DNA of 64,000 bases from Nitrosovibrio sp. Nv4. GTDB lineage: Bacteria > Pseudomonadota > Gammaproteobacteria > Burkholderiales > Nitrosomonadaceae. Position numbers and translations under genes: made by a program. The stretch is taken from assembly GCA_945860135.1 (NCBI GenBank), contig CAMAPK010000004.1:55611-119610 (forward strand), in the 5' to 3' direction. Positions 1 through 64,000 of this stretch are shown here, piece by piece (the first letter of the stretch is position 1; each line of letters begins with the position of its first letter). The notes beneath the pieces were generated by a model that made no database searches, was not told the DNA's origin, and was given only the letters and a program-made list of their open reading frames with translations.

Positions 1-410
1 GTTGCGGAAGGCGAAATCTGCGGAATGCCCGCGTCATGATAAACACGGGATGCCGGAATAGTGGTGCCGGAATTGAGGTGGCCAATCATGCCGTTTATTT
101 CCGCATCCGCCAGCTTATGCGCGACGATGGTACCGTTCTTGGGATCGGCTTGATCGTCCTCGCTCAGAAGCTGGAACCGGATCTTCTGTCCGCCGATGAC
201 GATGCCCGCTGCATTTGCTTCTTCGATTGCCAGCCTGACCCCATTCTCATTGTCTTTGCCGATATGTGCCTGGGTACCGGTGAGCGGTGCGGCATGGCCG
301 ATTTTTACCAGAAGTTCACCCACCTTGGGCAGGGGCAAGGTTTCCTTGCAGCCGGAAAGAACGAGAATGGCAGCCGCAAGGCCAAAACTGAATCGTCCGG
401 AAAATTTCAT
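1..410 (-). CDS. Branched-chain amino acid ABC transporter substrate-binding protein (LivK-like), truncated by window edge
   Basis: Reverse-strand translation MKFSGRFSFGLAAAILVLSGCKETLPLPKVGELLVKIGHAAPLTGTQAHIGKDNENGVRLAIEEANAAGIVIGGQKIRFQLLSEDDQADPKNGTIVAHKLADAEINGMIGHLNSGTTIPAS...; lipoprotein signal plus type-I periplasmic binding signature. Open to the window edge, so absent from the ORF track. Confidence 0.85.
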   Translation of the reverse strand, partial: MKFSGRFSFGLAAAILVLSGCKETLPLPKVGELLVKIGHAAPLTGTQAHIGKDNENGVRLAIEEANAAGIVIGGQKIRFQLLSEDDQADPKNGTIVAHKLADAEINGMIGHLNSGTTIPASRVYHDAGIPQISPSA

Positions 411-577
411 GAAATCCTCTTGTCTGAATCGCGGATTCCTACGGGGGATCGGGCTGCAGCGCTAGATATGTTCGACAACGGTGCCGGACAAAGACCGACG
501 CAAAGGATTATCCGCAGCCGCTGCGGCAATGTCAATTTTACGCTGCCGTTTTTTGTGTATAGAATACGCCGTCATGT

Positions 578-653
<76 letters not shown>

Positions 654-950
654 CTTACCACTCCAAGGCAGTCCGCAAAACTCGCGCGCGCAAGAAAGAT
701 TTAAGCCGACCAAAATGAGCTGTCGGCTGTGTCGCATATTAAAACAGAAAAGTGCGAACAACGAGGTATGCGTAAAGCATGGTTTGGCCAACTGACCGCC
801 CGCTGGGCGGCACAGTTGTAATTTATGCTGAATGCTTCAGGCTAACGGCACAGGAAAGCAATAACAAGGCAATTGCTAAAACAGATGTCGTGGGTTGTCT
901 GTTTTTTTAAATGTATTGGCGAGCATGGCAATAGCCGATATTTGAAGCGA

Positions 951-1046
951 CTACATCACCATGAACCATCGATTAAAGAGCCCGAAGCTTGATATTGTCA
1001 CCATGACTATCGTGGTCATGATCACTAGGGTCCAATCTATTTTCAT
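951..1046 (-). CDS. Putative 31-aa single-TM small protein
   Basis: MKIDWTLVIMTTIVMVTISSFGLFNRWFMVM*, preceded by a Shine-Dalgarno-like aaggagag at good spacing; hydrophobic core. Confidence 0.45.
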   Translation of the reverse strand: MKIDWTLVIMTTIVMVTISSFGLFNRWFMVM

Positions 1047-1542
1047 CACTATCTCTCCTTTTGCGGGTTGGCGGACTCAAGTCAGAAATGTAATTCCCAT
1101 AATAATGACATAGTTTGGTTTGGTGTGCTGTTTGTCAAAAACAGCCTATTAATACCTCATTGTCTTGAACAGTTGCACGAAAATTCCAGCGCGGTGCCAG
1201 CGATAGATTACGTCACAAGTTTATGTGGGCGGAGGCTTGCGGTGGTTCTTTATCGGAGATGGAAAACGCTGCAAAACGAATTGAATTCGCAAGCATGGTG
1301 TAAGGCAAGAAAAGGAATTGCTTTTGCTTGCACCGGGGTTAGCTTGGAGCGGGAAATTTTGGAGAGTGTGGGAAGTTTGATAGAATGCCCCCGGACCAGC
1401 CCCTTGTTGCTAACAATCCAGAGTATCTATTTTGGGATATAGCGGAAACACAACAAGCGTACGGCAAGCAACAGCGGGAGTTTCAAGGCATGATAGTTCT
1501 TGTCCCCAAGGTTGCCTCAGAATAAACATTCCGGTTTATTCC

Positions 1543-1618
1543 GGGTCGTTAGCTCAGTTGGTAGAGCAGCGGACTCTTAATCCGTAGGTCGTCGGTTCGA
1601 ATCCGACACGGCCCACCA
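1543..1618 (+). tRNA. tRNA-Lys (CTT anticodon)
   Basis: GGGTCGTTAGCTCAGTTGGTAGAGCAGCGGACTCTTAATCCGTAGGTCGTCGGTTCGAATCCGACACGGCCCACCA; loop CTCTTAA; 3' half duplicated at 13445. Confidence 0.95.
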
Positions 1619-1661
1619 ATAAAACAAGGACTTGCAGTGATGCAAGTCCTTGTTGTTTTAA
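1571..1661 (+). repeat. attL-like direct repeat (3' half of tRNA-Lys plus downstream hairpin)
   Basis: 91 bp from ggactcttaatccgtagg to gttgttttaa, identical to 13445-13535. Confidence 0.95.
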
Positions 1662-2161
1662 GTTAGTAGCCCCATAGTAGACTTGTCGATAAGAAGCGCC
1701 TGCTTGTGCTACCGGTCATGAAATGACTGAAACCGACACGCTTCGGTCATTCATGCTGGCCTCACCAAGCGTCTGCTCCTCGGCCATTGCTGCCGGTGGC
1801 ATCCAGATGTACCAACGGCCGGTATGGCATCATCACCGGCCATAGATGCGGAAATCATCTCGAATGGCCGCTTTATCGCACTGCGACTGCGTACTCTCGA
1901 CCCGTTACGGCCGTTCAGATCACTCGCCTCGATGACCGCTTTGGAGCGATATGCTGTCGTCCGGCATATGCAGCCGAATTTTCGAATCGCTAAGGAAGGC
2001 TGGCAGTCAAACGCGGCTGCGAGCGCACTCTCTGTTCGGCTTTCAGCTTTCTCCCCATAACTTACCGGATTTTGACAGAAGGTGGCATCGGTCAATTAAG
2101 ATTCCATGTGATGAATCAATATGAGTATGATGCTGGTAAAACATGGCGTTGGAGGTGAGGA

Positions 2162-5100
2162 ATGGTTACGGAAGCGGACATCGCTGCGGCAACGCATATT
2201 CGTTTACCAATCAAGCTCACGTATCAGAATCGGGACGGCGTCATAGATGCTTCGTGCATCGGGCAGGCGAGCGAAGTCCGTGCCGCCGCAATCACTCCGC
2301 ATAGGTCTCGCGGTCCAAATTTCAAGCGGTTAAAAGCGGTCGCAGCAGACGGATCAACCTATGCTGTGGACGTTGTCAGCAACGGTTTCGATTTCACAGA
2401 CCTAGCTCCAACGGATGTGATACGTGGGACAGACTGTGTAGTCTTAGAAGGCGTATTGGAGGTCGAAAACGCCCGCTTCAGAGAAGTTGAGACAAGTATT
2501 AACGAAGGCAACCGCCTCAAGACAGAAGCGCATGCCTCATGGCGGAATGGCATCAACTACGTTTCTCAGCTTGAAGCGGCCGCAGGCCAGGCTGCACGAC
2601 CTGGGCTACGGTCTCCTCAGATCGGTGCACTTCATGCAATCGCAGCGCATTGGAGCCTGAGCAAAGATCCGGCAATCGTTGTGATGCCCACCGGCACTGG
2701 AAAGACGGAGGTGATGTTAGCCGTAACAGTCGAGTCGCGCGGTGATCGGATTCTCGTCATAGTGCCAACCGATGCGCTCCGTCAGCAGACTGCGGACAAG
2801 TTTCGCGAATATGGGCTTCTCAGGGAACTCGGCATCGTTACTGACATTAAGAATCCCGTGGTCGGGGTACTTACAGGTAAGCCCGCAGCCGCACAGTTCG
2901 ACGTGATCCAGACATGCAACATCGTCGTAACGACAATGGCTTCAATCAGCCGAGGCGACGATCAGGAGCAAAAGGCATTCGCCGCTCTCTTCAGCGCAGT
3001 TTTCTTAGACGAGGCCCATCACGCCCAGGCGACAACGTGGAACAAGTTTTCAGGGTTCTGCGGGCATGCTCGAATGCTTCTGTTCACCGCCACGCCTTTT
3101 CGAGAGGACGGCAAGGCCCTCAATGGAAAGATCATCTACAACTACCCCCTTCAACTCGCACAAGAGAACGAATTTTTTAAGCCGATCCAATTCCTGCAGG
3201 TCTTCGAGCCTGACAGCTCATTATCGGACTTGAGGATCGCTGAAAAGGCGGTGGAGAAGTTGAGAGCCGACCTTGCGAACGGTCTGAACCACATGCTGCT
3301 CGCAAGAGCGAACACCGTTGGTCACGCGCAACGTCTCTTTACAGACATCTACAACGCCGAATTTCCGGACCTGAACCCGGTACTTGTCCACAGTCAAACG
3401 CGTGGCCGGGAGCAAGTCCTGCGGAATATCCGCAACGAGCAACACAGAATAGTGATCTGCGTTGACATGTTCGGTGAGGGCTTCGATCTACCGCAACTGA
3501 AGGTCGCGGCACTGCATTCGGTGCACAAGAGCTTGGGCATTACCTTGCAATTCATTGGACGCTTCGCGAGGGCCGGGGCAAATGTTGGGGATGCGAGCTT
3601 TGTCGCCAATACGGCCGAAGACGGTGTCCCCGAGGCGTTAGAAAGCCTGTATCAGGAGAACGCTGATTGGAACAGTCTGCTGTCAGATCTGAGCTACGAC
3701 GCCATTGATCCGCAGGCTAGATTGTCGGAGTTGGTAGAAAACCTTCGACCACTGGAGGAGATGCCATCCGAGCTGGAGATCTCCACACTAACGATGAAGC
3801 CCAAACTGAGCACTGAAGTATTTCGAGTGCCGGACTTCGATCATACCGGGTATCAGAAGGCGTTTAGGCCAACTCAGTTCATTCACCAGCCCATCTTCAG
3901 TCAGCAGGACCAGATGCTGGTGTTCATTGTCAATCAGGCAGACAAGGTTGACTGGACAGACTCACGTGACATCGTTATCGACACATGGGACTTGTTTGTC
4001 ATTTACTACGATGAGGAACGAAGTCTTCTTTTCATCAACAGCTCGCGGAAATACTTCGCTTCAAAGTTGGCGAAGAGCCTGTCTACCGACCCTCAGTCGG
4101 TACGCGACGAAGATGTGTTTCGAGCGTTCAGCAACTTGCGACGGTTGACTCTGCACAGTGTTGGTTTGACGGGCCTGAGCAGGAACGTCAGATACCAGAT
4201 GTTCGCTGGACTTGATGTTCGCGACGCAATCGATCCTGTCCTTCAACAAGACAAGATGAAATCTAACGTCATGGGCGTCGGTTACGAAGACGGACGGAGA
4301 GTGAGTGTCGGGTGCTCGCGCAAAGGAAAGATTTGGTCGCTCCAGACCGACTCTCTCGCGGGATGGAGAGATTGGTGCCGTGATCTAGGTGTGAAGCTGT
4401 CGAACGAGAACATCGAGCCGAATGACTTTCTCAAATACACGTTGATTCCTGAGCTCAGAAAGAACGGCGTGCTTCCCGACCAACAGGCCATGATGGTTGA
4501 TTGGCCAGAGCAACTCTTCGAATCAGCAAGCTTCAACATCACAGTCGTGCATGGTGACGACAAATACAGCTTTCATGAATGCCAACTAGATTTGGTGGAA
4601 TGGGTCTCGGCTGGGCACGCCTTCACCTTTAAGCTGAAGGCTGGCGGAGACGTGGAAGGTGTCTTCAGAATGACACTTATTGCCGAAGATGCTGCTCAAG
4701 GAATGTTCTACTCAATCACTCGTGTTGAGGGACCTGAAATCATCATCGAGGCATTTAACAAAATTCAGTCCGCCGCTGATTTCTTCACCACCAACCCTCC
4801 GCTGGTTCGGTTGGCAGATGGCTCACAGCTCTCAGGTGAGATATTGCTGAAACCGCGAGAGGAACTGGCTGAAGTGTTTGACCATGATTTGATCGGTCAA
4901 CTTGCTTGGGGAGACACGTTACTGAATCAGGAAAGCCGCTGGGACGGAGAGGAACTTCGCCCCCGATCAATCCAACAGAAATTCATTGAATATCTAGAGC
5001 AAGGACCATCGGCGTTCATCATCGACGACGACGACGCCGGGGAAAGTGCGGACATCGTTGCGATTGAGGACAGCGAGGACACTATCACCGTCACGCTTTG

Positions 5101-5464
5101 GCATTGCAAGTATTCCTCCGGTGCAGCTCCGGGCAATCGTGTGAAGGACCTTTATGAGGTTTGCGGCCAAGCGCAAAAGTCCGTGAAATGGACTTGGAAT
5201 TTTGCCAATCTCGTTGCCCACTTGACCAAACGTGAAACTAAGCATCGCAGAGGTCGCCCATCAAGGTTCGTGAGGGGAAGTCTAGACAGACTGGTTGTGC
5301 TTAGAAAAGCATCGCGGCGCAAGTACATCGTTTTTAGGGTAGGTATTGTGCAGCCAGGCTTGTCGAAGGTCGGAATTGAAAACGAACATCTCGCAATACT
5401 GGGGGCGACAAGTCTATTTTTGCGCACCGTAACCAATCATCCTCTGATGGTGATTTCGAGTTGA
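2162..5464 (+). CDS. SF2 DEAD/DEAH-box helicase with candidate C-terminal nuclease-like domain
   Basis: Walker A MPTGTGKT, Walker B LDEAHHA, motif III TATPFR, motif V GEGFDLPQLK, motif VI QFIGRFARAG; C-terminal ADIVAIEDSEDTITVTLWHCKYSSG. Confidence 0.85.
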   Translation: MVTEADIAAATHIRLPIKLTYQNRDGVIDASCIGQASEVRAAAITPHRSRGPNFKRLKAVAADGSTYAVDVVSNGFDFTDLAPTDVIRGTDCVVLEGVLEVENARFREVETSINEGNRLKTEAHASWRNGINYVSQLEAAAGQAARPGLRSPQIGALHAIAAHWSLSKDPAIVVMPTGTGKTEVMLAVTVESRGDRILVIVPTDALRQQTADKFREYGLLRELGIVTDIKNPVVGVLTGKPAAAQFDVIQTCNIVVTTMASISRGDDQEQKAFAALFSAVFLDEAHHAQATTWNKFSGFCGHARMLLFTATPFREDGKALNGKIIYNYPLQLAQENEFFKPIQFLQVFEPDSSLSDLRIAEKAVEKLRADLANGLNHMLLARANTVGHAQRLFTDIYNAEFPDLNPVLVHSQTRGREQVLRNIRNEQHRIVICVDMFGEGFDLPQLKVAALHSVHKSLGITLQFIGRFARAGANVGDASFVANTAEDGVPEALESLYQENADWNSLLSDLSYDAIDPQARLSELVENLRPLEEMPSELEISTLTMKPKLSTEVFRVPDFDHTGYQKAFRPTQFIHQPIFSQQDQMLVFIVNQADKVDWTDSRDIVIDTWDLFVIYYDEERSLLFINSSRKYFASKLAKSLSTDPQSVRDEDVFRAFSNLRRLTLHSVGLTGLSRNVRYQMFAGLDVRDAIDPVLQQDKMKSNVMGVGYEDGRRVSVGCSRKGKIWSLQTDSLAGWRDWCRDLGVKLSNENIEPNDFLKYTLIPELRKNGVLPDQQAMMVDWPEQLFESASFNITVVHGDDKYSFHECQLDLVEWVSAGHAFTFKLKAGGDVEGVFRMTLIAEDAAQGMFYSITRVEGPEIIIEAFNKIQSAADFFTTNPPLVRLADGSQLSGEILLKPREELAEVFDHDLIGQLAWGDTLLNQESRWDGEELRPRSIQQKFIEYLEQGPSAFIIDDDDAGESADIVAIEDSEDTITVTLWHCKYSSGAAPGNRVKDLYEVCGQAQKSVKWTWNFANLVAHLTKRETKHRRGRPSRFVRGSLDRLVVLRKASRRKYIVFRVGIVQPGLSKVGIENEHLAILGATSLFLRTVTNHPLMVISS

Positions 5465-5648
5465 TGGTGGTTGAGCGCATAAATCTGGGCGAAGGTCCGC
5501 AACCAGTCGACACTGTTGAAAACTCGCTGTAGGCCGATGTCAATCGATTTTCGGGGGTCCTCCACACTCAGCAACGCCCCTTGTTAGCGACAAATAGAAA
5601 ACGATGCTGATTACGCTTCAGCGAATTGAAACGCAATGTATAAATGTA

Positions 5649-5670
5649 GCCGGGGACCGAAGGCCCCGGC
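5649..5670 (-). terminator. Hairpin downstream of the small YjzC-like gene
   Basis: GCCGGGG-ACCGAAGG-CCCCGGC inverted repeat. Confidence 0.5.
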
Positions 5671-5683
5671 GTGCTGCTAGTTA

Positions 5684-5860
5684 CTACCCGCGACCGCTTT
5701 TGTTGTTCGTGCGATCTGCTATCGAGTAGGTCGTACCTGCTTTCTGGCTAGGCGGGAATGTATGTCCCTTTGGCACCGTAATTTCCTTGCTAGTGCTGCC
5801 AACCTTGTACTGCGCTGAAGCTGGGGCGGTTTGCCCTGGTTTGAACGTCTTATTTGTCAT
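5684..5860 (-). CDS. YjzC-like small protein (58 aa)
   Basis: MTNKTFKPGQTAPASAQYKVGSTSKEITVPKGHTFPPSQKAGTTYSIADRTNNKSGRG*; FxPGQxAPxSxxY pattern resembles the YjzC family; below the length cut of the ORF track. Confidence 0.65.
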   Translation of the reverse strand: MTNKTFKPGQTAPASAQYKVGSTSKEITVPKGHTFPPSQKAGTTYSIADRTNNKSGRG

Positions 5861-6090
5861 GGTAAAATTGCCTTATATGTATTGCCGTTCAAGACGGCAT
5901 GCTTTACATTCGGCAAATCCCCGGTTAATTGGGGATGCCGCGATGAGTGGCCACCTGGGCCCCGGTAATCTCTGTCCCCGCCAAGAGTCAGAAAGATTGC
6001 CGGGGCCTTGTTTCTTGGCCGTCGCCGGGCGGCTTCAACGACGGCCGTATTCTCTTCTGTTCATTTTCATCTCCTTCTAAATGTGTGCCA

Positions 6091-6723
6091 TTAGGTAGTA
6101 GCTGGTGAGTCAGACGATGGCGGTGGCGGTGGCGGTGGCGCTGGCGGCGGTGCGGCATTTATCGCTTGGGCCGCCGCAGCTTCCGTTTTCCAGTGCTCTC
6201 GGATGGCTTCAATTTCGCCAAAGGCTCCAATGTCAGTGACCCGGTCTAAGAAGCGCGCATAAAGTCCATCTTGCATAAGACCCGAAGCCCGCAACCGTTC
6301 CAAGGCGACGTTCGGATTGATGAGAAGTACGTAATGAAATTCCCCCGATGACCCAGGCTTCGTGGTGATAAAGAAAAGCTCGCGCAGTTTCTTCATCCTC
6401 TTCCGCCATGTATCAACCGCCCGTTCGCCAACAAAACCCGCTTCGCAAGCGAAAGTCATCGGGTTCTCGATGGTGACAAGGATATGGTCAGGGGATCGCG
6501 CCCAGAGACAGAACAGGGTGTGCCCAGCTGGCTGACCCTTTGTCTGCGCATCAATGGCCTGCATTGCAATCGGTAGCGTCCGAGGTAGGGTCGTATAGCC
6601 ATCGTTCGTCTTGCGGTGCCACAAGAAAACACGCGGCGCATTGGGAAAATGTATATCCATCTGCTGCTGCGCGCGTTCGGCCATTTTCATTCGCTTAGCG
6701 GTTGCCTGTTTGCCGTTTGCCAT
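6091..6723 (-). CDS. Conserved hypothetical island protein with proline-rich C-terminus
   Basis: MANGKQATAKRMKMAERAQQQMDIHFPNAPRVFLWHRKTNDGYTTLPRTLP...PPPAPPPPPPPSSDSPATT; start moved to the MANGKQ Met. Confidence 0.7.
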   Translation of the reverse strand: MANGKQATAKRMKMAERAQQQMDIHFPNAPRVFLWHRKTNDGYTTLPRTLPIAMQAIDAQTKGQPAGHTLFCLWARSPDHILVTIENPMTFACEAGFVGERAVDTWRKRMKKLRELFFITTKPGSSGEFHYVLLINPNVALERLRASGLMQDGLYARFLDRVTDIGAFGEIEAIREHWKTEAAAAQAINAAPPPAPPPPPPPSSDSPATT

Positions 6724-6944
6724 GATTGAATCCTCCACTGGTTTTGATACCGAACTATCCCCTAACCGCTGCATGCTGACAACGATTGATTGCGCACAAT
6801 ATCGCCGTACTCGTCCATCAGAGTGGCCGATTTAGCTATATGAATAGCCGCCATAACGGTGAAATACAACAGTATAAGCTCGCACTATATGGCGCACAAA
6901 TATTATTTAGTCCGATATTAATCATAGTGTTATTTGAATATTGC

Positions 6945-6994
6945 GTGCTCCCGTGCTCAATGTGCTCATCGTGCTCGATGTGCTCACCGTGCTC
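6945..6994. repeat. Six GTGCTC units with 9-nt periodicity
   Basis: GTGCTC at 6945, 6953, 6962, 6971, 6980 and 6989. Confidence 0.8.
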
Positions 6995-7363
6995 CCGGGG
7001 TTGTAAGGGGGTGCTACAGGTGCCTTCCGGACTCGTCAATTTGAAAGAAATGGTGTGAATTTGAGTTCGCCTTGCCGCGAAGAGGTCTCACATCACCCGC
7101 TGTGGCCGCGGCTATCGGCCGCTGATTACGAGGCATCTTTTCGCTTGAATGGTGGCTTGGAGAAGATGCGTCAGCATCTCTTGATGGGCGGATGCTGACC
7201 GAACGGCAGGTAACCGACGCAATGCTGACCGAAGCGGGATGGGACTCGAACGGCAGCATTGGCCGAGGAACGGACATCTACGGTAGCCGTGTCGACCGTC
7301 TCTTTCTGGCACATCTCAGACGGACGTGGTTATAAGAACAGGTAAAGCCCAAGGCTACCAATT

Positions 7364-8965
7364 TTAAAGCGGCTCGACCTCCTCCTCTTGGGTTGGTTCG
7401 AACCCCAACTGATATCGCGTCCATTCGCGCTCTATAGATGGATTCTCACGAATCTGCTGTTCAATGTGTAGCGTTTCTCGATAGCCTTGTGCATCTGCTG
7501 CCATAGTCCAGTGTACGGTGATACCAAAACTCTCCACCTCACGACGAATATCAGTTAGTCCGAGTCGGAAAAACTCCTTACGAGGATTAACTTTATTTAT
7601 CTGCTGACGTAGAAAATGGCGGTGTAGTTTTTTCTCAAGCCCCGGCGCATCTTCGCTATAGATCATTGCGTGTACATCAAACTCAAACGGTACGCTGGCA
7701 TCACCCAGCTCACGAATACGATCTGTCGGCTCCAAGCGTCGTGTCATACCGATTTTGAATACTTCATCACCAAAAGAGCCAATATTGGAAATCACATACA
7801 CATGTCCACGTCGCGTTTGCTGAGCCATGGAAAGGGCGCGTTGGTTTTTCTCTTCGGCGACCTTAAGCTTTGCCTCTAACTCTTGCAATTTGGCTTCAAA
7901 CTCCGCTCGCTGGGTTTCATTTGCGTCTGCTACCCGCTGCTGCATCTTCTCCATTGCTTTCTTGATTGCCTCCTCCTCATTCGCAGCATCCTTAATGGCA
8001 CGTTCTATTTCGCGGCGAGCTTTTTCTTCATCCCGCATTTGCTCTCTCAAGCGACGCTGCTCCTCGCGCTCTTCATCCTTAAGCACTTGAGCGGTGGCCC
8101 CCCATTTCAATTCATTTAATCGTGCAGCTAGATATTGCTCTGTGATTCTGGCATTACGAAATGCAGTACCATTGAAATTAACCACTGCAAAGGCGTCACG
8201 AATTTCCTGTTCCAACTTCCCGTGGTTGTCTGCTTTACTACGTGACAAGATGGAGTCAACCTTACCGTTGAAAGCATCAACGACAAAGCGAATCGCCGTT
8301 TCCTTTCGATTTGCTTCAACATATTCGCACGTGGCGGCTACGTTCGCTTTGACCATAGCGCGACTACTGTTACGCGCCTCCTTGAGTTTCTGGCCTGCCT
8401 CAATATATCCAAATTCGTCAGCAAGATCATCTAGCAAGCTATAACTTGGCACGATGTAAGCATCATCATACCCTTCAATGATATTTTTCATGGCCTGCAC
8501 TGTATCGGTAAATTCCTTTGCTCGATTCATTGCCGTGTAGGCTTCACCTGCAATTTCTTCAGCACGTTGTTTAGCTGATGCGATGATACGATTTGCTTCT
8601 TCACCGGCTACTCTAAACTTGTCATCTGCCTGCTCAATTTTGGCTCGAGCAACCTGATTGGCATCTTTGCGTTCGTGATCTGCGGCCATCTTAGCCTGGC
8701 TTAAGGTGTCATTTGCTTCAGCAAGGATATCCTGCGCTTTAGCTTCAGCATCAAGAATACCTTGGTATTTTACTAATGCAGCAAGGCGATGCACCGATTC
8801 CTCGAGTTGATGATTAAGCTCGCTATTGCGACGCTCCAATTCCTCGAGTTGACGATCAAGCTTACGGTTGATTTGTTCACGTGCTGCAATTTCCTTCTCA
8901 GCTGCCGACTTTTTGACCCAAAGGCCAATAGCGACAGCTAAGGCAATAAGAAAAAGAAATTCCAT
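7364..8965 (-). CDS. SNIPE-like protein: N-terminal TM, coiled coil/DUF4041-like region, C-terminal GIY-YIG (T5orf172/Mug113-type) nuclease
   Basis: N-term MEFLFLIALAVAIGLWVKK TM; long coiled coil; RRGHVYVISNIGSFGDEVFKIGMTRRLEPTDRIRELGDASVPFEFDVHAMI (VYV...FKIG) nuclease core. Confidence 0.8.
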   Translation of the reverse strand: MEFLFLIALAVAIGLWVKKSAAEKEIAAREQINRKLDRQLEELERRNSELNHQLEESVHRLAALVKYQGILDAEAKAQDILAEANDTLSQAKMAADHERKDANQVARAKIEQADDKFRVAGEEANRIIASAKQRAEEIAGEAYTAMNRAKEFTDTVQAMKNIIEGYDDAYIVPSYSLLDDLADEFGYIEAGQKLKEARNSSRAMVKANVAATCEYVEANRKETAIRFVVDAFNGKVDSILSRSKADNHGKLEQEIRDAFAVVNFNGTAFRNARITEQYLAARLNELKWGATAQVLKDEEREEQRRLREQMRDEEKARREIERAIKDAANEEEAIKKAMEKMQQRVADANETQRAEFEAKLQELEAKLKVAEEKNQRALSMAQQTRRGHVYVISNIGSFGDEVFKIGMTRRLEPTDRIRELGDASVPFEFDVHAMIYSEDAPGLEKKLHRHFLRQQINKVNPRKEFFRLGLTDIRREVESFGITVHWTMAADAQGYRETLHIEQQIRENPSIEREWTRYQLGFEPTQEEEVEPL

Positions 8966-9444
8966 GCTTCCCCCCTGTTAATTGGAATTTTCAACGAAAA
9001 GAATATGCTACACGGATGGGGTGATAAAGATAGTTGAGAATCGCAAAAACAGGTATTGGTTTTGTAGGGAGAGGGCAACACGTACTTGACGCGCCTGACT
9101 GACTGCTTTCTGGAAAAAACATTAGTGGCTGTTTTTGGCACGTTTGAGACTTTTGACTTTTATCCTTATCCGTACAGTTATTGACAGAACTCCAAGCATC
9201 AAAAGCATTTCAGGAATCAGCGAGGGAAATCTGAGAAGCGGATTCAGTGCAATGACCCAGCAGACCGACTGTATCCGGTTGAATGATTTTATTGGGCACA
9301 GCAGCCTTGCTCCTGTGCAGGGCTGGCGACAGACTGGCGCTGCCAGACTGTGTGGATGTGTGGATGTCAGGGAAACAGATTGTGCCCTGCATCATGTGGT
9401 TCCGGCTTGTATCAAGAAGCCATACTCTGTACTTGCACCAAGTC

Positions 9445-10596
9445 CTACGAATAGACCTTTCCGTCTCGTTTCTTCTTCTTCTGACGTGCGCCAGGTGGCG
9501 ATTGTGCGTTAAAGCCGGACAGGATGGATTTCTCCAGCCGGCGTGGCAGTCCGGGTCTGGCTAATATTTGGATTATTTCTTCGGGTGAAAAACGGGTACG
9601 CAAGACTTGTATCAGTTTTCCGTAACCGATGCTCGCAAAATAGATAAAGCGTTCCAGCGATATTTCACCTTCTTTCTGGTACGTGGCAATCTTCTGCGGG
9701 GCGGAATTGATGAGCCGCTGCAGGCAGTCATATGCGCCGACGAAGTATTTTTGCCTGTCGGTCAGAATATCGAGCGGGATATCCCTGTCTATGTTGCGGA
9801 TCTCAACTTCAAACCGTGTCCAGGGACTGGTCGAGTCGCCCAGCTGCCGCCCTTTTTCGTACGAGCGCAGCATCTTGCCGTTCTCACGTCGGCCCACTTC
9901 GAACGTGCGACCATAGCGGAGGCCCTCGCCCGTTGCATAAGACGGGTTGCCCCAGTCTCCCGGTGTTGAGTAGCGCGGGTTTCGTCCGCCGGCATTGAAT
10001 TCGCCCTGGAGATACCAGTCGAATGCGTCCTCGACACCGAACGCGCCATCGATGCAATCATAGGCCAGGTCTACGCGGGTGAGCTTCACTGCTGGAAAAA
10101 CGGCAATCTCGGATTGCAGCAGCAGCCAGTTATCGACTTGGGCGCAACCCGTGCCCGACAGATCCAGGCGTGCACGGCCTTGGTGGCATTCTCCGCCATA
10201 GTCAAGGCGGCCTACTGAGATCAAGGCACCATAGCTGAGCTGGTAGAATTTGAAGCCGGTGGCGTAACCCAGCATCCCTGGAACTTCGGCCCCGACCACG
10301 TCCCCCATCACGCGTATCAAGAGCGCATGGATATTCAGACCGAGCACTTCATCCGGTTCTGGTTTCCATGTCACTGTGCACCAATCCACTTTCACATCGT
10401 CTTCGTCTTTGTTTTGACTTTCCCCCCCTGTTAGAGCTGGGGGACAGGGCGCGCACACGCGATCTGCTCCGCCTGCGCCGCCGGCTGCGCGAATCGCGCA
10501 TGCGCGCCCTTGCTGGTTGCTAGCGGTGGGTCGGTCCAACACTTTCAAAATGCCCTCGTCAGTGGTCTGTTTGCTGGTCAGTAAATGGTCATGCAT
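9445..10596 (-). CDS. Replication initiation factor (Rep_trans / RstA-like)
   Basis: VDWCTVTWKP..., LTRVDLAYDCIDG, MLRSYEKGRQLGDSTSPWTRFEVEIRNIDRDIPLDIL typical of Rep_trans initiators. Confidence 0.78.
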   Translation of the reverse strand: MHDHLLTSKQTTDEGILKVLDRPTASNQQGRACAIRAAGGAGGADRVCAPCPPALTGGESQNKDEDDVKVDWCTVTWKPEPDEVLGLNIHALLIRVMGDVVGAEVPGMLGYATGFKFYQLSYGALISVGRLDYGGECHQGRARLDLSGTGCAQVDNWLLLQSEIAVFPAVKLTRVDLAYDCIDGAFGVEDAFDWYLQGEFNAGGRNPRYSTPGDWGNPSYATGEGLRYGRTFEVGRRENGKMLRSYEKGRQLGDSTSPWTRFEVEIRNIDRDIPLDILTDRQKYFVGAYDCLQRLINSAPQKIATYQKEGEISLERFIYFASIGYGKLIQVLRTRFSPEEIIQILARPGLPRRLEKSILSGFNAQSPPGARQKKKKRDGKVYS

Positions 10597-10972
10597 GATT
10601 GCCTCCTGTAGAGTTGATGGAACTGGAGATAACCTGCCACAAATTTCAGAAAAATAATAAAGGGTCAGACCCCTGAAGGGTAATTAAAAACATACTTAGT
10701 TTTTTACCGGTGATTATGAGCGAGTGCTGGTGCGGGTTTAGCTGTTTTTGGCTTTGGTGATTTTTCGAGAAATTAGGGATGATTATTGTGAGCTGAGGGG
10801 GTATTTCGGGGATAGTCTTGCAGGTGATGTCGAAAAATGGGTGCGTTGGGATCGTTTCCGTTGGGTAGCATTCACCCATTTATGGGCAAGTTGCTAAGCT
10901 GTATGAGAATCCTTACCAGCAAGAAGTATCATACCTCCCGGTCGCTGGCCATCTGCTGCCAACAAGAAATGG

Positions 10973-11281
10973 CTAGGCCGCCATTTCCTTTAATATTTCC
11001 GGTCTACGTTCGGCGATGGCGATGAGAGTCTTGGCTGCACCGCTGGGCTGGCGTCGGCCTTGCTCCCAATCTTGCAGGGTGCGTACCGACACACCAAACA
11101 GCTTGGCAAACTCGGTTTGCGACAAGCCGGATTTCTTCCGTGCGGATATGACAGGAGACATGACGACACGGCCTTTTCCGGCAACCATCTGACACACTGA
11201 CTCCAGTAATTCAGCCCCCAGATCCCGGCTGTTTTCCCAGGCTTCCAGCTCTTTAGCAGTCAAGGGTTTTTTCGATTTCAT
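10973..11281 (-). CDS. XRE-family HTH antitoxin-like regulator
   Basis: ISARKKSGLSQTEFAKLFGVSVRTLQDWEQGRRQPSGAAKTLIAIAERRPEIL HTH. Confidence 0.85.
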   Translation of the reverse strand: MKSKKPLTAKELEAWENSRDLGAELLESVCQMVAGKGRVVMSPVISARKKSGLSQTEFAKLFGVSVRTLQDWEQGRRQPSGAAKTLIAIAERRPEILKEMAA

Positions 11282-11405
11282 GCTTTATTTTCTTCAATGC
11301 TTTTCCGTCGATAGAATCCAGCTTGTCTCTTGCGTAGATGAAAATCATCCCTTCACCCAACGCTTGCGCGGCATAACCGCCTTCAGATTCATGTTCAGTT
11401 TCTTG

Positions 11406-11687
11406 TCAGTGATGCTTCGTCCAATCCCGTAGCGCATCATTTATGCGAGTCTGCCAGCCGTTGCCTGTAGCCCTGAATTGCTCCAGTATTTCTGCATCCA
11501 GCCGTAGGGTTACCTGTTCTTTCTTCCCGCTTCCAAGTGGCCTTCCACGCCCACGCTTGAATTGGCTTAGCTCCGCATCAGTCAGCGGTAAATTATCCGG
11601 GTCGGTCGTGGCAGCAGCGGTAATCTGCGCATCCTCTTCGGGCGTATTGAGTAGGATTTTCCGGCCAGATTTAGTAGTTAGATACAT
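11406..11687 (-). CDS. brnA: BrnA-family antitoxin
   Basis: KKEQVTLRLDAEILEQFRATGNGWQTRINDALRDWTKHH (RHH BrnA C-terminus); overlaps the brnT end. Confidence 0.85.
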   Translation of the reverse strand: MYLTTKSGRKILLNTPEEDAQITAAATTDPDNLPLTDAELSQFKRGRGRPLGSGKKEQVTLRLDAEILEQFRATGNGWQTRINDALRDWTKHH

Positions 11688-11940
11688 AAAGTATTTTCTC
11701 CTTGTTATTAGCCTTGCGCAGGCTGATTATTCGTCGCGCATCTTCACGGTCAACATAAACCACGCAATAAAGCCGCTCACCAATCGCACACAATGCAATC
11801 ATGCGTGCTTCGCCGTAGTCGCGGCGGGTGTCTTGCCATATCAATGCGTCATCCCATTCCAGTTTTGCTGCTTCGGATAATGACAAGCCATGCTTGCTTT
11901 GATTCAGCACGTCTTTGGCTTCGTCGAATATGATGTGCAT
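11671..11940 (-). CDS. brnT: BrnT-family toxin
   Basis: MHIIFDEAKDVLNQSKHGLSLSEAAKLEWDDALIWQDTRRDYGEARMIALCAIGERLYCVVYVDREDARRIISLRKANNKEK; internal start chosen. Confidence 0.87.
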   Translation of the reverse strand: MHIIFDEAKDVLNQSKHGLSLSEAAKLEWDDALIWQDTRRDYGEARMIALCAIGERLYCVVYVDREDARRIISLRKANNKEKILYVSNY

Positions 11941-12075
11941 GGTGTTTAATGTAGTTATGTTTATTGTTGAAGTCAAGATTTATTTGTAGTTACGTTTATC
12001 ATTGCACTGGTACTGTATGCAGCCATATTTCCGTTAGCCTATTCCAGCCTCCCACTCTTAACCTTTTTGCAGCAG

Positions 12076-13290
12076 CTAGACGTTTCCAGCGACCGCGATA
12101 CCGGCACACTTGAGAAAATAGTCGGTAATTCTTTGCATGGGAATTCGTAAACGCTCGACATCGCCGATGATATAGCCCGCGGTGACGTCGTTTGTCATCT
12201 TGTGATTCGCCAGGCGTTTGACGGCATAAGCCGAAATATCGAGACTCTCGGCAACCGTGATAAACGTGCGCCGGAGATCGTGCAGCGTAAACGCTACACC
12301 AGACTCCTCTGTAACATGTCTCATCTGTTTGCCGGCTTCGTTGAGATAACCTTTCACGCCATCGCCCGGAAACACGAACGGGCTGTCCTTGCCTATTTGC
12401 TGATATCGACGCGCGAGCATGGTGTAGAGGAAGTTACTCAAAGGCAAGACATGCGGTTGGCGATTCTTCGGATCGGGAATAGTCAGAGTTTTGGCTTTGA
12501 GATCGACTTGTTTCCATGGCAGACTGAAACCTTCTTCGCGCCGTAATCCTGTAAAAATCAGCAGCAGCAAATAATCCCTGATCGATTCTCTATTGCGCCC
12601 CACGGGATCGTTTGTAAGGTTGTTGACGGCCTGGAACCATGCAGCCAGATCATGAGTTTTGATAACGGTATGGCGACGATCTACCCGATACCAGGAACGC
12701 GTCTGCGAGAGTCGCTTGATCGGGTTGTCAGCGATGATGGGGTTGCCTGATAAATCTTCGTACTGCCCAATGGCAAAGTTGAAAATCGCTCGCAAAAAGC
12801 GCATGGCGTAATTCGCCTGAGCAGGACTGCGTGCGCCGATCTCCCGATGTTTGCGCTCAACCATGTCTTTGCTGATATCGGCCAACGGTCTGTTCTGCCA
12901 ATCGGCAAAATAGACTCCCGTTAAACGCTTGTAGTCATATATGGTGCGTGGTTTGAGACTGCTGCGTGCTTTGAGGTAGGCTTGGAAAACTTCGGCGAGA
13001 GTTACGCTACGAGCCCGCTTGGCTTTGTCCGCATCATTGGGGTTGATGCCACGAGCGATCATGCCCAGAATGTTTTTAGCTTCGTGTCGGGCTTGCTCAG
13101 CAGTAAAAACACCATGATGGCCGATGGTAACGCGTACCGTTTTATTGTTGACCTTGCTCTCGGCAATATAGACTTTGCTACCCGTACCTACGCGAAGAGC
13201 GAAACCTTTAATTGCTGAATCGCGGTAAAACTTCTGCCCGGTCTTAGGGTAGGGAATTGCGTCAATAATGGACTTGGTGAGCTTGGACAT
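12076..13290 (-). CDS. P4-type tyrosine integrase
   Basis: Catalytic TGLRREE, LHDLRRTF, LANHKMTNDVTAGYI; N-terminal arm-binding-like domain; adjacent to the attR repeat. Confidence 0.95.
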   Translation of the reverse strand: MSKLTKSIIDAIPYPKTGQKFYRDSAIKGFALRVGTGSKVYIAESKVNNKTVRVTIGHHGVFTAEQARHEAKNILGMIARGINPNDADKAKRARSVTLAEVFQAYLKARSSLKPRTIYDYKRLTGVYFADWQNRPLADISKDMVERKHREIGARSPAQANYAMRFLRAIFNFAIGQYEDLSGNPIIADNPIKRLSQTRSWYRVDRRHTVIKTHDLAAWFQAVNNLTNDPVGRNRESIRDYLLLLIFTGLRREEGFSLPWKQVDLKAKTLTIPDPKNRQPHVLPLSNFLYTMLARRYQQIGKDSPFVFPGDGVKGYLNEAGKQMRHVTEESGVAFTLHDLRRTFITVAESLDISAYAVKRLANHKMTNDVTAGYIIGDVERLRIPMQRITDYFLKCAGIAVAGNV

Positions 13291-13291
13291 G

Positions 13292-13319
13292 GCGGCTACT
13301 AATTGAAGTTAGTAGCCGC
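13292..13319. promoter_or_regulatory. 11-bp-arm palindrome in the integrase 5' region
   Basis: GCGGCTACTAA-ttgaag-TTAGTAGCCGC. Confidence 0.6.
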
Positions 13320-13444
13320 ATAGTAGACCGGATATTTAAAACAGCGTCAATCGGATTAATGACTGTTCAAATAAATATTGAATAAAAACAACATAATGCA
13401 GGCACTTTTAAAAATTCTTAAAAGTCCTTAAAGCTATAATAATG

Positions 13445-13535
13445 GGACTCTTAATCCGTAGGTCGTCGGTTCGAATCCGACACGGCCCACCAATAAAACA
13501 AGGACTTGCAGTGATGCAAGTCCTTGTTGTTTTAA
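13445..13535 (+). repeat. attR-like direct repeat
   Basis: Identical 91-bp copy of 1571-1661. Confidence 0.95.
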
Positions 13536-13609
13536 TTAAAGTTGGCAGCGGTTTTACCCCGATTTAACGGATACCGCATTAAGAGTGATAATACACTCGG
13601 AGGTAGATA

Positions 13610-13744
13610 ATGCACATACGCAGAAAATACAGTCAAAAGTACAAACAGGAAGCTGTCCAGCTTGTTCGGCGGTTCGATATTCCACTAACCAAGATTGCCA
13701 CTAACATGGGGATCAATCTCGGCATGTTCTCACAATTCAGTTAA
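13610..13744 (+). pseudogene. Truncated IS3-family OrfA-like transposase fragment
   Basis: MHIRRKYSQKYKQEAVQLVRRFDIPLTKIATNMGINLGMFSQFS* resembles the OrfA N-terminus and is then cut off. Confidence 0.6.
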
Positions 13745-14079
13745 GGCCTGCATTTATAGATGTCGAATGTGCGCTCTCCATATTTCGACGTATCTTTTTT
13801 AACAACTGTATCGCCACCTTTATCTACTGCGCCATTAAGTGCCAATTGTAACAAGTTGGCTTCCACGGCTTCGACACTGCGAGTGAAGAGTCCAATCTCG
13901 GTAAGAACGCTACCGGTTATATTACCTTTGGGCTCGCAATTAGCAACCTGATTTGCATCCGCTAGAGAAACTCGTTCAGACCCATGCCGCACATCAATCA
14001 AATGACTGGCACATGCACCCAAACCAAGGGTCAATGAGAGCATGATGGTCGTGGTTAATATTCTTTTGGTGGATTGCAT
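13741..14079 (-). CDS. DUF4156-like lipoprotein
   Basis: LGLGACASHL lipobox; CEPKGNITGSV...EANLLQLALNGAVDKGGDTVV...ERTFDIYKC. Confidence 0.75.
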   Translation of the reverse strand: MQSTKRILTTTIMLSLTLGLGACASHLIDVRHGSERVSLADANQVANCEPKGNITGSVLTEIGLFTRSVEAVEANLLQLALNGAVDKGGDTVVKKDTSKYGERTFDIYKCRP

Positions 14080-14176
14080 AATAGGCTCCTGTTTGCTGCT
14101 GCCGCTTGAATCTTGACCATCTCTGCCAGCCGGAACACTGACCAGACGATTGCATCCCGACAGCTTGTCCTGCGCT

Positions 14177-14368
14177 TTATTTTTTCATCATAGCTTCGCA
14201 ATTATCAATAAATGCCTGCCGTGCAACTTCGTCGGTGAAAGTTGGAAGCGCCGCCTGCATTCCCGCGCCGGAACAATTCGTTGCATTCACTTCCGGGGGT
14301 GCGTCACTCCCGCAACTGATCAAAGTGGCACTAAGGGCAACGATAAATACAATATATTTAGAACTCAT
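14177..14368 (-). CDS. Small putative lipoprotein
   Basis: MSSKYIVFIVALSATLISCGSDAPPEVNATNCSG... lipobox. Confidence 0.6.
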   Translation of the reverse strand: MSSKYIVFIVALSATLISCGSDAPPEVNATNCSGAGMQAALPTFTDEVARQAFIDNCEAMMKK

Positions 14369-14382
14369 TAAATTCTTCCTCT

Positions 14383-14532
14383 TTAAAAATAATTAATATA
14401 GCGTGGATTCAAGTACTGAAATACAACAACTGGCGGTCGCTTGGCGCAGCTTGCCGGCACCCCGAAGAATACCTCATAAGGAGTTCCAAGCTCCAGCACT
14501 TTGCGTGGTCGGTGATTGAGTCGCTCTACATC
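14383..14532 (-). pseudogene. IS30-family transposase C-terminal remnant
   Basis: Reverse translation DVERLNHRPRKVLELGTPYEVFFGVPASCAKRPPVVVFQYLNPRYINYF*; LNxRPRKxLxxxTPYEVF is the IS30 C-terminal motif. Confidence 0.6.
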
Positions 14533-14642
14533 GCTTCCGCCAAACACCTATACGCAGAGCCACTTGCGAGTGATTCTGCTTTTATACATACCCATGCCGT
14601 ACCGTCAAGTTCCACGCTTCATCGGCAGTCCCCGGCCCCTAA

Positions 14643-14714
14643 TCAGATAGCAGGTGTCGGCTTCTTTTTAGGTTTCTTTGCTTCTTTGTTTTTCTTTTGC
14701 TGTCCTTTTGCCAT
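14643..14714 (-). CDS. 23-aa lysine-rich small protein
   Basis: MAKGQQKKNKEAKKPKKKPTPAI*, upstream caggaga SD-like sequence; resembles small MAKGQ-KNKEAKKPKK proteins. Confidence 0.5.
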   Translation of the reverse strand: MAKGQQKKNKEAKKPKKKPTPAI

Positions 14715-14805
14715 GATGTTCTCCTGGTATTGATGATGCTCACATCGCAATTCAAACAGATAAGCAGCAACCACTAGAGGACTAGCGGTTGCTGCTTGGC
14801 CGCTA

Positions 14806-15090
14806 TTACTTCTTCCCGCTGTTGACTGCAGCTTTCAAAGTCGCTCCAGCTTTGAAGGCAGGCTGCTTGGAAGCCTTGATCTTAATGGCTTCACCCGTGG
14901 CAGGATTGCGTCCATTGCGTGCAGCACGCTTGCGGACTTCAAAGGTACCGAAGCCGACCAGAGCGACATTGTCGCCTTTCTTCAGGTTGGCGGTGATAAT
15001 GTCGATCAGAGCGGCGATGTTACGGTCAGCATCAGCCTTGCTGCTGCCGGTGCTGGTTGCCAGTGCATCAATCAGTTCTTTGCGGTTCAT
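14806..15090 (-). CDS. hupB: HU family DNA-binding protein
   Basis: MNRKELIDALATSTGSSKADADRNIAALIDIITANLKKGDNVALVGFGTFEVRKRAARNGRNPATGE. Confidence 0.95.
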   Translation of the reverse strand: MNRKELIDALATSTGSSKADADRNIAALIDIITANLKKGDNVALVGFGTFEVRKRAARNGRNPATGEAIKIKASKQPAFKAGATLKAAVNSGKK

Positions 15091-15128
15091 TGTAATCACT
15101 CCCTATGGTGGTTAAAAAGTTGTTGCGA

Positions 15129-15830
15129 TCATTGTCCCTCAAGCACCAGTAAATATCTAGCCTTGAGAGTCCGGTAGAGTTCGTCACGGACATCATCTGA
15201 ACTCAAGTCAACGCTGTCCAGCACCTCAACCAGGTGCTCGTTGTCCTCGCGACCGTCCCAGACTTTGATGTAGGTTCCGGCCTTATAACCGTGGTCCTGG
15301 CGGAAAACGTTGAGGACATTCTTTCCCGTGTACTGTTTATACAACTCCAGCCAACTCATCCCGCAATCCAGTAGCAGCGATTCGAACAGCGCCAGACTGG
15401 CTCGTCTGGCAGCGGCCAGGCCTACCAGCAGGTCGAGCTTTTCCAACAATCCCATTTTAGCCAGTACATAGTACTGATTGTCGAACTGAACTGACTTCTG
15501 GCAAAGACTGAGTTCCGAAATCATCTCCATTTTGGCAAGCCTCATGCTGCCATGCTTGCTCTGGATAACCGCAGACAGAATGAAGTGCCAGATATCGACC
15601 AACTCCATGCGCAACTGTGCCATATCGCATTCCTGTTTTTTCCACCATTTCCAGCCATGGTGTTCGATGGCCTCAACGGCCTCGACCTGTATGGCTCGAT
15701 ACCAGTTGTTGTTGGCTGACACCCAGTCAGGTTTGACCCTGCTGTTCATGCCATCCTGCATTTCAAGCATGGATACGAGCTGCGTTTCGGTTAAGGTATT
15801 CATCCCTTCCTGCATTGGGTGACGCTTCAT
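15129..15830 (-). CDS. Dimeric dUTPase-like protein
   Basis: LVSMLEMQDGMNSRVKPDW...AIEHHGWKWWKKQECDMAQLRMELVDIWHFILS; alternative start at 15815. Confidence 0.82.
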   Translation of the reverse strand: MKRHPMQEGMNTLTETQLVSMLEMQDGMNSRVKPDWVSANNNWYRAIQVEAVEAIEHHGWKWWKKQECDMAQLRMELVDIWHFILSAVIQSKHGSMRLAKMEMISELSLCQKSVQFDNQYYVLAKMGLLEKLDLLVGLAAARRASLALFESLLLDCGMSWLELYKQYTGKNVLNVFRQDHGYKAGTYIKVWDGREDNEHLVEVLDSVDLSSDDVRDELYRTLKARYLLVLEGQ

Positions 15831-16117
15831 TTCAGATGGAGGATGTTGTTGCCGGCTGAACGCTGACCAGACAATTACAGTCTAAGAATTTATAGTCTAC
15901 CGCTATTTGCTTTGTTTGATCATGATCAGTCGTCGATCGGCAGACATTTCAAAATTTTATCAATTTCCGACCGGCGCCAACGCACTGGCGCTATCTATAT
16001 CACTGCAACCCTGTCTAGCTTCACAGCAGTCTTGCTTCTGTGCGGGGCGCGAGAGGCCCAAATTAATGGGCGGGCAAGGTGCTTAAGTTGCTGCCCTATC
16101 ACTGAGAAGTGCAGAAC

Positions 16118-18910
16118 TCATCCGCTGTTTCTCAACCCGGCGGCGACACCGTTGATGCTGAGATGAATTGCGCGCTGCACCATTTCGCCGGTATCGCCGG
16201 CGCGATAGCGGCGCAGCAGTTCCACTTGCAGATGGTTGAGCGGGTCGATGTAGGGAATGCGGTTGCGGATACTGCGCGCAAGGGTGGGGTTATCCTGCAA
16301 CAGTTCGGTGTGGCCCGTCACGGCAAACAGCCATTTTATGCTGCGCTCCCATTCCGCCTCAATGCGGCCGAAGATTTCCTCGCGCAGCTTCACGTCCGTC
16401 ACCAGTTCGGCATAGCGGGAGGCGATGCCCATGTCGGTTTTTGACAGCACCATATCCATGTTGGACAGCAGAGTTTGCATGAACGGCCAGATGCGGTGCA
16501 TCTCCTGCAACTGTTTCAGCCCTGGTTCGCCTTCGCGCTGGACGAATGCTTCCACCGCCGAGCCGAAGCCGTACCAGCCGGGTATCATGGCGCGGCTGAC
16601 GCTCCAGCTGAATACCCACGGGATCGCACGCAGGTCTTCGATCAGGTCGGATTGCTTGCGTGACGGCGGGCGGCTGCCGATATGCAGCCCGGCGATTTCT
16701 CTGATCGGGGTGGATTCCTGAAAGTAGCGTTCAAAACCGGGAGTCTCGTAGACCAGGCTGCGGTAGGCGGCGAGTGCATCGCCTGCCAGCACTTCCATGA
16801 CCTGATAGTAACCGGCGGCACGTTCGCCCAGAATATCGTGGCTCAACAAGGTGGCTTCGACAGTGGCGGCGACCAGTGTCTCGAGGTTACGCCGGCCAAT
16901 TTCGGGATCGGAGTATTTGCTGCCGATGACTTCACCCTGTTCGGTGATGCGTATCTGTCCGTTGACGCTGCCTGGCGGCTGCGCCAGTATCGCCTGATAG
17001 CTCGGCCCGCCGCCGCGCCCGACCGTGCCGCCGCGGCCGTGGAACAGGCGCAATTCAATCTTGTGCTTGGCGAATACTTTGGTCAGCTCGGTTTCGGCCT
17101 TGTACAGTTCCCAGTTGGCGGCAAGGAAACCGCCGTCCTTGTTGCTGTCGGAATAACCCAGCATCACCTCCTGCACGTCGCCACGCGAGTCCAGCAGCTT
17201 GCGGTAGTAAGGCAGCGAGAACAGTTCGTCCATGATGGCGCCGCAACCGCGCAGATCGGTGATGGTCTCGAACAGCGGGATGATATTGAGATGTAAACGC
17301 GGGGTTTCCCCGGGTTGCAGCAGTCCAACTTCCTTCAACAGCAGCGCGACTTCCAGCACATCGGAGACGCCATCGGTTTTGGAGATGATGTAATTGGGTA
17401 GCGCGGCGCGGTCGAAACGCCGGTGGATCTCCGCTGCCGTTTGCAGAATGCGCAGTTCGCTCTGGGTGAGATCAGAATAATCCAGATAAGGTGAGAGCAA
17501 TGGACGCGGGCTGCTGATTTCGGTCAGCAGGCAGCGTGTGCGTTCCGCTTCGGTCAGAGCCGAATAATCCTGGCATTGCGCGCCGTGCTTGAACAATTCT
17601 GCCACCACGTGCTCATGGACGTTGCTGTGCTGGCGCATGTCCAGTGGTGCCAGATGAAAGCCGAATACTTCCGCTGCGCGCTGCAAGTGGCGCAACGCTC
17701 CGCGTGCCAGCAATTCTGATTTGTTCTGCTTGAGCGAGCGAATCACAATGTCAAGATCATGCACAAACTCCGTGCTGTCTGCGTAAGGTTCAACCGGCTC
17801 AACCGGGCGCCGTTGTGTGATGGTATGACCCAGTCGTTGGCTGGTCGCAGCAAGGCGCGCATAAACGCCGATCAAGGCACGCCGGTAAGGTTCGTCGGCG
17901 CGGCTTTCGGCGCGGTCGGGAGAGGCTTCGGCCAGTTGCATCAGTTCGTCGCTCACCTCTACCAGACGATCGGTCAGGCTCAGTCTGCGGCCAATCAGGT
18001 GTACTTCGCCCATGTAGAAATCCAGCGCCAGCGCCGATTGACGCTCGGCCGCATGCTGCATCACCTCATCGGTGACGAAAGGATTGCCATCGCGGTCGCT
18101 GCCTATCCAGCTGCCGATCCGCAGAAACGGTGGAATACGCGGGGCATTTTCACCCAGACGAGATTCAAGCAAGTCCTCGATTTCCGCATAGAGACGCGGC
18201 ACTTCAGTGAGAAAGGTATAGCGGTAATAAGCCAGGCCGTTTTTGATTTCATCATGTACCGACAGGCGTGCCGAGCGCAGCATGCGGGTTTTCCACAGAA
18301 TTTGAATGGCACGGCGCAGCCCCTCCTCGTTATCGTGCAATTCATCGGGCGTGAGCTGCATGCGGTCGCGTGCATTCATCAGGTGCGCGATGGTCAACTG
18401 CCAGTCGAGGATGCTTCTGCGCTGCACTTCGGTGGGATGTGCGGTCAACACCGGCGATACCACTGCCTTGGCGAAAAACCTGGCCAATGCGGCCCCGTCT
18501 GCGCCGCTGGACAGAACTCGGTCCAATGCCAGCGCCACGCTGCCAGCCTGGGGTGGCGATCCGGCGCAAAGATGAGCGCGGCGGCGCCGGTTGTGGTGAA
18601 TATCCTCGGCGATGTTGGAAAGTTGCGAGAAATAACTGAATGCGCGTACCACTGCAACAGTAGCCTTGTTGCTCAACTGGTTGAGTATCGCATCCAGTTC
18701 TTGCCGCGCCTTGGGATCCTGTTCGCGGCGAAAGCGAATCGCAGTTTGGCGAATGTTTTCGACCAGAGCGAAAGTAGATTCGCCTTCCTGTTCGCGCAAG
18801 GTATCGCCCAACATGCGTCCCAGCAGACGGATGTCCTCCCGCAGCGGCAGATCCTTGGCATCGATGTGATTTTTGTCGGAACTGTTGTTCCCAGGGGCAA
18901 GGGCACTCAT
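16118..18910 (-). CDS. ppc: Phosphoenolpyruvate carboxylase
   Basis: VLTAHPTEVQRRS, LGYSDSNKDGG, FHGRGGTVGRGGGP; ends RNSG. Confidence 0.98.
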   Translation of the reverse strand: MSALAPGNNSSDKNHIDAKDLPLREDIRLLGRMLGDTLREQEGESTFALVENIRQTAIRFRREQDPKARQELDAILNQLSNKATVAVVRAFSYFSQLSNIAEDIHHNRRRRAHLCAGSPPQAGSVALALDRVLSSGADGAALARFFAKAVVSPVLTAHPTEVQRRSILDWQLTIAHLMNARDRMQLTPDELHDNEEGLRRAIQILWKTRMLRSARLSVHDEIKNGLAYYRYTFLTEVPRLYAEIEDLLESRLGENAPRIPPFLRIGSWIGSDRDGNPFVTDEVMQHAAERQSALALDFYMGEVHLIGRRLSLTDRLVEVSDELMQLAEASPDRAESRADEPYRRALIGVYARLAATSQRLGHTITQRRPVEPVEPYADSTEFVHDLDIVIRSLKQNKSELLARGALRHLQRAAEVFGFHLAPLDMRQHSNVHEHVVAELFKHGAQCQDYSALTEAERTRCLLTEISSPRPLLSPYLDYSDLTQSELRILQTAAEIHRRFDRAALPNYIISKTDGVSDVLEVALLLKEVGLLQPGETPRLHLNIIPLFETITDLRGCGAIMDELFSLPYYRKLLDSRGDVQEVMLGYSDSNKDGGFLAANWELYKAETELTKVFAKHKIELRLFHGRGGTVGRGGGPSYQAILAQPPGSVNGQIRITEQGEVIGSKYSDPEIGRRNLETLVAATVEATLLSHDILGERAAGYYQVMEVLAGDALAAYRSLVYETPGFERYFQESTPIREIAGLHIGSRPPSRKQSDLIEDLRAIPWVFSWSVSRAMIPGWYGFGSAVEAFVQREGEPGLKQLQEMHRIWPFMQTLLSNMDMVLSKTDMGIASRYAELVTDVKLREEIFGRIEAEWERSIKWLFAVTGHTELLQDNPTLARSIRNRIPYIDPLNHLQVELLRRYRAGDTGEMVQRAIHLSINGVAAGLRNSG

Positions 18911-19033
18911 CGCGCCATTTCTCGCGTGCGACGGAGAGGGACGGATCCCCGCTGCGCTTCGAGCCAGGCCGGCGCCGGCCGTGCTAAAATAAGCGGCAAG
19001 CGCGAATCGCGTAATTTTTTCATTGTGATATAA

Positions 19034-19969
19034 ATGCCCAATTCATCCATGCCCACAAAAATCATTATTGCTACACGGGAAAGCGCCTTGGCCTTGTGGC
19101 AGGCAAATTTCATCCGGCAGTGGTTGACGGAATTATACCCGCAAACCGAAATCAGCATACTCGGCATGACGACGCGCGGTGACCAGATACTCGACACCTC
19201 GCTCTCCAAAATCGGTGGCAAGGGCTTGTTCATCAAGGAACTGGAGCAGGCACTGGAAGAAGGGCGCGCGGATATCGCGGTGCATTCGATGAAGGATGTG
19301 CCGATGCATATGCCGCCCGGATTTGCGCTGGCCGCCATTGGCGAACGTGAAGATCCGCGCGATGCTTTTGTGTCCAATCGCTATGCCAGTCTCGACGCGC
19401 TCCCCGCCGGCAGCGTGGTGGGTACTTCCAGCCTGCGGCGCGAAAGCCAGTTGCGTGCGCGCTTTCCGCATTTGCAGGTGCAGCCGCTGCGTGGCAACGT
19501 GCAGACTCGGCTGCGCAAATTGGATGAAGATCAATATGCGGCAATCATACTGGCGGCGGCGGGATTGAAGCGGCTGGGACTGGCCGAGCGTATTGCCGCA
19601 CTGCTGAGTGCCGAGTTGAGTCTGCCGGCAGTAGGGCAGGGGGCGCTTGGAATCGAATGTCGCGCCGACCGGCCCGATCTGATAAAACTCATGCAGCCGC
19701 TGCATCACCTGGCAACTGCTCAGTGCGTGGAGGCCGAACGTGCCATGAGCCGTGCGCTGGGCGGCAGTTGTCAGGTGCCTCTGGGTGGTTTTGCGGAGAT
19801 TGTCGACGGCATGCTGCGGTTGCGCGGGTTTGTCGCCAGCCCTGATGGAACGCGTATGATCAGCGCTGAATTGAGCGGCAAGCCGGAATCAGGTGAACTC
19901 ATGGGCGCACAATTGGCGTCGGATTTGAAGGCACAGGGGGCGGAAGAAATTCTGGCAGCATTGGCATGA
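19034..19969 (+). CDS. hemC: Porphobilinogen deaminase (hydroxymethylbilane synthase)
   Basis: [34 protein letters not shown]. Confidence 0.98.
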
Positions 19970-19994
19970 GCACGACTGAAGCCGTGAGTTATCC

Positions 19995-20798
19995 GTGACC
20001 AAACCGCTGACCGGGATCACTATCTTGGTCACGCGGCCGGCGCATCAGGCGGGCAATCTGGTTACCGCGATTCGTGCAGCGGGCGGCAATCCGCTGTTGT
20101 TTCCGGTACTGGAAATTCGTGAGGCAAAGGATCCACGTCCATTGCTCGACTTGATCGCACATCTGGATGAGTTCGATCTGGCGATTTTCATCAGCCCCAA
20201 CGCGGTCAGCAAGGCGATGAATCTGATACTCGCGCAACGGGCATTGCCAGCCACGCTGAAAATCGCCGTCGTCGGCCAGGGCAGCGCCAGGGAGCTGAAA
20301 CAGTTTGGCGTCAGCGAAGTGATTGCACCCACCACACGCTTTGACAGCGAAGCATTGCTCGAGATGGCAGAATTGCAACAGATTAAGGGCAAACGTGTAG
20401 TGATCTTTCGCGGTGACGGTGGCCGCGAGTTGCTGGGGGATACGCTGGTGCAACGCGGCGCTACAGTCAAATATGCGGAATGTTACAGCCGCGTCAGGCC
20501 CGACACGGATATCGCCCCGCTGCTGCAAGCCTGGGCGGGTAATACGCTCCATGCCATTATCGTGACTAGCAGCGAAGGGCTGCGCAATTTGTTTGCCATG
20601 GTGGGTGATGCCGGCCAGTCCTGGCTCAGAAAAACCCCGTTATTCGTGTCGCATGAGCGCATTGCGCAGATTGCGAAGAAACTCGGATGCGCTGAGGTGA
20701 TTTCCACTGCTGCTGGCGATGCAGGTTTGCTGCAGGGGTTATCAGATTATTTCAACCCGGGCGCGGGAACCGGGATTTGCTCTCCACCGAAGTCATGA
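19995..20798 (+). CDS. hemD: Uroporphyrinogen-III synthase
   Basis: ILVTRPAHQAGNL...FISPNAV...FRGDGGRELLGDTLVQRGATV; downstream of hemC. Confidence 0.95.
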   Translation: MTKPLTGITILVTRPAHQAGNLVTAIRAAGGNPLLFPVLEIREAKDPRPLLDLIAHLDEFDLAIFISPNAVSKAMNLILAQRALPATLKIAVVGQGSARELKQFGVSEVIAPTTRFDSEALLEMAELQQIKGKRVVIFRGDGGRELLGDTLVQRGATVKYAECYSRVRPDTDIAPLLQAWAGNTLHAIIVTSSEGLRNLFAMVGDAGQSWLRKTPLFVSHERIAQIAKKLGCAEVISTAAGDAGLLQGLSDYFNPGAGTGICSPPKS

Positions 20799-21841
20799 AC
20801 GCAGAAACTCAATCCGGTGCTACCGACAAACCCCAAGACCCGCGCAGCCGCATCAATCCGCTGATGGTGGTTGTCATGGTCGTTGTCATTGCCATGGTGG
20901 TGGCGTGGCAGTGGTATGACACCCGCAATCAGATCACGGGCTTGCAACAGGAACTGGCGAAACGTCTGGCTGAGGCGGGCGCCTCTGGCAAGGAATCACG
21001 CAATCTTGCGGCAGAAGCGCGCGAGGCAGGCCACCAGGCAGAAATCAAGCTCAGCCTGCTCGAAGCCAAACTGGCTGAATCACAGAGTCAGCAAGTGGCG
21101 CTGGAGGCGCTCTACCAGGAGGTGGCGCGCAATCGTGATGAAGTGACGCTGGAGGAAGTGGAGCAGTTGCTGCTCATTGCCAGTCAGCAATTGCAACTGG
21201 CGGGCAACGTGAAAGCCGCGCTGATTGCGATGCAGGAAGCCGATGCCCGGTTGCAGCGCATTGATCGCCCGCAGTTGTCACCGCTGCGCAAAGTCATGCT
21301 GAAGGATATAGATCTGCTGAAAGCTGCGCGCTATGTCGATACGGTGGGTATCAGCCTGCGTCTTGACAATCTTGCCGCTGCAGTAGAAACGCTGCCGCTG
21401 GCAATGGAGATCCGTCCGCCGCAAACCAGCCTTCCTGCCCCGGGGCCGCTACCGGCAGAGGAAAGCATCTGGCTCAAGTTCGCGCGCGAAATCTGGGGGG
21501 ACATGCAGCAACTGGTGCGCATCCAGAATATGAACAAGCCCGATTTGCCGCTGTTGGCGCCGTCACAGGCGTATTTCCTGCGCGAGAATCTCAAGTTGCG
21601 ACTGCTGTCGGCGCGACACGCGTTGCTGGTGCGCGATGCAGCCAGTTTCAAGGCGGATGTCAAAGCCTGCATGGACTGGATCAACCGCTATTATGACAAT
21701 AAATCGAAGCCTGCCACCAGCATGCTGGTGGCATTGCGGCAATTGCATGACAGCGAGATCGGCATAGAACTGCCGGATATCTCGGCCAGTCTGGACGCAG
21801 TGCGTAATTACCGTCTGGCACGCGAGCGGGGAAACAGATGA
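20777..21841 (+). CDS. hemX: HemX-like uroporphyrinogen-III C-methyltransferase family protein
   Basis: N-terminal TM; EVEQLLLIASQQLQLAGNVKAALIAMQEADARL; between hemD and hemY. Confidence 0.88.
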   Translation: MLSTEVMNAETQSGATDKPQDPRSRINPLMVVVMVVVIAMVVAWQWYDTRNQITGLQQELAKRLAEAGASGKESRNLAAEAREAGHQAEIKLSLLEAKLAESQSQQVALEALYQEVARNRDEVTLEEVEQLLLIASQQLQLAGNVKAALIAMQEADARLQRIDRPQLSPLRKVMLKDIDLLKAARYVDTVGISLRLDNLAAAVETLPLAMEIRPPQTSLPAPGPLPAEESIWLKFAREIWGDMQQLVRIQNMNKPDLPLLAPSQAYFLRENLKLRLLSARHALLVRDAASFKADVKACMDWINRYYDNKSKPATSMLVALRQLHDSEIGIELPDISASLDAVRNYRLARERGNR

Positions 21842-23052
21842 AGCTGGTGTTCTGGCTGCTGGCGTTGTGCATCGCGGCAGTGGCGGTGGCACTCGCAGCC
21901 ACCTACAACAACGGCTATGTGTTGTTGGTAGTGCAGCCTTATCGCATCGAGCTGTCACTCAATCTGCTGCTGGCTACCTTGTTAGCGGTATTCCTGGTCG
22001 GTTATTTTGTGGTGCGGCTGATCAGCATCACCCTGCGACTGCCGACGGAGATACGCGAATCGCGCCTGCAGCGCCGTCGTGAGAAAGCGCGCGCAGCGAT
22101 GCTGGATGGGCTCAAGGCGTTCCTTGAAGGGCGTTACGCCAAAGCCGAGAAATCTGCAGTTGCTGCACTGGAACTGAAAGAGTCTCCTGCGGTTAGCGCG
22201 ATCAATGCAATTATCGCGGCGCGTTCCGCGCATGAACTGAGGGAATATTCCCGACGCGATGAGTACCTTGCCGCAGCGGAGAATGCCGCACCGGAAGAAA
22301 TCGCGTTACGGCTCGTTACCCAAGCCGAATTGTTGCTGGATGAGCGCCGTCCTGCAGAAGCGTTGCAAGTATTGCAGAGCCTGCGTTCCGGGGGCGTGCG
22401 CCAGCACACTGCGGCGCTGCGACTGGAATTGAAAGCCCAGCAACAGTTGAAAAATTGGGACGCAGTGCTGGATCTGGCTGGTCAACTGGAACAACGCAAT
22501 GCTTTCGACAGGACTCTGGCCGAGCAATTGCGACGCAATGCCCATCTGGAAAATCTCAAAAGCAAAGCAACAAATCTACAATTGTTAAAGGACTGCTGGC
22601 AGGCTATCCCTGCGGCAGAGAGAAAGGACAGCAAACTGGCTGCCGCCTCCGCGCATGCGCACATGGCGCTGGGTGAGTGTGCCAGTGCGCACCAGATCAT
22701 CGAACAAAGCCTGGACTGGCAATGGGATCCGGAACTTATCGGACTTTATGCGGAATGCCTGGGGGAAGATGCGATCGGGCAGATCAAGCGTGCCGAAGCA
22801 TGGCTCGAGTCTCATGCCAACGATGCTGAACTGCTGTTTGCTCTGGGTAAACTTTGCGTCCATTGCGAGTTGTGGGGAAAAGCGCAAAACTATCTGGAAG
22901 CGAGCCTGTCGGTGGAGCCTGGTCTCCCGGTCTACTTTGCACTGGCGCAGTTGAACGAGAAAATCGGCAAGCCTGAACTGGCAAAAGAGCATTACAATAA
23001 GGGGCAGGAACTGGTGTTGAAGCACCTGGAAGCGTCCAGGACGGGGCAGTGA
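21838..23052 (+). CDS. hemY: HemY-like TPR membrane protein
   Basis: Two TM helices then TPR-like repeats; gene context. Confidence 0.9.
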   Translation: MKLVFWLLALCIAAVAVALAATYNNGYVLLVVQPYRIELSLNLLLATLLAVFLVGYFVVRLISITLRLPTEIRESRLQRRREKARAAMLDGLKAFLEGRYAKAEKSAVAALELKESPAVSAINAIIAARSAHELREYSRRDEYLAAAENAAPEEIALRLVTQAELLLDERRPAEALQVLQSLRSGGVRQHTAALRLELKAQQQLKNWDAVLDLAGQLEQRNAFDRTLAEQLRRNAHLENLKSKATNLQLLKDCWQAIPAAERKDSKLAAASAHAHMALGECASAHQIIEQSLDWQWDPELIGLYAECLGEDAIGQIKRAEAWLESHANDAELLFALGKLCVHCELWGKAQNYLEASLSVEPGLPVYFALAQLNEKIGKPELAKEHYNKGQELVLKHLEASRTGQ

Positions 23053-23063
23053 AAAATTGAATA

Positions 23064-23516
23064 ATGCGACTCTGGACACTGCACCCAAAATATCTCGATC
23101 CGCAAGGGCTGGTTGCGCTTTGGCGCGAAGCGTTGCTGGCGCAGAAAGTGTTGCAAGGCGAAACCAGCGGCTATCGTCACCATCCGCAGTTACGCCGCTT
23201 CCAGACGCAGAGTAACCCCCTTGGATGCATTACAGATTATCTGCGCGCTGTCAGTGAGGAAGCCGATCGACGCGGCTACCATTTTGACAAAACAAAAATA
23301 ATTTGCGCCTGCATGCATGGTCAGTTGGAAGAAACCAGTGGCCAATTGATGTATGAATGGGAGCATCTTGGCAGGAAACTTGCGCAGCGCAGTCCGGCAC
23401 TGCTGACTCACTGGCAAAACGTGCGAATTCCAGAACCTCACCCCTTGTTCAGAATCGTCTCAGGCGAAGTACGCGAATGGGAACTTAAGATTTCAGCCCG
23501 CTCGACGAAACAGTAA
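23064..23516 (+). CDS. Pyrimidine dimer DNA glycosylase-like protein (Pyr_excise)
   Basis: MRLWTLHPKYLDPQGLVALWREALLAQKVLQGETSGYRHHPQLRRF. Confidence 0.82.
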   Translation: MRLWTLHPKYLDPQGLVALWREALLAQKVLQGETSGYRHHPQLRRFQTQSNPLGCITDYLRAVSEEADRRGYHFDKTKIICACMHGQLEETSGQLMYEWEHLGRKLAQRSPALLTHWQNVRIPEPHPLFRIVSGEVREWELKISARSTKQ

Positions 23517-24525
23517 ACATGTCGGAGAAAAATTCCTCTTCCGGCAGACCCTGTAATTGGATGAAATCCGTGTGGGCCGCCGCCACCATTGCCGGGGCAC
23601 CGCAGGCATATACTTGATATCCGGCGAGACTGTCGAAATCCTGCAGCACCGCCTGATGCACCAGGCCGCTTCTGCCGTGCCAGTCATCTGCCGGCAGCGC
23701 CTCTGACAATACCGGGATGAAAGTGAAATTGTCGTGCGTCTGTTGCCAGCTTCCCGCCAGTTTCGCCAGATAGAGGTCGGCTTTGGTGCGGGCGCCCCAG
23801 TAGAGCACTATCTGCCGTTCGCTGCCACGCATATTGTCGCTGTGGAAGATGTACTCGAGCATGCTTTTAATCGGTGCGAAGCCGGTGCCGCTGGCGACGA
23901 AGATGATCGGTTTGTCCGAATCCTCACGCAGAAAAAAGGTACCGAGCGGTCCTTCAAAGCGCAGAATTTCCTTCTCTTGCATGGAGGTGAACACGTGCTC
24001 GGAAAAGGTGCCGCCGGGATAGTTGCGCACGTGCAGTTGCAGCAATTCGTCGTCATGCGGCGCATTAGCCAGTGAGAAACTGCGGCGTTTGCCGTCTTTC
24101 ATCAGGATGTCGATATACTGCCCGGGGAGAAACTGCAGCCGTTCGTTGGTCGGCAGCTTCAGGGAGATGATCATCACGTCGGGTGCGGCCCGTTCCAGCC
24201 GGTGGACGCGGCATGGCATGGTTCTGACGGCAATATCCTTGATCGCCCCGATTTCGCGGGCTTCGATCACCAGTTCCGACAGCGGCAAGGCGCAGCAGAA
24301 CAAAGCCATGCCTGCCTGCTTTTCCGCATCAGTCAGCGTATCTGCGTTATGCCTGCCGAAATCAACCGTTCCCTGTATGATTTTGCCTTTGCAACTCCCG
24401 CAAGCGCCGTTGCGGCAGCCGTAGGGCAGCGGGAAGCCTTGGCGCAATGCGGCTTGCAGCACGGTTTCACCGGATTCTGCAGCGAAAACATGGCCGCTGG
24501 GCTGGATAGTGATTCGATACGACAT
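23485..24525 (-). CDS. 2Fe-2S ferredoxin / FAD-NAD(P)H reductase fusion (CDP-6-deoxy-glucoseen reductase-like)
   Basis: MSYRITIQPSG...CRNGACGSCKG; RRSFSLANAP; FVASGTGFAPIKSM. Confidence 0.88.
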   Translation of the reverse strand: MSYRITIQPSGHVFAAESGETVLQAALRQGFPLPYGCRNGACGSCKGKIIQGTVDFGRHNADTLTDAEKQAGMALFCCALPLSELVIEAREIGAIKDIAVRTMPCRVHRLERAAPDVMIISLKLPTNERLQFLPGQYIDILMKDGKRRSFSLANAPHDDELLQLHVRNYPGGTFSEHVFTSMQEKEILRFEGPLGTFFLREDSDKPIIFVASGTGFAPIKSMLEYIFHSDNMRGSERQIVLYWGARTKADLYLAKLAGSWQQTHDNFTFIPVLSEALPADDWHGRSGLVHQAVLQDFDSLAGYQVYACGAPAMVAAAHTDFIQLQGLPEEEFFSDMFTVSSSGLKS

Positions 24526-24578
24526 TGGCTTATAAACGCTGCAACAAAAATAACGGGCAGTCAATAAAATAGATCGGG

Positions 24579-25484
24579 ATGAAACGAACACTTTTAATCA
24601 TTGGTTGCGGCGACATTGCCTTGCGGGCAGCACCGCTGCTGCTGCCACACTATCGGTTGCTGGGGCTGTGCCGCAGAGCGGAACAATGCCATCAGCTACG
24701 TTCGCATGGGATTACTCCGGTATCTGGAGATCTCGACAATTCCAGAAGTCTCGTCAAGCTCGCGGGCATGGCGCACGCAGTGTTGCATCTGGCACCACCA
24801 CCGGAGCACGGCAGGCGCGATACGCGTACGGCCAATCTTCTGGCGGCATTGACAAAGCGCTCGAAAACAATAGGGCGCATGTTACCACAACAGCTGGTCT
24901 ACATCAGCACCAGCGGGGTGTACGGCGACTGCAGCGGCGCATTGATAAATGAAACTCATCCACTCAACCCGCAAACCGAGCGGGCCATGCGCCGGGTCGA
25001 TGCAGAGAAGCAGGTACGAGAGTGGGGACAGCGCAATCGGGTAAATATTTCGATCCTGCGCGTGCCGGGAATCTATGCTGCCGAGCGCTTGCCGCTGGCC
25101 CGTTTGCGCGAAGGGGTGTCGGCGCTGTTGCCGGAAGAAGATAGCTACACCAACCATATCCATGCCGATGATCTTGCCGGCAGCGTTGTTGCCGCATTGC
25201 GCCACGCAAAGCCGGGCAGGGTTTATCACGTCTGTGACGATTCGCATCTGAAAATGGGCGAGTATTTCGATCTGGTGGCGGACCGGTTCGGCCTGCCGCA
25301 CCCGCCGCGCATTGCCCGCACCGAGGTTGACGGACGCATATCGCCGGGCATGCTGTCGTTCATGCGAGAATCGCGGCGTCTGACGAATACGCGCATGAAG
25401 CAGGAGTTGCATGTAAATCTGCGTTACCCGACTGTAGCCGCAGGCATTGCTGCGAGCGCAGCAATCAGCCCGGAAAGCGGGTAA
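24579..25484 (+). CDS. NAD-dependent epimerase/dehydratase (SDR) family protein
   Basis: LLIIGCGDIALR Rossmann motif, VYISTSGVYGD, HADDLA. Confidence 0.85.
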   Translation: MKRTLLIIGCGDIALRAAPLLLPHYRLLGLCRRAEQCHQLRSHGITPVSGDLDNSRSLVKLAGMAHAVLHLAPPPEHGRRDTRTANLLAALTKRSKTIGRMLPQQLVYISTSGVYGDCSGALINETHPLNPQTERAMRRVDAEKQVREWGQRNRVNISILRVPGIYAAERLPLARLREGVSALLPEEDSYTNHIHADDLAGSVVAALRHAKPGRVYHVCDDSHLKMGEYFDLVADRFGLPHPPRIARTEVDGRISPGMLSFMRESRRLTNTRMKQELHVNLRYPTVAAGIAASAAISPESG

Positions 25485-25521
25485 AATCCTGCCTGCCGGT
25501 CTAACTGGTACCAACTGTCCG

Positions 25522-25854
25522 ATGGAATCCATACTGGTCATTACCAATTTTCCTGATAGGGCGAGCGCTTTGGCGCTTGCGCAAAAACTGGTTGATGAAC
25601 GGTTGGCTGCGTGCGTCAACGTACTGGCTGACTGCACTTCTGTCTATCGCTGGCAGGAAAAAATCGAGCATGCCAGCGAAGTGCCGGTATTCATCAAGAC
25701 CCTGGCGCAGCATTATCCCCGGGTGGAGCAGGCGGTGAAAGCGATGCACCCTTACGAACTCCCGGAAATTATTGCTGTCCCAATAAGCGACGGCTTGCCT
25801 GCTTATATGCAATGGATAGCTGCTGAAACGCTGGCATTTCCGGATAAAACATGA
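25522..25854 (+). CDS. cutA: Divalent-cation tolerance protein CutA
   Basis: ILVITNFPDRASALALAQKLVDERLAACVNV...HPYELPEIIAVPI. Confidence 0.96.
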   Translation: MESILVITNFPDRASALALAQKLVDERLAACVNVLADCTSVYRWQEKIEHASEVPVFIKTLAQHYPRVEQAVKAMHPYELPEIIAVPISDGLPAYMQWIAAETLAFPDKT

Positions 25855-27803
25855 ACAGAATCGCATTACCTATGCGCCTGCCCCGTTATTTATTGCTGCT
25901 GCTTTGTGTCGTCAGCATCAATGCCTTCGCTGAAGAGAAGAAACCTTTCAGCCTGTTGTCCGGATTGCAGCAACTCGGTGCAAACCTCGGCCAGAGTGAA
26001 GAGGAGCTGTTGCCGCCGGATCAGGCTTTCAAGCTTACGGTCAGGGTGCGTGATGCGAATACGCTGATAGCGGAGTTTGCCCCGGCAAAGAATTATTATC
26101 TTTATCGCGACAAAATAGCATTCAAGCCACAAGACAGCGAAACCTTCATTGAAAGAATCTCGCTGCCGCAAGGAGAGATGAAAAGCGATCTGACTTTCGG
26201 TCAGGTCGAGGTTTTTCACAAACCGTTTCAGGCGATAATTTCCCTGAAGCGCGCAGCATCGGCGACGAACCAGTTGACTCTTGCCGCTACCTATCAAGGC
26301 TGCAACGAACCGATAGGTGTTTGCTACGCTCCCATCAGCAAGGTAATCGAACTGACGCTGCCGGCTGCACGCGCCGTGGTCGGGGCAGTAGCCGAGGCGA
26401 TCAGCAACGATGCGACTGCTGCCAGGCCGGATGCGACTGCGGAACTGTTCCAGTCCCCAGCCAGGTCTCCCGCCATTGAGACAGAATCGAACAGAATCGA
26501 GCAGATGTTCGAGAGCGGCAATTTCTGGCTGATTCTGACCGGCTTCTTTGGCATCGGTCTGCTGCTTTCATTCACCCCCTGTGTGTTCCCGATGTTTCCC
26601 ATCCTGTCGGGGATCATTGCGAACAGGGGGCAGCACATCACCAAGACTCACGGCTTCATTCTGGCGCTGGCCTATGTCATGGGGATGGCGCTTACTTACG
26701 CTGCCGCCGGCGTGGCAGCTGGACTTTCCGGTGCAATGCTGTCTGCAACCCTGCAAAATGCCTGGGTGCTGGGAACATTTGCGCTGGTATTCATCGTGCT
26801 GGCTTTTTCCATGTTCGGCTTCTATGAGTTGCAATTACCGGGTCTTCTCCAGAGCAAGCTTTCCGAAGAGGCTGGGCACCTGAAAGGTGGGCATTTGACC
26901 AGCGTATTCGGCATGGGCGCGCTGTCCGCACTGATAGTCGGGCCTTGTGTTGCCGCGCCGCTGGCTGGGGCATTGCTGTACATCAGCCAGACACGGGATG
27001 TGGTGCTGGGCGGTTCAGCGCTGTTTGTCATGGCTCTGGGTATGGGTGTGCCGCTGCTGCTGCTGGGTGCATCCGCCGGAGCACTGCTGCCCAAAGCAGG
27101 TCCCTGGATGGAATCGGTCAAACGCTTTTTTGGCGTGCTGCTGCTGGGGGTGGCGATCTGGCTGATATCACCGGTGATTCCGGCAGTAGTGCACATGCTG
27201 CTGTGGGCGGCGCTGCTGATCGTCTCTGCCATATATCTGCATGCTGTTGACCCATTGCCGCCAGCAGCTTCCGGTTTGCGCAAATTCCTGAAAGGACTGG
27301 GCCTGATCGCGTTGTTGACCGGCGTGGCCATGCTGATAGGGGTTCTGTCGGGGGGGCGTGACATTCTGCAGCCTCTCGCAAAATTAAATATCTCCAGCGC
27401 TGGTGCGTTAGGGACGGGCAAGGTAAATGTCGGCGAGGCGGGGCATTTACCATTTCAGCGGGTAAAGTCGATAGCCGAACTTGACCAGCACATCCTGCAG
27501 TCGCGGGACAAATACGTGATGATAGATTTTTATGCCGACTGGTGTATTTCATGCAAGGAAATGGAGCGTTTCACGTTTACCGATGCCAGGGTGCAGTCGC
27601 GGTTGAAAGATGTGGTATTGCTGCAGGTGGATGTTACCGCCGGCACGCCGGATGATATGGCGCTGCTCAAACGCTTCAAGTTGTTCGGTCCGCCTGGCAT
27701 CCTGTTTGTTGATCAGCAGGGGCGTGAAATTCCTGGCATCAGGCTGATAGGTTATCAGAACGCAGAAAATTTTCTCGCAGTACTCAACGCAGTACTGATC
27801 TGA
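25851..27803 (+). CDS. dsbD: Thiol:disulfide interchange protein DsbD
   Basis: N-terminal domain with CNEPIGVCY, FTPCVFPMFPIL, C-terminal DFYADWCISCKEME. Confidence 0.97.
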   Translation: MNRIALPMRLPRYLLLLLCVVSINAFAEEKKPFSLLSGLQQLGANLGQSEEELLPPDQAFKLTVRVRDANTLIAEFAPAKNYYLYRDKIAFKPQDSETFIERISLPQGEMKSDLTFGQVEVFHKPFQAIISLKRAASATNQLTLAATYQGCNEPIGVCYAPISKVIELTLPAARAVVGAVAEAISNDATAARPDATAELFQSPARSPAIETESNRIEQMFESGNFWLILTGFFGIGLLLSFTPCVFPMFPILSGIIANRGQHITKTHGFILALAYVMGMALTYAAAGVAAGLSGAMLSATLQNAWVLGTFALVFIVLAFSMFGFYELQLPGLLQSKLSEEAGHLKGGHLTSVFGMGALSALIVGPCVAAPLAGALLYISQTRDVVLGGSALFVMALGMGVPLLLLGASAGALLPKAGPWMESVKRFFGVLLLGVAIWLISPVIPAVVHMLLWAALLIVSAIYLHAVDPLPPAASGLRKFLKGLGLIALLTGVAMLIGVLSGGRDILQPLAKLNISSAGALGTGKVNVGEAGHLPFQRVKSIAELDQHILQSRDKYVMIDFYADWCISCKEMERFTFTDARVQSRLKDVVLLQVDVTAGTPDDMALLKRFKLFGPPGILFVDQQGREIPGIRLIGYQNAENFLAVLNAVLI

Positions 27804-28351
27804 TGACAAAATTAAAACAGATGTTATTGTATGCGGGCATCGCAGCATTTGCCGTGACCGCCGGTCTGCTGCTGCGAGGGCAGTTGAGCGGCAGCAGTTC
27901 CGCTGCAGTTGCAGCAGGCAGCGCGAATAAAGGAGCGGAGACGATACTTGCCGCCAGTCTGCCTGACCTGCAAGGTACGAGCCAGACTATTTCACAGTGG
28001 CGCGGCAAAGTTCTGGTGATCAATTTCTGGGCGACCTGGTGTGAACCATGCCGCAAGGAAATTCCCGAGTTCATTGAGCTGCAGGAGCAGTTCCGTAATC
28101 AGGGGCTGCTTTTTGTCGGCATCGCTGTGGATCAGCGGGAGAGAGCTGCGGCTTTCAGCGAAGACATCGGCATCAATTACCCGGTGCTGACAGGGGGCAT
28201 GGAAGCCATGGCGCTGGCTGAAGCGGCAGGAAACAAGCAGGGGGCCTTGCCTTTTACCGTCGTTATTGATCGCAGCGGAAAAATCACTGGTACCTATCTG
28301 GGCCTCCTCAGCCGCAGCAAGCTGGAGGCCATGTTCAAACCTCTGCTGTAG
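27803..28351 (+). CDS. TlpA-family thioredoxin-like protein
   Basis: VINFWATWCEPCRKEIPEF; follows dsbD. Confidence 0.92.
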   Translation: MTKLKQMLLYAGIAAFAVTAGLLLRGQLSGSSSAAVAAGSANKGAETILAASLPDLQGTSQTISQWRGKVLVINFWATWCEPCRKEIPEFIELQEQFRNQGLLFVGIAVDQRERAAAFSEDIGINYPVLTGGMEAMALAEAAGNKQGALPFTVVIDRSGKITGTYLGLLSRSKLEAMFKPLL

Positions 28352-28440
28352 GAGTTGACACAGGTGATACTGCTCAATAGCAACGCTTTTTGACGGCTAA
28401 GGCTGAAAAAAACAGGGGTAACTCCGCTTGGTTGGGATAT

Positions 28441-28917
28441 TCAGCGAGCTTTGTAGCCGCGAGCTTTTGTAAGGCTCCACGAGAACTCGCGGGTGACATC
28501 GGATATCAGTGCCACTGAAAGTGCGCTCTTGGTAAGCGGTTGCACGGTCACATCGATATTGTATTCTCTCGTGATCAGAGGTGATCCGGCAGGTATCGGG
28601 GTGAGAAGAATGGTTACTTGCGTGACAGTGTAATCACTGTTGCCGTTGTAGATGCTGCCGCTGAAAATGCCATAGCCAGAGCCACCATCAGCGTCAAGTT
28701 TGACCAGCGCTTCGGCTGTCAGATTTTCGTCTTCTGGTACTTTCCCCGAGAATTTTTCGAGACAGGAACGCGCGGCTTCACTAGCAGCCGTGTTACCGGC
28801 TGCTTTTATACACTGGGCATAATTGAGCGGGCCAGTCTGGTTGGCGCCAGACTGGCCCGATGAGAGCAGAAACGCTACAGAAAAAAGAGCTACGATTGCT
28901 CTGTATTCCACTTCCAT
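28441..28917 (-). CDS. Hypothetical secreted protein
   Basis: Signal-like N-terminus; no recognised domain. Confidence 0.6.
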   Translation of the reverse strand: MEVEYRAIVALFSVAFLLSSGQSGANQTGPLNYAQCIKAAGNTAASEAARSCLEKFSGKVPEDENLTAEALVKLDADGGSGYGIFSGSIYNGNSDYTVTQVTILLTPIPAGSPLITREYNIDVTVQPLTKSALSVALISDVTREFSWSLTKARGYKAR

Positions 28918-28919
28918 TG

Positions 28920-29669
28920 CTAGAAATTGAGAAACAAATTGGCCGATAGAATATGATCCATTAGGTTTTGTGAATTGTTTATTCTGTTAAGCGTCTGGTT
29001 CATGTAGCCGATCTCGGCTCGGGCGTTTTTGTTGACGGTGTAAGCTACTCCGGCAAATGCCCTGTTCTGATCGAAACCGCTACGCGGCCCCCAGTCAGCC
29101 GGATTGAGATGGACAAATATTTCGTTGGCCAGTACCAAACCAAAGGCTGGTGCTTGCGGGAGCGGTATCAACACCCTGGCCAATTGCCGGAAACGATAAG
29201 CGGTATCCTGCCCCTTCCAATTGTCTACCCAGCGTTCTTCGATGCGGCTACGCAGAGCGAACGTCGGATTGAAAGGACCTATTTTGTATCGATCGCTCCA
29301 CAATGCTTGCTGCCACATCCGATGTTCGTCGAAAGCGTGGTTGGCAAAGGGCGTGGTGGTCGGGGCCCAGGCATAACCCGCCCAGATACTGGTAGTCCTG
29401 TTAATTTGATAGCCGATGCCAGGGCGGATTATGGCCTGGGAGAAACGTGTTCCGTCATCGCCAAAACGCCCTTGTCCTTCCATCCACCACCTGAAGTTCG
29501 CCAGCTTTGGATTGGTGATACCCAGAGCATCAAACTTGCCGATTGCTGTGACATTGTTCCAAGACTGGAAATCCACGGCATCATTTGGATCTTGGGCTGC
29601 AGCTATGGGACCTGAGAGCATCAGGCCAGACGCTGCCAATAGCGCGAGAATTCTTTGTTTGTTTAGCAC
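28920..29669 (-). CDS. DUF2490-like outer-membrane beta-barrel protein
   Basis: Signal peptide; WWMEGQGRFGDDGTRFSQAIIRPGIGYQI..IWAGYAW; terminal LFLNF. Confidence 0.8.
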   Translation of the reverse strand: MLNKQRILALLAASGLMLSGPIAAAQDPNDAVDFQSWNNVTAIGKFDALGITNPKLANFRWWMEGQGRFGDDGTRFSQAIIRPGIGYQINRTTSIWAGYAWAPTTTPFANHAFDEHRMWQQALWSDRYKIGPFNPTFALRSRIEERWVDNWKGQDTAYRFRQLARVLIPLPQAPAFGLVLANEIFVHLNPADWGPRSGFDQNRAFAGVAYTVNKNARAEIGYMNQTLNRINNSQNLMDHILSANLFLNF

Positions 29670-29973
29670 TTAACTCCCCTTTACCAAGTGTGTATTAGAT
29701 TCTTGAAATTGAATGACAGAAATCTCAACTATTCCTCGCGTATGCTCCCTTGGCTCCACAAAATAAGGAGTCGGCGCGGCTAGACAGCAGGTGCAAGTAC
29801 AATTATTCCGGTCACAGTGTTGCTGGTTTCAGAGCCGCTATGGACCGCTAATTCCGACTAAAAAAGTGGAGTACTGCGCCACGGTGGGCAAATTAACATG
29901 GCGCAGGTGAGGAAAGTGTCAGGCAGAAGTGAAGTATTCGTGAAGTCCGTGGGGCGAGCGCCGGGGAGGACTC

Positions 29974-31785
<1,812 letters not shown>

Positions 31786-31814
31786 CCGTGATCCACCTCT
31801 GCCGATAATTTGCC

Positions 31815-32801
31815 ATGAAGTCGCTCGCTTTCTCTATTCTGCGTCTGTTGAACGATGGCGAATTCCATTCCGGTGTAACTATCGCCAAAAATCTTGGTGT
31901 GTCGCGCGCCAGCGTGTCCCTCGCGTTGCGCGGACTGGATGAAGTGGGGTTAGTGGTACATAAGGTTCATGGCCGTGGCTACCGGCTGCCCGACCCGATG
32001 CAATGGCTGGAACGGGAGGTGATTCTGCAGCATCTCGGCACGGAAGCAAAAACGTTTCGTCTCGAAATTCTGGACACCACCGAATCAACCAACAGTTTGT
32101 TGTTGCAGCAGGCTGCAATGGCAATGGATTCTGACGGTGGTGTGCGTGTCGTGGCGACAGAACTGCAAACCGGCGGACGCGGGCGCCGCGGGCGGGAATG
32201 GCATTCCGGTCTGGGTGACGGTCTTACGTTCTCTCTGCTGTGGCGTTTCCAGCAGGGTGCCAATCTCTTGTCGGGCCTGAGCCTGGCGGTAGGGGTGGCG
32301 ATCGCCCGTGTGCTGCAATCCTCCGGGATCAGAGGTGCAGTGCTCAAGTGGCCTAACGACGTGCTGTTCCACTACCGTAAATTGGCGGGCATCCTGATCG
32401 AGTTGCAGGGAGATATGCTGGGCCCCACTGTTGCTGTGATCGGTATTGGCATGAATCTGAAACTATCGGATGGCATAAAGGCGCGCATAGACCAGGGTGC
32501 GACAGACCTGTTTGCCATCACTGGCGAAATACCGGATCGCAACAAGCTGCTGGCTGCGCTGCTGGTCGAGTTGGTGGCGGTACTGAGAGAGTTTGAACGC
32601 GAAGGTTTTGCACCCTTCCGGGAAGAGTGGGTGCATAGTCACGGTTTCGAGAATAAATGCGTTACCTTGTACCTGCCCGATGGCTCCAGCCAGGAAGGCG
32701 TAGTGCATGGTGTGGGGGAAGACGGTTCGCTGCTATTGCAGACTCCAGCAGGCAATCGCGGCTACAGCAGCGGCGAAATCACCCTGCGCAAGGTGGCATG
32801 A
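31815..32801 (+). CDS. birA: Biotin--[acetyl-CoA-carboxylase] ligase / BirA
   Basis: N-terminal [29 protein letters not shown]. Confidence 0.95.
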
Positions 32802-32802
32802 C

Positions 32803-33549
32803 ATGACCTATTTGCTGGCGGTTGATTCCGGCAATACCCGCATCAAGTGGGGGTTGCATGATGGGCATGGCTGGTTGCAGCAAGGAGTGATGGCGCAAAG
32901 TGGCGGCGCGCTGCTGAGGCAGGCATGGCAAGATTTGCCAGAACCAGCGCGTATCATGGTTTCCAACGTGGCTGGCGAGCAAACGAAGGCAGAGTTGTTG
33001 GAGTTGTGTTCCCGTTGGGAAGCCGAGCCGCAATGGGCAGTCGCCAGCGCATATCAGTGCGGAGTACGCAACTACTATGCCGATCCAGCGCAACTTGGCA
33101 GCGATCGCTGGGCAGCACTGATTGCGGCATGGAGGTCGCAACGGCAGGGTTGCCTGGTAGTGAATGCCGGTACCGCCATGACAGTGGACGCCCTGTCCGA
33201 CACGGGCGAGTTTCTTGGCGGTATCATCGTTCCCGGTCTTGAATTGATGCAGAAAGCGTTGACGGCAAACACTGCATCGTTGAAACTTGGAGCAGGGGAA
33301 TTCCGTGACTATCCGGACAGCACCGCCGATGCCATCTACAGTGGTGGGGTGCAGGCGCTGGCCGGTGCAGTGGAGCGCATGGTTATACTGCTCACCGCCA
33401 CTCTGGGCCATGTACCTGACTGCATCGTGAGCGGCGGTACGGCGCCGTTATTGCTGGCGCAGCTTAATACTCCCGCCAGGATGGCAGATAATCTGGTATT
33501 GGAAGGTTTGGTGGCCATTGCCGAAGAAGCTGCAGGGACCCCGCTGTAA
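32803..33549 (+). CDS. coaX: Type III pantothenate kinase
   Basis: [48 protein letters not shown]. Confidence 0.95.
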
Positions 33550-33611
33550 GTTCAGTTGCCGCCCGGCCAACAATTAATTTTCCAGTTCCACTACATCTGA
33601 CCCGGAAATCC

Positions 33612-34298
33612 ATGTCTCTTTTTCAACACGCGACCTTTTACACTACCGTCAATCACATACGAGATTTGCCGCTGCCAGGTGGAGTGGAAATCGCTTTTGC
33701 CGGACGTTCCAATGCCGGTAAATCAAGTGTTATTAACACTCTTGCCAATCGCGGCCGTCTCGCCTTTGTCAGCAAGACACCGGGGCGCACTCAGCATATC
33801 AACTTTTTTCAACTGGGAAATGACCGTTTTCTGGTTGATCTTCCTGGTTACGGCTATGCCAAGGTGCCGCTGGAAATCCGCCAGCACTGGGAACACCTGC
33901 TTAGCACCTATCTGCAAACCAGGGAGTCGCTGCACGGCATGGTGCTTATCATGGATGTGCGTCATCCTTTAACCCCGCTGGACCGGCGGATGCTGGATTG
34001 GTTTGCGCCAACCGGTAAAGCGGTGCATGTGATACTTACCAAAGCGGACAAATTTACCCGGCAGCAGGCCAGAAAAACTCTGAAGGAGGTACAGGTTTTT
34101 TTGCGGGAAAGCTATCCCCAATGCAGCGTCCAACTCTTTTCCACCCCGGCCAAAGAAGGGATTGAAGAGGCGACTGCCGTACTGGGAAGCTGGCTTGGAT
34201 TAGATGCAGCCTTGACGCAGGAATCAAAGCCGACGGTCAAGCCTGAAATAAAAAACCCCCGGTTAAAGGGGAATAAAACCGGGGGCAAACTGCCTTAA
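33612..34298 (+). CDS. engB: Ribosome biogenesis GTP-binding protein EngB (YihA/YsxC)
   Basis: [36 protein letters not shown]. Confidence 0.96.
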
Positions 34299-34409
34299 CA
34301 AGTATTAAGGCCCCGCTCAGGGAGGGGAAGCGGGAGACAGTCAAACATCGTCTGTTAATAAGACGATAAAGTCATGGGACAAGTTCCCTGGATGTTAAAT
34401 TTTTGTTAG

Positions 34410-35450
<1,041 letters not shown>

Positions 35451-35486
35451 AGGATAGTTGCGAACAGCGTAAAGTCTTGTTTACTG

Positions 35487-37805
35487 CTACAACAACCGAT
35501 CCGGTACATCGCCCGATGGCTTGGCGGCGTCATCATCATCGCGACCCGCTTCCGGCGGCAGTTGCTCCTGCAGGAAATACTCTGTCATTGTGCCATGCGC
35601 TTCTCTCAGGCCAGTTACCGGATTGATTTTGGCCGTCGTGACGCCTTTGGGGGGGGTATGAATGGTCATGGGGACGTCCTGCAGCACTTTGCTCATATAT
35701 CCCATCCATATCGGCAGAGCGGCCCGCCCCCCGGTTTCATGCTCCCCCAATGATCTGGGATTGTCGAAACCGATCCAGGCTACCGCGACCAGATTGGTCT
35801 GGTAGCCACAAAACCATGCATCGACATGCTCATTGGTAGTGCCGGTTTTTCCGGCCAGATCAGTACGGCTGAGCTGCTTTGCTCTGGTTGCAGTGCCGCG
35901 CTCCACCACATCCCGCATCATGCTGGTCATAAGAAAAGCATTGCGCGGGTCTATGACCTGCTTGGCGTTCTCCGCCACCCGTACCGGTTGGGCCTGCTCC
36001 AGTACATTGCCTTTTTCATCCTCGATACGCTCGATGAAATAGGGCGCGATGCGGAAACCGCCATTGGCGAACGTCGTGTAACCCACCGCCATCTGCATCG
36101 GCGTCACCGACCCTGCACCCAACGCCATGGTCATGTAAGGCGGGTGCATGCTGGGGTCGAAACCGAAGCGGGAGATATAATCCTGGGCATACTGGACGCC
36201 AATGGCCTGAAGAATGCGGATCGACACCATATTCTTGGATTTGGCAAGCGCTTCGCGCATGCGTAACGGCCCCTCGTACTTGTTATCAAAATTCCTTGGT
36301 TCCCACAGTTTGCTGCCCGTTTCGGCAGCGCTAAAGGAAATCGGCGCATCGTTGATGACGGTTGCCGGGGTAAAACCCTTTTCCAGCGCAGCGGAATAAA
36401 TGAAAGGCTTCAGACTGGAGCCCGGTTGACGCCAAGCCTGTGTGACGTGGTTGAACTGGTTGCGGTTGAAGTCAAATCCACCCACCAGCGCGCGAATCGC
36501 CCCATCTTGCGGGTCGATGGAAACCAGCGAAGCTTCAACCTGGGGAAGTTGCACAATTTGCCATGCCCCTTTTTCGTTTTTCTGCACCCGGATCAACGCT
36601 CCGGGGCGAATATGCTGTTGACCGGGAGCGGTTGTATCGGCGAGGAATTTATGCGCGAATCTGAGGCCGTCGCCGGTGATTTCGATGTTCTCCCCACCTC
36701 TGCGGTAAGCATGCACAGCTTTGGAGTTGGCGGTCAGCACCACGGCAGCATAAATATCATCGCTGTCGATCACATCCTGCAGCACACTTTCCAGCGCATC
36801 TTCCTGGTTCGTGCCATTTTTCGGCAAATTGACAACTGTTTCAGGGCCGCGATAGCTGCGCCGCCGGTCATAATCCATCACGCCTTGGCGCAGGGCTTGG
36901 TAAGCTGCCTGCTGATCTAGTTGCCGCACAGTCGTATAGACTTTGAAGCCTCTGGTGTAGGTTTCTTCCTGATAGCGATCATAGACCGCCTGGCGCACCA
37001 TTTCAGCGACATACTCTGCCCGTATCGGGAATTCTTGCGATTTGCGCTTGATCCGCAGTGGCTGTTCCCCGGTCTCCTTGAATTCCTGAGTGGGGATATG
37101 GCCGAGTTCGTGCATGCGCCGCAGCACATAGAGTTGCCGCGTCTTGGCACGCTTGGGATTAACTATTGGGTTGTAGTGCGACGGCGCTTTGGGCAGACCC
37201 GCCAGCATGGCAGCTTCAGCCAGATTGATATCAGCCAGGGTTTTGCCGAAGTAGACTTGTGCTGCGGAGGCGAAACCATAGGCACGTTGGCCGAGATAAA
37301 TCTGATTGATGTAGAGTTCGAGGATTTCATCTTTGCTCAAGCTGTGTTCGATCTTGAATGCAAGCAGAGCTTCGCTGAATTTCCGTGTCAGGGTTTTTTC
37401 CTTGGTCAGAAAGAAATTCCGCGCCACCTGCATGGTGATGGTGCTGGCGCCCTGACGGACGCCGCCGGAGGTGAAATTGGAATAAGCGGCACGCAGCACG
37501 CCCGCGTAATCCACCCCGCCATGCTGGTAAAAGCGATCATCCTCCGCTGCCAGAATCGCCTGCTTGAGGCGTTCCGGCACTTCGCTGACTTTCACTACGT
37601 CGCGGCGTTCCTCACCGAACTCCCCCATCAGCACGCCCTCGGCACTATAGACCCGTAACGGAATCTTTGGCCGGTAGTCAGTCAGCGCTTCAAGCGACGG
37701 CAGCGTGGGGAGGGTAACCAGCACCGCGAACCCAATCAGCAGGGCGCCGAGCAGGCTCAGCCCCAGCAAGGCGGCGATGGGGTAAAGCCACCAGCGCGCT
37801 AGCAT
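35487..37805 (-). CDS. mrcA: Penicillin-binding protein 1A
   Basis: EDDRFYQHGGVDYAGVLRA; QGASTITMQVARNFFL; QPGSSLKPFIYSAAL; KTGTTNEHVDAWF. Confidence 0.97.
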   Translation of the reverse strand: MLARWWLYPIAALLGLSLLGALLIGFAVLVTLPTLPSLEALTDYRPKIPLRVYSAEGVLMGEFGEERRDVVKVSEVPERLKQAILAAEDDRFYQHGGVDYAGVLRAAYSNFTSGGVRQGASTITMQVARNFFLTKEKTLTRKFSEALLAFKIEHSLSKDEILELYINQIYLGQRAYGFASAAQVYFGKTLADINLAEAAMLAGLPKAPSHYNPIVNPKRAKTRQLYVLRRMHELGHIPTQEFKETGEQPLRIKRKSQEFPIRAEYVAEMVRQAVYDRYQEETYTRGFKVYTTVRQLDQQAAYQALRQGVMDYDRRRSYRGPETVVNLPKNGTNQEDALESVLQDVIDSDDIYAAVVLTANSKAVHAYRRGGENIEITGDGLRFAHKFLADTTAPGQQHIRPGALIRVQKNEKGAWQIVQLPQVEASLVSIDPQDGAIRALVGGFDFNRNQFNHVTQAWRQPGSSLKPFIYSAALEKGFTPATVINDAPISFSAAETGSKLWEPRNFDNKYEGPLRMREALAKSKNMVSIRILQAIGVQYAQDYISRFGFDPSMHPPYMTMALGAGSVTPMQMAVGYTTFANGGFRIAPYFIERIEDEKGNVLEQAQPVRVAENAKQVIDPRNAFLMTSMMRDVVERGTATRAKQLSRTDLAGKTGTTNEHVDAWFCGYQTNLVAVAWIGFDNPRSLGEHETGGRAALPIWMGYMSKVLQDVPMTIHTPPKGVTTAKINPVTGLREAHGTMTEYFLQEQLPPEAGRDDDDAAKPSGDVPDRLL

Positions 37806-38012
37806 GAAAAATGTGCTTTGAAGTGGAGGGTCAAAATAAACATCTTTGAATTATAAGGGGTATATACCCCGTTTTTCCGCAAATGGCTTGTTCTCAAAAA
37901 TGCCACAATAAACGGATGCCATTATAGGGGGTGTGTTGGTAAAATGCTTTACATGCGTTATAGTTGCCAAGCGCATCTAATCTATTTTATATGCATTGCT
38001 CCTAACTAACTA

Positions 38013-39116
38013 ATGTTAAATGGAAAGCTTGACATAGATTTTACCTTTCTTCAAACGGGATCGCCATCGCTGATAGGTGTAGACATCAGCTCGTCTTCGG
38101 TGAAGATGGTTGAGCTTTCCATGGCTGGAAAGAGCGGCAACGTTTATCGGGTCGAGCGTTACGCGATCGAGCCCTTGCCTAGGGATGCCATGCTGGATGG
38201 CAATATCGTCAGCCTGGAAGCGGTAAGCGAAAGTCTGCGGCGCGGCTGGAAGCGCATGGGGACGCGGCTTAAGACGGTTGCCCTGGCATTGCCGGCGGCA
38301 GCAGTGATCACCAAGAAAATCATCGTTCCGGCAGGGCAGCGGGAAGACGATCTGCTTTTCCAGGTCGAGACCGAGGCCAATCAGTATATTCCCTTCGCGC
38401 TGGATGAGGTAAACCTCGATTTTCAGGTGGTGGGGCCGGCAGCCGCCAATCCGGAAGAAGTGGAAGTGCTGATTGCCGCCTCGCGCAAGGAAAAAGTGGA
38501 GGACCGGGTAGCTGTGGCGCTGACTGCCGGTCTGAAGGCTGTGGTCATGGACGTTGAGCCGTATGCCGCGCAGGCTGCTTTCGAGCTGATTGAAAACCGG
38601 TTACCGGGCGGCGGAAAAGACCAGATCATCGCACTGGTCGACATTGGCGCCACGAGTATAAGCATCAATGTATTGCGCAATGGGCAATCGGTCTATATGC
38701 GCAATCAACCGTTTGGCGGCGACCAGCTTACCCAGGAAATTCAAAGTCATTTCAATCTTACGCCGGAAGAAGCAGAAGCTGCCAAGCGCAGCGGCGAACT
38801 TCCTGCCAATTACAAGACCAGCGTGTTACAGCCATTCCGCGAAACCCTGGCGCTGGAAGTGGCTCGTGCCCTGCAATTTTTCTTCACCTCGACCCAGTTT
38901 ACTGCTGTCAATTATATTTTCCTGGCAGGTGGGTGCGCCGTCATCCCGGAGTTGGACGAGATTATTGCGGCACGCACCCAAGTAGGTACCCTGGTTGCCA
39001 ATCCTTTCATCGGCATGGAGCTATCCAGCCGGATTACACCGAAACAACTGAGTGCCGATGCCCCTTCGCTTCTGGTCGCCTGTGGTCTGGCTTTGCGCAG
39101 TTTTGATCGATCATGA
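38013..39116 (+). CDS. pilM: Type IV pilus assembly protein PilM
   Basis: PSLIGVDISSSSVKMVEL; DIGATSISINVL. Confidence 0.97.
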   Translation: MLNGKLDIDFTFLQTGSPSLIGVDISSSSVKMVELSMAGKSGNVYRVERYAIEPLPRDAMLDGNIVSLEAVSESLRRGWKRMGTRLKTVALALPAAAVITKKIIVPAGQREDDLLFQVETEANQYIPFALDEVNLDFQVVGPAAANPEEVEVLIAASRKEKVEDRVAVALTAGLKAVVMDVEPYAAQAAFELIENRLPGGGKDQIIALVDIGATSISINVLRNGQSVYMRNQPFGGDQLTQEIQSHFNLTPEEAEAAKRSGELPANYKTSVLQPFRETLALEVARALQFFFTSTQFTAVNYIFLAGGCAVIPELDEIIAARTQVGTLVANPFIGMELSSRITPKQLSADAPSLLVACGLALRSFDRS

Positions 39117-39712
39117 TCCGCATCAACCTGCTCCCTCACCGTGAACTAAAACGTAAGGCGAGGCAGCAGCAAATCGCTGTGCTGGCCGGAATGACATTCA
39201 TACTGGGACTCGTAGTTGTCGCTGCGGTCCATGTTGCGATTGCTGGGCAAATCGAATACCAGAATGGGCGCAATAACTATATGAAAGAGCAGATTGTCAT
39301 CCTCGACAAGCAGGTGGAAGAAATCAAGAAAATAAAGGAATTAACCGACGCGCTGCTGGCGCGCAAGAGAGTGGTTGAAACTCTGCAGAACGACCGGGTT
39401 GAAGTGGTGCATTTGCTGGACCAGTTGGTACGACTGCTTCCGGACGGGGTCTATCTCAGAAGCATCAAGCAAACCAACCATGACATCAATCTGGCAGGGT
39501 ATGCCCAGTCCAGCTCACGGGTGTCGGTTCTGATGCGCAATCTGGAATCGTCGCCCTGGCTGGAAGCGCCATCATTGATTGAAATCAAGGTTGCCACGGT
39601 GAACAACGCCCGCCTCAACGAGTTCAACCTTAATGTAAAGCTGTCCGGGAATGCCGATGACAAGACTCCGTCTGCGGATTTGGCAAAACCTGTAGAAAAG
39701 CCAAAGAATTAA
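39113..39712 (+). CDS. pilN: PilN
   Basis: MIRINLLPHRELKRKARQQQ; context. Confidence 0.96.
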   Translation: MIRINLLPHRELKRKARQQQIAVLAGMTFILGLVVVAAVHVAIAGQIEYQNGRNNYMKEQIVILDKQVEEIKKIKELTDALLARKRVVETLQNDRVEVVHLLDQLVRLLPDGVYLRSIKQTNHDINLAGYAQSSSRVSVLMRNLESSPWLEAPSLIEIKVATVNNARLNEFNLNVKLSGNADDKTPSADLAKPVEKPKN

Positions 39713-39718
39713 ATCACC

Positions 39719-40354
39719 ATGAGCTTATCCGAAGAAATAAAACTACTCAATCCCCGTGATCCGGGCGGCTGGCCTGCGAGCATAAAAGCCGGCGCCCTCG
39801 CCACGTTGCTGATGGCGATCATTGCTATTGGTGTCGTGTTGGATTGGCAGGGCCAGTGGGAAATTCTGGATCGGGCCAAGACGGAAGAGACGGAGCTGAA
39901 AGAGACCTATCTGGCAAAGAGAAGGAATGCGGCCAATCTGGATATCTTGCGACAGCAATTGCAGGATATCGAACAGTCTCTTGGTACCTTGTTGAAACAA
40001 TTGCCGAGCAAATCCGAAATGGATGCGCTGCTGATAGACATCAATCAGGCAGGGCTGGGACGTGGTTTGCAGTTTGAGCTGTTCAGGCCGGCGGTCAGCG
40101 AGACCATGACAGAGTTCTACGCCGAGCTGCCCATCACGGTTCGTGTCACCGGCAGCTACCATGACATCGGTGCATTTGCCAGCGACATCGCGCAGTTGCC
40201 GCGTATCGTGACGCTGAACAATATAAGCGTTGCTCCCGGCACTAAAGGAGACTTGGTGCTGGATGCCACGGCCAAAACGTTTCGCTACCTCGATGAGGAA
40301 GAGGTGGCAAAACAGAAAAAGGCTGCCGCATTGGCGGCCGAGGGTAAGAAATGA
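39719..40354 (+). CDS. pilO: PilO
   Basis: Context; ELFRPAVSETMTEFYAELPITVRVTGSYHDIGAFASDIAQLPRIVTL. Confidence 0.95.
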   Translation: MSLSEEIKLLNPRDPGGWPASIKAGALATLLMAIIAIGVVLDWQGQWEILDRAKTEETELKETYLAKRRNAANLDILRQQLQDIEQSLGTLLKQLPSKSEMDALLIDINQAGLGRGLQFELFRPAVSETMTEFYAELPITVRVTGSYHDIGAFASDIAQLPRIVTLNNISVAPGTKGDLVLDATAKTFRYLDEEEVAKQKKAAALAAEGKK

Positions 40355-40878
40355 TGCGGCGATTTCATCTGCTGCCGCTACTGATTTCATTAGCGCTATC
40401 TGCTTGCGCTGAGAGTACCTATAGCGATCTGGATCAATTCATCAGGGATTCCGGCAAGGACCTGCATGGCAAGGTGGTTCCGCCACCCGTGATCAAGCCC
40501 TATGAGCACTATCCCTATGACGCATTCGACATTCCCGATCCATTCAAACCGCGCAAGAGCGAGTCGCTGAAAAGTGGCGGCGGTGGACTTCAGCCAGACC
40601 TGAAGCGACGCAAGGAGCTGTTGGAGAGTTTCCCGCTGGAGAGCCTGAAAATGGTCGGCTCGCTGCAGCAGAACAAAGTGACCTATGCGCTGATCAGGGC
40701 GCCGGACAACACCCTCCACCGGGTCAGAGCGGGCAGTTATCTGGGTCAGGACTTCGGGCTGATAACCGCAGTTTCGGAATCCGAGATCAGGCTTAAAGAG
40801 ATCGTGCAGGACAACACCGGTGACTGGGCAGAACGTGTCAGCACCCTAATACTGGAAGATCAGGAGCGAAGTCAATGA
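40351..40878 (+). CDS. pilP: PilP lipoprotein
   Basis: LSACAESTYSDLDQF; DPFKPRK; ESLKMVGSL. Confidence 0.95.
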   Translation: MMRRFHLLPLLISLALSACAESTYSDLDQFIRDSGKDLHGKVVPPPVIKPYEHYPYDAFDIPDPFKPRKSESLKSGGGGLQPDLKRRKELLESFPLESLKMVGSLQQNKVTYALIRAPDNTLHRVRAGSYLGQDFGLITAVSESEIRLKEIVQDNTGDWAERVSTLILEDQERSQ

Positions 40879-43008
40879 ACACACCGACTGTTATGAATCG
40901 TTATGCGTGGCTGGGATGCACCTTGTTATTGGCCATGCTTCCACCAGCAAGCGCGGCTGACACGGAGCCGACTGCTGCTGCGCAATATAATATTGAAGAC
41001 ATCAGTGTTTCCGCTGCTAAAGGTAATGTGACAATGGTCAAAGTGACAATGAATCAGCCGCTGACTGCCGCTCCCGTGGGCATTTCCCTGAGCAATTCAG
41101 ACTCGGCACGGATTTATTTCGATTTCCTCAACACGTCCAATGCACTGGGCAAGAATATCCTAAAAATTGACGAAGGGGGGGTGCGCAGTTTCAATATTGT
41201 ACAGGTTGGAGGCCGTACCCGGCTGGTGATGAATTTGTCTCGACCGATGAATTATGTTGCTGCAATCGAAGATAAAGTTGTTTTAATCACTTTGCGGAAT
41301 GTGGTTGCTGAGCCTACCGCGAGTGCGACCACACATTTCGCTGAAGTAAAGCCCGACAGGCCGCAGCTCCTGAGTTTACGGGATGTGGAGTTTCGCCGCG
41401 GCGCCGACGGTGAAGGACTAGTACAGGTGGATTTGTCGGATGCCGGTATCGGAATTGATGTGCGTCAGCAGGGAAAAAATATCGTAGTCGAATTCATCAG
41501 GGTATCCCTGCCGCGTAATCTGGAGCGGCGGCTGGATGTAGTGGATTTCGCCACGCCGGTACAGACCATCGAAACCCTCACGCATGGGGAAAACGTGCGC
41601 ATGGTGATCGAATCCAAGGGACTATGGGAACACTCGGCTTATCAGACGGACACCAAATTCATTCTGAAAGTGAAACCGGTGACAGAGGATCCCGACAGAC
41701 TCGCGAACGGAAAATCCGGCCGTGGCGGTTTCAAGGGCGACAGGCTGTCGCTTAATTTTCAGAACGTGGATGTGCGCGCGGTGCTGCAGGTGATCGCTGA
41801 CTTTACCGGACTCAATATCATCACCAGCGACACAGTTACCGGCAATCTTACGCTGCGGTTGAAGGATGTCCCGTGGGATCAGGCATTGGATATCATGCTT
41901 CAGGCCAAAGGATTGGGCCAGCGCCAGGTCGGCAACGTCATTCTGATTGCGCCACGCGATGAAATTGCCACCAAGGAGAAGCTTGATCTGGAATTCCTGC
42001 AGCAGATTTCCGATCTGGAGCCGATCCACACCGAGAGTTTCCAGATGAGTTACCAGAAGGCCGATGTAATCAGAACCATGTTGGCTGATCCGGTGCAGAA
42101 GATGCTGAGCAAGCGTGGTAGCGTAGCAATGGATGCCCGCACCAACACCTTGTTCGTGCGAGATACACCCACGCAACTGGAGGAGCTGCGCAAACTGCTC
42201 GTAAAAATCGATATCCCCGTGCGGCAGGTGATGATCGAGGCACGTATCGTGGAAGCGATCGATACATTCAGCCGCAACCTTGGCGCTCGCTTTGGTGTTC
42301 AGAGTAACAGCGCCGGCGGCCTGGGAGTTTCCGGCACACAGGCGGGTTCCAGCGCCTTGGCCCTTGGCGGCTCCCCGAGTGGCTCGAACCTGCTTAATAA
42401 TGTCAACATGCCCGCAATCGGTGCGCAAGGTGCCGCTGCAGCATTGGGTGGGCCGTTTACGCTGGGTCAGCCTGATCAAAATCAATAACGGCACCCTGGT
42501 CAACCTGGAATTGTCCGCGCTGGAGACCGACGGCAGAGGCAAGGTCATTGCCAGCCCGCGGATAGTGACTGCGGATCAGGTTGAGGCCACCATTGAACAG
42601 GGCTCGCGCATCCCGTTCCAGCAGGCGACCAGCAGCGGTGCCACCAGCGTTGTTTTCAGGGATGCAACACTGCGCCTCAGGGTCACGCCGCAGATCACGC
42701 CCGACAACAATGTCATCATGAACCTGAACGTCAACCAGGACAGCATCGGCACGGTTACCACCACTGGTGTGCCGACCATTAATACCAAGCAAATCACCAC
42801 GCAGGTACTGGTGGAAAATGGCGGGACGGTAGTTATTGGCGGCATTTTCTCCCGGGACGAAAATAATCTGACCAACAGGGTGCCGCTGCTGGGGGATATT
42901 CCGTTGCTTGGAAACGTGTTCAGGAATAATGCAAGAAGGGACAATAAAACGGAATTGCTGATTTTTGTTACCCCGCGCATATTGAAAGACAGTCTTAATA
43001 TGCGCTGA
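40875..43008 (+). pseudogene. pilQ: PilQ secretin, split into two frames by an apparent single-base frameshift near 42465-42480
   Basis: ORF 40875-42488 ends GGPFTLGQPDQNQ*; the secretin domain continues in another frame as SLIKINNGTLVNLELSALETDGRGKVIASPRIVTADQVEATIEQG...TELLIFVTPRILKDSL. Confidence 0.85.
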
Positions 43009-43092
43009 CCGCGAACTCTCCCAGTGCCGGCAGAGCCCGGCCTGGCTTCTTTGTATTACGCGGATGCGGGCATTTCCGCTACAATCATCCGA

Positions 43093-43689
43093 ATGAATTC
43101 AGTTAAAGTGACAATGGCGCCAGACCATGCTGCGGGAGAAGCGGGCGGCAATATTTTCCTGGTGGGCATGATGGGGGCGGGGAAGACCACCATCGGCAAG
43201 TCTTTGGCCAGCCATCTGGATAAAACATTCTTTGATTCGGATCGTGAAATTCAGAAACGTACCGGAGTTGGTATACCGGTAATTTTTGAAATTGAGGGCG
43301 AGGCTGGTTTTCGCAAGCGCGAAACGGAAATGCTGCGGGAACTGGTGAAATTAAAGAATATTGTGCTGGCTACAGGGGGCGGCGCGATACTGAGTATGGA
43401 AAATCGCGAGTTGTTAAGGCGTAATGGTACCGTAGTCTATCTGCGAGCCACAGTGGATGATCTGTGGCGGCGTACCCGGCACGACAAGAGTCGGCCACTG
43501 CTGCAGACCCCGAATCCCCATGCCAAGCTGGCTGAACTCTATGCGCAACGTGATCCACTTTACTGTGAAATAGCGCATATCGTTGTTGAAAGCGGAACGC
43601 AGAGTACTCGTCAACTGACTCAATCACTCGCACAGCAGCTAACGGGTGCTGATTTGAACATAGACGGGACCTATTCAGAGGTTCCTTGA
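43093..43689 (+). CDS. aroK: Shikimate kinase
   Basis: [35 protein letters not shown]. Confidence 0.96.
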
Positions 43690-43738
43690 TCCACCTTGGC
43701 AATCTTGTTGCAACACCCATGAAATTCATACGAATACC

Positions 43739-44839
43739 ATGCAAACCATTACGGTAGAGCTTGCCTCCGCAGCAAACGAGCGTGGTTACCCGATACTTAT
43801 CGGCGCTGGCATATTGGATCAGCCCGACCTTATTCTGCCCTACCTGCTGCAGAAGCGGGTTGCCATCGTCACCAACACCACGGTGGCGCCGCTTTACCTG
43901 GAACGATTGCGTATGGGGCTGGAAAGCCATGGGGTAGCGGCTATCTCCATCGTCCTTCCCGACGGCGAGGAACACAAGAACTGGCAAACATTAAATCTTA
44001 TTTTCGATGCGCTACTGTCAAACCGCTGTGAACGCAACACTACGGTCATCGCGCTGGGCGGTGGAGTCATCGGCGATCTGGCCGGATTCGCCGCCGCAAC
44101 TTATCTGCGTGGGGTGCCGTTTATCCAGGTTCCAACCACATTGCTGGCGCAAGTGGATTCTTCGGTGGGCGGCAAGACTGGCATCAACCATCCGCTCGGC
44201 AAGAACATGATCGGTGCTTTTTATCAGCCACGCGTGGTGCTGGCAGACAGCGCGACGCTCGGCACCTTGCCCGAGAGGGAATTACGTGCCGGCATTGCGG
44301 AGATCATCAAGTATGGATTGATCCGGGATCCTGCCTTTTTCGAGTGGCTGGAGCAGAATATGGCCCAGTTGCTGGCACGCGATCCTGACGTGCTGAACGA
44401 GGCAATTCGACGGAGTTGCGCGAACAAGGCAGAAGTTGTTGCGGCTGACGAACGCGAAAGTGGTGTAAGGGCGCTGCTCAATCTTGGCCATACCTTTGCT
44501 CATGCCATCGAAAACGGCATGGGCTACGGCGTGTGGCTGCACGGCGAAGCGGTGGCAGCAGGCACGCTGCTGGCTGCGGAATTATCACAGCGCATGCACC
44601 TGCTCAGTACAGCCGAAGTCGGGCGCATCCGCAAGATTTACTTGCAGGCTGGACTTCCTGTTGTTGCGCCCGATCTTGGCGTGGAAAAGTATCTACACCT
44701 GATGGGAATGGACAAAAAAGTCGAAGGCGGGAAAATGCGTTTTGTTCTCCTCAAACGCATTGGTAAAGCTGTGATTCATGCCGAGGTACCCGCGGCTATC
44801 CTGACCGGCACCCTGGTGGAATGCATTGTTAATGCATAA
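43739..44839 (+). CDS. aroB: 3-dehydroquinate synthase
   Basis: [52 protein letters not shown]. Confidence 0.98.
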
Positions 44840-45953
44840 GTTCGCGCCTTACGCAGTATCGTCGGCAAATTCACGTGGCCGCCGTGTGCAGGAGGAATCC
44901 CCGTCCGGGCGCAGTGAATTCCAGCGCGATCGTGATCGCATTATCCATTCCACCGCATTTCGCCGGCTTGAATACAAAACCCAGGTTTTCGTCAACCATG
45001 AAGGCGACCTGTTCCGTACCCGTCTGACCCACAGCCTGGAAGTGGCGCAAATCGGCCGCTCTGTCGCGCGCAATCTGCATCTTAATGAAGATCTGGTTGA
45101 AGCCATTGCCCTGGCGCATGACTTGGGGCATACGCCATTCGGTCACGCCGGACAGGATGCGCTGAACGACTGCATGAAAAATCATGGCGGTTTTGAACAT
45201 AATCTGCAATCCCTGCGTGTGGTCGATGTGCTGGAAGAGCGTTACGGCGCGTTTGATGGTTTGAACCTGTGCTTCGAAACCCGTGAAGGCATACTTAAAC
45301 ACTGCGCGAAGAAAAATGCCAGAAAACTCGGGGACGTGGGCGAGCGCTTTCTCTCCAATCAAAGGCCGTCACTGGAAGCGCAACTCGCCAATCTGGCCGA
45401 TGAAATTGCCTATAACAATCACGATGTGGACGACGGTCTGCGTTCCGGTCTCATCGCTCAGGAGCAACTGGAACAAGTCGGCATATTTTCACGGCATCTG
45501 GCAATGGTGAGAAAACTTTATCCTGAGATCTCGGGACGGCGTCTGGTTCATGAAACCGTGCGGCGCATGATCAATACCCTGGTGGCGGATCTGATCAGAC
45601 AGAGTGCGGCCAGCATCACCGCCGCCCGGCTGGAAGACCTGCCTGCGGTGCGAATGGCCCCGCTGCTGATCGGTTTCAGTGAGAAAATCAGACTGGAACA
45701 GCAGGAGTTGAAGAAATTCCTGCGCGACCATCTTTACCGGCACTATCAGGTGGCGCGCATGAGCAACAAAGCGCGGCATACCATCGAAATGCTGTTCAAT
45801 GCATTTAGCTCGGATATCCGGTTGCTTCCTCCAGAGCACCAGATCAAGTACCAGCAGGACGGGCATCAGGCCATCGCCGACTATATCGCCGGCATGACCG
45901 ATCGCTACGCAATCCGGGAATACCGGCGACTGTTCGCCATCGAGGAAAGCTGA
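44826..45953 (+). CDS. dgt: Deoxyguanosinetriphosphate triphosphohydrolase-like protein (dGTPase)
   Basis: [52 protein letters not shown]. Confidence 0.96.
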
Positions 45954-46075
45954 TTAAAAAATGGCCCGGCCATATTCAGATCGGTCGCTGTGGCACTGCT
46001 TCTGGACGACGCGCACTGTGTACGCAGAAGCCAATCGCTGGTAGTATCTGGTTGAATTTATGCGATTGAGCGGGC

Positions 46076-47146
46076 TTGCAAATGACAAAACTGAAAAACG
46101 ATACGCTGATACGCGCGCTACTGCGCCAACCGACTGAATATACTCCGGTATGGCTGATGCGTCAGGCTGGGCGCTATCTCCCCGAATATAATCAGACGCG
46201 TGCCCGTGCCGGCGATTTTCTTTCGCTGTGCAAGAATCCCGATTTCGCCACGGAAGTTACCATGCAGCCGCTGGCACGATTTCCACTGGATGCGGCGATA
46301 CTGTTTTCCGACATCCTCACCATTCCGGATGCGATGGGGCTGGGGCTTTATTTCGCCGAAGGCGAGGGTCCCAAGTTCGAGCGGCCGTTGCGGGAGGAAT
46401 GGGAAATTCGCGCACTGACGGTGCCCGATCCGGCCGTGCATTTACGCTATGTGATGGATGCGGTGGCCCAGATTCGCAAGACGCTGGATAACCAGGTGCC
46501 GCTGATTGGTTTTTCCGGCAGTCCATTTACGCTTGCCTGCTACATGGTGGAAGGTTGCGGCGGTACTGATTTTCGGCAAATCAAAACCATGCTTTACCAG
46601 CGCCCCGATCTGCTGCACCACATTCTCAACATCAATGCCCAGGCAGTCATTGCCTATCTCAACGCGCAGATCGAATCCGGCGCGCAGGCAGTGATGATTT
46701 TTGATACCTGGGGCGGAGCGCTATCGCATAACGCCTATCAGGAATTTTCCTTGCGCTACATGAGCCAGATACTGGCCGGATTAATACGCGAGCATGGCGG
46801 CGCACGCATCCCTGCCGTGGTTTTCACCAAGGGTGGCGGGCTATGGCTGGAAAGCATTGCCAACAGCGGGTGTGATGCAGTGGGCCTTGACTGGACCGTG
46901 GATATCGCGGAAGCGCGGCGACGCATCGGCCACAAAGTTGCGCTGCAAGGCAATCTTGATCCGGCAGTATTGTTCGCTGCGCCGGAAATTATTATTGCTG
47001 AAACGGAAAAAATTCTTGCCGGCTATGGCAACGGCAGCGGCCATGTGTTCAATCTGGGACACGGCATTTCCCAGTTCACGCCGCCGGAGAGCGCCCTGAC
47101 CCTGGCGGAAGCTGTGCATGCCCTGAGCCGTAAATATCACCAGTGA
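46076..47146 (+). CDS. hemE: Uroporphyrinogen decarboxylase
   Basis: [37 protein letters not shown]. Confidence 0.98.
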
Positions 47147-47156
47147 CCAGTGCTAA

Positions 47157-47427
47157 GGAGCCACTGAACAAGTCCTCCGTGGAGCGCGTTGCTGGTAAAA
47201 TCGGGATGATTGCAAGGCGCGCGACGCAGGTCGTAGCTGGCCTACGAGGCCAAGGAGCGCAACGCAGCAAGTGCCAGATTTTGCCGCAACCCTACGGGAC
47301 TGGGCTTTGCGGGCGGTCTGCGGTGTCAGGCGCGTAGCGAAGGGAATGACCATTCGCGTCCTGCCTTTCGTGCATCCCATCCCGCAAAGCCGCCGTCGCG
47401 CCCGCGTGGGACTTGTTCAGTGGTTCC
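47157..47427. mobile_element. MITE-like non-autonomous element (IS5-type signature)
   Basis: TIRs GGAGCCACTGAACAAGTCC (47157-47175) and GGACTTGTTCAGTGGTTCC (47409-47427), 18/19 match; flanking CTAA at 47153-47156 and 47428-47431; no ORF of its own. Confidence 0.82.
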
Positions 47428-47500
47428 CTAATGGGGTACTTCTAACAATCCGGATTTCAGCGCCGCACTTCTTTGTAATGTTTCAGCAGGACACCCATCC

Positions 47501-48178
47501 GTGCATATACTCATAATCGAAGACGATCCCGCGATCGCTACCAATCTCTACGATTTTCTGGAAGCCCGCGGGCACAGTGTCGATGCAGCCGCTGACGGCA
47601 TCACCGGCCTGCATCTCGCGATCACACAACACTTTGACGGCATTCTGCTTGATCTCGGTTTGCCGGGTATGGACGGCATCACATTGTGCCGCAAGCTGCG
47701 GCAGGAAGCGCATCTGGACACGCCGGTGCTGATGCTGACCGCGCGCGACACGCTGGAGGACAAGCTGAAAGGTTTTGAACACGGGGCAGATGACTATCTG
47801 GTCAAGCCGTTTGCCTTGAGAGAAGTCGAGGCACGTCTGGTGGCAATGCACAAACGTCATAGCGGCAAGGTCACCAGCCGCATGCTGGAAACCGGCGATC
47901 TGTCATTCGACCCGAAAACGATGTCGATCATTTTCGCCGGTATAGGGGTCAAATTGCCGCCGAAATGTATTCGCCTGCTTGCGCTCATGATGAGCGAGTC
48001 CGGACGCGTATTCAGCCGGAAAGAACTCGAGTCGGGAGTGTGGGGGGATGCGCAGGAAACCAGTGATACCCTGCGCAGTCATATGCACGAACTGCGCCGC
48101 GCACTGATCCGGGCTGGCGGCTACGATCCGATCGAGACCGTCCACGGCCTCGGCTACCGCCTGATTACTCGTGCTTGA
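47501..48178 (+). CDS. OmpR-family response regulator
   Basis: ILIIEDDPAIATNL; DGILLDLGLPGMDG; winged-helix C-terminus. Confidence 0.95.
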   Translation: MHILIIEDDPAIATNLYDFLEARGHSVDAAADGITGLHLAITQHFDGILLDLGLPGMDGITLCRKLRQEAHLDTPVLMLTARDTLEDKLKGFEHGADDYLVKPFALREVEARLVAMHKRHSGKVTSRMLETGDLSFDPKTMSIIFAGIGVKLPPKCIRLLALMMSESGRVFSRKELESGVWGDAQETSDTLRSHMHELRRALIRAGGYDPIETVHGLGYRLITRA

Positions 48179-49439
48179 GCTTAAGCGCGGTCTGCGCCTG
48201 CGCATTGCGCTAGCGTTCGCAATCTTCTGCATATTCGTCGTCGGCACCCTGGGCATCAGTCTTTATGTCGCTTCCGGCGATATTGAAGAGGCGCACATTG
48301 AGCAGGTCATTGAAATGGAGATGGACCATCTCATTGAGCGCTACCGTCAGCAGCCTGGTTTTATTCCACAAGCGGGTTCCAACCTCGAAGAGTACATCGT
48401 GCGCAACCATGTCGAGGATTTGCGGCTGCCCGATCACCTGCAGGGCCTCAACCAGAGGCGTCACATGGTATTTCGCGGCCCCCAGGAAGTCCGAGTCGCA
48501 GTACGGCACGTCGACGGGGTCAAGTTTCTTGTCGCGTATGAAATCGGGCTGCATGAGCAGCGCAAACAGGAGTTCGGGCTGCTGATCGGGTTGTCGCTGA
48601 TCCTGCTGGTCGGCGTAGCACTGGTGGTGGGATACCTGCTCGCCGGGCTGCTCGTCAGAGAAGTCGCCGACCTTGCCGAGAAAGTAAGGAATCTTGCGCC
48701 CGGCAATGTGCAGGGCGTAACACTGACACAGCCAGGGATGGATGAAGAAGTGGCGCAGCTGGCACACGCACTGGATGATTACCAGAGTCGTATCAGGCGC
48801 ATGCTGCAGCGCGAACAGGAGTTCACCGCCAACGTGAGCCATGAAATGCGCACCCCGATCACCACGATCCTGACGAGTTGCGAGTTGCTGGCGACTGAGC
48901 CGAGCATGCCCGAAAAGGTGCGCACCCGCATCGGTATGATCGAGGCGGCAGCGACCCGCATGGGCGAACAATTGCAGGCTTTGCTGTTTCTTGCCCGCGA
49001 ACAGGCGCTGGGCGTCACGGAACCGGTCGCAATCGCGGAATGCGTGTACAATGCGGCCGAGCCGTTACGCCTGGAAATCGCGCGTAAACACCTCGACTTT
49101 GAGGTAATAGTGGAGCCGGAAGCTGTCCTCACGCTCAACCGGCAAGCGCTGCACACCGCCCTGGTGAATCTGCTGCGCAACGCCGTGCAATATACCGCAC
49201 ATGGTTCTGTGCGGGTGAAATTCAGCGGGCGCGAGCTCACGATCTCCGATTCGGGCATCGGTATCGAACCTTCTTACCTGCCTTTCCTGTTCGAACGCTT
49301 TTTCCGGGGTTCGACCCAGGGCGAAGGTCTGGGGATCGGGCTGGCCATCGTCAAGCGCATTTGCGATCACTACGGCTGGCACATCGAAGTCGACAGCACG
49401 CCCGGGCAGGGTGCAACTTTTCATATCACCTTTCCCTGA
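48171..49439 (+). CDS. Sensor histidine kinase
   Basis: TM-periplasmic-TM; FTANVSHEMRTPITTI; ISDSGIGIEPSYLPFLFERFFRG; GLGIGLAIVKRI. Confidence 0.95.
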   Translation: MLELKRGLRLRIALAFAIFCIFVVGTLGISLYVASGDIEEAHIEQVIEMEMDHLIERYRQQPGFIPQAGSNLEEYIVRNHVEDLRLPDHLQGLNQRRHMVFRGPQEVRVAVRHVDGVKFLVAYEIGLHEQRKQEFGLLIGLSLILLVGVALVVGYLLAGLLVREVADLAEKVRNLAPGNVQGVTLTQPGMDEEVAQLAHALDDYQSRIRRMLQREQEFTANVSHEMRTPITTILTSCELLATEPSMPEKVRTRIGMIEAAATRMGEQLQALLFLAREQALGVTEPVAIAECVYNAAEPLRLEIARKHLDFEVIVEPEAVLTLNRQALHTALVNLLRNAVQYTAHGSVRVKFSGRELTISDSGIGIEPSYLPFLFERFFRGSTQGEGLGIGLAIVKRICDHYGWHIEVDSTPGQGATFHITFP

Positions 49440-49559
49440 CCACAATACTGTGGGCCTCACAAATTCATCACATCTAAAAGATGTTTTCTTCACATTTGCT
49501 ATGCTAACTTGCTGCACTCGTATCGCTAGTAGAAAACCAATCAAATAGGGAGATAACGA

Positions 49560-50513
49560 ATGCCAACCGTGCAACCAGTAGTACTATTTTTCATCTTGGG
49601 CGTTTTGGCCGGGGTATTGAAATCCGACCTCAAGATTCCTGAGGCTTTATACAAAAGCATGAGCCTCTTCCTGTTGATCGCGATCGGTCTCAAGGGCGGG
49701 GTGTCGATGGCCAAGTACGAAATCATGGAAGTGCTGCCCATTGCCCTGTCCATGGTGGTGCTCGCGGCATTGGTTCCGCTGTGCGCCTACCCTATATTGA
49801 AGTATGTGGGCAAATTCAACCAGGCTGACTCGGGCGCCATTGCCGCCCACTACGGTTCGGTGAGCGCGGTGACCTTCGCCGTGGGTATTGCCTTCCTGGA
49901 AGGTGAGGGGCAGACCTCCGAGGGTTACATGGTCCTGATCATGGCGCTGATGGAAATACCGGCACTGGTAACCGGCACGATCCTGGCGCGGCGCGGCGCC
50001 GGAGGCGAAACCGCATGGGGCAAACTGATGCACGAGATTCTGACCGGCACCAGTATTTTCCTGATGGTGGGCGGGGTTATCATCGGTTATTACGCCGGTA
50101 TCGTGAAACTGGTTTCACCACTGGACAAGATGTTCATGGACCTGTTCATGGGGGTACTGGCTTTCTTCCTGCTGGAGATGGGTCTGCTGGCATCGGCGCG
50201 ACTGGCGGCAATCAGGGCAAAAGGCACATTCCTGATCGTGTTCGGCATCATGTTCCCGCTAGCAGCCGGGTTACTGGGCGCTTTCCTGGGCAGCGCATTC
50301 GGACTGTCGCTTGGCGGCACCACAATGCTCGCTGTACTGTACGCCAGCTGCTCTTACATCGCGGCTCCCGCAGCCATGCGCATCGCAGTGCCGGATGCGG
50401 ATCCTGCGGTATCGATCGGCGCTTCCCTCGGGGTGACCTTTCCATTTAATATATTTGTCGGCGTGCCGATTTACTATGAGATGGCGAAATTTTTCGTCGG
50501 CGGTCCAGCATAG
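49560..50513 (+). CDS. sbtA: SbtA-like sodium-dependent bicarbonate transporter
   Basis: LFFILGVLAGVLKSDLKIPEALYKSMSLFLLIAIGLKGG...SGAIAAHYGSVSAVTFAVGIAFLE, characteristic of Sbt_1. Confidence 0.92.
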   Translation: MPTVQPVVLFFILGVLAGVLKSDLKIPEALYKSMSLFLLIAIGLKGGVSMAKYEIMEVLPIALSMVVLAALVPLCAYPILKYVGKFNQADSGAIAAHYGSVSAVTFAVGIAFLEGEGQTSEGYMVLIMALMEIPALVTGTILARRGAGGETAWGKLMHEILTGTSIFLMVGGVIIGYYAGIVKLVSPLDKMFMDLFMGVLAFFLLEMGLLASARLAAIRAKGTFLIVFGIMFPLAAGLLGAFLGSAFGLSLGGTTMLAVLYASCSYIAAPAAMRIAVPDADPAVSIGASLGVTFPFNIFVGVPIYYEMAKFFVGGPA

Positions 50514-50566
50514 TAGAGCGGACAGATTTCAACTCAACCATTGTTTGATCATTTCCGGGGAAAGTC

Positions 50567-50884
50567 ATGAATAACACGATAGCAATGAAACGATTCGAGA
50601 TCGTCGTTGATGAAGAAAAACTCAACGAGCTGATCGCGTTGCTGGGGGAAGCCGGCGTGCGCGGCTATACCTTCATCAAGAATACGGGCGGCCTCGGCTC
50701 GCGCGGCGAACGGCGCCCCGACGGCCTCTTCCTGCAGGAAGAGAATGCCATGGTGATTCTCGCCTGCCAGCAAGAGCAGGCGCAGAAGTTAGTTGCTACA
50801 CTGCGCCCCAAGCTGAAGGAATTCGGCGGTATGTGCCTGATTTCGGACTGTCTCTGGGTGGAAGGGCCGGCAGTCTCATATTGA
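50567..50884 (+). CDS. PII-like signalling protein (SbtB/CPII-like), copy 1
   Basis: MKRFEIVVDEEKLNELIALLGEAGVRGYTFIKNTGGLGSRGERR...; directly follows sbtA. Confidence 0.85.
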   Translation: MNNTIAMKRFEIVVDEEKLNELIALLGEAGVRGYTFIKNTGGLGSRGERRPDGLFLQEENAMVILACQQEQAQKLVATLRPKLKEFGGMCLISDCLWVEGPAVSY

Positions 50885-51037
50885 TTTTGATTTTTCCATC
50901 AGGCGTCGCGATGGGCAGTGGTCGAGTGCAGACTGTCTTCAGATAGTTTGCACTGCGTCACTGCACCAGGCTAAAAAGTCCCAGCTGTGACTGGCTGGCT
51001 TCCCCTGATGCAACCTTCTCAACTCATTAAAACGGTG

Positions 51038-51070
51038 ACGGCTGCATGGTCGTAGTGACCATGCAGCCGT
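51038..51070 (+). terminator. Long hairpin after sbtA-PII copy 1
   Basis: ACGGCTGCATGGTC-gtagt-GACCATGCAGCCGT perfect 14-bp stem. Confidence 0.6.
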
Positions 51071-51376
51071 TTAATCGAGGGTTGGCAAGAGAGCTTCATC
51101 CTGTTGGATGAAGTGAGGCCCAAGATATTGTCGCGTCAGAAAAGGGGAGGGGCAGGGATGCGGGATACTTCCGGTGAGCGAATTCGCGTCGAGTGTGGCC
51201 CAGTTGCGGTCAGTTTGTTGCATGCGTGGCTGCTTTCCTGCATGAAATACATCCTGCGAAATGCAGTATTCACTATGCGGGCGGTGGATCCGCTGCCGAC
51301 CCGCATCTGCCAGGGAGACTGCCCCCAGGGCGTACGCTTTTTCAAGTCTCGTCTTCAAGCATAAAGGCGGGCGGCC

Positions 51377-52849
51377 ATGGGGATACTCAGCTTATTGCTT
51401 TGGACCCCGATTGCCGGCATTCTGGTTTTGTCTTTCACGTCCGGTCAGGACACCCGTTCGATTCGTTTCTTCGCCAACCTGTTTGCCGCCCTCACATTTC
51501 TGCTCAGTTGCTGGCTGGTCATCATTTACGATCAGCAGGATAGCGCCATTCAGTTCGGTGAACAGTTTACGCTCAACCCAAAATTAGGCAGTGCTTTCGC
51601 CCTGGGTGTTGACGGCCTGTCGATCCCCATGCTGGTATTGGCGACGTTGCTCACGTCCATTGCAATGCTCGCTTCTTTTACCATTTCTAACAGTATTAAA
51701 AGTTTTCATATTTGTATCCTGTTGCTGGAGTTCGGCATGTTGGGTGTGTTCCTGGCACAGGATTGGGCGTTGTTCTACATCTTCTGGGAATTGACTTTAA
51801 TCCCGCTGTTTTTTCTGATCGACCGCTGGGGCGGTAAACGGCGGCACACGGCCAGTCTCAACTTCGTGCTGTACACGATGGGCGGTTCGATTTTCATGCT
51901 CATTAGTTTGCTCGCGATTGGTCACTATATGCCTGAACACGGCGGTTCGTTGATGGCCTCGATGAGTGAGGCGGCGCAAAGCATGCCACGGGATGAGCAA
52001 GTCTGGGTGCTACTGGGTCTTTTGATCGGTTTCGGGGTCAAGATGCCGATTTTCCCAATGCATGGCTGGCTGCCTCTGGCCCACGTTGAGGCACCCAGCC
52101 CGGTCAGTATCCTGCTGTCCGGCGTTTTGCTGAAAATGGGTTCTTATGGCCTGATACGGGCCGTGGTGATGCTGCCGGAGGCTGCGCAGATATTGCAGCC
52201 ATGGCTGGTTTTCCTGGCTTTATTCGGGATGATTTACGGCGGTTTATTGGCCTGGCGGCAAAGCGATCTCAAAGCGATGGTGGCTTATTCTTCGGTCAGC
52301 CACATGGGCATAGTCTTGTTGGGCATTGCCGCCTTGAATGAAACGGGACTCACTGGCGCAGTCTTGCAGATGAGCGCTCATGGATTGATTGCGGGTGCGA
52401 TGTTTCTACTGGTGGGGTTGCTGTATGAACGCACTCACACCCGCAACATTCAGGATTACAGCTCTCTGGTCCAGGTGATGCCGCGGTTTGCCTTGTTCAT
52501 GACCTTAACCTTATTCGCGGCGATGGGCTTGCCGGGTTCGGTAGGTTTTATTGCCGAATTGCATGCTGTTATCGGCGGCTATCAGCAATGGGGCAGCTTG
52601 ATGGTATTTTTCAGCCTGAGCATCCTGATCAGTTCTGCCTATGCCATTCGCACCATTGGCTTGTTATTCACCGGTCCGGTAAAACCGCAGATGCGAGAGA
52701 TCGAAGATTTGCGTACCCCCGAGTTATTGGCAGCCGGCCTACTGGTTACAGGTATCGTGTTGTTTGGTCTGCTGCCTGAGCCGCTGATTGACTTGTCGTC
52801 AGCAACCCTGGGCCACATGAGCAGCTTGATCAGTCAACGTATTCAATAG
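51377..52849 (+). CDS. NuoM-like proton-translocating subunit of the Dab-type cluster
   Basis: FYIFWELTLIPLFFLIDRWGG; FGVKMPIFPMHGWLPLAHVEAPSPVSILLSGVLLKMGSYGLIR. Confidence 0.9.
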   Translation: MGILSLLLWTPIAGILVLSFTSGQDTRSIRFFANLFAALTFLLSCWLVIIYDQQDSAIQFGEQFTLNPKLGSAFALGVDGLSIPMLVLATLLTSIAMLASFTISNSIKSFHICILLLEFGMLGVFLAQDWALFYIFWELTLIPLFFLIDRWGGKRRHTASLNFVLYTMGGSIFMLISLLAIGHYMPEHGGSLMASMSEAAQSMPRDEQVWVLLGLLIGFGVKMPIFPMHGWLPLAHVEAPSPVSILLSGVLLKMGSYGLIRAVVMLPEAAQILQPWLVFLALFGMIYGGLLAWRQSDLKAMVAYSSVSHMGIVLLGIAALNETGLTGAVLQMSAHGLIAGAMFLLVGLLYERTHTRNIQDYSSLVQVMPRFALFMTLTLFAAMGLPGSVGFIAELHAVIGGYQQWGSLMVFFSLSILISSAYAIRTIGLLFTGPVKPQMREIEDLRTPELLAAGLLVTGIVLFGLLPEPLIDLSSATLGHMSSLISQRIQ

Positions 52850-52858
52850 GACATTGCC

Positions 52859-55800
52859 ATGCACACGCACACGCACACAGCCTCTGAATCCCTTGGCAGT
52901 CGCGAACAGGTTATCGCGGCGCTGGATCATTTGGATCATGTCCTTCCTGGGCAAGGACCGATCCATGATTTTGTCCACCACAATACCATTCATGGTTTTC
53001 AGCATCTGCCATTTGAAGAGGCGCTGGCAGCATACGAAGCATTAACCGGTACCTTCGGCTATCTTCCTGAAGCACAAAACCGGGAGTTTTATCAGCAGGG
53101 ACGGATTAATGACCGGGATCTGTTTGCGGCACTTGCGCATAACCCGCAGTTGCAGGCTGAGCAAATCGTTGGTACAGCGGGTGACTTAACGATCACGCGC
53201 AAAGATGTTTATCGCATCGCCATGTTATTTGACCTGCAAGCCCTTACTGTCAGTCAATTGAACTGGCAAATAGAAGAGTTGGATGCGTTGGGCACAGTGC
53301 AAGCTGATGTGCCTGAGCAAGTCCGCAGGCGCTTGCTGGCAAACAGCACCGACCAGAGTGCTGGCGTCAGGCAGTTGTGGGAAAGTATTTCGGATAAGCT
53401 GGGACTGGAACAGGTTAACCTGCACCCGGAGAACATGCTTGATTTGTCGCTGGAGCAGGCTGAGGTCTGGCTGGAGAAAATTCATTCCAGTGATCCGGAT
53501 AGCGGCGGTCTTACGCTGCATCAGCGTATGCGGCAACAAGCCAGCGCTTCACTGGATGAGTTGCTGGCCCAACTCGGCGACAGCATTACCCTGCGCGGTT
53601 TTGTCCTGGCATTAAGCGGGATCGACATTCTCTACTCCGTTCGTCCGCAAATGATACGCATCTGTGCGTCTGCCCTGGACGAAGGCGTGGCCGCCTGGCA
53701 ACTGCCGGAACGTAGCCGCTTGGGCCTGTACGCCGCCTGGCGGGCAACGGCTCAATACGACATGAATCCGTTCTTGCACGATTTGCCTGGCTGGCAGCAG
53801 ATCGTGGCGGAATCACCCGAGGATGCAGTTGATACCATTATCCAGCAATTGACCCAACTGGAGATACCGCATGATAAATGGGAGGGGTATCTGCAGCGGC
53901 TGGCGCTTGAATTACCGGGCTGGTCGGGGTTGATCAACTGGCGGCAACATCATCCGCAATACCATGCCGAGAACGATGCAGCGCCGAAGCTGGCGGATTA
54001 TCTGGCTATCCGGCTGATTCTGGACAGACTCTGGCTTAATCAGGCCTGTCATGAAACCTGGAAAATTGAAGCCAAACTGAGTTCATTGCAATTCTATTTC
54101 CGTAAGAATCTATCGGAATTCATGGTGCGCAGCCAACTATATCAGGGCGGCCTGCCGGAATACCTGACGCAGCCGGCGGAATCATTGATAAGCCGCACCG
54201 GTTCCGAACGGCATAAACAATCCGACTGGCAGCAGCTCGCCGATCTGGTCTGGACATGGCAATTCAGCCCGATGGCGGAAACCAATGCTGGAAGCTGTGG
54301 CTTCAATGGTGGCTGGCGTCTGTTTCGTCTATGCCAGCATCTGGGACTCAATGCCGCATATGTTCAACAGTTGCAGCAAAAAGACCTGCAGCAGATGTTG
54401 GCGTTACTGGATGAATTCAACCTGACTGAGCGCAGCAAGGTTTGGCTTGATGCTTACGAGTATCATTATCGGGAAGAATTATTTCAGGCATTGCGCGCCA
54501 ACCATAACCGTGGCCGCTGGGCGCGGCGCGATAAACGTCCTCAGGCACAAGTGGTATTTTGTATTGATGAGCGTGAAGAAAGTATTCGGCGTCATCTTGA
54601 GGAAATCAATCCCGCCATTGAAACGCTTGGTGCCGCTGGGTTCTTCGGGATCCCGATGAATTATAAAGGACTGGACGACCATCACCGGACAGCACTGTGT
54701 CCAGTGGTCGTGACGCCAGTTCACGAAGTCGACGAGATCCCGAGGAAAGGCGCTGACGAGGTGCTACATGCACATAACAGCGGACGCAACCTCTACAAAC
54801 GACTCGCTTATTTGCTGAACCAGAGCCTTCGCCGCAATGTGTTGTTATCGTATGCAGCCATCGACGCACTGGCTCCATTTACTTTAACCACATTATTAAG
54901 TAAAACATTTCTGCCTACCTATTTTAATGCAGCCAATAGCAACCTGCGGCAAAGTATCTTACGCGAAGTGCCGACTGAGTTGCTATTCACTGCCGCAGAT
55001 ACGGCTGGCCCGGCAACCCTTGAGAATCCGCGATTGGGTTTTACAACGACTGAACAGGCTGACCGGCTTGCCGGATTCTTGCGCAATGCTGGCCTGACTT
55101 ATGGCTTTGCGCCGATCGTTTGTTTTATGGCGCATGGTTCAACCAGTCAAAATAATCCCCACGAAGCTGCCCACGATTGTGGTGCTTGTAGCGGGCGGCG
55201 TGGCGGTCCGAATGCACGTGTATTTGCGGCAATGGCCAACCGCCCCGAAGTGCGTGCCTTGTTGGCGCAGCGGGGGATCGTGATTCCTGAAGATAGCTGG
55301 TTCGTCGGTGCCGAACATGATACTTCCAGTGATGTCGTTACCTGGTATGACGTAGAAGACGTTCCGCAAAAATTACGAGCTGCTTTCGATGACTGTCAAA
55401 CCTGCGTTTTGCAGGCCCGGGCGGCCTCCGCTCAAGAGCGTTGCCGGCGCTTTTTCTCAGCCCGCAATCCGGCATCGCCTGAAGCAGCCATGCGCCATGT
55501 AACAAATCGTTCCAATGATCTGAGTCAGGTTCGTCCCGAATATGGACACGCTACCAATGCCTCAGCGGTCATCGGTCGACGCTCCGTCACGCAGGGGATA
55601 TTTCTGGATCGGCGCGCTTTTCTTATTTCCTACGATGCAACTCAGGATCCCGATGGCAAGCTGCTCGAAAACGTTCTGCTGACGGTAGGTCCCGTTGGCG
55701 CCGGGATTAATCTGGAATACTACTTTTCCACGATCAATAATGAGCGTTTTGGCTGTGGTACCAAAATCCCACACAACATCATCGGTCTATTCGGCGTGAT

Positions 55801-56149
55801 GGAGGGAGCTAGCAGTGATTTACGTACCGGCTTGCCAAAGCAAATGGTGGAAATCCATGAAGCGGTACGTTTGCAGATTGTGGTTGAAGCAAGAACCTCA
55901 GTACTTGGAGAAATTTATGGCCGTCAGGAAAGTTTGCGTGAGCTGATAGGTGGTGGCTGGGTGCTGTTGAGCGCGATAGACCCTGACAGCGGTGAAATTT
56001 CCGTGTTTGAGCGCGGCGTGGGTTTTGTTCCCTGGCAAGCTGAAGTTGAAGAATTGTCAGTGGTTGAGAAATCAGTGGATTGTTACCAGGGACTATCGGT
56101 GCCGGTATCGCCAGTGTTGGTTAAACAGCCTGAAGAACTGGGAGTTTAA
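52859..56149 (+). CDS. dabA: DabA (DUF2309) inorganic carbon transporter subunit
   Basis: GPIHDFVHHNTIHGFQHLPFEEAL; VVFCIDEREESIRRHLE (CxDxR); MAHGSTSQNNPHEAAHDCGACSGRRGGPNARVFA. Confidence 0.96.
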   Translation: MHTHTHTASESLGSREQVIAALDHLDHVLPGQGPIHDFVHHNTIHGFQHLPFEEALAAYEALTGTFGYLPEAQNREFYQQGRINDRDLFAALAHNPQLQAEQIVGTAGDLTITRKDVYRIAMLFDLQALTVSQLNWQIEELDALGTVQADVPEQVRRRLLANSTDQSAGVRQLWESISDKLGLEQVNLHPENMLDLSLEQAEVWLEKIHSSDPDSGGLTLHQRMRQQASASLDELLAQLGDSITLRGFVLALSGIDILYSVRPQMIRICASALDEGVAAWQLPERSRLGLYAAWRATAQYDMNPFLHDLPGWQQIVAESPEDAVDTIIQQLTQLEIPHDKWEGYLQRLALELPGWSGLINWRQHHPQYHAENDAAPKLADYLAIRLILDRLWLNQACHETWKIEAKLSSLQFYFRKNLSEFMVRSQLYQGGLPEYLTQPAESLISRTGSERHKQSDWQQLADLVWTWQFSPMAETNAGSCGFNGGWRLFRLCQHLGLNAAYVQQLQQKDLQQMLALLDEFNLTERSKVWLDAYEYHYREELFQALRANHNRGRWARRDKRPQAQVVFCIDEREESIRRHLEEINPAIETLGAAGFFGIPMNYKGLDDHHRTALCPVVVTPVHEVDEIPRKGADEVLHAHNSGRNLYKRLAYLLNQSLRRNVLLSYAAIDALAPFTLTTLLSKTFLPTYFNAANSNLRQSILREVPTELLFTAADTAGPATLENPRLGFTTTEQADRLAGFLRNAGLTYGFAPIVCFMAHGSTSQNNPHEAAHDCGACSGRRGGPNARVFAAMANRPEVRALLAQRGIVIPEDSWFVGAEHDTSSDVVTWYDVEDVPQKLRAAFDDCQTCVLQARAASAQERCRRFFSARNPASPEAAMRHVTNRSNDLSQVRPEYGHATNASAVIGRRSVTQGIFLDRRAFLISYDATQDPDGKLLENVLLTVGPVGAGINLEYYFSTINNERFGCGTKIPHNIIGLFGVMEGASSDLRTGLPKQMVEIHEAVRLQIVVEARTSVLGEIYGRQESLRELIGGGWVLLSAIDPDSGEISVFERGVGFVPWQAEVEELSVVEKSVDCYQGLSVPVSPVLVKQPEELGV

Positions 56150-56153
56150 AGCA

Positions 56154-57722
56154 ATGGATGCATTGGTTGTTCTGATCCTGTTGTTACCATTGACAGCTGC
56201 CGCGGTGATCGGCATCGGTCATGTCTTTGGCATGTTGTGTGGTGTGGCCGACGAAGCGGTCACGGCGCGTATTGCTAGCTGGGCGATTACCTTGTCGTGC
56301 CTATTGGCTCTGACTCTGCTGGGCGCCGATTTGTTCGGTAAAAACACCGGCTCGTTCAGTGCGGGGCAATGGCTGGGCAGTGATAGTCTGAGCATAAAGG
56401 TGAATTTCATCACTACGGGTTTTAATGTCGGCTTGGCAGCGCTGTTTTCGATATTGCTAGTCATTGTCACTCGTTTCTCAATCAATTATCTGCATAAAGA
56501 ACCCGGTTTCTACCGGTTCTTCTTCGCCCTGAGTTTGTTTTCTTCGGCAATGTTGTTGCTGGTGTTATCGGGTAACGCTGTTGGTACTTTTGTCGGCTGG
56601 GAAATTGCTGGGCTATGTTCCTACCTGTTGATAGCCTTTGCCTATGACCGTCCAGTCGCTGTTATCAATGCAACTCGTGTATTTGTCACCAATCGCATCG
56701 GCGATGCTGGTTTCATTCTGGGAATAGGCATCAGCTATTTTTATGCCAGAAACATCGACTGGAATGGTCTGAATGCGGTAGCGGCGCAATTGACCACCCC
56801 TACCGCCACTGTAATCGCTATGTGTTTCGCCGTAGCGGCTTTTGCAAAATCGGCACAGTTGCCGTTTACCCCCTGGCTGGCGCGAGCAATGGAAGGGCCG
56901 ACACCATCGAGTGCGGTGTTTTACGGTGCGATCATGACGCATGCCGGGGTCTATCTGGTAATTCTGCTGCAGCCAATTTTTGAACAGGCCCCATTTGCAA
57001 TGGGGTTGCTGGCCGTTGTGGGATTAAGCACTGCCGTCTATAGCTTTGTGGTCGGACTCACTCAAACCGATGTCAAAAGTTCGCTGTGTTTTGCCATATC
57101 CGCTCAACTGGGTTTGATGTTTCTGGAATGCGGTCTGGGTTTGTGGCAGCTGGCCAGTTGGCATCTTTGCGCTCATGCTGTTGTGCGCTGTTATCAAGTA
57201 TTGACTGCCCCGTCGTTCCTGCATTATGTACACGGCAACCCGATGAAGCCAGTGCCCCGCGATATTGCCGGGCTGCGCTGGCTATATACCGCATCGATAC
57301 AGCGTTTCTGGCTGGATCCGGTTACCGATCGGGCTTTGGTAAGGCCGGTTCACGGGCTGGGACATGATCTGGGCTATTTTGATGACCATATCGTTGATCG
57401 CATCATGGGCACACCTGCGCGCGCAGGCCGCGCCATATCATCGCTGGCGCAACTGGAAGGGAAAATACTGAGTTCCCGGCCGGATCATGATGCCGACGAA
57501 TTCAGTCGTGGCAGTGGATTCGCGGGCAAATTTTTCCAATGGACAGCAGATATTTTTAATTGGTTTGAAGATCGCCTGGTATTGCGGGGCATAGGCATAG
57601 ACGCTATCGACATGGGACGTCAGCTTGGATATGCCGCCAATAAATTTGAAAAATTGATACTGAAACCCCGCTACTTGGTGGTATTTGTATTCACAGTGTT
57701 GCTGCTTGCAGCCGCAATCTGA
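56154..57722 (+). CDS. dabB: DabB-like NuoL-type subunit
   Basis: GTFVGWEIAGLCSYLLIAFAYDRP; FAKSAQLPFTPWLARAMEGPTPSSAVFYGAIMTHAGVYL; immediately after dabA. Confidence 0.88.
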   Translation: MDALVVLILLLPLTAAAVIGIGHVFGMLCGVADEAVTARIASWAITLSCLLALTLLGADLFGKNTGSFSAGQWLGSDSLSIKVNFITTGFNVGLAALFSILLVIVTRFSINYLHKEPGFYRFFFALSLFSSAMLLLVLSGNAVGTFVGWEIAGLCSYLLIAFAYDRPVAVINATRVFVTNRIGDAGFILGIGISYFYARNIDWNGLNAVAAQLTTPTATVIAMCFAVAAFAKSAQLPFTPWLARAMEGPTPSSAVFYGAIMTHAGVYLVILLQPIFEQAPFAMGLLAVVGLSTAVYSFVVGLTQTDVKSSLCFAISAQLGLMFLECGLGLWQLASWHLCAHAVVRCYQVLTAPSFLHYVHGNPMKPVPRDIAGLRWLYTASIQRFWLDPVTDRALVRPVHGLGHDLGYFDDHIVDRIMGTPARAGRAISSLAQLEGKILSSRPDHDADEFSRGSGFAGKFFQWTADIFNWFEDRLVLRGIGIDAIDMGRQLGYAANKFEKLILKPRYLVVFVFTVLLLAAAI

Positions 57723-57729
57723 GGGACTG

Positions 57730-59328
57730 ATGGTAATTACTCCTGTTATCCCCTGGTCAGAATCGGCAGCGTTTCCGTTGCTGACTATGTTGACGCTTAT
57801 CCCGCTGGCAACGATGGCTGCTATTCTATTGTCACGTTCATCGTCGGTGGCATTGCGTATCGGTTTTGCCGGAACACTTTCGACGGTATTGCTCAGCTTC
57901 TACCTACTGAGCGTTTTCGATGCTGATCGCCCCGGCATTCAACTGGCCGAAGAGATACACAATCTGGGTTTTACCTACAGTGTGGGTGTTGACGGTGCCA
58001 ATATCCTGTTTATTCCACTGACAGCCATTTTTACATTGCTGGTTTTGGTTTATACCTCGATTACCCGGCACGCTACTGATCGGCTGAAAATCGCCTGTTT
58101 TCTGGGCTATGAAGGCATTCTGATCGGCGCGTTCTCGGCGATGAATCTGATGCAGTTCTGGTTATGGTGTGTGCTGGAACTGATCCCGGTGGTGCTGTTG
58201 ACGATTCGTGCCGGTACCGGGGAAAACCGGCGCTGGGTGGTCGCATTTTTGCTGCAGCACTGGCTGAGCGGGTTATTGATGACCCTGGCAGGTTTCATGT
58301 TGCTCGCTTTTGGCTTAATGGGTGCAGCACCTGACGCCGAACTGACTTTTGACTGGCTGAAATTGAAAGAAGTCAGTAATGCGCAGTTACAGTATGGGTC
58401 ACTGATCTTCTTTCTCCTGTTTTTTGGTTTTGCCATCCGCATGCCGATATTCCCGTTTCACGGCTGGCTGCCGGTACTGGCAGAACAAGGCACTGTCGCC
58501 AGTGTAGCCATTTTCCTGGTGGGTCTGAAACTGGGTGTTTATGGAGCCATCCGTTTTATCCTGCCGCTGATTCCGGAGATGGCCGAACAATGGTCCGGAT
58601 TTGTATTGACACTGGGTTTAATCAGTATTGTTTACGGGGCGCTGCTGGCGTTGATGCAAATCAATATCCGCCGTTTGCTGGCCTTTGCCGTCGTCAGTCA
58701 TACAGGAATGCTGGTCATCGGCATTTTTGATTTCAACAAATACGGCATGGAAGGCACCATTCTGTTATCCGTTGCTTATGGACTCGCGACAGCGGGCATG
58801 TTTTTCAGTGTCGGCCTGATTTATGAGTGGACTCGTACTGCTTTTATCCCGCGCCTGGGCGGACTGTTTGATGCCAATATCACCATTGCATTCCTGTTTG
58901 TGATCTCTGCACTGACCACCATGGTCATGCCCGGCACCCCAGGGTTTGACGGCGCGCATCTGCTGATCGAGGGTACTGCCTCAAGATACGGTTGGCTGGT
59001 TGTTACTGCGATATTGCTAGGTAACCTCCTGGCTGCGGGTCTTCTGCTGCGTGCTTTTCAACAGATGTTTATTGCCGCGCCTAAACGGTTTCTGCAACCC
59101 CACAGCAGCGCTCAGCAACCCGCTAGAAAGGAACAGGTTATCGCTGTGGTGATCTGCTCATTATTAATCGGTACGGGTTTTTACACGACACCCTGGGTGC
59201 ACGTGATAGACCAGAACGTAGTGGCCTCCATGAACGAGCTGGATGCCGTGTTGGATTCTTCACATCATGGTACACAACAGTCTGGCACTGCGACTGTGCC
59301 TGTCGGGGTTAAAGGCGGGCATAAATGA
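57730..59328 (+). CDS. Divergent NuoM-like subunit (Lys to Arg in the central helix)
   Basis: FGFAIRMPIFPFHGWLPVLAEQGTVASVAIFLVGLKLGVYGAIR. Confidence 0.88.
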   Translation: MVITPVIPWSESAAFPLLTMLTLIPLATMAAILLSRSSSVALRIGFAGTLSTVLLSFYLLSVFDADRPGIQLAEEIHNLGFTYSVGVDGANILFIPLTAIFTLLVLVYTSITRHATDRLKIACFLGYEGILIGAFSAMNLMQFWLWCVLELIPVVLLTIRAGTGENRRWVVAFLLQHWLSGLLMTLAGFMLLAFGLMGAAPDAELTFDWLKLKEVSNAQLQYGSLIFFLLFFGFAIRMPIFPFHGWLPVLAEQGTVASVAIFLVGLKLGVYGAIRFILPLIPEMAEQWSGFVLTLGLISIVYGALLALMQINIRRLLAFAVVSHTGMLVIGIFDFNKYGMEGTILLSVAYGLATAGMFFSVGLIYEWTRTAFIPRLGGLFDANITIAFLFVISALTTMVMPGTPGFDGAHLLIEGTASRYGWLVVTAILLGNLLAAGLLLRAFQQMFIAAPKRFLQPHSSAQQPARKEQVIAVVICSLLIGTGFYTTPWVHVIDQNVVASMNELDAVLDSSHHGTQQSGTATVPVGVKGGHK

Positions 59329-60830
59329 GTGAAGCCGGTTTTCCGCTGCTGAGTCTTGCCATTCTGTTGCCATTACTGGGTGCTATTGCCACTGGGTTCA
59401 CCCCTACCGTAAAACTGGCCAAATCGATCGCGCTGGTAATTGCCGGTTGCGAACTGCTGCTGACGCTGTTGATAGTGCAGTCGTTCAATGCCGGTAGCGG
59501 CGATTTTCAGTTGGTCGAAAAATATCCCTGGATACCATTCCTGAATATCAACTATCTGGTCGGTGTTGATGGGATTTCGGTGTTATTTCTGCCAATGTCA
59601 GCACTGCTGACGCTGACTGCGATTATTGCTTCGTGGAATTCGGTGCAACACAGCCCCCGTTTTCATTTTGCCTTATTGCTGGCACTGGAAGGGATCACCA
59701 TCGGGGTGTTTACTTCACTGGATACAGTGTTGTTCTTTTTGTTCTGGGAACTGACGCTGCCACCTTTTTTCTTTTTAATCGGTTTGTGGGGCATCGGTTC
59801 GCAGCGCCGCGGCGCCGCAATGAAATACACGCTGTTTATGCTGTTTGGCGGAGTGCCGCTACTATTTGCAATCGTCATATTGGCCACCAACCACGCCGTG
59901 GCAGTGGGCGGCGCTATTCCCCAGGCGCTATCCTTCAGCTTGCCGGTCCTGCTGGAAACGCCTTTGGCGGCTGATTTACAGATACTGGTTTTCTTCCTGT
60001 TGCTGCTGGGCTTCGCTGTCAAAGCACCTCTGGCTCCCTTTCATACCTGGCTGCCCACCGCTGCAATGGAAGGCCCGGCACACGTAACGGCGATACTGAC
60101 CGGCCTGAAACTGGGAGCTTACGGTATTTTGCGTTTTACCATGCCGTTAGCTCCTGCGGCGGCTGTTGAATACAGTTGGTTGCTGGGTATTCTCGGTGCT
60201 GTTACGCTTATTTATGGCGCATTGATTGCTTTACAGCAGACTAACTTGCGCCGCCTGCTGGCTTATGCCAGTCTCAGTCACGTCGGCCTGGTGGTGGTCG
60301 GTATCGCGTCTTTGAACATGCAAGGTCTGCAGGGTGCAGTTTTCCAATTGCTCAACTTCACTTTGGTGGCCAGTTCACTGATGCTGGTTGCCGGCATGAT
60401 TCAACACCGGTTGGGCAGTACCGAGATTATCCATTTGGGTGGCTTGGCCAAAGTGATGCCACGGCTGACCTGTTTCTACTTCCTGTTTACCTTGGCGAGT
60501 ATCGGGGTACCGGGAACCAATGGGTTTCCCGCTGAGCTGATGTTGATTATCGGTGCATTGAAAGCACACGCTAGTTTGGGCATCGCTGCATTGGTTAGTG
60601 CGGTCCTCGGTGCCACATACATGCTGTCCTATATCCGCCGTGCATTTTTCGGTCCAATCACGCAATCCGTTGTCAGTCAGGCGCAAGATTTATCCCCGCG
60701 TGAACTGGCTCTGTTATGCGTTCCCGCCTTGCTGGTTCTGGTGCTCGGGTTTTTCCCGGACAGTGTGCTGCATATCAATCAGATGGCGTCAGAAGTGTGG
60801 TTGTCGCGGCTACTTAATCCAGCTCCTTAG
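59325..60830 (+). CDS. NuoM-like subunit
   Basis: LFFLFWELTLPPFFFLIGLWG; FAVKAPLAPFHTWLPTAAMEGPAHVTAILTGLKLGAYGILR. Confidence 0.9.
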   Translation: MSEAGFPLLSLAILLPLLGAIATGFTPTVKLAKSIALVIAGCELLLTLLIVQSFNAGSGDFQLVEKYPWIPFLNINYLVGVDGISVLFLPMSALLTLTAIIASWNSVQHSPRFHFALLLALEGITIGVFTSLDTVLFFLFWELTLPPFFFLIGLWGIGSQRRGAAMKYTLFMLFGGVPLLFAIVILATNHAVAVGGAIPQALSFSLPVLLETPLAADLQILVFFLLLLGFAVKAPLAPFHTWLPTAAMEGPAHVTAILTGLKLGAYGILRFTMPLAPAAAVEYSWLLGILGAVTLIYGALIALQQTNLRRLLAYASLSHVGLVVVGIASLNMQGLQGAVFQLLNFTLVASSLMLVAGMIQHRLGSTEIIHLGGLAKVMPRLTCFYFLFTLASIGVPGTNGFPAELMLIIGALKAHASLGIAALVSAVLGATYMLSYIRRAFFGPITQSVVSQAQDLSPRELALLCVPALLVLVLGFFPDSVLHINQMASEVWLSRLLNPAP

Positions 60831-60922
60831 GGCGCAACCGCTGGAAATTTTTGTGCCCCGTAGCTCTTTTCTTTTGGACTCTCCATTCGTTATAATATTG
60901 CACCTAACATGGAGATGACCGT

Positions 60923-61993
60923 ATGAATACCGGAACTGATTACCTGCTCGATTTGAATGCGCGCCATTCTAGGACTTTTATTGATTTGGCCATGGAACGC
61001 CGCAGATACCGGGGCGAGCACCCCACCGAAATCGCGGCTCTTAAATGTATGGATGGCAGGCTTAATCTGCCGGTCATGACGCGAACCGCAGTTGGAATCA
61101 TTCAACCTTTTCGCAACCTGGGTGGCAAGTTTGATCTGGGCTGGCCCTTCTTTCAGGCAACTTTAGATCACTGGGCGCAGTACTCCATCGGCCGTGGCAG
61201 GCACTGCCTGATCTTCGTGACCTATCATTTTGCGCGCGGAGATATTCACCGTGGCTGCAGGGGATTCAATTACGATACCAATGCTGCCAGAGACACGGCC
61301 ATAAAACTCAAGAACCAGTTTGAGCGTATTTATGGCAAGGGTGCCGTGGTACCGATAGTGTGCGGGATCGAGACTGACCTTGAGGCCTTGATCCTGCACG
61401 GCGAAGACGGTCGCGTTATCGATCTGGCCGAAGTAAAGGAAGACTTATCCGGGCTCGAATTGGAAGGTATGTTGCATTCGCTGTACCCCTCAATGCCGGA
61501 ACGGATTTTCAAGGATATGATCCCACTGGTTGAAGGAAATATCCGGCACGTCCGAATGATCCGCGCTTCCAACAGGCCGATCGAAGATGCCGAACACAAG
61601 GAATGGGTTTTGGGAGTGGGGCGCGGCTTTGACTGGCTGCATGCCATTAATACGGCTTTCATCGTCGGGCCTTTCGATCCGAATCTTTCTGATGCGATTG
61701 GAACTGCGGCTGTATTGCTGAAAGGCAATATCGACGATGGCCGGGTCACCCCAAGCGGTATTGTACTCATGACTTCGGCCGCTTACAGAGAAATTGGCCC
61801 CGAATGTGAGTTGGCGAAGGAGAAAGCAAGATTCCTGAGCAAATTTGCGCTCGACGTCATCAAGGCCAAGGTTCCGGATCTGGTGCCTCACCTAAATATA
61901 CTTACCGGATACACTGATTTGAACACCAGAAAGTTTGAAGTGCTGGAGCGTTTGGACAAGGTTTCCAATCCGGTCGCTTACAAAGCGGCTTAG
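60923..61993 (+). CDS. Putative carbonic anhydrase, beta-class/CsoSCA-like
   Basis: KCMDGRLNLP (CxDxR), PFRNLGGKFDLGWP, TYHFARGDIHRGCRGF (His...HxxC); encoded directly after the Dab genes. Confidence 0.68.
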   Translation: MNTGTDYLLDLNARHSRTFIDLAMERRRYRGEHPTEIAALKCMDGRLNLPVMTRTAVGIIQPFRNLGGKFDLGWPFFQATLDHWAQYSIGRGRHCLIFVTYHFARGDIHRGCRGFNYDTNAARDTAIKLKNQFERIYGKGAVVPIVCGIETDLEALILHGEDGRVIDLAEVKEDLSGLELEGMLHSLYPSMPERIFKDMIPLVEGNIRHVRMIRASNRPIEDAEHKEWVLGVGRGFDWLHAINTAFIVGPFDPNLSDAIGTAAVLLKGNIDDGRVTPSGIVLMTSAAYREIGPECELAKEKARFLSKFALDVIKAKVPDLVPHLNILTGYTDLNTRKFEVLERLDKVSNPVAYKAA

Positions 61994-62008
61994 CAGGGTA
62001 GAAGCTAC

Positions 62009-62058
62009 AAGCGGAGCTGCCAGTTCGAGATAGAGCTGGCAGCTCCGCTTTTTTTTTG
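62009..62058 (+). terminator. Rho-independent terminator after the CA-like gene
   Basis: AAGCGGAGCTGCCAG-ttcgagatagag-CTGGCAGCTCCGCTT followed by a T run. Confidence 0.92.
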
Positions 62059-62231
62059 CCGTTCACACCAGATTCGCGCCGCGATGCAGCGCGAACTGAA
62101 TTTCTGTCTGCCGTGAACAAGTTATCTCAGCAAAAACAGATGGTTGAAGATTGTCCGCTTGACGGCAGAGGTTACGTCATCTATGAAATTAACAGGAAGC
62201 ATTCAATTCAGAATTACGTTTTGGAGATGCC

Positions 62232-62549
62232 ATGAATAATACGATAACAATGAAACGGTTTGAGATCGTCGTCGATGAGGAAAAGCTCAACGAGCTGATC
62301 GCATTGCTGGAATCAACCGGTGTGCGCGGCTATACTTTCATCAAGCATACGGGCGGTCTCGGTTCGCGCGGTGAACGGCGTCCTGATGGCCTCTTTTTTC
62401 AGGAAAAGAATGCCATGGTGATTCTCGCCTGCCAGGAAGAGCAGGCACAGAAAGTAGTCACGGTGCTACGCCCCAGGTTGAAGGAATTTGGTGGCATGTG
62501 CCTGATTTCAGACTGCCTCTGGGTGGAAGGGCCGACAGTTTCATACTGA
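62232..62549 (+). CDS. PII-like signalling protein (SbtB/CPII-like), copy 2
   Basis: Differs from copy 1 at about 13 of 105 aligned residues. Confidence 0.85.
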   Translation: MNNTITMKRFEIVVDEEKLNELIALLESTGVRGYTFIKHTGGLGSRGERRPDGLFFQEKNAMVILACQEEQAQKVVTVLRPRLKEFGGMCLISDCLWVEGPTVSY

Positions 62550-62560
62550 AACGCCAGTAC

Positions 62561-63511
62561 TTACTTACGTGGCGCAGCACCCAGTGATGCGGCCAGCTTC
62601 CGGTAGAAACCAAGCCGCCGTACGTTGATTCTTCCTTCTTCTGCCGCTTGTGCCAGCGCGCAACCGGGTTCGCCGGTGTGCCGGCAATTGCTGAATCTGC
62701 ATTGCCCGAGGTAGGGGTGAAATTCAACAAATCCCCAAGCCAGATCCGCTTCGTCAATATGATGCAGACCGAACTCCTGCATGCCGGGGGAATCGATCAG
62801 GCGGCTACTCTGATCGAGGTGGTAGAGCCGCGCGTGGGTGGTGGTGTGACGTCCGGTATCGAGTGCGACGGAAATCTCTGCAGTGGCGCGTTGTGCAGCT
62901 GGGATGAGCGCATTGATCAGGGTGGATTTGCCCATGCCCGATTGTCCTACCAGCACGCTGAGCTGGCCTTGCAGATACGGCAACAGCGGTGTGACATCCG
63001 CCTTGGCGCTGAGCTGCAGCAGCGGATAACCCAGTTCCCGGTAGAGCAGGAGAGTGGCGGCAGCAGTGCGCGTGGGTTCAGCGAGGTCGGCCTTGTTGAG
63101 CACGATCAACGCTTTGATCCGCTGGCTTTCGGCGGCGGCGAGACAACGGTTCACCAGTTCTTCACTGAAGCTGGGAACGGCGGCTACCACGATGACGATC
63201 TGGGTGACGTTGGCAGCGATCAGTTTTTCGCGGAAAGCGTCGCTACGGTAAAGTAGCGTGGTACGCGGCAGGATGGTTTCGATCACACCTTGTCCGGGCG
63301 TGGTGGGCTGAATCAGCACCTGGTCACCGCAAGCCGCACCCCCCTTCTTGCCGCGCATCACGCAGGACCGGGTCACCTCGTTGGTGGTTTCAACCAGATA
63401 CTGCCGGCCGAATGCGGCAACGATCTGTCCTGCAACAGGTGCGGGTGAAACAGATGGGGAATTGCGGGCTGTGCTCAAATCTTGAACAGGGCATCGACCT
63501 TCGCCGCGCAA
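62561..63511 (-). CDS. rsgA: Ribosome small subunit-dependent GTPase RsgA
   Basis: LVGQSGMGKSTLINALIP; DTGRHTTTHARLYHL; DSPGMQEFGL; CRFSNCRHTGEPGCAL. Confidence 0.96.
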   Translation of the reverse strand: MRGEGRCPVQDLSTARNSPSVSPAPVAGQIVAAFGRQYLVETTNEVTRSCVMRGKKGGAACGDQVLIQPTTPGQGVIETILPRTTLLYRSDAFREKLIAANVTQIVIVVAAVPSFSEELVNRCLAAAESQRIKALIVLNKADLAEPTRTAAATLLLYRELGYPLLQLSAKADVTPLLPYLQGQLSVLVGQSGMGKSTLINALIPAAQRATAEISVALDTGRHTTTHARLYHLDQSSRLIDSPGMQEFGLHHIDEADLAWGFVEFHPYLGQCRFSNCRHTGEPGCALAQAAEEGRINVRRLGFYRKLAASLGAAPRK

Positions 63512-63816
63512 ATGAAATCATTCTCGGACAGTCCATTGACGGCGTGAGTGGTGTATTCCACGCGGCACTGATTGTAGCCGACCGTGATGTCCGGATGATG
63601 ATCCTCGCGGTGCGAAACCCATGCGACTGCGTTGACGAACGCCATGGTCTGGTAATAATTCTTGAAATCGTAGGTTTTGCCGATCCGCTGGTCAAAAAGC
63701 TGCCAGCCCTCAAGCTGCGGCAGCAGCGTGGCAATTTCGCTGGGCGTGAGCGGCGGCATGCCACCTTCGCAGGGCTTGCATTGTTTGGTTGCGAGATCGC
63801 AGACGGAAGTGCTCAT
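63475..63816 (-). CDS. phhB: 4a-hydroxytetrahydrobiopterin dehydratase (PCD/DCoH)
   Basis: YDFKNYYQTMAFVNAVAWVSHREDHHPDITVGYNQCRVEYTTHAVNGLSENDFICAAKVD. Confidence 0.94.
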   Translation of the reverse strand: MSTSVCDLATKQCKPCEGGMPPLTPSEIATLLPQLEGWQLFDQRIGKTYDFKNYYQTMAFVNAVAWVSHREDHHPDITVGYNQCRVEYTTHAVNGLSENDFICAAKVDALFKI

Positions 63817-63862
63817 TGTTTCTCTCCTTTGTAAGGTGGAGGAACGGGTCAAGATTTCTGCG

Positions 63863-64000
63863 TCAATTATGCGCCAGGTTCTGCAGCCGCGCTATCCTCA
63901 ACGCAGCAGGCGGATGAGAGTCATAAAATGCCGAATGCAGCGGGTCGGGAGTGAGCGTTGCAGCATTGTCCTGGTAGAGCTTTACCAGCGCCCGGATGAG
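63863..64000 (-). CDS. M48-family metallopeptidase (Ste24-like) C-terminus, truncated by window edge
   Basis: Reverse translation LIRALVKLYQDNAATLTPDPLHSAFYDSHPPAALRIARLQNLAHN*. Confidence 0.72.
   Translation of the reverse strand, partial: LIRALVKLYQDNAATLTPDPLHSAFYDSHPPAALRIARLQNLAHN

Follow-up and report, generated by a model that had tools for sequence, protein, structure and literature searches.

The window, that is, the whole 64,000-nucleotide stretch of Nitrosovibrio sp. Nv4 DNA analysed, carries on its + strand an intact open reading frame of 356 aa, csoSCA2, which runs from an ATG at 60923 to a TAG at 61993. It is preceded by the genes of a Dab pump and of a bicarbonate transporter, in the order SbtA, SbtB, NuoM1-DabA-NuoL-NuoM2-NuoM3-csoSCA2, followed by a terminator and a second SbtB-like gene. 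The features are as follows.

49560..50513, + strand: SbtA-type Na+/bicarbonate transporter (PF05982, E=3.3e-110)
50567..50884, + strand: SbtB-like PII protein beside SbtA (PF00543, E=7.9e-13)
51377..52849, + strand: DabB-like antiporter subunit (NuoM1 type), first gene of the Dab operon (PF00361, E=1.4e-67)
52859..56149, + strand: DabA of the long (~1100 aa) class (PF10070, E=1.5e-253)
56154..57722, + strand: DabB-like antiporter subunit (NuoL type; PF00361 and PF00662)
57727..59328, + strand: DabB-like antiporter subunit (NuoM2 type; PF00361, E=1.9e-37)
59325..60830, + strand: DabB-like antiporter subunit (NuoM3 type), directly upstream of csoSCA2 (PF00361, E=2.2e-61)
60923..61993, + strand: csoSCA2, predicted CsoSCA-type beta-carbonic anhydrase (CA) of 356 aa without the N-terminal domain; putative Zn site C42/H102/C112, dyad D44-R46
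62009..62057, + strand: intrinsic terminator, 18-bp stem and T run, just after csoSCA2
62232..62549, + strand: second SbtB-like PII protein, after the terminator (PF00543, E=4.7e-13)

Pfam identifies four Proton_antipo_M subunits in the Dab cluster. The start of the NuoL-type gene was moved from the ORF start at 55992 to 56154, as inferred from 522-aa orthologues. DabA (1096 aa) keeps a CA-like site pattern, with CIDER at residues 568-572 (C568-D570-R572), H759 and C774. The gap between NuoM3 and csoSCA2 is 92 bp in the window, with a median of 28 bp over 31 loci, and a sigma-70 promoter scan of this interval found none on the + strand. The terminator probably closes a Dab-csoSCA2 transcription unit. 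The preliminary description of this DNA had remarked on a CsoSCA/beta-CA-like gene standing next to a Dab cluster instead of a carboxysome operon, and this observation was confirmed: the Dab cluster lies directly upstream and no shell gene was found.

The Dab-csoSCA2 block is flanked by two very similar SbtB-like PII genes, perhaps a duplicated inorganic carbon (Ci) sensor. Further upstream, an amo operon was considered for positions 43739-49439 and rejected, the Pfam matches there being DHQ synthase, HD phosphohydrolase, URO-D, a response regulator and a histidine kinase.

Family and active site of the csoSCA2 protein

The reading frame is not a chance ORF, because homologues occur in 38 of the 150 relatives searched (two of the 38 being weak matches to true CsoSCA only), 406 contig stretches of the genome collection encode relatives, and dN/dS within the genus is approximately 0.05 (range 0.04-0.08, against L046, L082 and L048). 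csoSCA2 is a genuine gene under strong purifying selection. Damaged copies were also seen: in L047 the frame stops prematurely close to the C-terminus, in L091 there are fragments only, and in genome G037 (L137) the gene is broken, with a split frame, on a contig other than that of the Dab operon.

Searches with the single protein gave no Pfam match at E=1, an NCBIfam CsoSCA match (E=4e-5) weaker than the curated cut-off of that family, and, using phmmer against the PDB, CsoSCA 8thm at E=4e-4. When a profile of 82 homologues was compared with the PDB, the top five matches were CsoSCA sequences (E=1.6e-9 to 1.3e-8). Pfam CsoSCA_cat was matched by 75 of these 82 homologues at E<=1 and Pro_CA by 16 at the same threshold, while profile-profile alignment with full-length Nitrosomonadaceae CsoSCA (hhalign) gave a probability of 96.7%. 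The AlphaFold2 model (pLDDT 90.7, pTM 0.87) was then searched with Foldseek, and the five best PDB matches were all CsoSCA (8thm/9g4t/2fgy; E 1e-17 to 3e-16; TM 0.67-0.72 by query length). Ordinary beta-CAs rank after these, at E=2.5e-6 and weaker, and CS2 hydrolase 3ten is also among the matches. Judged by these sequence and model comparisons, the window protein is a divergent beta-CA whose nearest solved relatives in sequence and fold are carboxysomal CsoSCA, and it can be placed in the CsoSCA lineage, as the preliminary description had supposed.

It is not itself a carboxysomal CsoSCA. The alignment shows that approximately 110 N-terminal residues of CsoSCA are missing, the N-terminal domain PF20687 gave no Pfam match, and the gene is not in a cso operon. 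In CsoSCA the N-terminus holds a hexamer-building domain (PMC11086599) and in H. neapolitanus a Rubisco-binding tail (PMC10614612). With the carboxysomal enzymes (H. neapolitanus 2fgy/9g4t; Cyanobium 8thm) the window protein shares the fold, a single Zn site per chain and the Asp-Arg dyad, whereas identity is only approximately 20%. The length had been likened to that of the shell enzyme, and here the comparison fails, since carboxysomal CsoSCA in this data set measure ~490-540 aa against 356 aa. Ordinary beta-CAs (Pro_CA, PF00484; for example CcaA, 5swc) have the same Cys-His-Cys Zn site and Asp-Arg dyad but are about half the length and give a far weaker fold match.

The protein fits a family that is already known. 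CsoSCA2 (variant 2) was named in 2022 by the USF group for proteins encoded outside carboxysome loci, with an N-terminus of ~40 aa and all active-site residues present; the alignment in that paper takes in one N. oligotropha sequence and the authors found it surprising that CsoSCA2 had yet to be studied (PMC9164163). The "non-cso" CsoSCA cluster described in 2024 is the same group (PMC11086599). The window protein has the same ~40-aa N-terminus, lies outside a carboxysome locus and falls in a clade apart from carboxysomal CsoSCA; it also agrees with both published descriptions in its active-site residues and in having one active and one defunct domain, and N. oligotropha members occur both in the published alignment and in our homologue set. 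There is no structural difference from published CsoSCA2, and the linkage to a Dab operon is what differs. DabA does not occur in PMC9164163, and a CsoSCA2-Dab link is not mentioned in the accessible parts of either paper. The family itself is thus known and the Dab link is the part not found in earlier literature; none was found in the available text of open-licence PMC papers, and an earlier report elsewhere is possible. Nor did a measured activity turn up for any CsoSCA2.

The residues singled out in the preliminary description (C42, D44, R46, RNLGG at 64-68, H102, H109 and C112) are all present at the positions given. None of C42, D44, R46, H102 and C112 varies among the 82 homologues, and their aligned counterparts in H. 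neapolitanus CsoSCA are C173, D175, R177, H242 and C253 (our count puts PDB chain index and protein numbering 28 apart), among which C173/H242/C253 are the Zn ligands (PMC12646314). The sequence accordingly carries the type I beta-CA pattern of Cys-His-Cys ligands and an Asp-Arg dyad (CxDxR ... H ... C), which predicts a Zn site at C42, H102 and C112. H109 had been offered as an alternative ligand to H102. It was rejected because it aligns with the non-ligand H250 of CsoSCA and is missing from the invariant residues of the homologues, being K in L028; the proposed site therefore stands with H102 alone as its histidine.

D237, in a GFD motif, is also invariant in the homologues and aligns with Asp409 of H. 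neapolitanus CsoSCA, where this aspartate goes with RuBP-independent activity. Cyanobium CsoSCA has Lys469 in its place, and PMC11086599 reports that K469D yields a partly RuBP-independent enzyme. On these two grounds, any activity of the window protein would be expected to be RuBP-independent. That the protein has CA activity at all appears very likely.

Association with Dab operons

The order NuoM-DabA-NuoL-NuoM-NuoM-csoSCA2 is almost fixed in Nitrosomonadaceae. The Dab operon lies upstream of csoSCA2 in every Nitrosomonas-type locus with enough upstream sequence except L060, where csoSCA2 is present with no NuoM3 upstream. Among 91 genomes of the family, CsoSCA2 is encoded in 32 of the 34 that have the long-DabA, four-antiporter operon and in 1 of the 57 that do not (Fisher p=5e-21, a value that is not corrected for shared ancestry and overstates the case because genomes of one family share ancestry). 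The single genome outside the rule, G005, is 51% complete. In the two converse exceptions, G045 and G064, the Dab operon is present and CsoSCA2 was found neither beside it nor elsewhere in the genome. The family also has a second Dab class with a short DabA of ~860-940 aa; CsoSCA2 is absent from all 11 genomes with short DabA only. Nitrosomonas sp. GRE_AOB_3 (L036/L061) has csoSCA2 twice, in tandem, after its Dab operon; the copies share 77-79% identity with the window protein.

The pairing has arisen more than once. In four Nitrosospira-like genomes of genus g2 (G012, G033, G038, G046), an orthologous Dab operon stands tail-to-tail with a CsoSCA2 gene. The DabA of these genomes falls in one clade with the other Nitrosomonadaceae DabA of this operon, but their CsoSCA2 is only ~43-45% identical to the window protein and is placed in the tree among Rhodocyclaceae and other proteobacterial sequences; a tree uniting the two CsoSCA2 groups was rejected (AU p=5.8e-70). 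Genome G074 has a second CsoSCA, of full length and matching all three Pfam domains, tail-to-tail with a different (third-type) DabA (L033). Being tail-to-tail, the genes are not co-transcribed in either of these arrangements. Further afield, a Nitrospira DabA lies 1.6 kb from the CsoSCA2 midpoint (L117) and a Hydrogenophilales CsoSCA2 adjoins a Dab cluster (L115). This repeated and independent pairing suggests that CsoSCA2-type enzymes work jointly with Dab pumps, and functional coupling of the two in the window is, on this comparative evidence, fairly likely.

Other genes of inorganic carbon supply also occur nearby. SbtA is a neighbour of CsoSCA2 in L094 and L150, and cbbL/Q/O lie near it in Thiobacillus-type loci (L103, L105, L109, L111) as well as in L152 and in N. 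communis L083, the latter with genes for Dab, CsoSCA2 and Rubisco all inside ~20 kb. In L150 (G132), csoSCA2 stands ~1 kb from SbtA and 5.5 kb from a carboxysome operon with its own CsoSCA, so that both forms are found side by side.

Some genomes and neighbourhoods that have CsoSCA2 lack Dab, SbtA and Rubisco genes, including those of Azoarcus, Zoogloea and Marinospirillum. At the Zoogloea and Marinospirillum loci none of these genes was present within the flanks covered, and the same holds for all 10 loci newly drawn from a sample of the phylum. Dab coupling is therefore a use made of the enzyme by particular lineages and not the defining role of the family.

A probable carbonic anhydrase without a carboxysome

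No BMC shell gene was found in the window's own genome (89% complete) or in its genus-mates G001-G008. The search for cso or cbb genes elsewhere in the genome, proposed in the preliminary description, thus returned no shell gene; what it did find is a Rubisco large chain of 473 aa, sharing 93% identity with a Thiobacillus-type CbbL, and close to it a CbbO-like gene. The genome also encodes one ordinary Pro_CA beta-CA, so that it would have a CA even without CsoSCA2. Other members of the family do have CsoSCA-bearing carboxysomes; CsoSCA2 is encoded in 1 of the 14 BMC-bearing genomes of the family, G020, whose BMC match is a contig-end fragment. In some family members a Dab cluster adjoins a carboxysome operon (G066, L128).

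We consider that CsoSCA2 is probably the cytosolic CA of a carboxysome-free inorganic carbon module that it forms with Dab, a reading we hold with moderate confidence. csoSCA2 would probably be expressed as the last gene of the five-gene Dab (DIC-accumulating) operon of this carboxysome-free ammonia oxidiser. Dab, converting CO2 to HCO3- under the drive of the membrane potential, and the neighbouring SbtA, taking up HCO3-, would fill the cytosol with HCO3-, in the direction of flux that we infer; CsoSCA2 would bring HCO3- and CO2 back to equilibrium, either close to the pump or in the bulk cytosol. Unencapsulated form I Rubisco would thereby get CO2 and anabolic carboxylases would keep HCO3-. 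That Dab couples membrane potential to vectorial CO2 hydration is reported in PMC13144422. The DAB1 system of H. neapolitanus (DabA1/DabB1), described in that same paper, is likewise a Dab pump, whereas the window has a free CsoSCA2 in place of a carboxysome, and its antiporter-type subunits number four.

A free CA beside a Ci pump had been called mechanistically unusual in the preliminary description, as it could short-circuit bicarbonate accumulation. The classical objection does exist, namely that free CA lets pumped HCO3- leak as CO2, as shown in Synechococcus (described in PMC10880623). It is weakened by work in E. coli, where DAB2 together with E. coli Can made cells lacking carboxysomes grow better on Rubisco, to the point of growing slowly in air, and where a model indicated that CA lowers the uptake rate needed (PMC9894237). 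"Mechanistically unusual" is accordingly only partly right, the protein family having also been described already outside carboxysomes. It is because of the growth benefit from DAB and Can that we favor giving CsoSCA2 the role of cytosolic CA in a shell-less Ci module. The pairing thus suggests how carbon may be supplied to unpackaged Rubisco in a carboxysome-free ammonia oxidiser, and bears on how autotrophs with Ci pumps and without carboxysomes avoid or exploit leakage through a cytosolic CA. CsoSCA2 is widespread; now that it has been seen beside Dab repeatedly and independently, a specific role can be proposed for it and tested, and cultured hosts exist (N. oligotropha, N. marina and N. 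communis). A bolder form of the proposal, in which the four-antiporter Dab and its dedicated CsoSCA2 are one functional unit that was recruited several times independently and replaces the carboxysome in supplying Rubisco in carboxysome-free ammonia oxidisers, is put forward only tentatively.

The best surviving alternative, which we nevertheless judge unlikely, is that CsoSCA2 is a generic housekeeping CA of the cytosol that supplies HCO3- for anaplerotic carboxylation, its place beside Dab having been inherited by chance. The unrelated neighbourhoods in heterotrophs and in the phylum sample agree with such a role, as does the lack of a Pro_CA match in some ammonia oxidisers carrying CsoSCA2 (G020, G039, G059); however, most CsoSCA2 genomes do have Pro_CA as well, and chance hardly explains why different CsoSCA2 clades, and a CsoSCA copy too, independently came to lie next to Dab. 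Improbable in our estimate is a CA docked on the pump. CsoSCA2 would in that case be a dedicated subunit of the Dab complex, bound perhaps to the long DabA, and would recapture leaked CO2 or channel HCO3-. The near-fixed operon position, and the restriction within the family to the long-DabA, four-antiporter class, would suit docking, but CsoSCA2 revealed no docking tail, no membrane segment and no interface, two genomes have the Dab operon without it, and the known DAB2 complex is reported in PMC13144422 as a two-subunit pump, to which the four antiporter-type subunits and long DabA of the window stand in contrast.

We regard it as very unlikely that the protein has the CsoSCA fold without being a CA, serving as a Ci sensor or as another lyase (for example CS2- or COS-hydrolase-like): some beta-CA-fold enzymes do act on other substrates and 3ten appears in the fold search, but not one of the type I beta-CA catalytic residues varies, and it is CsoSCA rather than CS2 hydrolase that matches most closely. 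That csoSCA2 is the remnant of a lost carboxysome operon is hardly credible even with CsoSCA-bearing carboxysomes in the same family, given its deep clade separate from CsoSCA in the tree, the absent N-terminal domain, the purifying selection on the gene and a genome in which no shell gene was found.

Another neighbour of csoSCA2 recurs in several Patescibacteria phyla, and a single literature search found nothing on this arrangement. An NADH/hydrogenase complex was considered for the genes around it there and rejected, Pfam showing ATP synthase. csoSCA2 lies directly after the ATP synthase operon in L076, L077, L078, L080 and L086-L090; the operon was recognised from Pfam matches in L087 and from matches to AtpA/AtpD at the remaining loci.
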